Assembly (NCBI GenBank): GCA_946894095.1
Contig: OX335643.1
Span: 12,263,036-12,327,035, forward strand
Direction: 5' to 3'
DNA: 64,000 nucleotides
Source: Incurvaria masculella
Taxonomy: Eukaryota; Arthropoda; Insecta; Lepidoptera; Incurvariidae
The notes below the pieces were generated by a model. That model saw nothing but the letters and a program-made list of their open reading frames with translations. It was not told where the DNA came from and made no database searches. The translations under genes were made by a program, and so were the position numbers. Position 1 is the stretch's first letter. Each line of letters starts with the position of its first letter. Below are positions 1 to 64,000 of this stretch, piece after piece.

Positions 1-10
1 TACCAGGCCC

Positions 11-560
11 TTAAGGTGGCCCAACCCGCTCATTTCCCCATACAAAAGGGGAAAGAAGATCACGCCTATATTTCTTGTCAGAGATCCAAAAATTTGCTCA
101 ATATAGCTTTATTTGATTGAACTAGATGTCTGATGACCATTGGCATTGTAAAATTGTGTGTGGTTTCCAAGTTATAACGTCCGAAAGTTCGGATTTTTCG
201 CGCGTTTTATACAATTACTTTGGAGGTGGATTACGCAATGATAAAGTAAGAACATCTTAAAAAGATTAGTCATCAGACATAGCTTGTTTAATCAAGATTT
301 ATAATCTATTTAGTTTTTCTTAGATTTTTGACTACAGCGGTCGTGGTTTACTTTTAGCTATAAGTCGTTTTGAAATTAAAATTTTCGTAAATCTTACCAA
401 ATCATACACTATGCACATTGTCTTTTTTGTGGACAGGTTGCATCTTCCTCATAACGGAGCCTGTCTTATTCTTAGAAACAGATAGGGTCCCAGAGCGCAA
501 CAGCGCGGTTTTGTACCGTGCCCGCAAATGAGTTGAGGCCGCCGGGTTGGGCCACCTTAA
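11..560 (+). mobile_element. TTAA-1 element, copy 1 (about 540 bp, non-coding)
   Basis: A non-coding element at 15-556 is bounded by terminal inverted repeats GGTGGCCCAACCC and its complement, and flanked on both sides by TTAA (11-14 and 557-560). TTAA duplication is characteristic of the piggyBac superfamily, so a piggyBac-type MITE is the likeliest class, although the tips are not the usual CCC. Three further copies lie at 5624, 26107 and 56057. No transposase is encoded. Confidence 0.8.
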
Positions 561-710
561 GCGAACTAACATTTGCTAGTAGTGTGCATTTGCAAGACCA
601 AACCATTCCTTCCTACATTTCATATCTCATCAAAGATTTTTATCATTTCTTCATTCTTACCTGGTGTTATTGGTGCCTTGGTTGGTGTTATATGCTTTAT
701 ACAGATTTTT

Positions 711-1013
711 AGGGTTCCATACCCAAAGGGTGAAAACGGAACCCTATTACTAAGCCTCGCTGTCCGTCCGTCCGTCCGCCCTTCCGTCCGTCCGTCTGTC
801 ACAGGGCTGTATCTCATGAACCGTAATAGGTAGGCAACTGAATTTTTAACAGAGGGTGCATTTATTTTGCCGCTATAATAACAAATAAGTCAAAATAAAA
901 TATAATAATAATTAAAGGGGGGTCCCATACAAAAAACGTGTTTTTTTTTTGTGTTAAATCTTGTTCGATCGTACGGAACCCTTCGTGTGCCAGCCCGACT
1001 TGCACTTGGCCGG
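711..1013 (+). repeat. Rep-B element, copy 1
   Basis: One of eight copies of a roughly 250-300 bp element that starts with AGGGTTCCGTACCC-like sequence and ends in ACTTGGCCGG followed by a T-run. The GGGTTCCGTACC word recurs inverted near both ends, and a (CCGT)n microsatellite lies inside (about 760-800). It is non-coding; the short ORFs across it only reflect the tetranucleotide repeat. Confidence 0.8.
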
Positions 1014-1081
1014 TTTTTTCTCAAAATTTAGCTTATCTGGACACGTGGTCAACTCGTACTGCTGTTTTATTCAATCATGTC

Positions 1082-1450
1082 TTAAGGATGTTCCGACCCA
1101 TACAATGTTTTTTTTACACAGAACGCAAAAAGTATTGCACTTTAAGGCACGAATTCGTCAAAAATATAAAATATAGCCATAGTAGTTGCAGCGAAAACAT
1201 ATTCACAATTTCAAGTTTAATGGTTTCGTTGTAATTGCCGATTCGAAGTTTTACACCGTTAGATGGCGCTGTTAAATAAAAATCGTATTTATATAAATTG
1301 TAACAAAACCAATAATCCTGAAATTGTGAAATTGTTTTCGCTGCAAGTAATATGACTATATTACACTTTTATTATTAATTCGTGGCTTAAAGTGCAATAC
1401 TTTTTGCGTTCTGTGTAAAAAAAACATTGTATGGGTCGGAACATCCTTAA
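1082..1450. mobile_element. TTAA-2 element (361 bp, long perfect TIRs)
   Basis: The element 1086-1446 lies between TTAA at 1082-1085 and TTAA at 1447-1450. Its arms begin GGATGTTCCGACCCATACAA and remain complementary for roughly 75 bp, through the AACGCAAAAAGTATTGCACT segment. The interior is AT-rich and non-coding. It is a TTAA-inserting MITE; the near-identical arms suggest it is young. Confidence 0.85.
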
Positions 1451-1552
1451 TTCTCTACATTTACATGTATGTGTTGCAATAATAGTGTCAAACCATGGTT
1501 ATTTAATTTCACTAGTAAAATTATATGATTTGACAAATTATTATTATTATTC

Positions 1553-1575
1553 TAACCTAACCTAACCTAACCTAA
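1553..1575. repeat. Short interstitial (CCTAA)4 telomere-type array
   Basis: Four perfect CCTAA units (1556-1575) follow a partial unit. TTAGG is the ancestral insect telomeric repeat, so this is either a small interstitial telomeric sequence or a chance pentanucleotide microsatellite. Confidence 0.6.
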
Positions 1576-2064
1576 TTATTTCCAGTGAAATTCTGGCGAT
1601 ATCATAATATTAGTAGTAATATTGTAATACATATAAACAGTTGACAAAAAATTACAAAGTTACTAGAAAAATAAGACGAATACATCTTTGAAAATATGAA
1701 TGTCACATGCATAATGTATTGCACCATGGTGGAACTCGTCTGCATTGAACTATTGAACTGTTTTAATTTAAATTAGTTTTAAAGTTTGTAAGTAGACCCC
1801 ATCTATCTTAAACGTGTTTTGGACTGACATTTGGCAATGCTACAAAACATTAATGGGCATCGTTAAACCTACTTAGCTTATATTAAATTAAAGTGAGGTC
1901 TGTGGAAGAGTGATAGCCCACGCTTGAATTGAAGATGGGTTTGTTTGGACCCAAAAAAGTATTGGAAGCTGGTCTTGCACATTACGCACTACCAAGGTCT
2001 GATGCTAATTTGTTAAAGAGACAAAAAACCCATTCAAGGATGTATGTTGACATGCCTATTTTTT

Positions 2065-2270
2065 AGGGTTCCGTACCCAAAATAGTGCCAACGGAACCAT
2101 ATTACTAAGCCTCCGCTGTCCGTCCGTCCGTTTGTCACAGGGCTGTGTCTCATGAACCGTAATAGTTAGGCAGCTGAAATTTTCACAGAGTGTGTATTTA
2201 TTTTGCTGCTATAACAAAAATGAGATCAAATAAAGAAAAATAAAAAAATAAAGGGCTCGCACTTGACTAG
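2065..2270 (+). repeat. Rep-B element, copy 2 (internally deleted)
   Basis: Same start (AGGGTTCCGTACCC), CCGT run and 'cacagggctgtgtctcatga' core as copy 1. It then lacks most of the distal part and ends in CTCGCACTTGACTAG plus T-run. Confidence 0.7.
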
Positions 2271-2326
2271 TTTTTACTTTAAGCTCAGCTTATGGCATAT
2301 GCCAGGCCCTCGCATAAGATGTGCCC

Positions 2327-2470
2327 GATGATGCCCATGGGCTTTCCAAATTACACGGAGGCTGCGAAAACCATCCCGGCCGGCCAGGTGCTTCACACCA
2401 TGGATCCATTTTGGGGGAAATGCCTCGGTGCATTCCATAGTTTACCGAACCTATAGATAAAGGATTTAGA
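2327..2470 (+). repeat. Unnamed dispersed repeat with CCGGCCGGCCAGG core
   Basis: Shares CCATGGG, CCGGCCGGCCAGGTG and 'ccatagtttaccga' with 18215-18370. The second copy abuts a SINE-A fragment, so this may be an internal module of a larger composite element. No coding potential was seen. Confidence 0.5.
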
Positions 2471-2764
2471 GGATCGGTTGGTCCTCATTATTGACAGTGA
2501 AGAGGTGCATTTCCAGCCTGCTTACGCAGCAACGTTATGCAGCTCCAACTCGAATTCTCCCGTAAGAGACGATAGGTTATTAAGTTGACGACGGCTTTTA
2601 CATCAGAGAATATGTGTAATACTATACATATTATTGTTTAAGCAACTTAGTTAAGTGAGTTCTATTTCTAATCCATTTGCACTGAGGGTTGCTGTTTCTT
2701 TTATTCTTCTGTTCTACCAAAAATTGTTTGGCTGTAGCATTTAGATCTATGTGTGTATTTCATA

Positions 2765-2890
2765 ACTGTGTACAATAAACTCATAAAGTTTCTTTGCGGA
2801 TTCTTCTTTACTGAGTTGATCCGCGGATCAATATTTTTTTGCCGTAACTTAGTGTAGTTGGTAGTCAACCAAAAAAGTTCAAATAAATGA
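2765..2890 (+). repeat. LINE 3' tail fragment
   Basis: Matches the complement of 35208-35335 over 'aagtttctttgcgg', 'gatccgcggatcaat', 'acttagtgtagtt' and a terminal 'aaataaatgaaatgaa' tail. Short A-rich microsatellite ends of this kind are typical of non-LTR retrotransposon 3' ends; the parent element is not in the window. Confidence 0.5.
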
Positions 2891-3445
2891 AATGAATTGA
2901 GATACCTAGAACAGAGAGACCCTACATCCCTTCCGAGTTAGATAGTACCTATAATCTTGGCTGGCAGAGAGCTTATTTTGTGTTCACTCCGAATATCCTA
3001 GACCAATGTTATCTGACAACATTACCTAATACCAGTTGTAGTAGAATATCTGGGCTGAGACCAGGCCGGCAAACCCTGGTGTTAAACTTGATCTAGAAAA
3101 GCTACGTGATTGCAACCCGGGAAGTGCTTACGGCCCCCAGGGCGAGCCAAGTCCTTCTCCTTCCAAGCGGCAGCGGCTGCGCAGGAACAAAACTATCAGA
3201 TATTGTTACTACACACCAATGACACTTGGAAGGGGAAGGACTAGGCTCGTCTTGGAGGCTGTACCTGGAACAATAAATACATTTCAAGAGAAACTTTCGA
3301 TATCACGAAGGATAACTAGTTGTATGCCCCGCTAGAACCGATAATCAAATAACCGAAGTCTCCATATCATTTCATTATTTTTGTTTGGCAAACATTTTTT
3401 TTTCAGCAATTGCATTTATGGTGCTACTTGAGCCGTCTAATACCA

Positions 3446-3780
3446 GCGGTTTGTGGTGTAGGGGCTAGAGGACTTGCCTTTCATGCGAGAGGTTATGAGT
3501 TCAAATCCTCGCCCCGGTCATGCACCACTTTCTTTTTCGTTCCGAGTTGAATCGAGTTCATTTCGTCACGAATGCAAGCTGTTCCATAGTTCGAAATCCA
3601 TGTAAAACTATAGGCCCCTTCCCATACTAGGTGTGATTTCGTACCATCGCATTGGATGAAATAGTTGGTTGAAAGCGTTATAAGAAAATTTTCAATAATT
3701 TTAGCATCCTAGCTGTGATCATAAATCACGTGGCATGTCAAGTAATTTCTTTGCCATCCATGTCCAGTTAGATAAAAAAA
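3446..3780 (+). mobile_element. SINE-A copy (tRNA-derived)
   Basis: SINE-A has a tRNA-like head (A-box-like TAGCCTAGTGG, B-box-like GGGTTCAAATCC), a body containing 'ggaatccatgtaaaactgta' and 'accatcgcattggatgaaaa', and a tail 'catgtccagttacataaaaaa'. In this copy the head is diverged, but the B box (GAGTTCAAATCC), body and tail with A-run are recognisable. Roughly 30 copies or fragments occur in the window, in both orientations. Confidence 0.75.
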
Positions 3781-5623
3781 TGCGGTTCGTAGAAACTACA
3801 GAGCCCTAAAAATAAAAGCGTTCATATTAAAAACAGTCGAGAATGTGGACAGGAAAATGTGCTGCAGCGGGGCTATTGTGGCAAAGGGTGACTCAGCATA
3901 GCCGCTAAAGTCAACAGATTCTCAGAAGCGAATATTCAAGGGAGTCCTTGTCTGTTGAGCTCGCAAGTTGCAGTCGCAACCGCAAATATTGATTTATAGG
4001 TGACATCCTCTTCTGAGGACATTCATTCATTGCTTTGAACATACAGTGATACACATATAACGATACATAGGTGCGGTTGAATCCCTCTTATCTTAACATC
4101 TGGATATCAAACAAGGATCGGGGAAAAATTATGTGCAGTTGGTACCAGAAACCAATGGTATTAAGATATTTGTTCGAAATCGATTTGAATCGTTATATTT
4201 AATATAGTTTTAATGGGTTCCTAATCTGTCCAACCCATAGAAGTTTATTTGATGCTGTACACAAAAAGTACGTTTTTTTATGCATTAATTAATTAAAATT
4301 GACTAATATTATAATTGTGAAAGTTTGTATGTTTGTTACTCAGTCATGCAAAATGGATTAACACATAGGATACTTATCCGGGAAAAATGTTAGGTTTCTA
4401 TGGGATTATCAAAAAGTTTGTCGAAAATTAGATTGCCCCGTGCAGAGCTCGGTGCCCCAGCTAGTAACGTATATAAATCATAATGAAAGGGAAATGATTA
4501 ATAATTTATTGCATTACTTTTTGTGTGTTTTGACAGTTTAGATAGGTTTTAAATAAAAATAAAGCTCAAAATAAATAAGTTGTCAAATAATTAAAAATAA
4601 TAATTCACAAACACTACGATTAGTTCAGCTCGTTATATTTTAACTGGAGCATTATGTCGAAGATTGGACTTGCAACACCTCAGCCCTACAAATGATTGAA
4701 AAACTACTCAAAGGAATGTATGGAATGTCCGTTGATCCGTTTTCAAATAGTCCGACTCATCTATTTCTAGTACCCTACGAGCTTGTTGTGGGATAGAATA
4801 TCAGGATACTTTTTTATGACTGTCATGCTTCCATGAATAAAAATAAGCCTTGACTCATCTCGTACCATTCATCTAAGCAACGACATACCGAAGCGTCCGT
4901 ATTTATGATCTCGCTTAGAATATAGTAATAATTATGTAACAGCTGTAGTCAAGCTAATTTATTTAAGTATTATGTATGGTGGTTCAAGGACCAAATACCC
5001 TGAGATGGATCCCCAATTTGATGAAATCCATTACAAGGAAAGCCTGGTGGAAACATATATTTTTAGGACAGGTTGATCACCGTGAGAGAGTATGAATGGG
5101 TTTCTGGGGAACACATTGCCTCATGGCGATATGGGGGCCTGTTGAAGAAGAAGCTGTACTGTGCCGTTAACAACAACTGCAATTCAATGTAGAAAAATAG
5201 TTTATCAACAGATGTCATTTGAAGGTCGAAACACTCAAAGGAGTAATGACACCGATTTTGATAAAAACTATAAACAATTCTTGCTGGGATTTGTATGAAT
5301 GGTTTTTGAGAAAAATAATGCACCTCGTATTATTGCGCCAGCAAATGCTAAATGGAAAATTAAAGGAAAGCTTTCATTTTTAATAAACGGATTCATATTT
5401 TCAAGTATTCATAACTTTACTAATAAAGGTTTATAAAATATTTTTGGCTTTCTTTTATGGCCTGTCATAGCAAAGAGATAATACAATTTTGAAATTAGAA
5501 TATGATTTTGTGATCCTGAATGCAGGTGGGCACAAGTGTGTAGCGCAGATCATTATTAATAACAGATTATAAATATTATTTATTATGGATATTTATTATA
5601 TTATTATAATGAAACAATATTTA
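3781..5623. other. Intron sequence, mostly unassigned
   Basis: AT-rich sequence with no convincing coding segment. At 4298-4466 there is a degenerate piece ('attataattgtgaaagtttg' to 'cagctagtaacg') of a dispersed type common in Lepidoptera; 45690-45880 looks like a related piece in the other orientation. The short minus-strand ORF at 5063-5323 has no recognisable domain. Confidence 0.5.
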
Positions 5624-6158
5624 TTAAGGTGGCCCAACCGGGCCTAACTCATTCGCGGGCACAGTACAAAACCGTGCTGTTGCGCTCTGAGACCTTCTCT
5701 GTTTCAAAGAATAATACAGGCTCCGTGATGAGGAAGATGCAATATGTCCGCAAAAAAGAAAATGTGCACAGTGTATGATTTGGTAAGATTTACGAAAATT
5801 TGAATTTCAAAACGACTTATAGCTAAAAGTAAACCACGACCGCTCTATTCAAAAACCAAATAGATTATAAATCTTGATTAAATAAGCTATGTCTGATGAC
5901 TAATATTTTTAAGATGTTTTTACTTTATCATTGCGTAATCTACCTCCAAAGTTATTGTATAAAACGCGCGAAAAATCCGAACTTTCGGACCTTATAACTT
6001 AGAAACCAAACACAATTTTACAATGCCAACGGTCATCAGACATCTAGTTCGATCAAATAAAGCTATTTTGAGCAAAATTTGGGATCTCTGACAAGTAATA
6101 TGTGCGTGATCTTCTTTCCCCGTTTGTATGGGGAGTTGAGCGGGATGGGCCACCTTAA
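5624..6158 (-). mobile_element. TTAA-1 element, copy 2
   Basis: The element 5628-6154 is bounded by TTAA at 5624-5627 and 6155-6158, in the opposite orientation to copy 1 and similar throughout (GCGCGAAAAATCCGAAC core). It ends 171 bp before the first Akt exon of the window. Non-coding. Confidence 0.8.
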
Positions 6159-6329
6159 AAGTTAAATATTGTAGATCATATAGGGAACCTTTCATTTGCG
6201 AGTCCGACTCGCACTCAGTAAATTAAAAGAATTCACCAAACGCCATTGGCGTTAAACGCTTTTCGAACAACGCTCTTCAGTTACGTTTCCGCTTCGCGTG
6301 CCAAATCTGACACCCGTGACTCCCCGCAG

Positions 6330-6527
6330 ACGCTGGAGAAGTTCGAGTTCGTCAAGGTGCTCGGCAAGGGCACCTTCGGCAAGGTGGTGCTCAGCCGCGA
6401 GAAGGACTCCGGCAAGCTGTACGCCATGAAGATCCTCAAGAAGAACGTCATCATACAGAAGGACGAAGTGGCGCACACCATCACCGAGAACCGGGTGCTC
6501 AAGTCGACCAACCACCCGTTCTTGACG
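6330..6527 (+). CDS. Akt: Akt kinase, exon with glycine-rich loop, lysine and helix C ('exon 3')
   Basis: A 66-codon phase-0 exon of RAC/PKB serine/threonine kinase. It begins [20 protein letters not shown], giving the GxGxFG nucleotide loop (exon residues 12-17), then YAMKILKK with the catalytic ATP-anchoring lysine, then helix C with [14 protein letters not shown] (partner glutamate), and stops at NHPFLT. The acceptor is CCCCGCAG ending at 6329 and the donor GT is at 6528. Upstream in-frame codons do not resemble Akt, so the acceptor sets the start. Akt acts downstream of PI3K/PDK1/TORC2 in insulin and growth signalling. The PH domain that would precede this exon is not in the window. GC content is sharply higher than the surrounding intron. 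Exon numbers are local labels. Confidence 0.95.
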
Positions 6528-6631
6528 GTACACTTTGGATTTTATCACTTTCGAGGGTCAACTGGAACCAGGTTACCAAGGTGAATCAACTCGTAGGGTG
6601 AACAGGTGTTCTTATTTGATGGTTTAATCTA

Positions 6632-6722
6632 GTCTTTTTTTTTTGGGAACATGAAATGGTTGGCTAATACGTCATGATAAAAGCCCAATACATCACATTC
6701 CCGAAGCCAGAACCTTTCCAGA
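6632..6722 (-). mobile_element. SINE-A tail fragment
   Basis: A T-run is followed by 'ggctaatacgtcatgataa' and 'cccaatacatcacattcccg', the complement of the SINE-A 3' region. The head is missing. It lies about 100 bp downstream of the Akt exon donor. Confidence 0.55.
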
Positions 6723-7440
6723 TACGTCTGTTTGTCTGTCTGTCTGTCGAGAGCCGTTTAGCTTCAGAGCAGAAAATAATATAATTTAAAAAAATGTTAT
6801 CAGTCGCTGTCAGTCCGTATGCCTAGATCTAAATTGCTATATAATATTTTAACCAAAACTTGGAATTGTATTAATATTTCTATCAAGGGTGTATTTTGGT
6901 GGGCTTTCTCTATGAAAAAAATATTTGTATGGTTGAGTGAGTATGTAAAGTGTAATGGACTTTTAGTTTTTGTATTTTTGGAAAAATACAAAAATGTTAA
7001 ATTTTTTTTTTCTTTGGGGTGTGCTTTTAAAATAATATAAAAAAGCTCATTAAAAAAGGCATTGAAAATAACCATTTCACTACACTGAAATACAAGTTAA
7101 GGAAATTGTATGTCCAATTGGTATTAAGGAAAAAAACATAATTATTAAATAATGTTTACTGTTACATCACATGAACCGTTCCTGGCAATAACAAAATTCC
7201 CCCATTAGTTCATCACGCATGAAAGTGAAAATAAGGAATAAATAATTTTCTGTTCATGCGGTTGACGTGTGAGTGGCTTCCGTTGTGTTATCCGCGCTAC
7301 TGCATGCTGCATGTTGATATTTATTGATGTAGGTAAAGATATTGTCACATATTTTATATTGAGGTTATGCAACAACATTGAAGCTTGAAATGTTTTTTTT
7401 TTATAATAAGCAGAAAAATATTTTTGCTCTGGAATTTGTC

Positions 7441-7704
7441 AGAACCTGCGATCTTTGGATTACTGGTATCCAAACCTGCAACCTTTGTATTACTTTGTTT
7501 CAAACCTGCAACCTATGGATTACTTCAATCCAAACCTGCAATCATTGGATTACTTCGTTTCAAACCTGCAACCTATGGATTACTTCAATGCAAACCTGCA
7601 ACCTTTGGATTACTTCGATCCAAGCCTGCAATCTTAGGATAAATTTTATCCAAACCTGCAACTTTTGGATCAATTGGATCCACTACCTTTAGATTACTTG
7701 GATC
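7441..7704. repeat. 30-bp minisatellite
   Basis: About eight consecutive 30-bp units of the type AAACCTGCAACCTATGGATT plus TACTTCAATC, degenerating at 7650-7704. Unit length is constant, with a roughly alternating second half (AATC and GTTT types). Since 30 is divisible by 3 and the unit lacks stops, all three forward frames stay open; these ORFs (7378-7692 and others) are not evidence of a protein. It is in the intron between Akt exons 3 and 4. Confidence 0.9.
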
Positions 7705-8049
7705 CAGTCCTGCTTCCACGAACGTCCAGACCAAAAAACGTTTGTGTTTATTATCAAAATCTGATCAATCTTCAATGTAGATATCGTATTATTAGTATGT
7801 TACATTTTACTAATACAAAGTTCATAATTAATATTTTTTAACTCTGTCCACTCTCAAACAGTTTTAACTGTATCTTTTTTCTATGCCAACTTAATAAACT
7901 TTTAATATTTTTTTCTTAACATTCCATTGTGGCTAGACATTTCTTTTATTAAGTTAATAATAAAACTGTTTATAAATCAATCAAAATAAAAGTGTATCGG
8001 TTTGAGAATGTGATCCTGATTGAAAGGAAAAATAATCCCGTCAAGATGT

Positions 8050-10868
8050 ACATCCGTGCTTGCAAAAGGTCCAATCGTTCTGAATTTTTTATACGTTGTT
8101 GGGACCTAAGCCAAGAGTAAGAAACTAGATATGCAATTTCCAAAAACCTGTGCGACCGGTTTTATAGCCGAAAAACCTCGAAATTTTAACACTTATCAGT
8201 TTTTGCTCAATATCTTAGTGAAAGAAGGGTCTGACCAGTATAGTCACTTAATACACTTTTAGCTAGACTAAACGTGCTACAATTCAAGACCAAAGTGAGC
8301 TCTGTACAATTATTAGTTCCCGAGATACACCTCTTCGAAAGTTGAATTTTTTTTACAAAAGTGAGTTTTTTTCCAAGTGGTCACTTATATTGTGAAATAT
8401 ATTCTAAGATACGCATCCTATGTCAATTATTATGTGAAGTATATTCATAGCACATTTAATAAGCTTTCATATAAGACCAGATGGATACTTGTAGGCCTAG
8501 CGGTTCTCTCAAAACCGGCAGATAACAAAAAACAGTCATAAGTGGGTTTTAGGGCAAATGCAAATAAACTGTTCTCACATCTTATTGTTTTTATCAAATT
8601 ATTGAACAAAAAGTTTTTTTCAAAATTTAGTCAGTCAGTCAGCGTGTTTGCGTCCACTGCTGGACATACGCCTCTCCAATTTTTTCCAGTCCTCCCGGCC
8701 CTCAGCGGTACGGAACCACTGCTTTCCGCCGACGCAATTGATGTCGTTGTCCCACCTGGCAGGTGGTCTTCCCACACTCCGTTTTCCTGTCCACGGCCAC
8801 CAGTGTAGGACACGGTTTCTCCAACGGTCGTCGTCTCTTCGGCTGACGTGGCCAGCCCACTGCCACTTGAGCTTAACCAACCGGTGTCCAATATCGACTA
8901 ATCTGGTACGTCGGCGGATTGCCTCGTTACGCACCATATCCCGTAGCGATATTCCCATCATGACTCGCTCCATTGTTCGCTGGGTAACTTTCAACTTGTG
9001 AACAACGGCGCCCGTCAGAGTCAACGTTTCACACCCGTACGTCATAACCAGGAGGACGCACTGGCACGACTATTCAAAAAGTGAAGTAACAAAATGTATC
9101 GGGAATTATGTCATAATCAAATATTGTTATATATACACTTGTACCTCCAATAAGGATTTATTCATTTACATTACAAAAATTAACACTGATATAACTCGTG
9201 TTTTGTGTTTTGGTTGCCAAATAATGCTTTTTTTATCTCGGAATCCCCGGGCTTGGGGTCGCACAAAGATGTGGCTGTGATGGACGCAGGAGAGGCGCCC
9301 ATTTTATTGTCGGGTCATCTTCATCGTCCAAGCATTCGGAGGTAGCACCTTGCTGCATAGGTGACCTGAAGCATCCTCAGTCGGCGTCAAACGGCAAACG
9401 AGCGAGATTAAAGCTCACTGAATTGCCAAACAATCTTCCAGGAATTCCATAGTATCCCTTTGAGGCTCTATATAACCTGAAAGCACTTTATGCTTGTATC
9501 TCTCACGGCTTGTGAGGAGGAGTCTGGCCGAAGGAAGACCTCCAATTGCTCACAAAGTGATTGACTCTTTGGCAGCATCTTCTGGGTAGCCGTCGAAAAC
9601 GATGGAAGCGTTATTCCCAAACTGGTTACGTACGTACATATGTAGCATAGGGCGGCATAACTGCTCAAACTGAGCTTTTTCGCTGTCACACGACCTTGTA
9701 CAAGAGGCGCCACTATCCAAAACGACGTGCGTGTCGGCATCTATAGGCGTGTAACTAGAAAGAAGAGTGAAGGAAGGGTAAAGAGTGAATTGTTCCATAA
9801 ACAAGTTCAAGGAACATGTACACCTTGCTTGTAATGTTCTTTGAACAAGACATCGGTAACGGGGCTACTTGAAGTGATCCTGTAGATCCTTTTCAGATTT
9901 TACCCTTGCCCTTCTGGGAAAAAAATCTTGTAAATGCAGGTGCTCTGGGAGCTGCTCGTGCAGAAAGGCTGGGCTCCACTTCTCATTCCACTGCCAGTCA
10001 TGCGATGCCAAATCGCGCTGGATGTGGAGCTGTAATGCTCGGTCGTTGAAGGTGACCCGACGACAGACTGGGCGCCTTTCCCTGCGTCTATCACAGCCAC
10101 ATCTTTGTGCAACCCCTCGAGCTTGGGCATTCCAAAATAAAAACAATCATGATCTGCAGCTTTCAAAACACAAGACATGAGTTATATAATTTTGATTTTT
10201 TGGAATATAAATTATTATGTACATGATGTATGTACAAGCATTACTATATGTATATATAACAATATTTGATGATGATGATGACATAATTCCCAGTAAATTG
10301 TTTTTCTTCACTTTTTGAAAAAAAAAAAAACTTTTTGTTTAATGATTTGATAAAAACAAAAAGATGTGGGAACAGTTTATTTGCATTTCCCCTAAAACCC
10401 ACTTATCACAGTTATCTGCCGGTTTTGAGAGAACCGTTTGGTCTACAAGTATCCATTTGATCATAAATGAAAGCTTATTAAATGTACTATAAACACAGTT
10501 CACACAATATTTCAAAATGTTTTTCGAAGTGGTCATTACTTCGAAAAAATAACACTTTTTGGGAAAAAATGCCTATTTTCGAAGAGGTGTATCTCAGGAA
10601 CCAATAATTGTACATTCGCTCACGTTGGTCTTGAATTGTAGCACATTTAGTCTAGTTAATAGTGTATTTAGTAACTATTCTCGTCAGACCTCTCTTCACT
10701 AAGATATTGAGCAAAAACTGAAAAAAGTGCTAAAATTTTGAGTTTTTTTGGCTATAAAACCGGTCGCACAGGTTTTTGGAAATTGAAAATCTAGTTTCTT
10801 ACTCTTGGCTTAGATCCCAACAACGTATAAAAAATTCAGAACGATTGGACCTTTTGCGAGCACGACCC
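8050..10868. mobile_element. Large element with about 0.8-kb inverted arms, interrupted by an RTE-like insertion
   Basis: The left arm (8050 to about 8625, resuming about 9072-9315) is the diverged reverse complement of the right arm (about 10040-10868). Matching words include 'tgcaaaaggtccaatcgttc', 'accggttttatagcc', 'aagatattgagcaaaaactg' and 'cacaaagatgtggctgtgat'. Very long inverted termini point to a foldback-type or long-TIR DNA transposon. The centre (9316-10039) holds degraded minus-strand coding-like sequence, including a VFDGYPED motif at about 9590-9620. The superfamily could not be named. Confidence 0.7.
8626..9071 (-). mobile_element. RTE-like LINE, 5'-truncated 3' end
   Basis: The minus-strand ORF 9045-8635 carries a non-LTR reverse transcriptase C-terminal region: MTYGCETLTLT, then KLKVTQRTMERVM, RDMVRNEAIRRRTRL, KWQWAGHVSRR, GRPPARWDNDI, ending near the EDWKKLERRM segment. 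This is the typical tail of RTE-type elements in arthropods. The 3' end terminates in (TGAC)n, seen as GTCAGTCAGTCAG at 8629-8641. It is inserted in the left arm of the 8.05-10.87 kb element, with TTCAAAA on both sides as a probable target duplication. Related 3' ends occur at 11608, 38125 and 58135. Confidence 0.75.
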
Positions 10869-11364
10869 AACGCAAAAGTACGCAACTTTCTTCTCTTTAT
10901 TGCCCTTCGTACAGTTTTTCTAAAGACAACACATATTTACAATCATGTTTTTTGGAAGATTTTAAAGTATTTTGTGGTGAAAATAAATTTAAAATGGTAC
11001 ACTTTCACATAACTGTCCATATTGTTGCGTAGTGTGTGCCCAGCCTTATGTTTTCGGTCAAGTTATGTGCATGATTATTGCAATGTTGACGGGTTAAACT
11101 TTTGGTGAGCAGCTGTTAGCATTTGAAGTGACCTTGTTATGTAGGTGCAACTTGACTTTATTCCGATACCTCTTGTGATGAATAGCATGCGTGCCTTTCA
11201 CCCATTTGACATTCGCAATTCTGGTGCAATATTGGAATAGTTATTTTATTTCCTATTTTAAATTCCTATGTTAGTCCACGGTGTATTAGTCGCAATCAAA
11301 TAGCAAAATCCATAGTTTAGCTAAATTGCTAGAGGTTTTTAACTTACAAACATTAGCTCACTTC

Positions 11365-11510
11365 GCAAATTTCCTTAAAGATCGCATTTCTACTTCATTT
11401 ATTCTATATTCGTGCCTCATTTCCCATACCCAAGTCTTGCTTCCATACATAAGTGTAGGCGCCAGCACAGTACAGCCAGGACAGCGATTCATAACGCTGT
11501 CCTGGCTGTA
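11365..11510 (-). mobile_element. LINE reverse-transcriptase C-terminal fragment plus hairpin
   Basis: Read on the minus strand, 11470-11370 gives APTLMYGSKTWVWEMRHEYR and then INEVEMRSLR, the conserved post-RT segment of a non-LTR retrotransposon distinct from the RTE-like family at 8.6 kb. A perfect 16-bp stem with an 8-nt loop (11471-11486 / 11495-11510, TACAGCCAGGACAGCG) abuts it. A further downstream part of the same protein region is at 45235-45510. Confidence 0.6.
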
Positions 11511-11607
11511 AAGGATTTTCCTATTTCACAGCGACATATACATTAATTATAAAAAAGTAAGAGCATATATGATCCATTTTCCTATAATTTTTTCGCTTGC
11601 AAAATGC

Positions 11608-11697
11608 TGGTCAGTCAGTCAGCTTGTTTGCGTCCACTGCTGGACATACGCCTCTCCAATTTTTCTCCAGTCCTCCGGGCCCTCAGCGGTACGAATG
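11608..11697 (-). mobile_element. RTE-like LINE 3' end fragment
   Basis: About 90 bp nearly identical to the 3' end of the copy at 8.63 kb: (GTCA)n, then 'gcgtccactgctggacatac' and the 'ctcagcggtacg' segment. Strongly 5'-truncated. Confidence 0.7.
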
Positions 11698-12101
11698 CTG
11701 GTATACACGGAAAATGTCTCAATTAATGTTCCAACAATGTATGTGTTCTAACTTAACTAAAAGTTTACTTTCAACTAACTCCTATTTTATATTGCAATTA
11801 CCAAAAGTGTCTGTATGTACATATTATTTTAGTATATTTTCTTAAATTTAACATCCAATTGTTCTAAACACCATAGTGTACCATAGTCATAATTAAAAGT
11901 ATTTCCATATTTTAAATTACATAAATATCAACAAACTATTGTAAGGTTTCATCTAATGATAATATGTATATAGTGTTCTCAGTTTCAGATACACTTTCAT
12001 CTCGCATTAGTAAAAACAAAACCTCCAAATTAGGCAAAATTTCCCGCCGGGCTTGACTGTACCACGACCCCGGCACTTGTAGCGGTGTGGGTTGCTTTCA
12101 G

Positions 12102-12269
12102 TCCCTGCGCTACTCTTTCCAAACCAACGAGCGGATCTTTTTCGTGATGGAGTACGTCAACGGTGGGGACCTCTATTTCCACATGAAAAACTGCCGCTCG
12201 TTCCCCGAGGAGTCCGTCCGCTTTTACGGCGCGGAGATCGTCTCCGGACTGGGATACCTGCACTCGGAG
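12102..12269 (+). CDS. Akt: Akt alternative exon 4a (divergent hinge / helix D version)
   Basis: A 56-codon phase-0 exon running from [14 protein letters not shown] through [33 protein letters not shown] and SGLGYLHSE. The acceptor is GTTGCTTTCAG ending at 12101 and the donor is GTTGGT from 12270. It aligns without gaps to the next exon (41 of 56 residues identical) and to the hinge-to-helix E segment of Akt kinases. Differences cluster in the segment after the hinge: [18 protein letters not shown] here against [18 protein letters not shown] in 4b. Gatekeeper Met and hinge Glu-Tyr are retained. Third positions have diverged widely from 4b while the reading frame is clean, so this is an old, constrained duplicate rather than a recent copy or assembly error. 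Confidence 0.9.
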
Positions 12270-12297
12270 GTTGGTGGACCCGCCATATTGGTTCCAG
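12270..12297 (+). promoter_or_regulatory. 28-bp spacer between alternative exons 4a and 4b
   Basis: The spacer starts with a GT donor (GTTGGT) and ends with TTCCAG, so both exons have splice signals, but 28 nt is below the workable size of a spliceosomal intron. The branch point and most of the polypyrimidine tract for 4b would have to lie within exon 4a. Reading through the spacer (28 is not a multiple of 3) puts 4b out of frame. The geometry therefore favours using one exon or the other. Confidence 0.8.
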
Positions 12298-12465
12298 TCG
12301 CTCCGCTACTCGTTCCAAACGGCCGACCGCGTCTGCTTCGTGATGGAGTACGTGAACGGGGGCGAGCTGTTCTTCCACCTGCGGCGGGAGCGCTATTTCA
12401 CCGAGGAGAGGACCCGCTTCTACGGGGCCGAGATCGTCTCCGCGCTGGGGTACCTTCATTCGGAG
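12298..12465 (+). CDS. Akt: Akt alternative exon 4b (canonical hinge / helix D version)
   Basis: A 56-codon phase-0 exon: [56 protein letters not shown]. The acceptor TTCCAG ends at 12297 and the strong donor is GTCAGT from 12466. This version is closest to the ordinary Akt sequence: gatekeeper Met, hinge MEY, and GGEL with the glutamate that in AGC kinases contacts the ATP ribose and the substrate P-3 arginine. It joins in frame to NHPFLT upstream and [11 protein letters not shown] downstream. Exactly the same length as 4a (168 nt). Probably the default isoform. Confidence 0.95.
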
Positions 12466-14570
12466 GTCAGTGGAGCGCCGGTGGGGGGCGACGCTTGGGA
12501 GACGGCGGCTTGATTTTTCTCGATTTCGCTTCTCTGTTAACGATGGGTGATCGCAGCCGACAGGATTAAGTGACTTCTTTTTACAGAGATTAAATTTTTT
12601 TGTTGCATTTTTAGTTGCTAAACAAAGTTTTACAGTCTTACTAATGAAAATAACGATCTTTGTATAATACATGATGTTCTGCACAGATTTATCACTAATA
12701 AACTCGATATGTATATCCCCCAACTTCTGTGTAAACAGTGCATAACTGTATGCACCTCACGATCCATGTTTGGCCAAAATTGTACAAGATTTCGTCCCAT
12801 CATTAGCTGTTTTCAAATAAATTTCCAAATGTCATCATTGACAGTTCAATTGACAGATTTGACAGATTTTCTTTTTAATTCGTTGATTTTCGACGGAACA
12901 CTATTGACCATCTATTCATTTTGCAAGATTGCTGTGAATAGTGTCTGATCCACAGTGAAAGATGCAGTAATATACCTTTATTAGTGATAATTCTGTGTTC
13001 GAACACAATACGTCAGTTCCTTGCATAGAATCGCCCCTTTCGGCTGTGACTATGTGCTTTTATTCACCGTGAATAACGATTTTTCATATCACGTTTGCAA
13101 TACTGTGTTCCCCTACACTTTTTTTCACTGTTTTCCAAACAGTTACCGTTCCCTAACTCTGATTTATTTAATATAAAAAAACTGTTTACTTTCTTGTTCG
13201 GTACCTTCCCAATTAAAACCTTGTGTGAGTTATGAAAATGATATACTGCCTCCAAAAATATAGGTATTGGTAACCACATTGCATGCCTGTAATCCATACT
13301 CTATCCAAACTATTTACTATAAACTTTGGATGGGCAGTTATATTTTGCAGACATTCATCAGCCCTATTAAAGTGTTTGCACGGATTAAAATTAAAAAAAA
13401 AAATCAGTTGTGGGGCACTGTAGTTAATCAGCTAAAGCAACACTAACACATACATGCCTAATAATAATGGTCATTTAGTTTCCCTAATCCGGAATGTCTA
13501 TTATAGTCGGACATTGCAAAATTTTACTATCACGCTGATTAATTTAGTTAACGGGCAAGTAATGCAATCATTAATCCGATTTTATTGTCGGTTAACTCTT
13601 GCATCTTTAATAATTCCGGATTATCGAACTACTGGATTTCTGTAAGAAACATTACAGTCAATCACCTAATAGCTACATGAAGTGTTCTTACTAAACAGGC
13701 TTTTTAATATAATTAAATACTTGTAACCAATTTGACTTCATCTATTTTATATTGTTGTTCCCATATTTAATCGTTCTGTAATTGTCTGTGATTGCTATTT
13801 GAACTTTAAACTTGTTGTGAACTCTAACTGAAAAGCTAATATCGCAAGGCTCATAGCTGTCAAAGTTTCTATCCTACGGAGTAATATTTTACTGTTTATT
13901 TATAAGTCGCCAGTGACATTCAAATAGTCGTAAATGGGACACTTACATACTTTAGTGAAATTGTTTTACAATTTTTATCGCGTAAGTCTGAACTTACACT
14001 GTCTGAACGGCAAATTGGAATTTTTCTCGTTTATGGTCAAAGCTATGAGTCTTGAGTTATTTGTTTTACGAACGCAACAGACTTGACAACATTACGTTGC
14101 GAATTAAATTGGTTCTAAAATTAAAGGAAAATTCAAAATGTATTCTAGTCATTCACTGTGGTCCTACGTGATCGTAATAAAAAAAAACCATACTCCCTAA
14201 GGATTTATTGCATTGCCAGGTTCTCCCTTTATGAGTACGGCTGCGATAAACTGCATGGAAAACACGGCGGGCTTAACCCTACCACTTTTTAGGGAAAGTG
14301 GACCTACAGTTTTACGGGTATAAAATAAAGGGAGCATAATTAAAAGCTTTATAAAAAAGTTAAAGTTAATTTTCGGTATACTAAAAAAGCATTTCTTTAA
14401 TCAATATTTCTGTTTTTGATTCATAACATTAACTTTCAAAGTGTTTTATCATTGGACAGAGCTGCATTTTAAAGTGTTTTGAATGCGACTTAAAATAATA
14501 TTGTATATTCAAAACTCGATTTCTGCCCAAATGGTCTAGAGCTGTTTTTCAAATGCACTTATAAAACTAA
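12466..14570. other. Akt intron 4, mostly unassigned
   Basis: AT-rich intron. Apart from a SINE-A remnant at 14195-14325 I saw no recognisable gene or RNA. The small ORFs at 12709-12948 and 13454-13645 have no domain and ordinary intron composition. Confidence 0.5.
14195..14325 (-). mobile_element. SINE-A fragment with internal deletion
   Basis: Contains 'ctccctttatgagtacggct', 'tggaaaacacggcgggctta' and 'ggacctacagttttac', the complement of the SINE-A body with the middle lost. Confidence 0.6.
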
Positions 14571-15295
<725 letters not shown>

Positions 15296-15855
15296 TACAT
15301 CGTCCATAGACAGTCCACTGCACTCGGATTGGTCATATTTTAATAGTAGCCAGTTCAGCAAAACAAAACACGGCGAAGAAGAACTGGCGAGAAACTCCGC
15401 TGTGTTTTTTTTTTTCCAAAGCGTTACCGTGTCTGTCCGTCTGTCTGCCGAAGCTTGGGCAAAAAACCGGTAGAGCGGAAACGTTTTCACGCGCCGAGGG
15501 TCCCGTCACCGTTGGAACCGGCAGAAATTGGCTTTCGCCTGATGAGTATTTTGCAATGTGCGCTTCAGAAAGATAGATTTATTTATTTATTTATTTTAGA
15601 CAGGCAGCCTAAGCTGATGTGTCTAAATCTTATTTTTCATTAGATTAAGTTGATCGTCATGTAGAAAGTTATTTAATTAGTATTTGGTAACACATTTATT
15701 TATTTGTTTTTTTTTAATCAATTTTCATTGTAATATGAATTAACTGGTTATTTGTTTTATTTTCTTTTAAAATGAGTGTCCAAACGATTTTTGAATTGAT
15801 TGGTTGAGTTAGCATTAATAACGTCTTCGGGGAGCCTGTTCCATAACTCCACAAC

Positions 15856-16305
15856 TCAATTTGTAAAGAAATGTTTGCGGGTGTTGGTGTTATGTTCCGT
15901 GTAGTTGAGTTTCAAGCTGTGTCCTCTTAGGTGAGTGTTTTTATTTAGGGTGAGCATATTTCCAAGATTTGCGCAATCATACTTCCCGGTCATTATCTTG
16001 TATGCTTCTATGAGGTCACCTCTCTGACGGCGGCTTTCTAGAGAGGGAAGATTTAGAATTTTAAGTCTTTCATCATATGTTAGGTTGGAGAGCTGTTGAG
16101 GAATTTTGGTGAATCTTCGTTGGACTTTTTCCAAAGCCTGGATATCCTTAATGAAGTAAGGCTGCCAGATCTGGAAACCATATTCTAATAGTGGTCTTAC
16201 ATATGTTTTTAATATTTTCAACATAATATCAGGTGTAAGGACATGAAAGGCTTTTCGAATCATGAAAATGAGTGAGTTCACTTTCTTAATTATTAGATTT
16301 TTCGC
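15856..16305 (-). mobile_element. CR1-like LINE reverse-transcriptase C-terminal remnant
   Basis: The minus-strand ORF reads KKVNSLIFMIRKAF, YVRPLLEYGFQIWQPYFIKD, IQALEKVQRRFTKIP, LPSLESRRQRGDLIEAYKIM and ends THLRGHSLKLNY followed by NTRKHFFTN. This is the conserved C-terminus (thumb and tail) of CR1/Jockey-like non-LTR elements. About 150 residues remain; the upstream catalytic RT is missing, replaced at 16311 by a Rep-B copy. Confidence 0.7.
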
Positions 16306-16310
16306 AAAAA

Positions 16311-16593
16311 CCGGCCAATTGCGGGTCGGACTTGCACATGAAGGGTTCCGTACCATCGTATAAGATTTAATAAAAAAAAAACACGTTTTTTGTATGGGAG
16401 CCCCTTTAATTATTTTTAAATTTTACCTATTTGTTGTTATTGCGGCAAAATAAATACACATTCTTTGAAAATTTTAGCTGTCTATCTGTTACGATTACTG
16501 AGATACAGCTCTGTGAGAGAAGGACGAACGGACGGACGGACAGCGGAGGTTAAGTAATAGGGTTCCGTTGGCACCCATTGGGTACGGAACCCT
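16311..16593 (-). repeat. Rep-B element, copy 3
   Basis: Starts CCGGCCAATTGCGGGTCGG after an A-run, contains a GGACGGACGGACGG tract, and ends GGGTACGGAACCCT. It directly abuts the CR1-like remnant, and the ORF runs across the join, showing that the N-terminus of that ORF is repeat-derived. Confidence 0.8.
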
Positions 16594-17084
16594 AAAAAGT
16601 ATGACGTTGGTGCCCAACTACATGAGTTATAAACAACCGTTGACTATTAGTACTCTCTCGACTCGTTGACCGAAACCATAAGCGACACTATTTTTACTAA
16701 TTTATTTTCCATTATCCTTTTCATTGTAAAATTAATGAGCTCGACTGAGGGTCGTGTCCGGATTGTTAAAATATTGTGCTCACTATACATTTTCCTCATG
16801 ATTTTGTCCTCTGATTAACCGCAAACTCACTCCGAACACAATAGCCCACCTAGAAGACGGCATGGCACCTCGCTCGCAAGGTGATATTGAGTCGCTGCCA
16901 TCTGTGCCAGCCCGCATAAAAAAAAAACAAATTGAGCTATACTGACGAGGCATGTGGCAAATATGCATACTTTACAAAATTATTCTTTCTTCAAGTTAGC
17001 AGATGTTACACACGTTGACAGATATAAATATGTTGCAAAGTAAATTAGCACGGGAAAACATGGATTAATGAAATTCTCATTCAA

Positions 17085-17185
17085 CTCAGGGAGAGAAAGA
17101 AATTGACGCATGAACGGGGCGGGGATTTGAACCCAGTGAGCAAACTCTTTCGTATGGCGGCAGCGTAGCAATGAGTTAGTGGAAA
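17085..17185 (-). mobile_element. SINE head fragment (tRNA-like)
   Basis: Contains 'cgcatgaacggggcggggat' followed by TTGAACCC, the complement of a SINE B box and following region, then 'gcgtagcaatgagtta' as a possible A-box remnant. The body is missing. Confidence 0.45.
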
Positions 17186-17439
17186 ACATCTAACTATAGT
17201 TAGCACTAACTAGATGTTCGTTGCACGAAGTGAGAGAGAGAGTGAGAGTGACATAGAGAGTGCATGTATGTGTGTTACTGTGAAGTTCTTGCTGTGTACT
17301 TGTTACGTGTCATTGGAACTCGAGAAAATCAGTAGAAGCAAATTCATATTTTTTGTTGTTTATGTGGTAGGTATGACACTTTGTTGCAGACATTCGTGAC
17401 GTAGGAGTGTCTTTTTTTAGGCTCACCTACTCTGCACTG

Positions 17440-17860
17440 GGCTAAGCCCCATCTCGCAGAGGGCTGAAACAATTCTGCAGAACCGTTGTTTACTTTCAAA
17501 TGTAAACACTGAGATTGAACTCTCGCCGGCGCTGCCGCCATTGTTAGTTATGAGCCTGGATGGAAGTGAACGTTTTGGCCCTTTCGGTAATTCCCCGCGA
17601 TCGGCGTGCACTCGGAACTGTCCCCCTCGCTCGGTTCGCGATCGCAAAGTGCCTCGTAAAACCGGCCGGCGCTAAATCATTGGATTTCTAAAGAAGCCGC
17701 TCGTAAATGTGCACGCTCGCAAATTGTGACGCTCCTCTTGTGCGATTGCAGTCGGAGCACTCGCAGAGGCGGATGCGGTGTTTGCGTGCCTTTTATCTAG
17801 GTTGCCGAAACTGAGTGTGTCACACGTTGGTCACACGCGATGTATTTCAATGACGCAGGG
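17440..17860. other. CpG-rich, repeat-free islet inside Akt intron 5
   Basis: About 400 bp with many CpGs (CGCGATCGGCGTGC, GGTTCGCGATCGC, CCGGCCGGCGC) set in AT-rich intron and matching none of the repeats recognised here. No domain-bearing ORF. It could be an internal promoter, an untranslated first exon or an enhancer; sequence alone does not decide. Confidence 0.4.
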
Positions 17861-18053
17861 ATGGGCTGTGAATCATGCGATGAATTCGTGCAAAGTTTAA
17901 CTCGCAACTTGACACTTCGAGTTGGAAGTGTTTTTTTAAAGATTATTTGAGCTCTATCGCTAAATGCAACTGCGTATTCACTTTGCGATAAAATGCATCG
18001 AAATTAAATCGATTAAAATTCACCAGTCCATTTAAATTCCATGCGTACAGGGG

Positions 18054-18214
18054 CTGGACGCGAATGGCTATTACCACACCTACTGCCACTATATTAGCCC
18101 AGTATGCCACACGGGAACTAGGAGCCATGTGAGGACCTCACTTATGTTGGTGGGTTTCATTAAACTGGACGAAAAACACGGTCAATTTTCATTGCCGCTT
18201 CGACCATTTTTCGA
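18054..18214 (-). mobile_element. SINE-A fragment
   Basis: Shows 'gaactaggagccatg', 'cacggtcaattttcattgcc' and 'gcttcgaccattttt' in SINE-A order on the minus strand. It then runs directly into the CCGGCCGGCCAGG repeat (18215-18370). Confidence 0.6.
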
Positions 18215-18370
18215 CGACGCCCATGGGTTTTCGAACTTCGCGGGCGCTGCGATAGCCATACCGGCCGGCCAGGTGGTTCTTTACACTATCTGTTTGAAGA
18301 TCCCCAGGTCTTACTTTGGGGCAGAATGTCGATTCCATAGTTTACCGACCTTAGAGCTTTAAAGGATCTA
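18215..18370 (+). repeat. Unnamed dispersed repeat with CCGGCCGGCCAGG core, copy 2
   Basis: Matches 2327-2470 (CCATGGG, CCGGCCGGCCAGGTG, 'ccatagtttaccga'). Its junction with a SINE-A body suggests the two modules are linked in a composite element. Confidence 0.5.
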
Positions 18371-18709
18371 GTGCGAGGGTGGTGTAGCAGCGAAACCTTA
18401 TCGGCGCGATAACGCCACATGGTGGTGGCCCAAGTCCGTCCCTGCGCGTTGTTTTCGCGGCGAATTCTCAGAAGCGCAGAAAACGGCCCCCCGATTGTGT
18501 CTACTGTGCCATGAGCAGTTTACTTGTGTCGTAACGTTAACAAGCTAGAGCCGGGGCGAACGAACGCTGCTTTACGTCATTGCTTTTGGAAAGTTTATTT
18601 TCACTGTAGAAAAAGCCTAAAAAAACGAGGTGCGATGGCTGGACCCGGCGTGATGCTCGATGTCTGGCCTGCTTAAATGGAGAAGAAAACTGCTAATTTA
18701 TCGCGACAG

Positions 18710-18763
18710 GAGGTTTTTAGGGTAGGTCGCCTAGGTGCCAAGGCGACCTACCCTAAAAACCTC
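18710..18763. repeat. Perfect 23-bp inverted repeat with 8-nt loop
   Basis: The arms 18710-18732 and 18741-18763 are exact complements (left arm starts GAGGTTTTTAGGGTAGG); the loop is AGGTGCCA. It is the most stable short hairpin in the gene body. It may be the relic of a foldback element or a transcribed hairpin in Akt intron 5. No miRNA assignment is made. Confidence 0.8.
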
Positions 18764-18848
18764 TCGTAAAGAGTCATAGGTCCTACAAAATAATACAGAA
18801 TTGATTTTAAAAGGTCCCGGCTTACGTACGGCACGTAGGTCCCAAGAG

Positions 18849-18917
18849 GTGTGTTGGGCTAATATCATGACAGTAGTTGTGGCATTAGCCATCCATGTCA
18901 AGTCGCATAAAAAAATA
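18849..18917 (+). mobile_element. SINE-A tail fragment
   Basis: 'gtgttgggctaatatcatga', 'cagtagttgtggcattagcc' and 'catgtcaagtcgcataaaaa' are the SINE-A 3' end with its A-run. Confidence 0.65.
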
Positions 18918-19103
18918 TTTACTGAATTTATTAAATTGAAATGACTCAATTTCCTCGATATTAGTCCAAAAATAAATTGTTCAAAGTTATGATAATCAAT
19001 TGAAGTCGTGGGAAAGAAAATATTCAAACTAAGTGCTGTTTTAACCATTGTAACATTAAAATTCGTTTGAAGATAAAAAAAGTTATTTTCTTTCTCTAAA
19101 CTT

Positions 19104-19134
19104 TATTCTCACTGCATCATGCAGTGAGAATAAG
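19104..19134. repeat. Near-perfect 15-bp palindrome
   Basis: TTATTCTCACTGCAT and ATGCAGTGAGAATAA flank a single base. No surrounding element was recognised. Confidence 0.7.
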
Positions 19135-19642
19135 TAGTACTTCTTTTATCTAAAAACTCGTAAATAAAACTTGACGTTTCTAACGTTAACGTTAACGTTC
19201 TGTGTTTTCTTCCACATTGGCAGCATGTTAGATGGCGGGTATAGTCTATGCAAGATAAACTGATAAATGATGATTTTCGTGAATTCATATAAATTTAATG
19301 TACCTGTGTTTTTCTCTTATCATCAATGATAAATATTTACTGTTAAGGTTACGAGGAATAAAAATATATTTAATTAAAAAAAGCAGTGGCTACCATTTTT
19401 GTAAACTTATAGGTACTAAGCGGGCTTTGAAAAATATCCAGCGAAGTTTCTTGTTAGTTCTTCGCTGCGATTGGTGAACCGACTAATGATAAAATATGAC
19501 AACCATCACTTTATGGCTATAATGCAGATATTGAGAAGCTAGTGGGAATGTTATAAAAAAAAGTGTTATGCAATCTATCAAATATCCTATTGCTGCTACA
19601 TGTTCTTTGGTGTCAAAGAACCGCCGGTCGAGTTCCTGGCGT

Positions 19643-19697
19643 ATTGGAGTAATATCACGACAGTAGTTGTGTTATTAGTCGTCCATGTTAAAAAACC
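19643..19697 (+). mobile_element. SINE-A tail fragment
   Basis: Contains 'taatatcacgacagtagttg' and 'ccatgttaaaaaacc', the diverged SINE-A 3' end only. Confidence 0.5.
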
Positions 19698-19842
19698 ATT
19701 ATAAAAAAAGCAAAACACAAAACAGGATGTATTAATTTGTTTATTATTCCTTAAGTCGATTTCTTTAGATGTTATGGGGATGTATTTTTCTGAATTATTA
19801 GTATTTATTATAATTAGTAGTTGTAGCTTAAATTACATCCTC

Positions 19843-20200
19843 TAAAAGTTCAAATCCCCAACCCGTTAATGCACCACCACCTTCTTTCTCTTTCTGAGTT
19901 AGATAAGTGCATTTCGTTACGAATCAGAGCTGTTCCATGGTTCGGAAACCATGTAAAACTGTAGGTCCCCTTCTCCCACTAGGTGGTAAAGTTAAGCTTA
20001 CCTGGATAGGTAAAATCGCATTGGATGAAAAGATGGTCAAAATAACAATTAAAAATCCTTATTTTTCATCCATTTCAATGTAGCTGTGTTTATAAAGGGA
20101 AAATCCTGCCATGGCACCTAATTCTTTCGAGCATCTGGTGTGTTGGGCTAAAATCATCACAGCGGGTGTGGTATTGTTCATGTCCAGTTAGATAAAAAAA
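19843..20200 (+). mobile_element. SINE-A copy lacking the A box
   Basis: Begins at the B-box-like AAGTTCAAATCCCC and continues through 'gttccatggttcggaaacca', 'aaatcgcattggatgaaaag' and 'catgtccagttagataaaaa'. Confidence 0.7.
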
Positions 20201-20640
20201 GGCAGGCTTAGGGCTTACGAGTGCTTTCGCAGCTCTCCAAATTACTTTTTTCATATCACGTCATTATCCACACGGATAAGTGCATTGCTTTAGCTGACCG
20301 ATATGCAATCACATACCTCAAGCTTTATCGGTCGATATAGGAAACATTCAACCGACCATGTGACGTAACCCATCGACTATCGGCTCCCTCGTTCGTAGTG
20401 AGTTGTGATTTCGCAATGCGATAGCCAACCATGAATGGCGTGTGGGGTGGTTCAACTCGGGCTCTCGCGTAAACATGGATATCTGCATGACTGGCAGATT
20501 GCATATCTGAGTGAGGAGATAAGTTAATAACTACAATGTTTGCTTGTCAGAGCATGTGTCCCAACCTTTGCCGTTAGATGCGTCATGAAATGGTAACCGC
20601 TTACAAAATAAAGCGTTTTGCGGTGGCCATAAATAAGAAA

Positions 20641-20886
20641 CTTGCCAACTGCGAGTCGGACTCGCACACGAAGGAAAAAATAAAGGGGGGCGAATTTTTA
20701 ATGATTTTTAAATTTGACTATTTGTTGTTATAGCGGCAAAATAAATATACACTCAGTAAAAATTCATCTGCCTACCTATTACGATTCATGAGATACATCC
20801 CTGTGACGGATAGAAGGACGGACGGACAGCGGACGGATGGAGGAACTGACAGCGGAGGCTTAATAATAGGGTTCCGTTGGCACCCT
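20641..20886 (-). repeat. Rep-B element, copy 4
   Basis: Contains GCGAGTCGGACTCGCAC, 'tgttgttatagcggcaaaat', a GGACGGACAGCGGACGG tract and terminal GGGTTCCGTTGGCACCCT. The usual inner GGTACGGAACC word at this end is lost. Confidence 0.75.
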
Positions 20887-21369
20887 AAAAATGGATGTTG
20901 GTCTGTCCGTAATTAACTTTTGACGCCATTTGACCGATAGCCATAAAAGTTTGTGCGTATATGTACGTTTTCGCAGAGAAGTATTTCCTGCTGACCACAC
21001 TGTATAACTCGCCACCAGATGGCCCTGCAGCATATCAACATATCAATACCGTTCATCCGATTGCCAATCAAATTTGTTGTGACCAGAGCGCGTAAAATTT
21101 TTCGCAAGGTCCAAACGAAATTGGCCTGAGCGAAGCCGACTTAGCTAGTAATAACTATACTAGGTCAAAACATTAGATTTATACTTTAAATGGACAATGT
21201 TTATTATGAACACTAATGAAAAACCGGCAGAAAATAACAAAAATAAAATGTGACTAATCCGAGTATGTAATATACATTTAATGAAGGAAATAAATAAACT
21301 GAATCTGTGTGCCGTAATGTACTATTTTCCTCCACAGCGTTTCGAACAAATTATCACACAATAATAGCA

Positions 21370-21719
21370 TCCCAATTAATGTTGGAATTGTGTTGGGCTT
21401 GTATCATGCCACTGCATGTATGTTTCCCATTGGCAGGAACATAAAAAAACGTATGCCCATAGCGGAGTGGATAGGTGTCCGCGCCGGAGTCCTTGGTTCT
21501 TTTCTTACTGGGGTGCATATCTTTCTTTCCTAGTTTGGTAATGGACCTTTCTTTCTAGTTAGTCCAGATGACCTAGAATTAAAGATTGCCAAATCGACAG
21601 TCAAATCGTGTTTATCTTCTCCATTCTCCAAGGGAATGTCCTGGCATGGCACCCATGTTCCCCGGTGTATAGCTGTGTTTATGTATATCGTGGCAGTAGT
21701 TAAACGAAATTAAAAAAGG
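21370..21719 (+). mobile_element. SINE-A tail followed by a second SINE with TAGCGGAGTGG head
   Basis: 21370-21448 is a SINE-A 3' end with A-run. At 21455 a new tRNA-like head starts (CCCATAGCGGAGTGGATAGG), followed by a short body ending in the SINE-A-like 'gtcctggcatggcacc' and A-run. Two head-to-tail copies, the second 5'-variant. Confidence 0.55.
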
Positions 21720-21723
21720 ATTG

Positions 21724-22100
21724 TTATGTAACTGGACATGGATGGCCAATACCACGCCCACTGTCATGATAATAACCAAGACATCACATTCCCGAAAGAT
21801 TTAGGTGACATGCCAGGATCTTCTCTTTATGAGCATGCCTACATTGAAATGGATAGAAGACACGAACAATTTTTCATTGCTGCTTCAACTATTTTTATTC
21901 ATCCAATGTGATCATACCAATGTGACTTGCATTGCATTGCACATGGAATTTGAACCCTGGAATAGGTCGCATTTGTGGCGAAAAATACACTTATCCAACT
22001 CAGAAAAAGAAAGTGTTGCATTAACATAAAATAACGGGACGGGGATCGAACCCGTTGGCGTAGAATGCAAGTCTCCTCGTCCCTGAGCTACGAGCCGATA
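21724..22100 (-). mobile_element. SINE-A full-length copy
   Basis: On the minus strand it has the complete order: head with CTCGTAGCTCAGGGACG and B box GGGTTCGATCCCC, body, and tail 'ccatccatgtccagttacat'. It lies about 155 bp upstream of Akt exon 6. Confidence 0.75.
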
Positions 22101-22255
22101 TTTCAAAAAGACACGGATCAACATAAATTTTTAAAACACTTTAAACGTTATCAGTGGGTGTAATCAAGAAAGTGCAGTACAGCGGGGAAATTAATTTATT
22201 AATTCTCTGCCTTATGAATTGCTAAAGACTAATGGGATCATGTCGGCTCTTGCAG

Positions 22256-22456
22256 GTGCTAGAGGACACCGACTACGGGCCGGCCGTGGACTGGTGGGGC
22301 GTCGGCGTCGTCATGTACGAGATGGTCTGCGGCCGCCTGCCGTTCTACAACCGCGACCACGACCAGCTCTTCAACCTGATCGTGCACGAGGAGGTGCGCT
22401 TCCCGCGGATACTGTCCGTGCCGGTCCGCTCGCTGCTCGCCAACCTGCTGACCAAG
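22256..22456 (+). CDS. Akt: Akt exon 6: helix F to helix H
   Basis: A 67-codon phase-0 exon: [67 protein letters not shown]. It contains the invariant DWWGxGVxMYEM segment (helix F Asp) and CGRLPFYN, both strongly Akt-like. The acceptor is CTTGCAG ending at 22255 and the donor is GTGAGT from 22457. It joins APE of exon 5 to VLED here exactly as in the family. A SINE-A copy begins only about 20 bp into the downstream intron. Confidence 0.95.
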
Positions 22457-22475
22457 GTGAGTGTGTCGCGTCCCC

Positions 22476-22870
22476 TTTTTTTTTATGCGACTTGACATGG
22501 ATGGCTAATAACACACAACTACCGTTATGATATTAGCCCAATATACCACATTCCCGACGGAATTAGGTGCCATGCCAGGACCTTCCCTTTATGAGCACGG
22601 CTACATTGAACTGGATGGAAAACACGGTCAATTTTTTATTGCCGCTTCGACCATCTTTTCATCCAATGCGATGGTACCAACCCACCCTACCACCTAGTAG
22701 GGGAAGGGGACCTACATTTTTACATGGATTCCGAACCATGGAGCAGCTCGCATTCGTGACGAAATGCACTTATCAAACTCGTAAAGAGAAAGACAGTGGT
22801 GCATGTCGGAATTAAACCCAGGCCTCTGGTACGCTAGGCCAGTCCCCGCGCCACTAGGCAACGAGCCGCT
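22476..22870 (-). mobile_element. SINE-A full-length copy next to Akt exon 6
   Basis: One of the most complete copies: T-run, 'atgcgacttgacatggatgg', 'gaattaggtgccatgccagg', 'gccgcttcgaccatcttttc' and the tRNA-like head ending GCCACTAGGCAACGAGCCGC. The tail starts within 20 bp of the exon 6 donor. Confidence 0.85.
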
Positions 22871-23387
22871 AAAAGAGCTAAAGAGAAAAGGAAGGAGAAG
22901 TGGCCGCCGTATGGACAAAGTGTGCATATAATCGTGCGTCGTATGCCACACAGTCCAAACGTCGCCACCAGGCCATGTTCCAGAAATGCGTTCGTCACGT
23001 CTGTTCCCATGCACACAAACCCTACTATACAATGTTTGTGTGTGGCATGTACGTATAAGTTGTTTTAGTAGTATAAAAAAATTGAGACCAAATTTTTGGA
23101 AAAAAAAATTTTGACGGCAAATCTCTATTTAGTGCAACTTGAGGGTAAGAAGTTTTCAGTTTACAGTAAGAAATTAGTTGTGACCGAAATACATCAGTAT
23201 AACGGCGGCGTAGCCACGTTTTAGTGATAACACACGCACTGATGGTACCACCAACGAATGTTCGCTGCAGTAAATGGCGTCCTTTGCAGTTCTTACATGT
23301 CATTGGGAGTCAAGGCGAAGTGTTTGCTTGGCTACTAAACCCTCTGCAAATGGGATGTCAGTGACACCTACAAAGCGTAGGTGTCTG

Positions 23388-25997
23388 TTAACCTTTGGAG
23401 CGCGAACGACGCAGCATCGGCGTCCTGTACCGCGCTCCCGAATCGAATAAAAATCTATATCTAAGACACTTGTCAAGGTATCTTCAAAATAATAACTGTT
23501 CCATGTAGCTAGATAGTGCCTCCATTTATTTACGTTGTTTTTGTAGTAGTTTGGTTCAAATATAAAATAATAAAAATCATATAACATTGACTTTAGATTT
23601 TTTTAAAATATTTTGTGATGTTACTCGAGGTTTAGGGTAAAAAAGATAAAGTTATGAAACAAATTTGTTTTTTATTTCGTAGTTTATGATAGCTGCTATA
23701 ACATTGTGTCAAAAACTAATGACCCCGCCATACAAAAAATAATAATAATTTGGTTCCAAACATCGCGAACAAAAGCGACACTTATTGTTTTTCAAAATAA
23801 TATTTTAGAATTTATTATAAATTATTTACGATATTATCTCAGTTGAATTTATTTTAAATTTATTGAATAATGATGGAAGAATATTCACATAAAATTTTTG
23901 TAAAGAAAAAGTTTACATAACATTTTCAGTAAAGGAAAAACCCGAAAAATCTCTCTACATTACTAACAGTCTAATTAGAATCTAATCTAATTAGAATCGA
24001 GTTAGATTTTATATCATCATAAACTGTTATATATACACAATTTTTTTGTGTAAGATAATGTTATAATATGTAATCAAAAACATTTTATTTTGAACATTCA
24101 AATTCGGCTATAAAATTGCACTCAGCGCACTCATACATGCAAACGCTCCACTTGAACACACGTCGGTGAGCGCGCGCTCTATCTATAGATAGGTGGGCGC
24201 GCGCGTTCTATCTATATAGGTAGGCACTTACTCAGCGTGACGAGGTCGAAACTTGTTGCTGGAGTAGAAGCAGGCTTCCGTGACACGAAGCATTGGTGAC
24301 ATGGTCTTTGAAATAAAACACGTAAATATAAGTTCATAGAAATATAGCAGCACAAGTATATTTTTTAACATTTTGTAAAAGTGAAACCTAAAATGAATAG
24401 AAATTCGAATTAGCGACGGATGGTCAAAAAAAACACCTAATGATTATATCTGAAGTAGAGTTTGTGCGTTGTCTGTCCGTCCGTCTGTCAGACACCTCCT
24501 CCTATTATTGAAGTTACAAAATTTACAATGTATGACGAAAACAAGTTTTGACATGACAGGTAGGTAGATCAGGTCAGGCCATCTAGTTTGAGGGGTCGCA
24601 TGATGAGTCTAAGACCAGAGTTTCCCAAGATATGACGAAAAAAATTTTTTGAAGTTGTTTGACATGCATGGCAAGTGCTCCCGTGCATGTCGCAAGTATA
24701 TTTTAGGCATCTTTCGTGTCCACACACCTCCCGTTAGCATGAGAACAGGTGCGACATGCACGGCAGAATTCGCCGAAATGTAATACAGCATGCACGGCAA
24801 TTGACCCAGTGTGACTAGTAACCAAAAACCGGCCAAGTGCGAGCCGGACTCGCACACGAAGGGTTCCGTACCATCGTAAAAGATTTAACATAACAAAATC
24901 ACGTTTTTTGTATGGGAGCCCCCTTTAATTTAAATTATTTTTCAATTTTACCTATTTGTTGTTATAGCGGCAAAATAAATACACACTCTGTGAAAATTTC
25001 AGCTGTCTATCTGTTACGGTTACTGAGATACAGCCATGTGACAGACGGACGGACGGACGGACAGCGGAGGATTAGTAATAGGGTTCCGTTTTCACCCTTT
25101 GGGTACGGAACCCTAACAAGAATAGTATGTAACAGAAACAAATAGTACATATTTTTAATTCTATTCTATTACCAGATGCGTCTTGCCCTATGGAAATGTA
25201 TGCAGATGATGCAATGGGATTACTTATTAGATATACCAAACGATTTCAAAGCAACAAAATTTGGTATTATAACTCCACGCTCACGAAGTTCCTGAGATCT
25301 CGACAAATGACTTGAATCACACTTGACCAACGGCCAGCGGGCGGCCGAGCGGCCGAGCGGCCGACACCAATACACTCACAATGTTTATACTACAAAATAT
25401 GATTTTCTAGATTTTCGGTCTTTTTTCCATTTTTATGTAAGAAAACATATCAAGTGTGATACATCACCGGATTCTACACAAAATTTGCCACAATCCGGAC
25501 TAATTACATTCAAGCAAACGTAATTTTTTGTAAACAAATTTTGTAAACAAATGTGATAAATCTTTGAAATCTGAACATGCCAAAAAACATTTGATTTTTT
25601 TGCTGCCTACAGAAATTGCAAAAACCTATAACCACTGCATTGATAGATAGCTGAATATATTACAATTTCATTGATATAAAAAAAATTACAATACTTACGT
25701 AATATTTTCGTCAATCATCCTTTTCACCCGGCACAGAACCACGCGCGCAAACGTATCTCGGTCGACTGGCCAGCGAGACGAGCCGCGCGGATTTCAAAAA
25801 AATATTTTGTTTTACGAAGTTGCAGCTATTGGGTCGCGGTTTAGCCAATCAAAATCGTCCTACACTACTCTATCCATTTGAAAAAGCCAATCATAGACCA
25901 GTAAATCTATGACCACACAAAAAATCGCCAATCAGCGCAGATAGCGGGAGCGCGGCAGAGGACGCCTATGCGGCGTCGTTCGCGCTTTACGGGTTAA
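23388..25997. mobile_element. TTAA-3 element (2.6 kb, putative non-autonomous piggyBac-like)
   Basis: TTAA at 23388-23391 and 25994-25997 bound a 2,602-bp segment whose ends are inverted repeats about 50 bp long sharing GCGCGAACGACGC, GGCGTCCT and CCGCGCTCCCG. The left tip reads CCTTTGGAGC and the right tip, inverted, CCCGTAAAGC; CCC tips and TTAA duplication fit piggyBac. The interior is AT-rich without a recognisable transposase and contains a Rep-B insertion (24829-25114). Confidence 0.75.
24829..25114 (-). repeat. Rep-B element, copy 5, inside TTAA-3
   Basis: A canonical copy: CCGGCCAAGTGCGAGCCGG at one end, (GGAC)n tract and GGGTACGGAACCCT at the other. It is younger than the TTAA-3 element that hosts it. 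Confidence 0.8.
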
Positions 25998-26220
25998 GCA
26001 TACAGTGACCAGGAACTGAACCGGCGTAAAATGTGGTAAAATAAGTGAGGAAAATGGATTTATTGGTGCAGAAATAATTGAAATTTCTCACTTATTTGTT
26101 TATACTTTAAGGTGGGCCATCCCGCTCAACTCCCCATACAAACGGGGACAGAAGATCAGGCCCATATTTATTATCAGAGATCCCAAATTTTTCTCAAAAT
26201 AACTTTATTTGTTCGAACTA

Positions 26221-27503
26221 TTAGGTTGGGGAAAAAGTTTCTTCGCATTTTTTAAGAAAATTCAAAACATTTTTTAATATGGTTTATTTACATTTAACTA
26301 AAGTATGTAGGTACCATTTTGTTCGATAACTTTTTGCCATCTTGTAGGTAGGGACATGATCCCATTGCTATAGAAATATTGGGACTTCTGATCAATATAC
26401 CGCGACAAGTGGTTTTGGCAGTCCTCTCGTGATGTTAACCTGACACTGCCTAAAGAATTCTGAAGAGACCTAAACAGGTGGAAATCTGAAGGTGCAAGGT
26501 CAGGACTATACGGCGGATGCATTAACACCTCCCAGCCAAACTCTCTTAGTTTTTGCTGAGTGGCTAAAGATGTGTGAGGTCTAGCGTTATCATGATGAAA
26601 AACCACACCCCTTCTGTTGATTAATTCCGGCCGCTTTCTCTCAACTTCTTGCTTTAATCTCATCAGTTGTTCGCAGTAGAGTTCAGAATCGATGGTCCTG
26701 CCTGGTGGTAACAGCTCATAATGAATAATGCCCTTCCAATCCCACCACACACAGCATCACCTTGTTGCGAGTTAACCCGGGTTTCGCCACAGTCTGTGAA
26801 GCTTGACCGGCCTTTGACCACGACCTTTTTCGCACGTTCTTGTCGTACGTGATCCACTTTTCATCACCAGTTATCAGCTTCTTCAAAAATGGTTCGGTTT
26901 CATTACGTCGTAATAAAGAATCACAAATGAGTACACGGTTCATTAGGTTTCTTTCAGTGAGCTCGTGAGGTACCCAAATATCGAGCTTTTTTGTGTACCC
27001 AGTTTTTTTCAAATGCGCCAAAACTGTTTTGTGGTCAATTCCTAGTTCTTCAGCTACGTCGTAACTACTGATATGCCGATCTTGCTCCACTTTTTCAAAA
27101 ATGGCATCCATTTTATCCGTAATAGGGCGACCAGAGCGACGTGCATCTTTGACATCAAAATTTCCGGATTGAAAACGCTTAAACCAAATTTGTGCTACTC
27201 TCACAGACACTGCACTAGGTCCATAAACATCGCAAATTTTTTTCGCGGCTTGCGTTGCAATTTTACCTTTTTTGTAGTAAAATTTAAAAATGTATCGAAT
27301 TTCTTCATTAGATTCACTCATTTTGACAGTACGAAAAACAAATGAGAATCACACATTTTCCTAATTTGAATTTGGAATTATGTTCTTTAAAATTTAAACT
27401 TTCAATGATACCAAAACCAGCCAGATACAAATAGTATAGCCAAAGAGATTTTATTACAAGTTCATACATACTATAATGCGAAAAGACTTTTTCCCCGACC
27501 TAT
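26221..27503 (-). mobile_element. mariner transposon (about 1.3 kb)
   Basis: The inverted termini TTAGGTTGGGGAAAAAGT and, at the other end, ACTTTTTCCCCGACCTA enclose a minus-strand DD34D transposase, and TA dinucleotides lie at both edges. The length is that of a complete mariner. It is nested in a TTAA-1 element in Akt intron 6. Confidence 0.92.
26298..27321 (-). pseudogene. mariner DD34D transposase, single frameshift
   Basis: Starts at ATG 27321-27319 (MSESNEEIRYIFKFYYKKGK) with N-terminal helix-turn-helix segments (VRVAQIWFKRFQSGNFDV, GRP linker). Catalytic Asp residues lie in TGDEKW, HDNARPH and YSPDLAPSDFH; exactly 34 residues separate the last two, which defines the mariner DD34D family. 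The protein is split between two frames near 26744-26753, at a short GT run where the length differs by two bases from what continuity would need. The C-terminal frame ends at 26298 (VIEQNGTYIL). Otherwise almost full length, about 340 residues, so inactivation looks recent. Confidence 0.9.
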
Positions 27504-27857
27504 TATATGTCTGATGACCGTTGGTGTTGTAAAATTGTGTTTGGTTTCTAACTTATAAGGTCCGAAATATTCGTTTTTTTTTCTCGCGTTTTATGCAATA
27601 ACTTTGAAGATGGATTACGCAATGATAAAATAAGATCATCTTAAAAAGATTAGTCATCAGACATAGCTTAATTATTCAAGATGTATAATCTGCATTGGAT
27701 ATGTTGCATCTCCCTCATCACGGAGCATGTCCTTTTCTTTAAAACAGAGAAGGTCCCAGAGCGCAATAGCACGGTTTTGTACCGTGTCCGCGAATGAGTT
27801 AGTCCAGCTGGGTTGGGCCACCTTATGCCAGTTATCCCCCAGACATGAGACCCACCA

Positions 27858-27880
27858 CTATATATATATATATATATATA
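27858..27880. repeat. (TA)n microsatellite
   Basis: About eleven TA units directly downstream of the TTAA-1 copy 3. Confidence 0.8.
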
Positions 27881-28254
27881 ACGCCCTTTGCATATTGAGC
27901 AGCTTTATCGTGAGTCATTTATCCGGTTTCGGCATTGACTCCTTTGGCAAGAGCCTTGGGGCGGGAGTTAAGGGAGGCCCGGAAAATAGGCTAATACAGT
28001 GTTTATAGCATCCCACTGACAAAAAACATGCAATCTATTTCAAATGTCAATTACTTCACAATTGTTGCTTACTACTCCTAAATGCATTTGATGGAAGATG
28101 GATATTGAAATATGGTTTTAGCAGCAATGCCTTCAGTTCAATCCACATTGCTTTAAAGCAAGCGAATGTGTATTGCAATGGTCTTTTAAATGACGTGGCC
28201 TCCCGTTCATTTGTGAAAAATATGTTTTAAGCTAATGTCTTGGTACTAGAGTGA

Positions 28255-28419
<165 letters not shown>

Positions 28420-28985
28420 TGACTCTAGTATACTTTGTGATGACAACAATTAGGTTGTTATCTCAATCATTGTAGTTAGAGTGCCCTAGTGTAACATATA
28501 ACTGAATTATCTCTTTATACCTGCCTAAACCCGACTGAATAATGTGTGTCGACAAAGAGACACGACAGTCATAGAGAACCATGACTTCAATGATATCATA
28601 TGACGAAAATGGTGAAAAAGGGGCCAACTTTAATAAGATTCTTTGAGTCATATGTATCTTACCCCAGAAGTCAAGTTAAATCTTTTATTGTGGCCCTGAT
28701 AAAATTTGATTTCCAAGTTGGGCAACCCTTTGCATGTGATGTTGATCTTCTGAAATTCACAAAGATCACAGATAAAACACATTTCCTATAAAATCAACCT
28801 GAAGATCCTCAAATTCCGATGTTTTAGAATAAAGAAGAAGCCGAGGTGACCTATGTAATTAAGGTGTACAAAATACTAACAGCCAAATAACACTGTCAAG
28901 CCAAGCAAGAGCTGTTCACTCTCAATAAAAGGCCTTATCTGCGTGATCATGACTTAAACTTGGATATAACAGAGCACAAGTCCAG

Positions 28986-29091
28986 TAAAGGAAGGTCCTG
29001 GCATGGCACCTAGTTTCCATTTGGTGTGTTAGACTAATATCTGACGTTAAGTTTGGTATTAGCCAAGTTCATGTCCAGTTACATAAAAAAA
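28986..29091 (+). mobile_element. SINE-A tail fragment
   Basis: 'aaggaaggtcctggcatggc', 'ttggtgtgttagactaatat' and 'catgtccagttacataaaaa': the SINE-A 3' third, in Akt intron 7. Confidence 0.65.
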
Positions 29092-29494
29092 ACTTCATGA
29101 TGTTGACCAGTCAGTCTAAGCCAGTCTTAATTAACGGATAAACCATTAATCGGGACATTTTCCTGTCGAATACTTTGGTCGCTTAATGAGACCACGCATT
29201 ATTACTATGGTTTTGCATTTTTATCACTACATATAATGTAAATGTAAATAGCCAACCAGAAATGAACAAGAACAATTTTGGTCCCTTACCTTGCTTTGAC
29301 TGCTGTGAATGTCTTCGCCTGTGACTCACTTTATAGTTTGGAGTACGACAAGTGACTGCGTCTGTCACACAAAACAAATCTTTAGGTCCCAGGGTATGCT
29401 GTTCTTGAATATTTTTACACCTCAGAGCTTGAGAAATTCCTAAATTTGCAGCTATGGATTTAATTTGTGTTAAACCCATATTGACTCTCCGCAG

Positions 29495-29713
29495 ATCCCG
29501 CCGCCGTTCAAGCCGCAAGTGAGCTCCGAGACGGACACGCGCTACTTCGATTCGGAGTTCACGGGCGAGAGCGTGGAGCTGACGCCCCCGGAGCAGGGCG
29601 GAGCCCTCGCGAACATCCAGGAGGAGTCTTTCCCGCAGTTCTCCTACCAGGACATCTGCTCGTCGACCATCAGTAGCGGAACGCATCTCTCCGCTCACTC
29701 CATGCACAACTAG
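29495..29713 (+). CDS. Akt: Akt final exon: C-terminal tail and stop
   Basis: 72 codons plus TAG. It starts [20 protein letters not shown], the AGC C-terminal tail with PPFKP and DTRYFD, then a TPPE turn motif (Thr450-type site), then FPQFSY, the hydrophobic motif whose Ser is the TORC2 site (Ser473 of human AKT1), and ends [16 protein letters not shown]. The extension after FPQFSY is longer than in vertebrate Akt. The acceptor is CTCCGCAG ending at 29494. Turn and hydrophobic motifs are intact, so the product should be regulated conventionally. Confidence 0.95.
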
Positions 29714-29739
29714 GCCGCGGTGTGGCGTCGTGGGCCCGC

Positions 29740-30960
29740 TGCCGTCTGGCGAAGTCACTTGCCTGTTGGCACGGTAACGAGACCGGGATAGGATGTGAGT
29801 CTGATGAGGTCTGATGTAAAGTAGCTTCTGTGTTGGCACGATGACGAGACTGGGATACGATGTTGTGAGTCCAATGATTTCTCATGTAAAGTAGCTTTTT
29901 AATTGGCACGATGAAGAGACTCGGGTACGATATCGTGAGTTTGCTAGTGTCCGATGTAAAGTCGCTTCTAAACTGTCATGATGACAACGACAATAGGATA
30001 CGATGTTGTGAGTCCAATGATGTCTGATGTAAAGTAGCTTTTATATTGGCAAGATTAATACAAAAGTAAATTCATTGTCGCGAGTCCAGTTATATATGTC
30101 TGATATAAACGGTGTACGAAATTGTGATTTTACTAGTGTCCGATAAAAACTCGCATATATATTGTCATGTTGACAACGAGACTAGGATACGATGTGAATC
30201 CAAGTTAATCTGATGTTAAGTAGCTTTTATAATAGCACAATGAATACAATACCGAGTTCACTGTCGCGGACACAGTAAATATGTCCGATATAAACTTGAT
30301 TTCATACTGCCATGGTAGCAACAAGACAAAATATGGTGTTATCTATGCACAACTAGTCAGTGTTGTGACGCCTTGAGTTCCTGCCGTCTGCAATTGTCTC
30401 GTTACATATTGGCATGGTGATGACACGATCCAATGATGTCTGATGTAAAGTAGTTTCTATGTTATCACTTTGATGAGACTTGGTTACGATGTGAGTCCAA
30501 TTACTTCTGACGTAAAGTAGCTCCTATATGTATGTGCATAATGACGAGACCATCCCGGTCTCATCATTGTGCAAATACGATGTTGTGAGTGGAATGACCT
30601 CTAATGTAAAGTAGCTTCTATGTTGGCACAATGATGAGACTGGGTTACAATGTTGTGACTCCAACGACTTATGTAAAGTAGCTTTTATATTGGCATGATT
30701 AATACAATACCGAATATACTGTCACAGGTCTAGTTGCATGTGTCTGAAATAAAGTCAATTTCATATTGGAATAGTAACACTGAGACAGGATAGAATGTAC
30801 ACCGTGAAAAATTGTGAAATCTGATGTAAAGTAGCTTCTGCAAGGTCTCAAGTAACTGTTGACACGATGACGATGAGACTGGGGTACAATGTGGTTTCTA
30901 GTATCTAATATTAAGTAGCTTTTATATTGGTATCAGTAGACTGGTATAAGATATTAAAAG
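29740..30960 (+). repeat. About 70-bp degenerate tandem repeats in the Akt 3' UTR
   Basis: Units carry, in order, GTAGCTTCTATGTTGGCAC, 'gatgacgagactgggatacg', 'atgttgtgagtccaatga' and 'tctgatgtaaa'. GTAGCTT/GTCGCTT words at 29821, 29891, 29961 and 30034 give spacings of 70, 70 and 73 bp; later units are more decayed. A higher-order duplication offset by about 643 bp is superimposed. Confidence 0.85.
30345..30415 (+). repeat. Relic duplicate of the Akt stop-codon region
   Basis: ATGCACAACTAG at 30345-30356 repeats the last codons and stop (29702-29713). The following bases share CCTGCCGTCTG-type and TTGGCA(T/C)GGT words with the sequence after the true stop. Upstream of 30345 there is no FPQFSY coding sequence, so it is not a second terminal exon. 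Confidence 0.7.
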
Positions 30961-31759
30961 TCCAGTGGCGTTCATCATTATCACATTCACATTGATACAA
31001 TGTGACAACTGACGACACATTTGATCGCGTCTTTCTCTCAAAGTTTGTTAGTCTATGACCATGTAGTTTTGTAAAATAGTTCTCACATTAGCTTGATGAT
31101 CTGCATTCTTGCTATCAAATTTATTTTCTTCTGAGGCACACTTCTGCTGTACAACTAGACGAAGATGTAGTTTCTTTCACATAGGCACAATGACATCAAG
31201 ATCTTGCTATGCTGCCGCGAGTTCACTGATGACCATTATAAAGTCGCTTTAATATTGGCACACTGACAACTAGACATTAATGTACTTTTGTGAGTACAGA
31301 CACCGACCTGTATTTTGAAATCACTTAGCAGCTATTTGGTACTGCGATAGCACTTAATTGCAGTGTAGCATTCACTACGGGTGTAGATCGTAAAGTTGCT
31401 TTCACACTGCCGGTAAATTTTGTGTCTTTTTTCATATTCAAATTTAGCAACTTCATAATTTTAAAGCTGTGGACCGAATTTATACTTTGTTGCTGTTGAC
31501 GTATCAATATCTAATAGATGCTATGAAATAGGCTCATGAAATGTTTAAAAACCAACTCGGGTTAAGCACGGAATACAAAAATGGTCTGCCCCAAGATGTC
31601 AAAAATGATATTTTTATCTTTAACTGCAGACCATATTCTTACTCAAATAGTTAAGTATGTCAGTTTCGTTGTGCCTTGCAGTGTCTACGAGTCATTGACA
31701 GCTGTCATATGTATGCGTCAAAATAAAAGCTTGTCTATGCAATCCTTTCAACTTGAGAT

Positions 31760-34320
31760 GAAAGACAGGAAGCGAGCTCGTCAGTCATTCTAGTTTCATG
31801 AATTTCCGAAAATTGGACTCCTGAATGGACTCGAGTTGAGTGTTTATAGGCACCGCGGCAACGAGAATTGCGTTTGGATTCACATAAATACCTCTTTTAC
31901 AATGAGACTGATACAATTGAGAGTAATAGTGTCTCTTGGCCTGACGACTCGTTATTCGACATTTCATTAATAATTGTATGTAATATACAAAAAAATATGG
32001 ATAAAATGGCAATGCATGGACTCGCGACATTTGAGAGTCGTCCGATTGGTAAGCACATACAAACCAGCAATTCCCCTCTTGAAATGTTTGCATTTGACCC
32101 AAGACTGTCAACTGCGGTATGTCACCAATAGCTTAGCTTAGCTTAGATTAGCATACAATTTATATGTACCATCACACAACAGGAATGAGCACGGAGCAAG
32201 AAATGCAAATGAAAACTGATCATTTGTATAAGATTTGTATTTGAAGTAATAGGAGACGAATGAACAGAGAGGTAAACGGAGGGGACTCTTAATTTTTAAC
32301 AATTACATATTACAATTAATTATTGTCACGAGACAGTATGATGCATGTCTCTTTTATAACTATCTCTTGGGGGTCGTTTTTATCGGTGCACATTCCTGTT
32401 ATAATGGTATTACTTTCTTTCCATTAAGTGGTTTCTTTGTAGATTCCTATATTTTTATCGAATGAACCAAATCTCCTTCCTTCGCACCAAGTCGCCTAAA
32501 TAACATCTGGCGTCATAAAAACGCTGTTTGATACAAATAAACAAGTTATGACAACATAAAAGCAATGGTACAATTTTTTTAATTCAGTATGAAAGTGAGC
32601 AGTCCTTGCTGTGAAATTACTGGTTTGTATGATGTCCGTTTTCTCGGTTACATTTTTCACGTACATTTTGTGGAGATTTGCGATCGCGAAGTATTCTCTG
32701 TCTCTGAAAATTATTAAAATGACGCGGCTCCATTCACCTGACCGTTGTGGCGTGTATATACAGTTGTGCCGGGAACGTCCTATTTACTCTGCATTTAAAA
32801 CGATTGTAAATATCACGGGAAGATATTACGAAAATAAAAAAAATTGCAGGAGACAAATCCTTCTGTCCCCATCGAGCGAACAGAAATTAACACGGTTAAT
32901 TTGTATAATAAATTATTATTTAAATATGCTAGTGTTTTTATAAAGATTGAAATATGTCTACTCGAATGTAATGCGATTAATGTGGAGTTTTCGTTTGGAC
33001 ATATTGATTTAAATGTTTTTTTTTTAACTCGGCGCACAGATGACATGCTGTTTGAAATGTGGTATTGAATATCAAATGTAATGTTGGTTTTTGGAACCCT
33101 ACCCTGTACAGATTGAAAATTAAAATACATAATTATTTTATAATTGATACTGCATACATGAAACTCGATATAATATGGATTGCGATTATTAATAATTTTG
33201 TGTGTTTGGAAATGTTCAGTTTGTGTATTTTTTTAGTTCTGTCTCTCTTTCTTTTCCGTAAGAAGAAGAGCCAACAGCGAAATTGCAATTTATTAGTTGC
33301 ACGAATATTTTCATGAATGGTTTTAGTGAAATTCCGAATCATATTAATTCGACCATCATTGGTTTTTTTAATTAAAAACTTTTAACATGATTGTTGTCTG
33401 CATTTGTTTATTATTATAAATGTAACATTTGCTATTTTGTTATATTTTATCAAGGGTGTATACGGAATAAAAAATATGACAAAATAACGCCTCTAAGGCC
33501 ATTTTAAGAGAAACTCGAGTTTAACCATTTTTTTCATTAAATACAAGAAATATATGCATTTATGAGATAAAATAATGTTCCTATCAATTTCAATTAATTT
33601 TATTTTAATTTGCTCAATTTAATGCTGTTCATAAACTATGTAAAAGGTAACCAATATGTAAAGGGAATAACGAATTTGGATTGTGTTCGATGTAAAAAAC
33701 ATTTTTAAAAACATGCATGTTAAAGTAAACATCATTTGTAATATACGGTATGAATGGAGTGCAGTCTCTATGCGGTTGAAATGTTTAGATTTTGTAAATT
33801 CAATGAATATTGTCGTTAATCGATTTTTGTACTAATTTATGTAAAGGTTTCCTTTTTCTTAGTTTGTTCCGATTAAGTTATGTAATATGTTATTCTCACC
33901 TATTATAATTATATTAAGAACATCCATATAATATTTTATAGGTTTATCGAATGCTTATAAGAAAGATTATTATTCCACTTACCGAAGGAAACTGCATAGA
34001 TTTGGGATAACATAATTATAGTATGATGCGTGCATATGAGGGTGATTGTCAATTCTTTGATCAGATGAGTGAAGTGCATACTGATGCGTCCGTCTGGCAC
34101 GGAGCCAATAGCTCGCATATGTGCGCGTCGATCTATTGTGAATTTGGAGTGATTATCTTTCGTTTGGATGATAATTTTGGCCACTAAAATTGTTAATTTC
34201 TTTTTGTCAATATTAGATTGTAGGATAAAGGAATTGCTGTAGTTTTTTTTCTGTCCGTTCCGATTTCCTCACTATTTACTCACTTCAGAAAACTATAGGT
34301 AAGTACCTCCTTGTACCTAC
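31760..34320. other. Downstream flank, nothing recognised
   Basis: AT-rich sequence without recognisable repeats or domains. A short GCTTA run (TAGCTTAGCTTAGCTTAG) lies at about 32130-32148. Small ORFs (31868-32131, 32611-32943, 33059-33316) lack features beyond chance. This single-copy stretch is the likely extended 3' UTR or intergenic space. Confidence 0.4.
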
Positions 34321-34680
34321 TTTTTAACCGACTTCAAAAAAGGAGGAGGTTCTCAATTCGTCTGTATGTTATTTTTTTTGCTTTTTTTTTTGTTTGTTGT
34401 ACCTCATAACTTCACATCATCATAATCATCAAAATCGGTTCACCCAGGCGAGGGTGAACCGATTTTGATGATTATTTTTTTATTTGGAAGCTGGTGCTTT
34501 ACATGTAGTCCCATTTTAATTTGGTTTAGTTCTGACAATGATATTCATGAGAAAATCATAAAAGTCTTAAATTTTTATTAATTAGGTGCGCGAAAAATGG
34601 ACGAAAAACTCAACCGATTTTGATGATTCTTTTTTTATTGGAAAGGACGTGGACAGATTCACTAAAAATAAACAAATAAA
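34320..34680 (+). repeat. Dispersed repeat flanking foldback FB-E, copy 1
   Basis: Begins 'ccgacttcaaaaaaggagga' and includes a hairpin formed by AATCATCAAAATCGGTTCACC and its complement (about 34424-34470). The part 34450-34680 matches 48445-48690 in the same orientation. This is a common lepidopteran repeat type of uncertain class. Confidence 0.6.
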
Positions 34681-34940
34681 AAAAAACTTTTAACAAAAAA
34701 AGTAACTGACTTCAAAGAAAAAGCACTAGAAAGTAAAAAAATAATTGCCATTTTTGTAGTTACGATTATTGTTATTTTTTGAGTCGGTGTCAGCCAAGGT
34801 AGCCAAGGTTCTCTTGACTGGCGCAGCGCGTGCCCGGCTGACCCGGACTCTAAAAATAACAATAATCGTAACTACAAAAATGGCAATATTTTTTTTAATT
34901 TTTAGTGCTTTATCTATGAAGTCGGTTACTTTTTTTGTTA
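34680..34940. mobile_element. Foldback element FB-E, copy 1
   Basis: Inverted arms of about 100 bp; the inner 36 bp are perfect (34744-34779 and 34852-34887, starting ATTGCCATTTTTGTAG). The unique-looking centre (about 34781-34850) is GC-richer and reads through 'cagccaaggtagccaagg'. The centre is inverted relative to copy 2 although flanking sequence has the same orientation. Confidence 0.75.
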
Positions 34941-35039
34941 TTACTGCTAAATTTCTAATAATATAAGTTCAATTAGAAATATGTCAAGTGTAGATTTGTC
35001 GCTATTTATAGAATAATGTTAAAACTACAAATTTCTGAA

Positions 35040-35192
35040 AGTTTTTTATGTAACTCCCCCACCTACCGACATGATATTAGTTTAATACACTACATGGGAA
35101 CTAGGTGCCATGCCAGGACCTTCCTAATATTGCTAAATTGAACTGGATGGAAAACACAGACAATATTCATTCCTGCTTCGACCATCGATAAC
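35040..35192 (-). mobile_element. SINE-A fragment
   Basis: 'gggaactaggtgccatgcca', 'gaactggatggaaaacacag' and 'tgcttcgaccatcga': tail and body without head. Confidence 0.65.
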
Positions 35193-35207
35193 ACTAGTTT
35201 ACAACGT

Positions 35208-35340
35208 ATTTCATTTCATTTATTTATTCAACTTCTGGTAGTAAAACTACACTAAGTCATGTCACAATTTGATTGATCCGCGGATTCGATCAACCAGTGA
35301 AGAAGAACCCGCAAAGAAACTTCACTGGTCTATAAATTAT
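35208..35340 (-). repeat. LINE 3' tail fragment, copy 2
   Basis: Complement of the segment at 2765-2890, with 'ttcatttcatttatttattc' as the tail and GATCCGCGGAT inside. Confidence 0.5.
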
Positions 35341-36474
35341 GTTTTTTTTTTTGGTCTTTTTTTTTTTCGTCCACTTAATGATATAACACAATTATGATTT
35401 CATACCTAAATGCTACTGCCAAACTTACATTGGTAGAACGGTCTGGAGCAAAGAACTAAGGTATATGTTGCCGGTAAAATTTTTGTTGTTAGCCTACACA
35501 CACATGGCATGCTTAGTTCAAATATATAATTAGAATTTTTTGATAAGCTCTAGTTTTTGAGTTTCAGATATGTATGAACTAAAAAAAAATACATAAATTC
35601 AAAGAATATTCAAATCTCAATTTAAGATCAAATCAATTCAAAATCAATATAAGATTCAAATCTCTCACGATTAACAAACACAATCAGGTGCCCAAGACTT
35701 CTTATTTTTATGCAAGTATACCAAAATACAGAAAATAGGTATTTTTAACCATAGACCTAGCATTTAACGAACTCTGATACAGATCTACTATTATGAAGTA
35801 TGTACATATTCTCTACATTGGTGCACTGGAGTGAAACATAGCTACAAGCGGAGCCAGGTACTTCAGCTAGCTTATAATATTAGTGAGATTAACCTTTAAA
35901 AAAATTGTTCCCTATTTTTTTTAACTTTGTGTATTATTACAAAAAATATTAGAGGAAAACGGTACCAACAAGGTGAAATGTCTAGGAAAAAAATATTAGA
36001 AATTAATAAATAATGTGTGTCTTATTAAGGATGAGGTGTGGAACAATAAAAATTTAAGTAGCGATGTCACTGACATTTTATTTCTATTTAATATACTAGA
36101 ATGAAGACCTAGATGTTTCACCAATAGGTCGTCGAAGGGACAAAATTAGATGCCGCAACTGCATGGACACGTTTACGGCTGTGGAAATAGGATGGCGCCA
36201 CTTTCGTGCCTAGAACTTGAGAAATAGCCAATAGATAGCGCTGTACAAACATAGGTGTATTCATATATTAATAATACAAATTTGTTTCAAAGTTTGAAAA
36301 TATAAAATTTTGATTCGATGCACACATTTTTGACAACCCATAAAATGCTTGATAGCTACGCCATCTCTTGGTGCAAACACTCTTTTTGTTGTGATCGATT
36401 GAATAGAAGTTACCAACTTATGTAGTTATACGTTTATTGCAATATTGTACGAAACTTCCGTCACTATGGCGGTG

Positions 36475-37205
36475 GGCCATCTACTAAAAGCCTAATGTCA
36501 ACTATAAGGGGTGCTCTGATTATCTGCGGCGGATGCTCCGGATATAGGTAGGAGGGGGAGGAATAAAGCATGCAAGTTCCACAGAGAAACGTCGATGGTA
36601 TTACCTGTAGTTCAGACTGAGCGACCCAATAAACCGTATGTGGCTCGGTAAGTTGTGGGTCTCTCAAGACGGACCGTTTGGCCCTGAATTGAGTCAAGGA
36701 CGCCAACAGGTACTGGGGACTATCTTCCCATATGTAGCTACAGCATTCTATCACCGGCCTAATCAGTGATTTTTACAGAAGTTGTACGTGTACCGAACAA
36801 AAGAACCTTCTGCAACGGTATAGGATTCCCAGTTTCAGTTAGCGCCTACTGCGCGCGCTCTTCAACGTCTCCATACATTTGAAAACGCCAATCGATCGGT
36901 TTGGCGTGAAGGCTAATTTAGGTGACAACTGAGACTAGGGGCTCAGAACGTTGCGCCTCGCTGGGATGTGCATGTCTGCTCCTCCAATCCTGACATACCC
37001 CTCATGCTCCATCGGTGTAACTGTGAATCATGCCTAAGGACAATAAATCGTTGATGATAAAAATAGCGTTGGTGACAGCACGGATCCCTGCGAGACACCC
37101 GCCTCGATTGGGAAGTCGTCCGAATTGGCACCATCAACGGAAAAGTATAAGGAGCGGCCCGACAGGAAGCTGGCGATCCAAGAGCAAAGCTTGGGTGGAC
37201 TACCC
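36475..37205 (-). mobile_element. Jockey/CR1-like LINE remnant, copy 2, interrupted by MITE-C
   Basis: The reverse complement matches the LINE at 47.5-48.3 kb: 'tggatcgccagcttcctgtc' region, 'aggcgcaacgttctg', then 'gaatcctataccgttgca', 'aggccggtgatagaat' and 'ggtaataccatcgacg'. Between 36841 and 36936 a fragment of MITE-C replaces LINE sequence. Multiple stops; not functional. Confidence 0.7.
36841..36936 (+). mobile_element. MITE-C terminal fragment inside a LINE
   Basis: Matches the right end of MITE-C at 53.23-53.33 kb: 'actgcgcgcgctcttcaa', 'tccatacatttgaaaacgcc', 'aatcgatcggttt' and the tip 'aatttaggtgacaactgaga'. Confidence 0.65.
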
Positions 37206-38124
37206 AAATTTGGTTTAGATTTTAGTGTGTATATTTTTAATGAATGTTAATGCTAGATTATAATTTGTATGATTAGTTATATGCCTACTGTATACCATTT
37301 TGTATTGTAAAATACATCATCTAAATTTGAAAGGCAGAAAAAAGTTCGAATAATGTCTGTGCACCTAGATGTAGTAATCGTTTCTGTGTAGCCGCGAGTG
37401 TAAATGCGTATTCATTTTCAATTAATGATTCGGTTCGATTCAATTCAATGATTCGGACTTTTTTTCTGCGTAATATGACCGAGATAGATGTTGGGAATGT
37501 CTGGTTCCAACAGGATGGAGCTAGGGCCTCATATCTTTGAGAGGCGACTATGTTTGGTCAGCCCACTCCCCTATTTGGCTCCTTGTTATTTTTTTGTGTG
37601 GTTATCTGAAATTCATCGTTTACAATGACCGTCCAAGGGGTTTACCTCCCTTGTAAAACAATGTACGCCAACCATCGCTAACATAACGCGGGGGTTGATA
37701 TGCTTAGAAGAGTTGAACGAAATTTCAGAAATCGGGTAACTCAATGTCATTTGACCGATGCCATTTTCAAAACGAATCTTTAAAATTAATAGATTTTTAC
37801 ATTAAAAATATAAATTAGAGTGACATCTCTGTACTCCTTTTTTTATTGTCCTTTCAAATCAACGAAGGTATTTTAGAACACTGCTATTAAAACAGTTAAG
37901 AAGGAAAGTGGGTCATTATAAAAACAATCGCCACAGTCATTTCCACGTTACCTTTGTTATTCAATAAGATTTATTTTATTTAAAATGAAAATGAGACAAA
38001 GATTTATCGTTTATGTAATATCTCTAAGTTTTGATGTGGAGACCCTACACAATTAAGTATGTCGTAAGTAATTATGCACAAAAGACCATTATGCTGGTCA
38101 GAAGATATACGTCAGAAAGCGGTG

Positions 38125-38212
38125 ACAGCTGGCGAAGAAAAACGGAAGACCGCAGGAGTCAGGGGGAGGCCTACGTCCAACAGTGGACAGCAAAAGGCCA
38201 AAGAAGAAGAAT
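38125..38212 (+). mobile_element. RTE-like LINE C-terminal end
   Basis: Encodes RKTEDRRSQGEAYVQQWTAK and ends GQRRR, the EAYVQQW tail found at the end of RTE-type ORFs. A 5'-truncated fragment. Confidence 0.6.
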
Positions 38213-38539
38213 ATATCTAGTTAAAGCATAAAATTGTTGAGCAATTTCAGTGAAATGTAAATACATTTCTTTAATAATTCGGCTCTTGATTTTGTAAAAA
38301 AATTGCATGTTTAAAATGTTGTTCATTTTTGTTAAAATATTTTACTTTAAGTTAATTCTATGTTCTTGTTGTATCATATAATATTTTTACATTAGGTTTA
38401 CTTGTTTCTTTTTTATTTTGTGATTTTCACTACCTAAAAATTTGTTTATTTACATTTTAGATAACAGGAGTTCGCTTAAAACCGGCGGCGATAAAACTAA
38501 AGTGCGGAGTATGTAAACAATTGAAAGCATTGCCTGACG

Positions 38540-40215
38540 ACTAATTACTTCTTGTGGGATGGAGATCACTACATCCAGACAGATGGCGTAGCGATGGGCT
38601 CGCCAGTGGCCCCAGCGGTCGCCAACCTGTTCACGGAGTCCCTGGAGATACGAGCACTTTCGTCAGCCCCTCTCGCCCCCACCTTCTGGGTGTGATATGT
38701 GGATGATGTTTTATTCCGGGAGGTCACGACATTTTTGGTCACGATATGGTAAATGGCTGAATCTGGGTTTACATGTTAGAGGCCAACCTCTTTGATCCTA
38801 AATATGTCGGTCTGCCTGCGCCAAGTGGTTGCGTTATCTAGATTGGCTATATAAAATAGAAGTTGGTATGTACCTGCTGATGAATATACTGATTGTCTAG
38901 AAACATTGATACCTATTAGATCATACAACAATAACCAGTCGGTTTTTTTATTTAATACTTAAATATACCTTAAGTTATATCTGTAACCTAAATCGCCTAT
39001 AACTACGAAATGCAATCAAAGATTTGTTCAGTTTTGGTATTGCTAAGCAATTATGTACTGATTCTTTCATGATTCGTTATTTGCCGCCATTTACCTTATC
39101 CTTTATATTTTTTGTCACCATAACATATGCAGACTGACACATTTACCTTCAGAGGGTTGGTCTTTATCATGTGAACCAAGTTTCTGCCATTTACGTTATC
39201 GTTACCATTTTTGTCGCGACCTCCTAGTCTATTTTTGCACTATGGTCACATGGTCGAACAGCACTACAAGATTTCCTAAACCATTATCTGAATGCAGCCC
39301 ATCCTTGAATAAAGATTACTATGGAACTCGAAAACAATAATGGGCTAGCATTTTTGGATGTTTTGGTGTTTCCTCGCCCCCATTCGTCAATTGGTCACAC
39401 CACATACAGAAAACCCACGTACACGAACTGCACGCCGACTCGCACTATGCTCCTAGTCAACGATGGACCGTGCAGAACGTATCTGCGACAGTGACCATTT
39501 GCAAAACGAAAAAAAGATAGTGCAAGTACTTAAGCAAAATGGATACAGTAAGAAGGCTCTGCAACAACCAAAACCGTGATTTCAGCCAATGTAAACCGTG
39601 GAAAGACAGAGAGCGTTCTTACCTTACCTGCGGGGGGTGACGGACATCATCGGTAGAAAACTGAACAAACTCAGTACGGAAAAGTCTCCCACATGGTACG
39701 CTCTGCGAAAGATAAATTGCCTCTGCAGTCCGCTGGTGTATACACACTTCCGTGTAGTTTTAGTAAGTGTAGTTGGGCAGACAAAAAGAAGCGTAGCGAC
39801 CCGCATTTCGGAACATATCAGGTCAGTCAAGAAACTGGATTCCAACAAGTCAGCAGTGTGTGAGCACATGGATTCAGGTACGAACCACTGGATTAGATTC
39901 GATGAGGTCGAAATTCTGACGTCTGAAACACGACAAATCGCCAAGCACGATAACTTTAATCGAGAAGACTCGTTTGAGTTATCTCCCATGTGGAATCCGG
40001 TACTTGCTCCCCTGAAAATCCGGAATGCAAAGGCGTGCAGTGAAAGTCAAGATACAGTAAGCGCCTCAAGATGTTCAAACTACCCACAACTACAATCTTC
40101 GCCAAAGGCGGAACACGTCAAATTGACAGTTCTCCGTTGGTCGCCGCTGGACACGGGAGTTCACCTGAAGATGAGCCAAATGTTTGGCTCGAAACGTCCC
40201 TGTTCCGCACAAATC
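38540..40215 (+). mobile_element. Penelope-like element remnant (RT plus GIY-YIG endonuclease)
   Basis: 38560-38720 encodes, in a broken frame, a Penelope-type RT core with IQTDGVAMGSPVAPAVANLF and YVDDV. 39320-39500 keeps NNGLAFLDVL and YRKPTYTN. The ORF 39598-40224 encodes the C-terminal GIY-YIG endonuclease region: VGQTKRSVATRISEHIRSVK, SAVCEHM, then NFNREDSFELSPMWNPVLAP. The YIG triad is changed to a VVG-type sequence and several frame breaks occur, so it is inactive. Penelope-like elements couple this RT with a GIY-YIG nuclease. A related 3' scrap may lie at 42300-42375. Confidence 0.8.
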
Positions 40216-40259
40216 ATGCCATGAGTAGAAAGCCGTTTAATCTTTTTACATATAATATT

Positions 40260-41545
40260 TAGTTTAAAACTTTGTGCTGGTCAACATTAAAATTATTTTG
40301 AAGACAAACCAAAGCTCTTCTTTTCCTCCAAATCTTATTCTATAAATCATCTTGCATCTATAAATTTGTAAATAAAACTTGACAACAATGTCAGTTATGA
40401 CATTTCTAAAGTGAGGTCGCTCATGCGGCACCTAACTACGATAAGCTTTGAGTTTTCTTCTCCATTGTTGAACATTCTAGGAGCACAAAATGTGTTAAAA
40501 TGAAAGTCCAAATAAAACACTTGTCATCATCGAGTTATGATAATCATTTTTATTATCATTCGTTCAAAAATAGTGATAATGATTTCGTAAGCCGGGCATT
40601 CAATATCGTTGGTCAAATAGACAAAACCACGAGAACCTGAGAAGTGCGGGGCACGTCGGGCGAACAAAATCTTTCAACAAAGCCTCAAATGACACCTGAA
40701 GGCATCAACTGGAAGCCCCTTTAATTTTTTTTACTTCTGCTTCGAATAATACTGCCACATCTCTCCTTAGGGGTGAAACTAAATGTCTTGCTTTGGATTG
40801 TGAACTTTTTGCGTGCGATTTTATTTTATAAAATTTGAATGAATTTGGAAATGTACATATTTTCAAGGTAAAATAGGTACATATTTTTTATTATTAGCTA
40901 TTCAGCGGGGTAACGCTGATATTGGTGTTTTTTTTTAAATTAATTATATTTTTGGTGTCTTTGTTCCAGAATCCAAAATTTCAAATCCTAGTTAAGAGCA
41001 TGTGAACAGTTATTACCCGCAGTATGACCAATTGATACGGTAACGAATCTCTTAATGGGTGGAAGAAACACTCAACCTATTTACAATAATTGTATCGCAT
41101 ATAAATAACGCCCCAGCGTGTAGCACGACGGTTTCATTTAGCCTTAAAAATACAAAGATCTATATTTCTCCGCTCCATGTTTCATCCACGGCAACCTCAA
41201 ACGTGTATAAAGATGGCTTTGTCCACGCACCTTTGTGGGGGCGTTTTCCGTCCTATTGTGACGTGGAATCGTGTCAAAACATTGGATCACCGAATATCCA
41301 TTACTCCTATACAGGCGCTCGTCAAAGGGCACAAAAGCCTTCGAGGAGACGGCAATGAGTTGGTTTTTAGATTGCTCTTTTTGATAGATTTCGGCGGTTC
41401 AGGCATTGTAGACGTTAATGTCAAATGCTGTATTGACGTGATTCTGGGTGAATTTTAAAACCATTCGGAATTTTTTTTTTATGTCACGCTAACATGTACG
41501 AGTACCTTTAGCATGAGAATATTGCGCTCGCCGTTCAAGCTCAAA
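40260..41545. other. Unassigned region
   Basis: AT-rich, with a locally richer segment at 41100-41460 whose ORFs (41059-41358, 41177-41458) have no domain recognisable to me. No RNA gene was seen. Confidence 0.4.
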
Positions 41546-41883
41546 GCTGTACATAGCTCAGTGGCGCAGGTGACCTTGCATTCCAGAGGTCTGAGTTAAA
41601 ATCCCCGCCCCATTCAGGCACCACTTTTTTCCGTTGCTGTATTGGAAGAGCTGTTCCATGGTTCGGAATTCATGTAAAACTGTAGTTGCCCTGCTCTTAC
41701 TAGGCGGTATTGTAAAGCCCGTCCGGGTCGGTACCATTGAATTGGATGAAAAATTGTTGAACGGCTTTAAAAAATCCGTGTTTTCTATCCAGCTCAATAT
41801 ACCCGTGCTCATAAAGGGAATGTCCTGGCTTGGCAATTAATTCCTTCGGGAACGCCGCTAGCCATGTCCAGTTATATAAAAAG
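41546..41883 (+). mobile_element. SINE-A full-length copy
   Basis: Head with CATAGCTCAGTGGCGCAGG and B-box-like GAGTTAAAATCCCC, body with 'gttccatggttcggaattca' and tail 'catgtccagttatataaaaa'. The head is the most tRNA-like in the window. Confidence 0.8.
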
Positions 41884-41904
41884 ATCTGAAATTTACCCGT
41901 TTTA

Positions 41905-42201
41905 TGAGAACTAGGTGCCATGCCAGGACCTTTCTTATATTGCTTGGCTACATTGAACTGTATGAAAAACACGGACAATTTTCATTGCCGCTTCGACCAT
42001 CTTTCATTCAATGCGATGGTATTGACCCTGATGATAGGGTATTAACCCTACCACCTAGTAAGTACCTACATTTTTACGTGGAATCCGAACCACGGCCAGC
42101 CTCAATGGTTGAAAATGGTCACCCATCCAGTACCTAAACGCGCTCAGAGTTGCTTACCCAGCTTATCGAATTGCAAAGCGTCGCACCACTGGGCTACCAA
42201 A
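41905..42201 (-). mobile_element. SINE-A copy, opposite orientation
   Basis: 'gaactaggtgccatgccagg', 'cattgccgcttcgaccatct' and a head of the GGTAGCCCAGTGG type seen as its complement near 42190. It forms a tail-to-tail pair with the copy at 41546. Confidence 0.7.
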
Positions 42202-43375
42202 TTCACATAACACGTCGTTTGACAGTAAGCATGGTGTCCAACTAAACGTAAGATTTAATAATCTCTAACCTGTTCACCCGGCGAGTATACTTACCATGGC
42301 AACCCCCCGGTTTCTCTGATGGTTGACCAAATGTTTGATCCAAAACGTCTCATAGAGTAGCCGGTTAAAGTTAGACATTGTCACTTTCTAAATGGTACCT
42401 ATTTAATAAAATAAAGTAAAATATATACAGTAATTTATGTAGATATCACTGTTTTACACTTTTGCATAATTTTATAGAGTCCAGTAGATGTTTATTTCTT
42501 ACTCCTTTTCATTTAATGTGACATGTCCATGACTTCAGCGGCATGTCCATGTCACATAATCGCAAAAGCCTGCATGCTTTCAAATACAGTTATCTTTCTG
42601 GCTTCTTCTTCGCACGGTACAATCGGGAATTTAATTGTGTGATATGTCGAATTGTGTGTAATGTAATTGTAATTTAAATTGACTATTACTCTAATAGTAA
42701 AAAGTTACGTTTGTCAAGATACGGATAGTCATTAGTTACTGGAGGATTATATCTTCTGTTACAATTATCTGCCTGTAATTTTACTTTAATAATATGGTCT
42801 CACTATAACGGATGAATAAGCAGAGGCGTAAATAGATCAGTCGAAAAGTTATCTGAATTTTTATCAGACCATTGAAAAATCGGCCCCAAATAAGACTCAA
42901 AATAATTGTATTCGTATACAATTTTTTTTGTTTCAGCGAAATTCGGCGACCTGGAATGATATGTTTTGTTTTATATATTCTTTAGAAATCTAATTCCTTA
43001 CCTAAATTCCCTGAGATAGTACATACTTCTTTATGCAGATAAATCTATTTATTTCTAACAGCTGCTTATTTATTTCTATGACAAACCTCATGAGTAGGAA
43101 ACGTATTCATACTATATTGCTTTTTTATCTCAAACCATTACATCCTTGTTATATTGAATTTAAATTTAAGAGTTGATGCAAACATATTATATGACTCCTG
43201 GCGAGTTCTTGACTGTTCTTCTTCATATTCAGCTGTCGAACCGTCTATGAAAACTGGAAAATCCAATAGTGACACAAAAAGGTGGAAATTAAACGAATAT
43301 ATGCCTAAGTAAATATACTTTTTCGTACTAAGCATGTACGCCGCTTATTCCAAGGAATTTGACATGTATGTATGT
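42202..43375. other. Mostly unassigned; contains a truncated MITE-D
   Basis: 42715-42887 is the right part of MITE-D, ending ATTGAAAAATCGGCCCC. About 42300-42375 resembles the 3' end of the Penelope-like element ('accaaatgtttg', 'aaaacgtc', 'gtagccggtt'). The rest is plain AT-rich sequence. Confidence 0.45.
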
Positions 43376-43530
43376 ATGGCGAAATTGGTAGACGCAATAC
43401 CCGCGAATGGTATGTTTTGCTGGTTCGGGTCCAGCCTTGCAGTATATTCGTAAAGTAGTTCTTTTTACTGGGCTCTTTCTTAAATTAATGTGTCCTTGCT
43501 TCACGGTCGATTATACGTACATACATGTCA
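43376..43530 (+). mobile_element. SINE-G: tRNA-Leu-like SINE head plus tail
   Basis: 'ggcgaaattggtagacgcaa' followed by GCTGGTTCGGGTCCAGCC gives A-box-like and B-box-like blocks with tRNA-Leu character. The following tail 'gtccttgcttcacggtcgat' recurs at 56940-56970 and 58920-58940. The acceptor stem is not closed, so it is a SINE head rather than a tRNA gene. Confidence 0.55.
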
Positions 43531-43619
43531 TATTTCTTTGAATATATGCCTGTCTAAATGGATAGCTTTAAACTTTTTTTCGATTGATTGCCAGGTATCG
43601 GGGTAAGCAGACCAGCTGG

Positions 43620-45230
43620 AAATCAAATTAAAAAAAAATCTAGGTTTTTAGATCCATGCTAGTTTATTGAAATGCGGTAACGTATTTTTTGGGAAAAATA
43701 AAAAAAAGACATTTCACGTAATATGACGTTATTCCAAACACTAATAAAATGTGTGCTTTCCTTTCATAATGAATAATTAAAGAGTATTTGGTGTTTTTCT
43801 TTTATCTTATACTAAATAATATTTTAATAATATAATTTAAGGAACTCATGAACATACGAATTAAGCTAGCACATAAATAGTAGCAAATACGACATTTAGC
43901 TTGGAAGAACTCAGCGAAAAGGGTATACTTTTTGCTTTAGCCTTATAAAATTTCCCTGTATTCCCAAAGGAGAGTAGTTGGAAATGGCTTACGAAAAATT
44001 TGAAAAGTCAACCGGAACGGGTGAGTGTGACGTAAGGGTTCCGTCGTTGGCCATGTTGGATGATAAATATAATAACTAATGACATTGAAAGACTAACATT
44101 AGGATCTTTTATAACTAGAAACAGTTTAATAACAGCAACCATGATTGCTAAATTAAATAAATTTCGTTTAAATAATATGTCATAATTATTTTTAGTTATT
44201 ACTAACGATACGCATTACATTAAATTTTTATTATATTAAATCGCAAAAGGTTTTCGAACATGAGGACAATTGAAAGTTTAGTAGTTCACGTCTTTTTTCG
44301 TCATTAGACTATTTTCGTTCACTAGTTTTGCTAAATTAACGCATATTTTGTGATATAAAAGAAAGAACACCTAACACCTGTGTAAAAAAACATGTCGGTG
44401 CTTCTCCGATTTATAAATGTAAGTTTTTCAATAGATATTGGAGTAGATAAGCATTTATTTAGATTTTGCAAATCCTAGTCAAAAACATTTGCCCTGTTAG
44501 AGGCGTCTATATGATTTCGATTTTACAAATACGATAAGCACTTCACTGACGAAAGCAGTCGAACGGATCCCTGTGCTAATGGAGTTGATATTCAAAATGG
44601 CCGCCGCGCCACCGCCCCGCTCCGCGCCACGCCGCGCGCCGCCCCGCGCCGCCTGGCATAATTCTGCAACCCCTTGAGATTGTCCCAGTGTGCACGCGCA
44701 CTAACTACCACATCCGTGCGAGTAGTGAATAATAGAGGTATGACTGTGTTAGTCTCCGAATGTATGTAGTGGTAATGGCATCGTAGCGATAGGGCAGAGT
44801 CTTGAAATGTTTGGATGTTCAAGAATTTAAGTAACAGCGGCATTAACTTTAGGTAACGTCGTTGGGTTTTTTTAAAAGAAAGTCCCCATACCAATGTATG
44901 TATGGTTCCAGGTACTATTGACGGTCTAATAAGTGTTACTTATGACCATTCCCATTCTACTAGCTTAAAAAAAACTGTGTACCAAAAAAGTTTGAGTAAA
45001 ATATAATAAATTTAAATTAAAAATTAAAATTATTAAAAATTACTGACTGACTATCTGCAAAATGAAATAGTGTTTTGATATTATTTTTTGGACAACGCAT
45101 TTGTTGTTTGTATTAGAGTACTTTTTACAGAAATTTCGAATCGAGGCAATACATTTTTAATAAACAAGGCTCATTCAAACATGTCGGTAAAATAAACCAT
45201 AGTATTTTTTTATTTTTAAAGATATTTGGT
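43620..45230. other. AT-rich region with one GC-rich patch
   Basis: 44597-44656 is an extremely GC-rich tract (CGCGCCACCGCCCCGCTCCG type) after an ATG-like start, followed by moderate GC to 44790. It resembles low-complexity repeat sequence more than a coding exon; no splice context or domain was seen. Confidence 0.4.
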
Positions 45231-45234
45231 AGAT

Positions 45235-45510
45235 AACCTACATACATACCTTCACGCCGCTTTCCCGGAGAGGTTAGCAGAGATGATGATAGAGCGCCAT
45301 ACGGTACGATCACAGCACAACTCTTTCGCTACATCTACAGGCATACATTTTTAATACATGCTCTACGATTACGGGTGCTACGTACCAGACCTTTACGAAG
45401 AATTAAATCGATTTGGTTCTTCTAGGCCGCCCGGGCACGACACTTCCGCTCACTTTCCTCTGTAAATTTGTTTCGTAATTTTTTCGTCATCCATATGTCC
45501 AAACCAGCGG
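45235..45510 (-). mobile_element. LINE reverse-transcriptase tail remnant
   Basis: On the minus strand with stops: RWFGHMDDEKITKQIYRG, then STRNRRACIK, then CCDRTVWRSIISANLSGKAA. This is the post-RT C-terminal region of a non-LTR element, apparently the family represented at 11365-11470. Confidence 0.6.
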
Positions 45511-45514
45511 CAAG

Positions 45515-45680
45515 AGGCAATGAAAAATTGTCCGTGTTTTCCATCCAGTTCAATGTAGCCGTGCTCATAAAGGAAAGGTCCTGGCATGGCACCTAATTCT
45601 TTCGGGAATGTGGTGTATGGGCTAATATAATAACGGTAGTTGTGTGGTATTAGCCATTCATGTCAGGTCGCATAAAAAAA
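45515..45680 (+). mobile_element. SINE-A 3' half
   Basis: 'tgaaaaattgtccgtgtttt', 'ggtcctggcatggcacctaa', 'gtgtggtattagccattcat' and 'ggtcgcataaaaaaa'. Confidence 0.7.
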
Positions 45681-46177
45681 TATGAGATCCCCATACACAC
45701 GTATATCCCCTATTTCACCCCCTTCAAGTTTAAATTACGCCACAAAAGGTAGCTTATGTCTTTTTCCAAGGACCAGACTATCTTTATACAGAAATTAATC
45801 AAAATTGGTCAGCGGTTTAGGCGTGAAAACGCAACAGACAGACAGAGTCACTTCTCATTTACTATGGATAAATAAATAAACATTGTAAGTACAAACATAA
45901 TAAGCAGCGGCATCCAAATTAGCGGCAAATGCACAAACAGTAAATTTTAGTCAGTCAATGTACTGTTTCAGGAACTTCAACTAACCAGCTTGAATATGGA
46001 AAATTGATTGGAGGGTTCGACGATTCTGCCGACCCCTCACGTCTGAAGTGGCGAAGGATGAGTGGGCTCGCAAGACAAGGGCCAGCCGGTTTGTTGACAA
46101 TCTGTATCTTTGAAATATGCTTACTTTCACCCAGAGGGTACAAACTTAGGCGACTGTAGCGTGTGTCACGATACTTA

Positions 46178-46280
46178 TAGCCTAGCGGGTAATTCTGTTG
46201 CTTCAGTTCGTAGGGGTACGAACCCCGACGTTTCACGTTTTAATTCTTCTAATTTTTATCGTGTAGTACTTGAGTAAGCG
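46178..46280 (+). repeat. tRNA-like SINE head fragment
   Basis: TTATAGCCTAGCGGGTAA resembles an A box and GGGGTACGAACCCC a B box about 40 bp later. No cloverleaf closes and no body of a known family follows; probably a solitary SINE head. Confidence 0.4.
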
Positions 46281-46605
46281 CGTGCCTAATATCCAATTTG
46301 TTGACTTCAAACCACAATTTACCACAAATATTCAAGTTATTACAAGTTATTGTGGTAAAATATGTTTTATTAAATAATGTATTTAGCCTAAAAAATATAT
46401 TTAATATTTCAACAGGAGACCGGGCCAGTTAAACGGCCTATGCTCACTTCCAACCGGTTTAGATCTCGTGGGGAACATTATTTTTATGTCACAGTGGCTT
46501 CGAGATCAAGGCTTTGAAGGCTTGGTAGGCGTTATGCTATGACCAAATGGATAATTTACCGACAAACATAAAGGGTAAACAATTCGGGACAACCTAATAG
46601 GTGTT

Positions 46606-48430
46606 TTGAAAAAGTCAAAATCGCGTTCAAGTCCCCCACAATCTTCCAAGATGACGGGAAGAGGCCCGACGGTATCACTTTGTTACCCCGGTCGTAAGAA
46701 CGCTTTGAGACACACTCGCAGCAAGTCCCGCATCGCTGGTTCAGCACAGAGAAGGCAGATGCACTCAAGCACTCACTGCGTTACTAATGAACATCTGTAC
46801 TATCGTATTTCTAGCGAGAAGTACCAGACAGCCAGAAATACTGGAGCAATAGCCAAGGTATTATTGTTTATTAGTAAGGCAGTCAAAGCATACATTCCTG
46901 ATCCTAAGCCCCGATTGCACGAAGAGAAGGCTGAGTGCTGAGAAACACGTCACTTTTAGTGAACCTCACGGAGTTCCTGCCATCATACAAAGTGACGTGT
47001 TTAATCATACCTTGACGTTGATTTAGATGTTTTGTCCTTTCGTGCACTCGGCCCTAAGTTACAATTCTTCGCTTTCCCCGTCATGTGGAGTTTGTAGTAA
47101 CGATGCTTGGGTTTTTGCCGGGAATTTAGGGAAATTAGTCATCGAGTCGGCAACCGGTGAAAATTGGGTGATCCAGCGAGCCCCTCCAACTATCGACCCA
47201 TAGCGATAACTTCTCTTCTATGTAAATTTAATGGAGCGCCTCATCAACTCTCAGCTCCTAGCGTACATAGAAGCGAATAAACTCCTGGATGACAAGAAGT
47301 GCTGTTTCCGAAAAGCACCGTCAACAGGATATCTTCTAACGTGCGTTAAGCATATATGGGCCAAAAGACCGGAAAAAATCGGGGAGTCACTGGCAGTAGC
47401 ATTGGACATCTCCAAAGCCTTTGACCGTGTTCGGCACCGGAGCCTACTAGGCAAGCTCCCGTCCTTCGGCATTCCTCCCAAGCTTTGCTCATGAATCGCC
47501 AGCTTCGTGTCGGGCCGCTTCTTGTACTTTGCCGTTGATGGTACGAATTCGGACGACTTCACGATTGGGGCTGGTATCCCACAGGACTCAGTGCTGTCAC
47601 CAACGCTATTTTTAATCTTCATTAATGATTAACTGTCTCTCGGCATGAAACACAGACAGAGCATGAGGGGCTGACATACACCTCACGCTCCATCTGTGTA
47701 AGAGCAGAGATGCACAGCTTATCGAGGCGCAACGTTCTGTGGTAAATAAAGTGGACACTTTTCTCGAGAAAGTAGCCAAGAGAACCTTGTCGCCTTCAAC
47801 GTTCGCAAGACCCATGTTGTCTTTTTTCTGCCATGGTAGAACCCTTTCCGCTCCTAGCAAGTTTCCAAGGCAACGTCGTACCTGTCTCAGATCACCTGGA
47901 CCTACTGGGCTGCAACATCTGCAAAGACGTGGGTTTTGGGCGTTATATAAAAGCCAAGGCTAAAATTGCATCGCAGAAACTGGGGATCCTATACCGTTGC
48001 ATAAGTTTATTATTAACGGTAAAACTACTTCTTCTTTATAAATCACAGACAAGGCCGGTGATAGAATACTTTAGCCACATATGGTAAGGTAGTCCCCAGT
48101 GCCTGCTGGTGTCCTTGGACTCAATTCAGCGCCGAGCGGACCGTCTTTTGGGGACCCACAACTTACCGCTGGCTTGGAGTCACTGAGCCACAGACGGTTT
48201 GTGGGTTCGCTTAGTCTGTTCTACAGGTACTACCATGGATGTTGCTCTGTGGAACTTGCATCCCTCATTCCTCCCCATCCTACCTGTATCCGGAGCACCC
48301 GCTGCAGAGAATCAGAGCACCCCCTTGTGGTGTGTGTGTGCTTTTGAAAACAAACCGTTTCTCAAACTCATTTCTCTGCCGCACCGCCAGGTGGCGACGG
48401 GAGCCTTTCCTCAATTTATGTTTGTTATTG
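46606..48430 (+). mobile_element. Jockey/CR1-like LINE remnant, copy 1
   Basis: 46630-46700 keeps FQDDGKRPDGITLLP. 47160-47640 is the RT domain: SNYRPIAITSLL, MERLINSQLLAYIEANKLLD, LAVALDISKAFDRVRHRSLL, FVSGRFLYFAVDG, GIPQDSVLSPTLFLIFIND with in-frame stops. The catalytic YxDD block is missing. 47740-48090 continues with KVDTFLEKVAKR, then KAKIASQKLGILYRC and PVIEYFSHIW; 48100-48420 ends with RRFVGSLSLFYRYYHG and PHRQVATGAF. Frameshifts and stops show it is dead. It shares its family with 36475-37205. Confidence 0.75.
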
Positions 48431-48439
48431 TTTGTTGAA

Positions 48440-48690
48440 CTTTCGCCTGGGTGAACCGATTTTGATGATTATTCTTTTATTTGTAAGCTGGTGCTTCCCG
48501 TGTGGTTCCATTCCAATTTGGTATAGTTCTGACAATTATATCCATGAGAAAATCGTATAAGTCTTAAATGTGTATTAAGTATGTGCGCGACAAATAGAGG
48601 AATAACTCAATATAACACCAATAAGTTAGTGTACTTCAGATTCACTAAAAATAAACAAATAAAAAACAATTTATCAAAAAAAAAACCGAC
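48440..48690 (+). repeat. Dispersed repeat flanking foldback FB-E, copy 2
   Basis: Same order as 34450-34680: 'ggtgaaccgattttgatgat', 'aagctggtgctt', 'agttctgacaat', 'atgagaaaatcgt' and 'cactaaaaataaacaaat'. Confidence 0.65.
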
Positions 48691-49190
48691 TTCAAAGAAA
48701 AAGCACTAAAAAGTAAAAAATAATTGCCATTTTTAGGAATCCGTACCCAAAGGGTGCCAACGGAACCCTATTACTAAGCCTCTGCTGTCCGTCCGTCTGT
48801 CACAGGGCTGTATCTCAGTAACTGTAACAGATAGACAGCTCAAATTTTCACAGAGTGTGTATTTATTTTGCCGCTATAACAACAAATAGGTAAGAATAAA
48901 AAATAATTAAAATTAATGGGTGATTTTTTTTATTAAATCTTTTACGATGGTACGGAACCCTTCGTGTGCGAGTCCAACCCGCACTTGGCCTGTTTTTGTA
49001 GTTACGATTATTGTTAGTTTTTGAGTCGGCGTCAGCCGGGCACGCGCTGCGCCAGTCAAGAGAACCTTGGCTACCTTGGCTGACACCGACTCAAAAAATA
49101 ACAATAATCGTAGCTACAAAAATGGCAATTATGTTTTTAATTTTAGTGCGTTTTCCTTACAGTTGGTTTTTTTTTGTTAAAGTTTTTTTT
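48672..49190. mobile_element. Foldback element FB-E, copy 2, with Rep-B inserted in its left arm
   Basis: The left arm 'ataattgccattttt' is cut at 48734 by Rep-B and resumes at about 48993 with TGTAGTTACGATTATTG. The centre (about 49021-49085) and right arm to 49190 follow. The centre is the reverse complement of that in copy 1. Confidence 0.75.
48735..48992 (+). repeat. Rep-B element, copy 6, inside FB-E
   Basis: Starts AGGAATCCGTACCC and ends ACTTGGCCTG, flanked by TTTTT on both sides. The undisturbed FB-E copy at 34744-34760 shows the empty site ATTGCCATTTTTGTAG, so the element limits are known to within the T-run. Confidence 0.85.
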
Positions 49191-49666
49191 TGATAACTTA
49201 AGTTATATGCATGATAGACGTCCTTAATCATTTTCATACAAATCTTAAGAGGCTTAAAGCCTATATAAGGATATAAGATAAGTTAAAAAATTTTTTTTTC
49301 TTAATTTCACTGAAGAAACAGTCACGAGCCATTGTATGGGGGCTTGATCACCTCATTATCCTCTTAAGCTCGGACAGCGAATTTTGTAATTTTTGGACTT
49401 AATTTGGAACCGCTGTGTCCATAATGGGGACCATAGCAATAGTCCTGATGGATATTTTTTGAGATAGGTTAAAACTATTTTAATTATATTATAAATTTTG
49501 AGCAATTTTCAGTCACAGTATTTTTATTAAGATGGTTTATGCTTGAGATCGTACAAATTTTTGATCAGCATTTATTACAAGGCACTATGTGCTGCCATTA
49601 AGGTATTGAGTTCTACGATGAACCCAAACAAATGTACAAATTAAGAGGTTTTTTTTTATTCTTCAT

Positions 49667-49704
49667 AAGCAAGCTTGGGTGAAAAATTTCACCCAAGCTT
49701 GCTT
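49667..49704. repeat. Perfect 18-bp inverted repeat, 2-nt loop
   Basis: AAGCAAGCTTGGGTGAAA at 49667-49684 and its exact complement at 49687-49704. No associated element was recognised. Confidence 0.8.
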
Positions 49705-49784
49705 GAAAAATGCGTTTCGCTGAAAAATGCCGGGTTACTTTATGGTTCTGAGCGTAGAACTATGTAGATTCTCTTACTTACGGG

Positions 49785-50109
49785 CGGCTCGTAGCCTAGT
49801 GGCGCGGGGACTTGCCTTGCATACCAGAGGTCTGGGTTTAAATCCTCGCCTCGTTTATGCACCACTTCATTTCTCTTTCTGCGAGCTGCTTCATGGTCCG
49901 GAATCCATGTAGTCTATCCGCTACTAGGTGGCCATGTTTAAGCACTCCTGGTTGGGTACCATCGCATTGGATTAAAATCTGGTCCGGCAATGGAAAATGA
50001 TCCTTGCTTTCCATGCAGTTCTTTGTAGCCGAGCAATATAAGGAAAGTCCTTGCATCGCACCTAGTTCCCACGTGATGTGTTATGTTCATGTCCAGCTCC
50101 ATAAAAAAA
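49785..50109 (+). mobile_element. SINE-A full-length copy
   Basis: Head GGCTCGTAGCCTAGTGGCGC with B box GGTCTGGGTTTAAATCC, body 'ggtccggaatccatgtagtc' and tail 'catgtccagctccataaaaa'. Confidence 0.85.
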
Positions 50110-50253
50110 GAAGTAAGAAACATGGCTGAATGCCAAATGCCTGGACGCGACGCCTCTCTCGAGGTTAAACACAAGTGGCCGCGATCGGTTTCTGAATGAG
50201 TTACTGTTCGACCGTTGAGTCTACCATGGTTCCATTTTAATTATAACTAAGAC

Positions 50254-50555
50254 TGGGTAGCCCAGTGACGCGACGCTTTGCGATGAGATAAGCTGGGTGA
50301 AGCACCTCTGAGCGCGGTTGGGTTCTGTATTGGTGACCATTTTCAACCATTGAGATTGGCCGTGGTTCGGATTCCACGTAAATCTGTATGTCCCCTTCCT
50401 CACTTACTAGGTAGTAGGGTTAACCCTCCCGGGTTGTTACCATCGCAATGAATGAACGATGGTCGAAGCGGCAATAAAAATTGTCCGTGTTTTCCACTCA
50501 GTTCAATGAAGCGGAGCAATATAAAGAAGAAAGAAAGAAAGAAAGAAAGAAAATA
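50254..50555 (+). mobile_element. SINE-A variant with GGTAGCCCAGTGACGCGACG head
   Basis: A related SINE with a longer head spacer, body 'cgtggttcggattccacgta', 'ggtcgaagcggcaataaaaa' and a 3' end running into a (GAAA)n microsatellite (50529-50552). The same head variant occurs at 59309. Confidence 0.75.
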
Positions 50556-50751
50556 CGTTCATTTTTTCTCAACACAACTTAGAACACTTACAAAATTCAA
50601 AATACACATTTCTGTAGAAAAAAAAGGAGCCAGCTCAGCATTTTGTGCTGCAGGTCCCTCTTGATGAGTGAACTACAGCGCTGATTTTACGCTGGTCCGG
50701 ACACACTTACGACTAACATAAAGTGAGAGCAACAGCTGTTTGTCGTGAGTG

Positions 50752-50857
50752 AGGAAACAAGGTCCTGGATTGGCGCCTGCTTCCCATATGGTGTGTTAGG
50801 CTAATATCTGACGGCCAGTTTGGTATAAGCAATCCGTTCCCAGTTACATATAAAAAA
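50752..50857 (+). mobile_element. SINE-A tail fragment
   Basis: 'aaggtcctggattggcgcct', 'gtgtgttaggctaatatctg' and 'cccagttacatataaaa', abutting the Rep-B copy at 50858. Confidence 0.65.
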
Positions 50858-51245
50858 CCGGCCAAGTTCGAGTCGGACTCGCACGTGAAGGGTTCCGTAC
50901 CATCGTACCAGATTTAACCAAAAAAATCTATTTTTTTCTTTTCTTTCAAAGTTTTTTTTCTTATGTGACTGGACTTCAATGGCTAATGCTAGCCATACGG
51001 TGATCATCATGATAAAAGCATATGTATTAGTATAATAATCACCCTTTCATTTTATTATTTTTAAATTTTACTTATTTGTTGTTATAGCGGCAAAATAAAT
51101 ACACTTTCTGTGAAAATTTCAGCTTCCTACCTATAACGGTTTATGAGATAGGGCCCTGTGACGGACGGACGGCCGCACGGACGGACGGACGGACAGCGGA
51201 GGCTTAGTAATAGGGTTCCGTTGGCAGCTTTGGGTACGGAACCCT
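50858..51245 (-). repeat. Rep-B element, copy 7, with a nested SINE-A fragment
   Basis: CCGGCCAAGTTCGAGTCGG to GGGTACGGAACCCT, with a long GGAC tract at 51163-51195. 50958-51033 is a minus-strand SINE-A tail inserted in it ('tatgtgactggacttcaatg' onward). Confidence 0.75.
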
Positions 51246-51335
51246 AAAAATGTAAAGTGTTAGTATTTTTCCTTACTTACTAGATATCGATAATATCGCC
51301 CGGGTTGCTCTTAGTTATGGGTAATGTAAGATACG

Positions 51336-51440
51336 AAGCGGTACAAAGAATGGTCTGTGTTTTCTATCCAGTTCAAAGTAGCCATGCAATATGAGGAACA
51401 TCGTGGCATGGCACCATAGTTCCAATATGGCGTGTTAGGC
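51336..51440 (+). mobile_element. SINE-A 3' fragment
   Basis: 'ctgtgttttctatccagttc', 'catcgtggcatggcacc' and 'atatggcgtgttaggcc'. Confidence 0.6.
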
Positions 51441-51783
51441 CATTAATTAAAGAGGAAGGTATAGATTGCTAACAATATACAACGTACAAAACTCGCCGAA
51501 AACTGCTATTTTCGCTGGTACTATGACATTTCCGCCAGCGCCATCTCCCATCACTGCCAGAACTAGTTACACCGTCATTCATTTGTCACTGATCTTGATT
51601 TGCCTGGGTGGCGTGATGAAAACGTTACAACGTGCAGAAAATGCAGACATTGATCATATTTGTTTTTATGTGAAGCTTGAAGAATGACATTTCACTTCAA
51701 AACTAATTTCCCCGCCGCTCACAAGATTTACTATTAAACATTGTGTTCTTTAAACCTATAATTAAGTTTATTTCAAATAAATA

Positions 51784-52176
51784 CGGCTCGTAGCCTAGTG
51801 GCGCGGGGACTGGCCTAGCGTACCAGAGGCCTGGGTTCAATACCGATCATTTCGTCACGAATGCGAGCTGCTCCATGGTTCGGAATCCATGTAAAACTGT
51901 AGGTCCCCTTCCCCTACTAGGTGGTAGGGTTTAAGCCCGACCGGGTTGGTACCATCGCATTGGATGAAAAGATGGTCGAAGCGGCAATGAAAAGATGGTC
52001 GAAGCGGCAATGAAAAATTGTCCGTGTTTTTCATCCAGTTCAATGTAGCCTTGCTCATAAAGGGAAGGTCCTGGCATGGCACCATATTCCTTCGGGAATG
52101 TGGTGTATTGGGCTAACTAATATCGTAACGGTAGTTGTGTGGTATTAGCCATCCATGACAGGTCGCATAAAAAAAT
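51784..52176 (+). mobile_element. SINE-A full-length copy with internal tandem duplication
   Basis: A complete copy from CGGCTCGTAGCCTAGTGGCG to 'gacaggtcgcataaaaaaat'. The segment 'aagatggtcgaagcggcaat' occurs twice in tandem (about 51968-52013). The best reference copy for the family in this window. Confidence 0.9.
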
Positions 52177-52532
52177 ACTACGGAAAAAATCTTAAAACGA
52201 TTAGTACCAATCGTACGTACGTTCTGTTAGTATTTTTAAATTCTAGCTAATTTGTATCTTACTTTACCAGAAATTTTGAAATGTATTTAATTAAATTTTG
52301 ACCCATAGTGAAGAATAAATTATAAAAAAATTAAAAAACTTTTCCTATCCCTTTTCAACACTGATATGACGTTAGCAATATATCCCTACTATATTTAATG
52401 TATGGATAGGCTCACTGAAGGAGATATGGCATCGAGCACGCTTACCACGGGACCCGTTGCTCCAATTTTCAAAGACTAATAATCCAACTTAAACGTACAT
52501 GCCTCATTAAAACATAGTCGCAGACATATTGG

Positions 52533-52630
52533 AGGGTTTGTGAGCGTGCGAACTGACTTGACGAATGCAATTTTAGAGCACATTCGCGCGCGGTTGCGAT
52601 GTTTCGACTGTGGCATACGACGCGCCGCCG
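52533..52630 (+). repeat. Unnamed two-copy repeat with ACATTCGCGCGCGG
   Basis: Shares 'gactgacttgacgaa'-like sequence, ACATTCGCGCGCGG and 'ggca(t/c)acgac' with 61530-61612. Length about 90 bp; class unknown. Confidence 0.45.
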
Positions 52631-52997
52631 GATTCTATAGCATGCCACTTCGGTAATTTATCAGAAGCAGCTTTCCTTGTACCTTATTTTTTTTTATTAA
52701 TGGTATCGTATTGTTATAATTAATTCTTAGGTAGGTAACCTACACTTGAACACGTACAAAATCGTAATGCTAGGTCTATGTCAAAAATATAAAAGTCGCA
52801 TGCTCTATTACCATGCGTATAAGAACTGGCAAAGATGCTTTGCCAGTCACAAATTAGGTTTAAAGCCTAATTCAAATTTAAGTAGTTCATTAATCAATAC
52901 CACCGCTCACAAGAAAAACATAAGGGGAAAATTTAAAAATATATATAAAAAAATTATGAATATGAATCTTACGAACTTAACCTACATCTGAGCCGGT

Positions 52998-53334
52998 AGT
53001 CTCATTTCTCACCTAAATCGGCGTTTACGTAACTTCGAAGTTCCGTTAAAACGTCAAACTCTATACAAGTTTTTACTACATATTCTGTGGTTTTACTTCT
53101 TCAAGCTGTCAAAGTCAAACTTGGACTTCCGATTTGTATGAAAACGCGGAGTGGACGTAAACCGCAACGTCGACGTATTTACGGCAACGTTGAGTAAGCT
53201 GTCAAATCAAACTCAGACTCGCAAATGGTAGTTCGCTTAACGCCCACTGCGCGCGCTCTTCAATTTCTCCATACATTTGAAAACGCCAGTCGATCGGTTT
53301 GACGTAAACGCCAATTTAGGTGAGAACTCAGACT
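52998..53334. mobile_element. MITE-C, complete copy
   Basis: About 337 bp bounded by AGTCTCATTTCTCACCTAAA and the complement of AGTCTGAGTTCTCACCTAAA; inverted ends continue to CGGCGTTTACG. Inside are 'aacttcgaagttccgt' palindromes and 'cttcaagctgtcaaa'. Copies: 54612-54934 (opposite orientation) and fragment 36841-36936. Confidence 0.8.
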
Positions 53335-53385
53335 GCCCACTCTGATGTATAGTGTATAGTGCGTGAGTGTATAGTGAGTAATACA

Positions 53386-53404
53386 AGAGAGAGAGAGAGA
53401 GAGA
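53386..53404. repeat. (GA)n microsatellite
   Basis: About nine GA units. Confidence 0.8.
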
Positions 53405-54111
53405 CAAATTACCGCCGTGATTTGAACGCCGGGCTTGGGAACGGATGACATATCCGAAGACAAAGCGTTGAATAAATATAAACAGAAAAATCCCCATGAC
53501 GTTAGCATAGCAGAAGTAGCAGCCGAATGCACCGCACCCAGCGGCGGCGTGTCAGCACGGCCCGGGAGAGCCACGAGCGACGGCGCGGCAGTTTCCGGAA
53601 CTAACGAATTGAGGAAATCGCGTTACGCGAAGTGGCCGTGCATTTCTGGCTTGTAATGAGCGGGAAATCGGACCACCACCAGGTGAAATGGGTAATGGGC
53701 GAGAATTTAATCGTAGCTAGACAAATATTGTATGTGTTTTTGCTTACAGGTGTGCCTTATGAATAGAATACACGGTAAAATCAGGGTTTTTCGAGGGTAA
53801 GAAAGCAAGCAAAGTTATCTGTCACTATTAGCGTCGCAACCATAATCCTTTTTGTGGGTTTTACAAAGTAATACCAAAATCTATTGATTAAAACAGATAG
53901 TTTTGTTATTTTTAAATTATGGATAGTTTAGGACGATGCGGAGGGATTACTAAAATTAAAGATTCAATTTTCTTACGGAGTGAGCACTCGTGTATTATAC
54001 ACGCTTTGACACATGACCACAGAATATACATTTTCCAAAGAAGACGGAAACGCAAGTGGGAGGGAGACAGATCTACACGTATTGTCCACCTAGTTTGTTT
54101 CTTTTTTCATA

Positions 54112-54490
54112 TTTTTTTCTTATGTGACTGGCCATCAATGGCTAATGCTAATGCCATACACATCTTCATTATATGTATAAGCATAGATATTAGTAAAATA
54201 ATTAGATGGCATGACCTTCCCTTTATGAACACGGCTACATTAAACTGGATTGAACTTACGGACATAATTTATTTCCGCTTCGACCACCTTTTCATACAAT
54301 TCGTTGGTACAAGGGTTGAAGGGCTTAAGCACTACTACTCTAGCTTACTCACGGTTTGTACAGTTCTACATGGATCTCGAACTGCTCGCATTTTCGACGA
54401 GATCCAACTCAGAAAGAGAAAAAAATCATGCGGGGTGGGGATTGAACCTGAGACCTCTCGCATGAGAGCGAAGGCACCGCGCCGCGCACT
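54112..54490 (-). mobile_element. SINE-A full-length, diverged copy
   Basis: Tail 'ttatgtgactggccatcaat', body 'ttccctttatgaacacggct' and 'ttccgcttcgaccacctttt', head GGGGATTGAACCTGAGACC with a degraded A box. The + strand ORF 53919-54611 crosses it and is therefore not a gene. Confidence 0.75.
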
Positions 54491-54611
54491 AGATGTTGAT
54501 GATTTTTTTTTTAATATGGACCTTCATGATATTTGGCCTGACACACCAAAGGAATTAGGTGCCATCCTAAGACAATTCATTGATTCGACCAGAGCCCCTA
54601 GTCCCAGTTGA

Positions 54612-54934
54612 TACCTAAATGTGCGTTTACGCCAAATCGATCGACTGGTGTTTTCATGTATGGAGCAATTGAAGAGCGCGCGCAGTGGGCGTTAAGCGAA
54701 CCACCATTTGCGAGTCCGAGTTTGATTTGACAGCATACTTACCGTTGCCTAAAATACGTTGACGTTGCCGTTTATGCCGACTTCGCGTTTTCATACAAAT
54801 CGGAAATCCGAGATTTTCTTTGACAGCTTGAAGAAGTAAAACCACAGAAAATCTAGTAAAAACTTGCATGGATTTTGACCGTTTTACGTAACTTCGAAGT
54901 TCCGTAAACGCCAATTTAGGTGAGAACTCGTACT
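54612..54934. mobile_element. MITE-C, second copy (inverted)
   Basis: Reverse complement of 52998-53334 over nearly the full length; the left tip is shortened ('acctaaatgtgcgtttacgc'). Confidence 0.8.
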
Positions 54935-54949
54935 GACCACTCTGAAGCC

Positions 54950-55088
54950 CGAGTCCGCTAATAAATAACTCTACTTTCAAGCGTTAGCGTTATGAGATAA
55001 CCCCGGAATCACAGAAAATAGTACCAAATTTTGTGTTATCTCATAAAGCTTACGCTTAGGTGGAGTTATCTATTAGCAGACTTAGGTT
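54950..55088. mobile_element. Small foldback / MITE of about 140 bp
   Basis: Inverted ends GTCCGCTAATA ... TTATGAGATAAC (about 54953-55002) and GTTATCTCATAA ... TATTAGCAGAC (about 55033-55083), imperfectly complementary over about 50 bp with a short centre. Confidence 0.6.
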
Positions 55089-55099
55089 TCAGGAGTACC

Positions 55100-56050
55100 A
55101 AGAAGATTAACAGGGTTTAATCTTGAACCCCCGTCAATCTTGAACTGAACTGTAAAGAAAACACGGATAATTTTTCATTGCCGCTTACGACATCTTTTAT
55201 CGAATACCATCGGTACCAATCCTAATCCAATCCAATTAAATATCTATAGAGCTGGCAATCTGTGGAATGCCATCAACAGGGACGTAGGGGTATCTCCCCC
55301 AAAGTAAGACCAGGGGGTCCATTCAGAGTAAGAGTGAGTTCGAATTCGCAACTAAATATCAACTCACTTTTTTAAATAGTTAATGTTTCCACACTTTTTC
55401 TAGATCATTACAGTTAAGTAAAAATCTTGTCTGTCCCGTAAATACGTTGGAATTATAAACAACGGTTTCGTTTTTTAAATAATAATATATTTCCCAGCTG
55501 TTTTTAGGTTAACTCACTCCCGAACTGGAACTCAATCTTACCCTGAATCCCCAGGCTGAGACCCCCAAGCTATTTTACTCGAAATTTCGAGTTCGTGTGG
55601 GACCATTTTGGTATTTCCGTATTGAAGTCAAATGTGCAAAGTTAGTGACCACAAACAATGAACTTCGAGTCCAATTTAATTCGCAACTCGTGTTTGTACT
55701 TCCTAAATATGCACAATCGATAGATACTGCAGATACGAGTAGTCGAACTCGACATTGCGAGTTCAATATAAGTATATGAGTTAAGTATAGCCCGGTACAT
55801 ACACTGATAAGAATTGAAGAATCGTGTGGGCGGGTGCCAGAGGAGTGGTGGACCCTACAGATGGAAGCGGGAACGGCAGTGCGATTACGCAAAATTTGAG
55901 ATGGTGCCGCGGTACGTGTAGGTGCGCCCCCGTCATTTCTAAAGCGCGATTACGAAGCCGTTTTTCATCCACCTACATCCAGCAGGGACCAATCTGTGTC
56001 GACAATAGGTCAACTTTTGAGGTACTTGACTAGACATACTTGGCTGTCGT
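55100..56050. other. Unassigned region
   Basis: Contains a faint LINE-like phrase at about 55247-55310 (AGNLWNAINRDVGVSPPK) and a moderately GC-rich segment 55820-55990 with no recognisable domain. A SINE-A scrap 'ttttcattgccgctta' is at 55170. Confidence 0.35.
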
Positions 56051-56056
56051 CAAAAA

Positions 56057-56370
56057 TCTAACAAAAACCAAATAGATTATAAATCTTGATTAAATAAGCT
56101 ATGTCTGATGACTAATCTTATTAAGATGTTCTTACTTTATCATTGCGTAATCCACCTCCAAAGTTATTGTATAAAACGCGCGAAAAATCCGAACTTTCGG
56201 ACGTTATAACTTGGAAACCAAACACAATTTTACAATGCCAATGGTCATCAGACATCTAGTTCAATCAAATAGAGCTATTTTGAGCAAAATTTTGGATCTC
56301 TGACAAGAAATATAGGCGTGATCTTCTTTCCCCTTTTGTATGGGGAGATGAGCGGGTTGGGCCACCTTAA
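56057..56370 (-). mobile_element. TTAA-1 element, copy 4 (5'-truncated)
   Basis: Begins 'aaaaaccaaatagattataa' and ends GGGTTGGGCCACC plus TTAA (56367-56370). The interior matches copy 2; the other end is missing. Confidence 0.75.
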
Positions 56371-56375
56371 GGTGG

Positions 56376-57895
56376 GAGAAGAGACCTTCGTTCAACTGAC
56401 TTGTTTTGACCATAGATAGCGCGGGGGGACAGAATAGCGATTTCTCAAGGTAAAGCGTACGAAGGTGCCACATCGGTTGGGTACTACTGACAAAATATCG
56501 CACTTCTAGCTGGTTTTCTGTTCTGAGCAGAACTCAGTTTTCAGTTTTCTGTTCTTTCTGTTCTGTTTAAACAGCAAGTCTCCAGGATTGATCTACACAT
56601 TTTAGTGACAACGCGGTTTGCCAACGAATAAACGAGAGAAATAATTTGATGAAATGTCTCCTTTGCGATGAGACTATAACGATTACGTTTTTGAGCAAGT
56701 ATATAAAGAGCAAGATTGAAAATGAACAAATTTTTTTTTTGGGGAAATTAGATTCTCTTTGGATCTATCGTCCTTCTTCGTCTTGCCATGGCCAAAACCT
56801 TTTTGCTGAAATAGTAAGTGTAGATGTTTCTTTTTAGAGTAAAATTAATGGGAAGACAGACGACTGAGAAGCTAAGTACGGCTGGGCTTCAGGCAATGAA
56901 AATACTCATAAAGTAGTTCATTTACAGCATTATTTCAATAAGTGACCTTGCTTCACGGTCGATCCTAAATTCATATCGCATTCGTCAAACATAACATCAT
57001 TACGTATAACTTTCCAGTGTAATTCAACGCTGAGGAAAACTTAAGGAACAGTCTTATTTCAGCCTTAACAGATCTGCTACCCTCGCCTCGCCATAATCAC
57101 GCCATTACGGTCTCAGCATTCACCATTTTCCACTATTCACAAACATAATTATTTAACGTAATGATATGCTACACCTTTGCCGCCTCCATATTTCCATACT
57201 CATTTATTTTGATTCCCCCCTCGAAATGGAGGGGGCGATGGTCTCCCGCCGTATGTCAGAAGGGGTGGGGGCATTCGTGAAAAGTATTGCGAGGGTTCTC
57301 GTAGGGGGAACACCCCCTGTGGAAGGGAGGGAAGGGGGAGAGGAGAGACGAGGGTTCCCGCCCTCGGCTTTCATTCCGTAAGAGGTGCTTACTTATTCGT
57401 GGTTTGGCTTTTACGATGTTTAACTTTGAGTCGGCTATATTTTTGATTCGGTGCCTACACCTCTTCATTACTCGGCGGCGTGATCTTTAGTTCTAGATTG
57501 TTAGGCTACCGGGAGGTGAGAATGAATAATACTTTCAGAGAGCGAGGACATAATGAACGTTCAACGAACTAAAATACTGAAACTACAATTTCCTACCCTA
57601 CCTACAACCTAAAGTTACGTTGAATAAGAATATTAGGCATGTGTATAATGTGCGTAATAGTCAATCGTTAAGGAATATATTTTTTGATGACATCAAAAAT
57701 TAGATATGTGTTTGTGAATTCCAAAAACCTACAGCTGTATTCATAGCTAACTGCCAGCTTGTAAAACCAGTACCAGCTAAAAGGAATCTTATGGTTTTTC
57801 TTCTGCGTATTTCACATATTTTTTTACGCGATAAGTTACAAAAATAAAGACAGAACAAGCTGAGAATCATTAAAACATGGCGGCCAAATAAAACA
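56376..57895. other. Unassigned, with SINE-G tail and a purine-rich G-run patch
   Basis: 56876-56975 carries the SINE-G tail 'gaccttgcttcacggtcgat'. 57300-57350 is a G-rich tract with several GGG runs. 56495-56525 resembles 60985-61010 ('atcgcacttctagctggttt'). No gene recognised. Confidence 0.4.
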
Positions 57896-57898
57896 ACT

Positions 57899-58108
57899 AC
57901 AGGTCCCCTTCCCTACTGATGGATGGTAGGGTCAAGGCCGCCCGGTTTGGTACTATCGCATTGAATAAAATGTAGTCGAAGCTGCAATGAAAAATAGTCC
58001 GTCTCTTCCATCCAGCTCAATATAGCCATGCACATTAATAGGAATGGCACCTAATTCCTACGGGAATGTGTTGGACTAATATCACAACATATTGTATATA
58101 ACCGAGCA
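57899..58108 (+). mobile_element. SINE-A partial copy
   Basis: 'aggtccccttccctactgat', 'tggtactatcgcattgaata', 'gtagtcgaagctgcaatgaa' and 'aatggcacctaattcc': body without head. Confidence 0.65.
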
Positions 58109-58110
58109 AA

Positions 58111-58560
58111 TTAGGTTTTTTTATGTAACTGGTCATACGCCAGGTGGGACGACGACATTAAGTGCGTCGGCGGAAAGCAGTGGTTCCGTACCGCTGAAGG
58201 CCGGTAGGACTGGAGGAAAATTTAAGAGGCGTATGTCCAGCAGTGGACGCAAACACGCTGACGGACTGACATGTAACTGGACCTATGTAAACTATTACTA
58301 TCATGATATAAGCCCAACATATCACTGTATAGGATCTAGGTGCCAAGCTAGGATCTTTCTTTAACTGCTCGACTACATTGAACTCGATGGATAACACGGA
58401 AGATGTTAATTGCCGCTTCGACCATACTTCATTCAATGCGATGGTACTAACCCGGGCCGGACTAAACCTACCACCTATTAAATAAGGGAGAACTACTCTT
58501 TTCCGAGGAATCCGAGCCATGAACGAACTCCATAACTTGCCTCTTACGGCATGCACGGGA
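58111..58560 (-). mobile_element. SINE-A copy split by an RTE-like 3' end
   Basis: Tail 58117-58134, then the foreign segment, then 58271-58560 with 'tatgtaaactattactatca', 'ggatctaggtgccaagctag' and 'ttgccgcttcgaccatactt'. The head is absent. Confidence 0.7.
58135..58270 (+). mobile_element. RTE-like LINE 3' end with 12-bp target duplication
   Basis: 136 bp homologous to the end of the 8.6-kb copy ('ccaggtgggacgacgacatt', 'aaagcagtggttccgtaccg', 'tccagcagtggacgcaaaca') ending CTGACGGACTGAC. It is flanked by ATGTAACTGGTC (58123-58134) and ATGTAACTGGAC (58271-58282). Confidence 0.85.
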
Positions 58561-58844
58561 ATAAATCTCCATTTTATTGCAATGTGATATTTTGATGTCA
58601 TGCGTGGAGATCCAGAGGTTTTTCAAATCATTTCTTATCATTTACGGACAATGACAAGAAATCTTGGCACAGAAAATATTAGAATAAGCAGTTCAAAGCA
58701 GAGATTTTAAATTGCAATGTCGTTAACTAAAATCAGGAAGCCATTGGAATTACCATTGTCCTTTTATGAGTTGCTATCTAAATACAAGCAAACATGTTGA
58801 CAACAAAGTGCGTCGCTTTTTTGCATCGAATGTTACATGTATGC

Positions 58845-58945
58845 AGAATCGACCGTGAATCAAGTATATTCATAAGGTATAGTTCTTTCAACAGCTTTTT
58901 CTCCCTACTTAATTAATGTGTTCTTGCTTCACGGTTCAATCTGTA
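58845..58945 (+). repeat. SINE-G tail fragment
   Basis: 'attaatgtgttcttgcttca' followed by CGGTTCAAT, as in SINE-G. 'gaccgtgaatcaag' at about 58850 is its inverted partner, so the piece can fold back. Confidence 0.45.
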
Positions 58946-59308
58946 TATCACAGGTAGTAAGTAGTAAGTTAAATAAACCAGAGACGTCGTCGCTATCTCT
59001 ACTTAAAATGCGAATGTGTGTTTGTTGTTTTGTCATTGGTTTGTCCTTTTACGCTACAACGAAGCAAAGGATCAACGTGTTTTTGAAATTTGATTGAAAA
59101 TGATATTTTTGTCTGAGCGGAGCCACCCGATGACATTTTTGGTTTTGGTTCTGCATGCATGTAAAGTGTACGTAAGATCGAGCTCGGGTATAGTTAGCAT
59201 TAAAACAATATAGATAAATGCTAATCATACATATGCATATACGTGTTTAACACAACTAAAGCCCACTAGACTTCGTGAATTGCAAGAACTATACTAGTTC
59301 TTAAGACC

Positions 59309-59606
59309 TCGGCAGCCCAGTGGCGCGACGCCACCGTTCAGGCTGGCCGTGGTTCGGATTCCAAGTAAAACTGTAGGTCCCCTTCCTTACTTACCAGGCG
59401 GTGCGGTTAATTTCGCCCGGGTTGAAACCATCGCATTAAATGAACCATGGTCAAAGCGTCAATGAAAATGTTCCGTGTCTTCCATACAGTTCAACGTAAC
59501 CGAGCAATATAAGGAAGGTCCTGGCATGCACCTAGTTCCCATGAGGTGTGTTAGGCTAATGTCGGACGGTCAGTTTGGTATTATCCATCCATGTTTAGTT
59601 ACAACA
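59309..59606 (+). mobile_element. SINE-A variant (GGCAGCCCAGTGGCGCGACG head)
   Basis: Head CGGCAGCCCAGTGGCGCG directly joined to 'ggccgtggttcggattccaa'; body 'ggtcaaagcgtcaatgaaaa' and tail 'catccatgtttagttacaac'. Confidence 0.75.
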
Positions 59607-59717
59607 AAACTAATTCTTCAGATGCGTCCTTCTTCAAAATCTTGATGAAACCTTAAAAAAATTAGGGGAAAATAATAAAGCATAGTTCAATATATATATT
59701 TTTATTTTTGTTGCAGT

Positions 59718-59792
59718 GCCGTTCTATCCTCAGCTCCCTGCCCTCTCGCCCCCTTGGGAATCACAGGGCAGCGGCAGTCGTAAAATAAAAAT
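59718..59792 (+). CDS. Weak candidate terminal exon
   Basis: A 20-bp T-rich tract and GTTGCAG (ending 59717) precede a GC-rich segment with an open frame, CRSILSSLPSRPLGNHRAAA then VVK and TAA, followed at once by AAAATAAAAATAATG containing AATAAA. Acceptor, composition and the nearby polyadenylation hexamer suggest a last coding exon, but no family is recognised and no upstream exon was found. Confidence 0.25.
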
Positions 59793-59872
59793 AATGATGA
59801 GGTTCTATAATTGATTTGGAGCGAAATCAGTATCGGCATTGCAAATGCACTCTATCTTGTCGGCAGCGTAAT

Positions 59873-60085
59873 TCAGACCACAACGGAGAAATATTCAATA
59901 TACTCTACATGCTTTGATTTGCCCACGGAATCGTGAAATCCTTCCATTCCTAATTCTAATCCAAGTCCCAAAGAACACTCAATACTTAGTATGGGATTGG
60001 CGGTTTCGGAAACATCCAGCTTCTTCTCAAATACTGAAACAGCTGAAGCAAGCATTGCCAGAAGAATGAGGAAGAATTTAACCAC
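59873..60085 (-). CDS. Candidate secreted-peptide exon, no ATG start
   Basis: The open frame VKFFLILLAMLASAVSVF then EKKLDVSETANPILS and so on (about 70 residues, TGA at 59873-59875) has a hydrophobic stretch followed by AxA, like a signal peptide. The first codon of the open frame is GTG, not ATG; an in-frame TAG lies 12 bp upstream and could instead be a 3' splice AG, with the Met in an earlier exon. There is an in-frame ATG within the hydrophobic run. Function unknown. Confidence 0.3.
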   Translation of the reverse strand: MVKFFLILLAMLASAVSVFEKKLDVSETANPILSIECSLGLGLELGMEGFHDSVGKSKHVEYIEYFSVVV

Positions 60086-60394
60086 GAGATATACCTACCT
60101 CCGTAAGAAGCGGTTGGTATTAGAAGTCGTTAGAAGATACACATCGAACCATAAATCATGTTAGACCATTGACTCTACGTCAATATTCTGACAGTATTGA
60201 TGTTTTATGTGAATTAATAATACAGGATGTTGCAAAGGCTAGTACATAAAGTTTGGAAAATGATTATTGGGATTGAAATTTAATGACTTATTTTTTAGTA
60301 TTCTTTAGATAAAAGTTAGACATTCATATAAATAAATTCATTAATTTAATATAAAAATAATCTATTATTCCGTAAGTTTTGTAACTGAAAATTG

Positions 60395-60478
60395 ATGTCT
60401 AATATCACACCTCCTGTCATTAAATTAGCCTGATACACCACGTGGGATCTAGGTTCCATGCCAAGACCTTCCTTGCAT
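60395..60478 (-). mobile_element. SINE-A tail fragment
   Basis: 'taatatcacacctcctgtca', 'tgatacaccacgtgggatct' and 'ggttccatgccaagacc'. Confidence 0.55.
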
Positions 60479-60479
60479 A

Positions 60480-62030
60480 CTGTTACAATATCGAGTCAAA
60501 TTACACTAGATGAAAATCTCTATATCTAATATCTCGCTAACTAGACACATTAGAGAGTTTTTTTTAACTTTGTATCAGCCATTCGACTTCAGTTACATTA
60601 AATAGAGCAGCGTTTATTGTATTGTATAACATTCTAGTGGGCCCAACTTTTCTTGCCCAAAGGAGAATGTATTAAGATCACCAAACATACAAGCTGCTTA
60701 TTTGATTTCTGCAAAAGTCTACCAAAGTTCTCAAGATAAAAAACGGAGGCCTACTCCTTTTTTGTCCTATGAAAGAATCCACGAGGCGGGCAATGGAAAC
60801 GGGATCTAACATCAGTAACGGGGCCGGGGTTCTAGGAAAGACAGGCTAAGAAAGCTAAGCTTAGTAAGTTGCGATACACACATTTGTAAATATAGAAAGC
60901 GGTAATATTTCGGGCCTTAGAACAGAAAACAAGGGCGATTAAGGTCAAGCGTTTGGAAAGTGACGTATCTGTACACACGACAGAGCATCGCACTTCTTGC
61001 TTGTTTTCAGTTTTGAGTTTCGGGGTTTTCCATTTTGAAGACAGTGACTTTTACCACAGATCAAGAAAAAACAAGATGTACAAACGGCTTTGACCCACAT
61101 ACGTTTTTCTTGCAAAAGCCATTGCCTGCTGTGGCGCCGAGGGTGGTGGGTTTTGTTCAAGCTAGGGCGCGCTGTCGTAATTTTTCAAAATTACTAACTC
61201 AACGCGCACATGCCACAAACAAATATAGTACTGTTGTGAACTAACCTAGAACTTGGGGACGGAGTTCTGGCGATTGGAATTGAACGTGTTTAATTGGAGT
61301 TTAAGTTCTTACACTTAAACTCTTGGCTTACTTTTAATAGTGAATAATAAAGAAGCTAGCAATAATAAATTAAAGAAAAAGTCCTCGTGAGGAAAAATAC
61401 CTTTTCTTTTCAAGGTGTCGCGAGGGACAGACTAAAATTAGTTCTACTCATGAAAAGAACTTTTTAACAATAATAATTAATCGCCAGGAATATCTGGCGA
61501 CAGTACCAGACGTATTAGAGGATTTGTGTTTGTGGTAATTGACTTGACGAAAGCCTTTCGGGAACACATTCGCGCGCGGCGATAATGTTTGGAACGTGCG
61601 GCACACGACTTCTCATACGTTTATATGGACATTATGGCCATTCAACTAGGCTAACGCTCACATGACACTATTCCTTTATTTTTTTTTTGTGGACTTAACT
61701 GTCATATATGCGAAACAGGTAAAAAAATATATTTCAGCAATCCATATTTCTACGAAATATAATAACGAGAGATTGTCATATGTGAAAAAATGCTAGGACC
61801 TTTTTAAGCCTCTTCGAATTATTTTACTTTTCAGTTTTAAATTATTTTATTTAATGTGTTGTATTTTTTTAATTCCCTCTTTTATGGAACTGGAAACCAA
61901 GCTTGGCATACTAACGGAATTAAAATACATTTTAAAAATGTTGTTATTGGAATGTCGTAATTCCGTGTTAAGGACCTGCATTTCGCTGGCATACCAGGTC
62001 GAAGGGTACTAGGTTATTTCCCAATATTGC
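60480..62030. other. Unassigned region
   Basis: 61530-61612 is the second copy of the ACATTCGCGCGCGG repeat. The rest shows no recognisable element or domain; ORFs 60945-61160 and 61035-61244 are chance overlaps. Confidence 0.4.
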
Positions 62031-62235
62031 ACGGCTAGACACTGAACGATAAATTCGTAGAATTTTCATTGCCGCTTTGATTATCGTTCGTTCAATGCGA
62101 TCCAATGGTACCGACCAGGGCATAATTATCTTACCACCTCTTGAGTAAGGATATACAGAACCTGTAGCTTTAAATTGAATCGGAATCTCAAAGGACCAAA
62201 TCCTTAGTTGCCTTTAACGACATGCGCGGGAAGAA
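62031..62235 (-). mobile_element. SINE-A diverged fragment
   Basis: 'ttttcattgccgctttgatt', 'gttcaatgcgatccaatggt' and 'cttaccacctcttgagtaag' follow the SINE-A body order. Confidence 0.55.
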
Positions 62236-62960
62236 ATTCAGTGGGACCATTTTTATTCTTTATAAGTAACGAAATCCACGCAGCATATGGTTATAAGGTC
62301 CTAGCATAAATCACTTTACATTACGTCGCATATATGAACATACAATGATATCACATCAATACACATAAGAGCCTTGACAACTACACTTGCAGAGATATAC
62401 ACCAACAGGCGACCATGTTCTTCTCATAATTATGCATCCCCTTACTCAGGGAATGGAAAAGCCTTGTTTTAGAATAAATGAGGCAGCTATGTACTCTCCG
62501 GCTCTTTATATATATGTACTCCTTCATGTGAGTAAAAAATATCCACAACACGACCGCCAGTAACGTCAACAGAGATGGAAGTTCCTAAGTGACAGCAAAT
62601 AAAAAAAAAAAATCAAAAGTGTTTAGGCTAAACTGAAATTTATGTTTTTATGACGAAATTAATTGTCTTGTGTTTTTACGTAACTTTACAAATCCAAGCA
62701 GAGTGCATTAATAATATAATGATTTAACTAAGAAAATTCTAAAGAAGACTAAGAATTTCTAAGAAATCAACGAACATATAAGTTTCTAAAATATCCCTTT
62801 TCACCTGTCATATTCCTGTTTTTATTTATTTTGGATTCAAACGTTCATAAATTCATAATATATCAAACTCAATTAATCTAGCTTAGAGATCTGAAATTCT
62901 TTTATCTGCTTATATTGGTATAGCTATTTTATGAAGACATATCAAACAAAATTAAAATCT
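62236..62960. other. Unassigned AT-rich region
   Basis: No gene, RNA or repeat recognised. A poly-A tract lies at 62601-62612. Confidence 0.4.
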
Positions 62961-62961
62961 T

Positions 62962-63316
62962 CCCTTTCTGAGCACGGCTACATTGAACTGGATGGGAACA
63001 CGGACACTTTGTAGGGTTCCGTACCCAAAGGGTGCCAACGGAACCCTATTACTAAGCCTCTGCTGTCTATCCGTCCGTCCGTCTGTCACAGGGCTGTATT
63101 TCATGACCCGTAATAAATAGGCAGCTGAAATTTTCACCGAGTGTGTATTTATTTTGCCGCTAAAACAGCAAATAGGTCAAATAAAAATAAAAAAACTAAT
63201 AACGTGATGTTTTTGTGTTACATCTTGTACGATGGTACGGAACCCTTCGTGTGCGAGTCCGACTCGCACTTGGCCGGTTTTTCTTTGCCGCTTTGACCTT
63301 ATTTACATTTAATGCA
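62962..63316 (-). mobile_element. SINE-A fragment split by Rep-B
   Basis: 62962-63010 ('gagcacggctacattgaact') and 63280-63316 ('ctttgccgctttgaccttat') are the two halves of one SINE-A body, interrupted in its T-run by Rep-B copy 8. Confidence 0.7.
63013..63277 (+). repeat. Rep-B element, copy 8, inside SINE-A
   Basis: AGGGTTCCGTACCCAAAGGG at the start, CCGTCCGTCCGTCTGTC inside, GCACTTGGCCGG then T-run at the end. A well-preserved copy. Confidence 0.85.
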
Positions 63317-63677
63317 TGTAACGGGGCAGGCTTAAGGCCATGGGTTCGCGTCCTACCTCGTTTATGCACTACATTTTTTTTCTTTTTCTGAGTTGGTTGA
63401 TTTCGTCACAATTGCGGGCGGTTTATGGTTTGGAATCCATGTAAAACTGTAGAAAGCTGTTCCCTTACTAGCTTAAACCCGGGTTAGTACCATAGCATTG
63501 GATAAAAAGATGGTCGATGCGGCAATGACAAATTTTCCGTGATTTTGCCATCTAGTTTAATTTAGCCGTGTTGATAAAGGAAAGGTTGCATGTTATATAA
63601 TTCCCTCGGCAATATGGTGTGTTGGGATAATATCATGATAGTGGTTGTGGTATTAGCCATTCATATACAGTTACAGA
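63317..63677 (+). mobile_element. SINE-A nearly full-length copy
   Basis: B box GGGTTCGCGTCCTACC, body 'ggaatccatgtaaaactgta', 'gcattggataaaaagatggt', tail 'catatacagttacagaaaaa'. The A box is poor. Confidence 0.75.
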
Positions 63678-63786
63678 AAAAAAATCTGTAATACAAAATA
63701 CATTAGTGCTTGCCCCTTTCTAGACGAAAAAAAAGGAGTTTTGCTTGAATAAATATATGAAGTAAATCCTTAAAAAATGTGTCTAC

Positions 63787-63852
63787 CTCTTTGTTGTGCG
63801 CACCATACACGACGATGTCCCCACCCACCGACACGGCGGCGTCGCAAGCGTG
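63787..63852 (-). CDS. Candidate small exon of a neighbouring gene
   Basis: On the minus strand a 66-nt GC-rich segment bounded by ATGTAG (acceptor side, 63853 onward) and GTAGAC (donor side, 63786 downward) encodes HACDAAVSVGGDIVVYGA followed by HNKE in phase 0. The pattern resembles a beta-propeller/kelch-like blade, but the piece is too short to name. The composition contrasts with the flanks, as for the Akt exons. Confidence 0.35.
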
Positions 63853-64000
63853 CTACATAATGTATTACGGGATATGATCGCCACCGCAGAGTTGTAATTA
63901 CTGAGCAGGTACCGTCAGAGTAACCAACCAAGAATACTAATCATTTTAAATTTGAACTGTAATCAGTTCAAATTAGGTATTATGCACACACTCACAACGT

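Follow-up and report, generated by a model that had tools for sequence, protein, structure and literature searches.

Insulin signalling centres on the kinase Akt, whose gene in the moth Incurvaria masculella raises the question of whether a single locus supplies one such kinase or two. We analyzed a stretch of 64,000 nucleotides that covers part of this gene (hereafter, the window) and that sits in a 27-Mb contig, C3, of a 552-Mb genome in 31 contigs. An earlier note, made from the letters of the window, had pointed to two adjacent exons of equal length, here named 4a and 4b. We consider it likely that they form a mutually exclusive pair of kinase exons, the splicing being predicted from the genomic DNA, and the gene would then probably make two slightly different Akt kinases.

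The Akt locus and its paired exons

A PH domain, an AGC kinase domain and a C-terminal tail in one gene identify it as Akt/PKB, the kinase and C-terminal domains being recognized by Pfam. Exons for the PH domain and the linker precede the window, on the same strand; the exons within the window are listed in Table 1. In a search of the species' own genome with the kinase domain (140 matches; 150 of 265 candidates scored), all matches of at least 72% came from the locus of the window and the others reached at most 63%, so we see one Akt locus in this genome. Two uninterrupted, divergently oriented kinase frames, which share 42% and 41% identity with the Akt kinase domain, are located about 2.8 kb apart on another contig (C10:20068130-20068825, minus strand, and C10:20071645-20072343, plus strand).

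Table 1. Features of the Akt gene. Positions refer to the window unless a contig (C3) or locus (L040) is named.
Feature	Position	Strand	Basis and remarks
PH exon	C3:12255215-12255439		AG/GT borders
PH-exon copy	C3:12255480-12255622 and 12255676-12255698 (L040:2381-2523 and 2577-2599)		upstream of the window
Akt exon 3: glycine loop, catalytic Lys, helix C; upstream partner of 4a/4b	6330..6527	+	translation TLEKFEF...HPFLT; AG before, gtacac after; 99% to the query in own-genome search
Exon 4a, predicted alternative kinase cassette: strands 4-5, hinge, helix D, helix E start	12102..12269	+	open frame, borders, selection
Spacer with 4a donor and 4b acceptor	12270..12297	+	28 nt, below removable intron size; length, sequence, branch-point scan
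Exon 4b, canonical Akt cassette	12298..12465	+	4b type in 25/25 lepidopteran cluster representatives
Akt exon 5: YRD, DFG, activation loop, APE; downstream partner of 4a/4b	14847..14999	+	homology, AG/GT borders
Akt exon 6	22256..22456	+	homology, AG/GT borders
Akt exon 7	28306..28407	+	homology, AG/GT borders
Akt exon 8: C-terminal tail and stop at 29713	29495..29713	+	homology, AG/GT borders

Exons 4a and 4b adjoin, are 168 nt long each, begin in phase 0, and have open frames and AG/GT borders, with acceptors ttgctttcag|TCC (4a) and ttggttccag|TCG (4b) and donors GAG|gttggt (4a) and GAG|gtcagt (4b). Thus, the coordinates, equal length, phase, frames and borders given in the earlier note were all confirmed on the sequence, and so was its count of 41 identical residues among 56. 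At the nucleotide level the exons agree in 124 of 168 positions (a 26% difference), namely in 47, 46 and 31 of the 56 first, second and third codon positions. Chance similarity was excluded by a self-comparison of the DNA, in which the pair scores E 8.5e-26. As expected of a mutually exclusive pair, 4a and 4b are adjacent homologous exons that encode the same protein segment and can replace each other in frame. They probably arose by tandem duplication of Akt exon 4, an origin supported by the homology, intactness and constraint of the two copies.

A derivation of 4a from another kinase gene was rejected, as two loci that we take to be PKC-like from their sequence agree with parts of 4a at 56-61%, versus 73% for 4b. 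Three loci with this label score higher with 4a than with 4b (52.0 versus 49.7, 62.4 versus 55.8 and 42.4 versus 35.0 bits). This lean is weak: the PKC-like L025 ties at 48.5 bits, the other kinases L006, L007, L008 and L009 also lean to 4a, and L004, L005, L011, L012, L020, L023 and L029 lean to 4b.

Two sets of inverted repeats were observed in the window. The intron before 4a holds nested inverted repeats (8055-10864), whose outer arms, 8055-8194 and 10725-10864, are 94% complementary and enclose at least four inner pairs; they look like a foldback or terminal-inverted-repeat element. A long pair at 11-541 and 5639-6158, 88-93% complementary and flanking about 5 kb, may represent two copies of a single mobile element.

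Divergence and predicted splicing of the two exons

The Nei-Gojobori comparison of 4a with 4b yields dS 1.06 and dN 0.19, and a variant that keeps stop-containing paths yields dS 1.00, dN 0.20 and omega 0.20 (codon bootstrap 0.07-0.43). The wide silent divergence announced in the earlier note is therefore borne out, and omega is 0.18-0.20 across both estimates at dS of about 1.0. The GC content of third codon positions is 0.84 in 4a, 0.93 in 4b and 0.97-0.98 in exons 3, 5 and 6, whereas the two 500-nt flanks of the pair have a GC content of 0.36 and 0.38. The lower value in 4a hints at weaker constraint.

By its anatomy, the 28-nt spacer would leave no room for splicing from 4a to 4b, so the choice of exon is predicted to be either/or and a productive mRNA would read 3-4a-5 or 3-4b-5. 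If the spacer is retained, the joint exon measures 168+28+168 = 364 nt and shifts the frame; if both exons are skipped, 56 residues are deleted in frame. The barrier to joint inclusion is thus an anatomical one, consisting of the short spacer and the frame-shifting joint exon. Any branch point inside the spacer lies less than 28 nt from the 4a donor. The branch-point scan found a full match for each of 4a, exon 5 and exon 6, whereas the 4b acceptor has weak candidates only (2 of 3 matches), at 11, 20, 36 and 50 nt, of which those at 36 and 50 nt fall within 4a. We count it against exclusive use that these weak candidates precede 4b, the canonical exon, and likewise that the 4a donor is a poorer match to the usual consensus than the donor of 4b.

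The same geometry permits 4a to serve mainly as an unproductive regulatory element, whose acceptor is used while the spacer is kept, so that an exon of 364 nt, not a multiple of 3, shifts the frame, the mRNA decays and the Akt level is tuned. C. elegans Akt-1 is present in an NMD table among premature-stop exons (PMC2265522). We regard this explanation as improbable, since an element of this kind needs no conserved protein, yet omega between the exons is about 0.2, and 4a retains a donor of its own, in phase.

Predicted effect of exon 4a on the kinase

If the exons are used as alternatives, either choice would leave the catalytic Lys, YRD, DFG and the activation loop in common, while the flank of the hinge, helix D and the start of helix E would differ. 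We surveyed these residues in 100 distinct exon-4 peptides from 161 of the 211 proteins described below (gapless rows only). At eight positions where 4a diverges, the 4b letter is nearly invariant, being held by 91 (D), 98 (C), 98 (E), 97 (F), 99 (L), 99 (R), 93 (T) and 100 (A) of the 100 peptides, and the 4a letters occur in 0-7 of them. The other seven differing positions are more variable among Akts. Position 23 of the exon, which is Asp in 4a, corresponds to Glu236 of Akt2 (Glu234 of Akt1) when counted along the alignment, and Glu236 of Akt2 forms a salt bridge with the -3 arginine of the substrate (PMC4841541). The helix-D residues next to this Asp are also changed in 4a.

The exons common to both forms keep the glycine loop, catalytic Lys, YRD, DFG and APE, and the Pfam kinase profile scores the chimera with 4a at 249 bits versus 254.6 for 4b. 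We infer that the 4a kinase would be altered in specificity or activity, with a changed preference for substrates or a changed level of activity. Relaxed constraint would also fit its altered near-invariant positions together with its weaker third-position GC content.

Distribution of exon 4a

Three protein searches (85 proteins of 90 candidates; 41 of 41; the best 120 of 7425 matches, with 7980 scored) gave 211 distinct proteins. These are the listed representatives of clusters at 90% identity, where a full 4a isoform, with its 15 differences, would fall into the cluster of the 4b form. Among the matches listed at this clustering, none of the 211 proteins is more similar to 4a than to 4b, with one tie (P0083, five letters each), and no 4a orthologue was found among these representatives. 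The 25 lepidopteran representatives, 21 identified by name and four judged lepidopteran by similarity, are all 4b-like, although clustering at 90% may conceal isoforms; of the 24 that were included in a tree, none groups with this species. The 20 best matches of the 4b isoform, 18 of them named lepidopterans, share 81-87% identity with it. In one of the lepidopteran proteins, P0007 from Amyelois transitella, the lone exon-4 segment is 4b-like and yet shares IFF and RSF with 4a; of the 15 diagnostic letters, 3 are of 4a type and 10 of 4b type. The literature on insect Akt isoforms and alternative exons, judged from titles and the beginnings of abstracts, names no Akt exon pair in insects; PMC8626913, with a single occurrence of 'akt1', might do so.

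In the tree of the protein without exon 4, the species of the window is sister to 24 lepidopteran sequences, with support of 100/99 for the 24 and 99/94 with the window included, in a bootstrap that is not fully settled. P0038 and a caddisfly fall outside this clade. By this one gene, I. masculella is an early-branching moth. Since the rest of the protein places the species outside the 24 sequences, 4a may belong to an early-branching lineage of moths. That 4a was not seen in other species could reflect either its origin on the branch of this species or a loss on that of the other lepidopterans. With dS near 1, an old origin of 4a is likely, and we would therefore expect it in relatives.

The tree of the 56 exon-4 residues cannot place 4a, because 4a sits on a long branch and all four placements (with 4b, with a nematode copy, within Lepidoptera and outside Lepidoptera) are not rejected. 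In this tree, which leaves 4a unplaced, P0006 pairs with 4a at 91/93. P0006, P0083, P0086 and P0111 are diverged Akt relatives, in which the exon-4 segment contains GGDLYFH and VRFYG as in 4a, and P0006 and P0083 also contain FPE. Their tail resembles that of fly Akt.

The PH-exon copy and the fate of unused duplicates

A comparison of nine exons against 42 kb of the locus revealed copies (E up to 1e-3) of just two of them, exon 4 and the PH exon. The copy of the PH exon lies about 40 nt downstream of it, in two blocks that are 80% and 91% identical. It lacks the first ~40 nt of the exon, and with them the start and the acceptor, and its alignment contains two single-base gaps and a 47-nt insertion, so that the frame is broken (score 178.6 versus at most 45.6 in 200 shuffles). 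Over 47 gap-free codons, dS is 0.36, dN 0.28 and omega 0.76 (0.38-1.8). This ratio and the broken structure show that an unused exon duplicate decays in this Akt gene, and the PH copy provides an example of how one looks there.

This yardstick bears on the possibility that 4a, too, is an unused duplicate, with decay still to come. Dead copies do occur in this gene, as the PH copy proves, 4a is missing from the lepidopteran representatives of 90% clusters, and it breaks near-invariant positions. Against these points, 4a has reached dS of about 1.0 without a stop, an indel or loss of a border, and the exon-4 pair is intact at nearly three times the silent divergence of the PH copy, which is already broken. 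We simulated neutral change by substitution, leaving out indels, with 20,000 runs for each setting, and scored the runs that remained free of stops and kept 41 or more identical residues. Their share was 0.0004 with half of the silent divergence assigned to 4a, and 0 with the whole of it assigned there. We thus judge it quite unlikely that 4a is unused; the low omega, the simulation and the contrast with the PH copy indicate that both exons are maintained as coding sequence. An assembly artefact, such as the juxtaposition of two haplotypes or of a misplaced paralogue, has no finding in its favour and deserves almost no credence, as the 26% coding difference far exceeds that between haplotypes, the pair lies within a 27-Mb contig, and the pair region has no match above 75% at any other genomic site.

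Comparison with known Akt genes and exon pairs

The single-version Akt of other insects resembles the gene described here in exon 4b and the other exons, and differs in that only the 4b type occurs in the 25 lepidopteran representatives of 90% clusters. The pair also resembles short-intron mutually exclusive exons, in which a donor lies too near the next branch point. In PMC5740500, interference is assigned to branch points less than 50 nt from the donor, and 57 human clusters (9%) are potential cases at <50 bp. Here the entire spacer is 28 nt and a branch point in it would be closer still.

The closest parallel comes from nematodes. Akt proteins of Caenorhabditis bovis, Auanema and Diploscapter contain two consecutive in-line copies of the same kinase segment (the full sequence was examined for C. 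bovis), and the tandem versions start at the same place as in the moth (L-x-Y-S-F-Q-T). In the second nematode copy GGD takes the place of the GGE of the first, and 4a likewise has Asp for Glu. Paradis and Ruvkun (1998) reportedly found the C. elegans akt-1 pair to be mutually exclusive within the kinase domain. With these tandem nematode segments on record, the moth pair is not the first in an Akt gene. The reading of the earlier note, a mutually exclusive pair with both exons under selection, stands as the best supported one, given omega of about 0.2, the 28-nt spacer, interchangeable phase-0 borders and the decayed PH-exon yardstick; the novelty it hinted at was too wide.

The nematode repeat differs from the moth pair in that it extends about nine residues further 3' in C. 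bovis, where the second copy also has a five-residue insert. In the 56-residue tree the nematode copies group together at 98/91, although a tree that joins 4a to the second of them is not rejected (AU p 0.48). The later 3' end in C. bovis and the grouping of the nematode copies suggest that the moth and nematode pairs probably had separate origins. PMC524168 reports probes for akt-1a and akt-1b of C. elegans, each directed at an exon that the other isoform lacks; the two change -1.8 and +1.4 fold in dauers, and the choice between 4a and 4b would probably likewise depend on stage or tissue. The isoforms of Strongyloides akt-1 named in PMC3493385 differ at the N-terminus, unlike the kinase-segment pair considered here.

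It can be speculated, tentatively, that Akt split at least twice independently, in nematodes and in an early-branching moth lineage, into two kinases per gene through the same hinge, helix-D and helix-E cassette, each time with one version that changes GGE to GGD at the reader of the -3 arginine, and that 4a has a substrate range of its own in a splice-controlled switch of insulin output. If so, a splice switch in the substrate-reading cassette would draw two outputs from one locus. Judging from the nematode pair, this cassette may be a recurrent site of Akt splitting, and matched natural cassettes that can be swapped could reveal which helix-D residues set the specificity of Akt.
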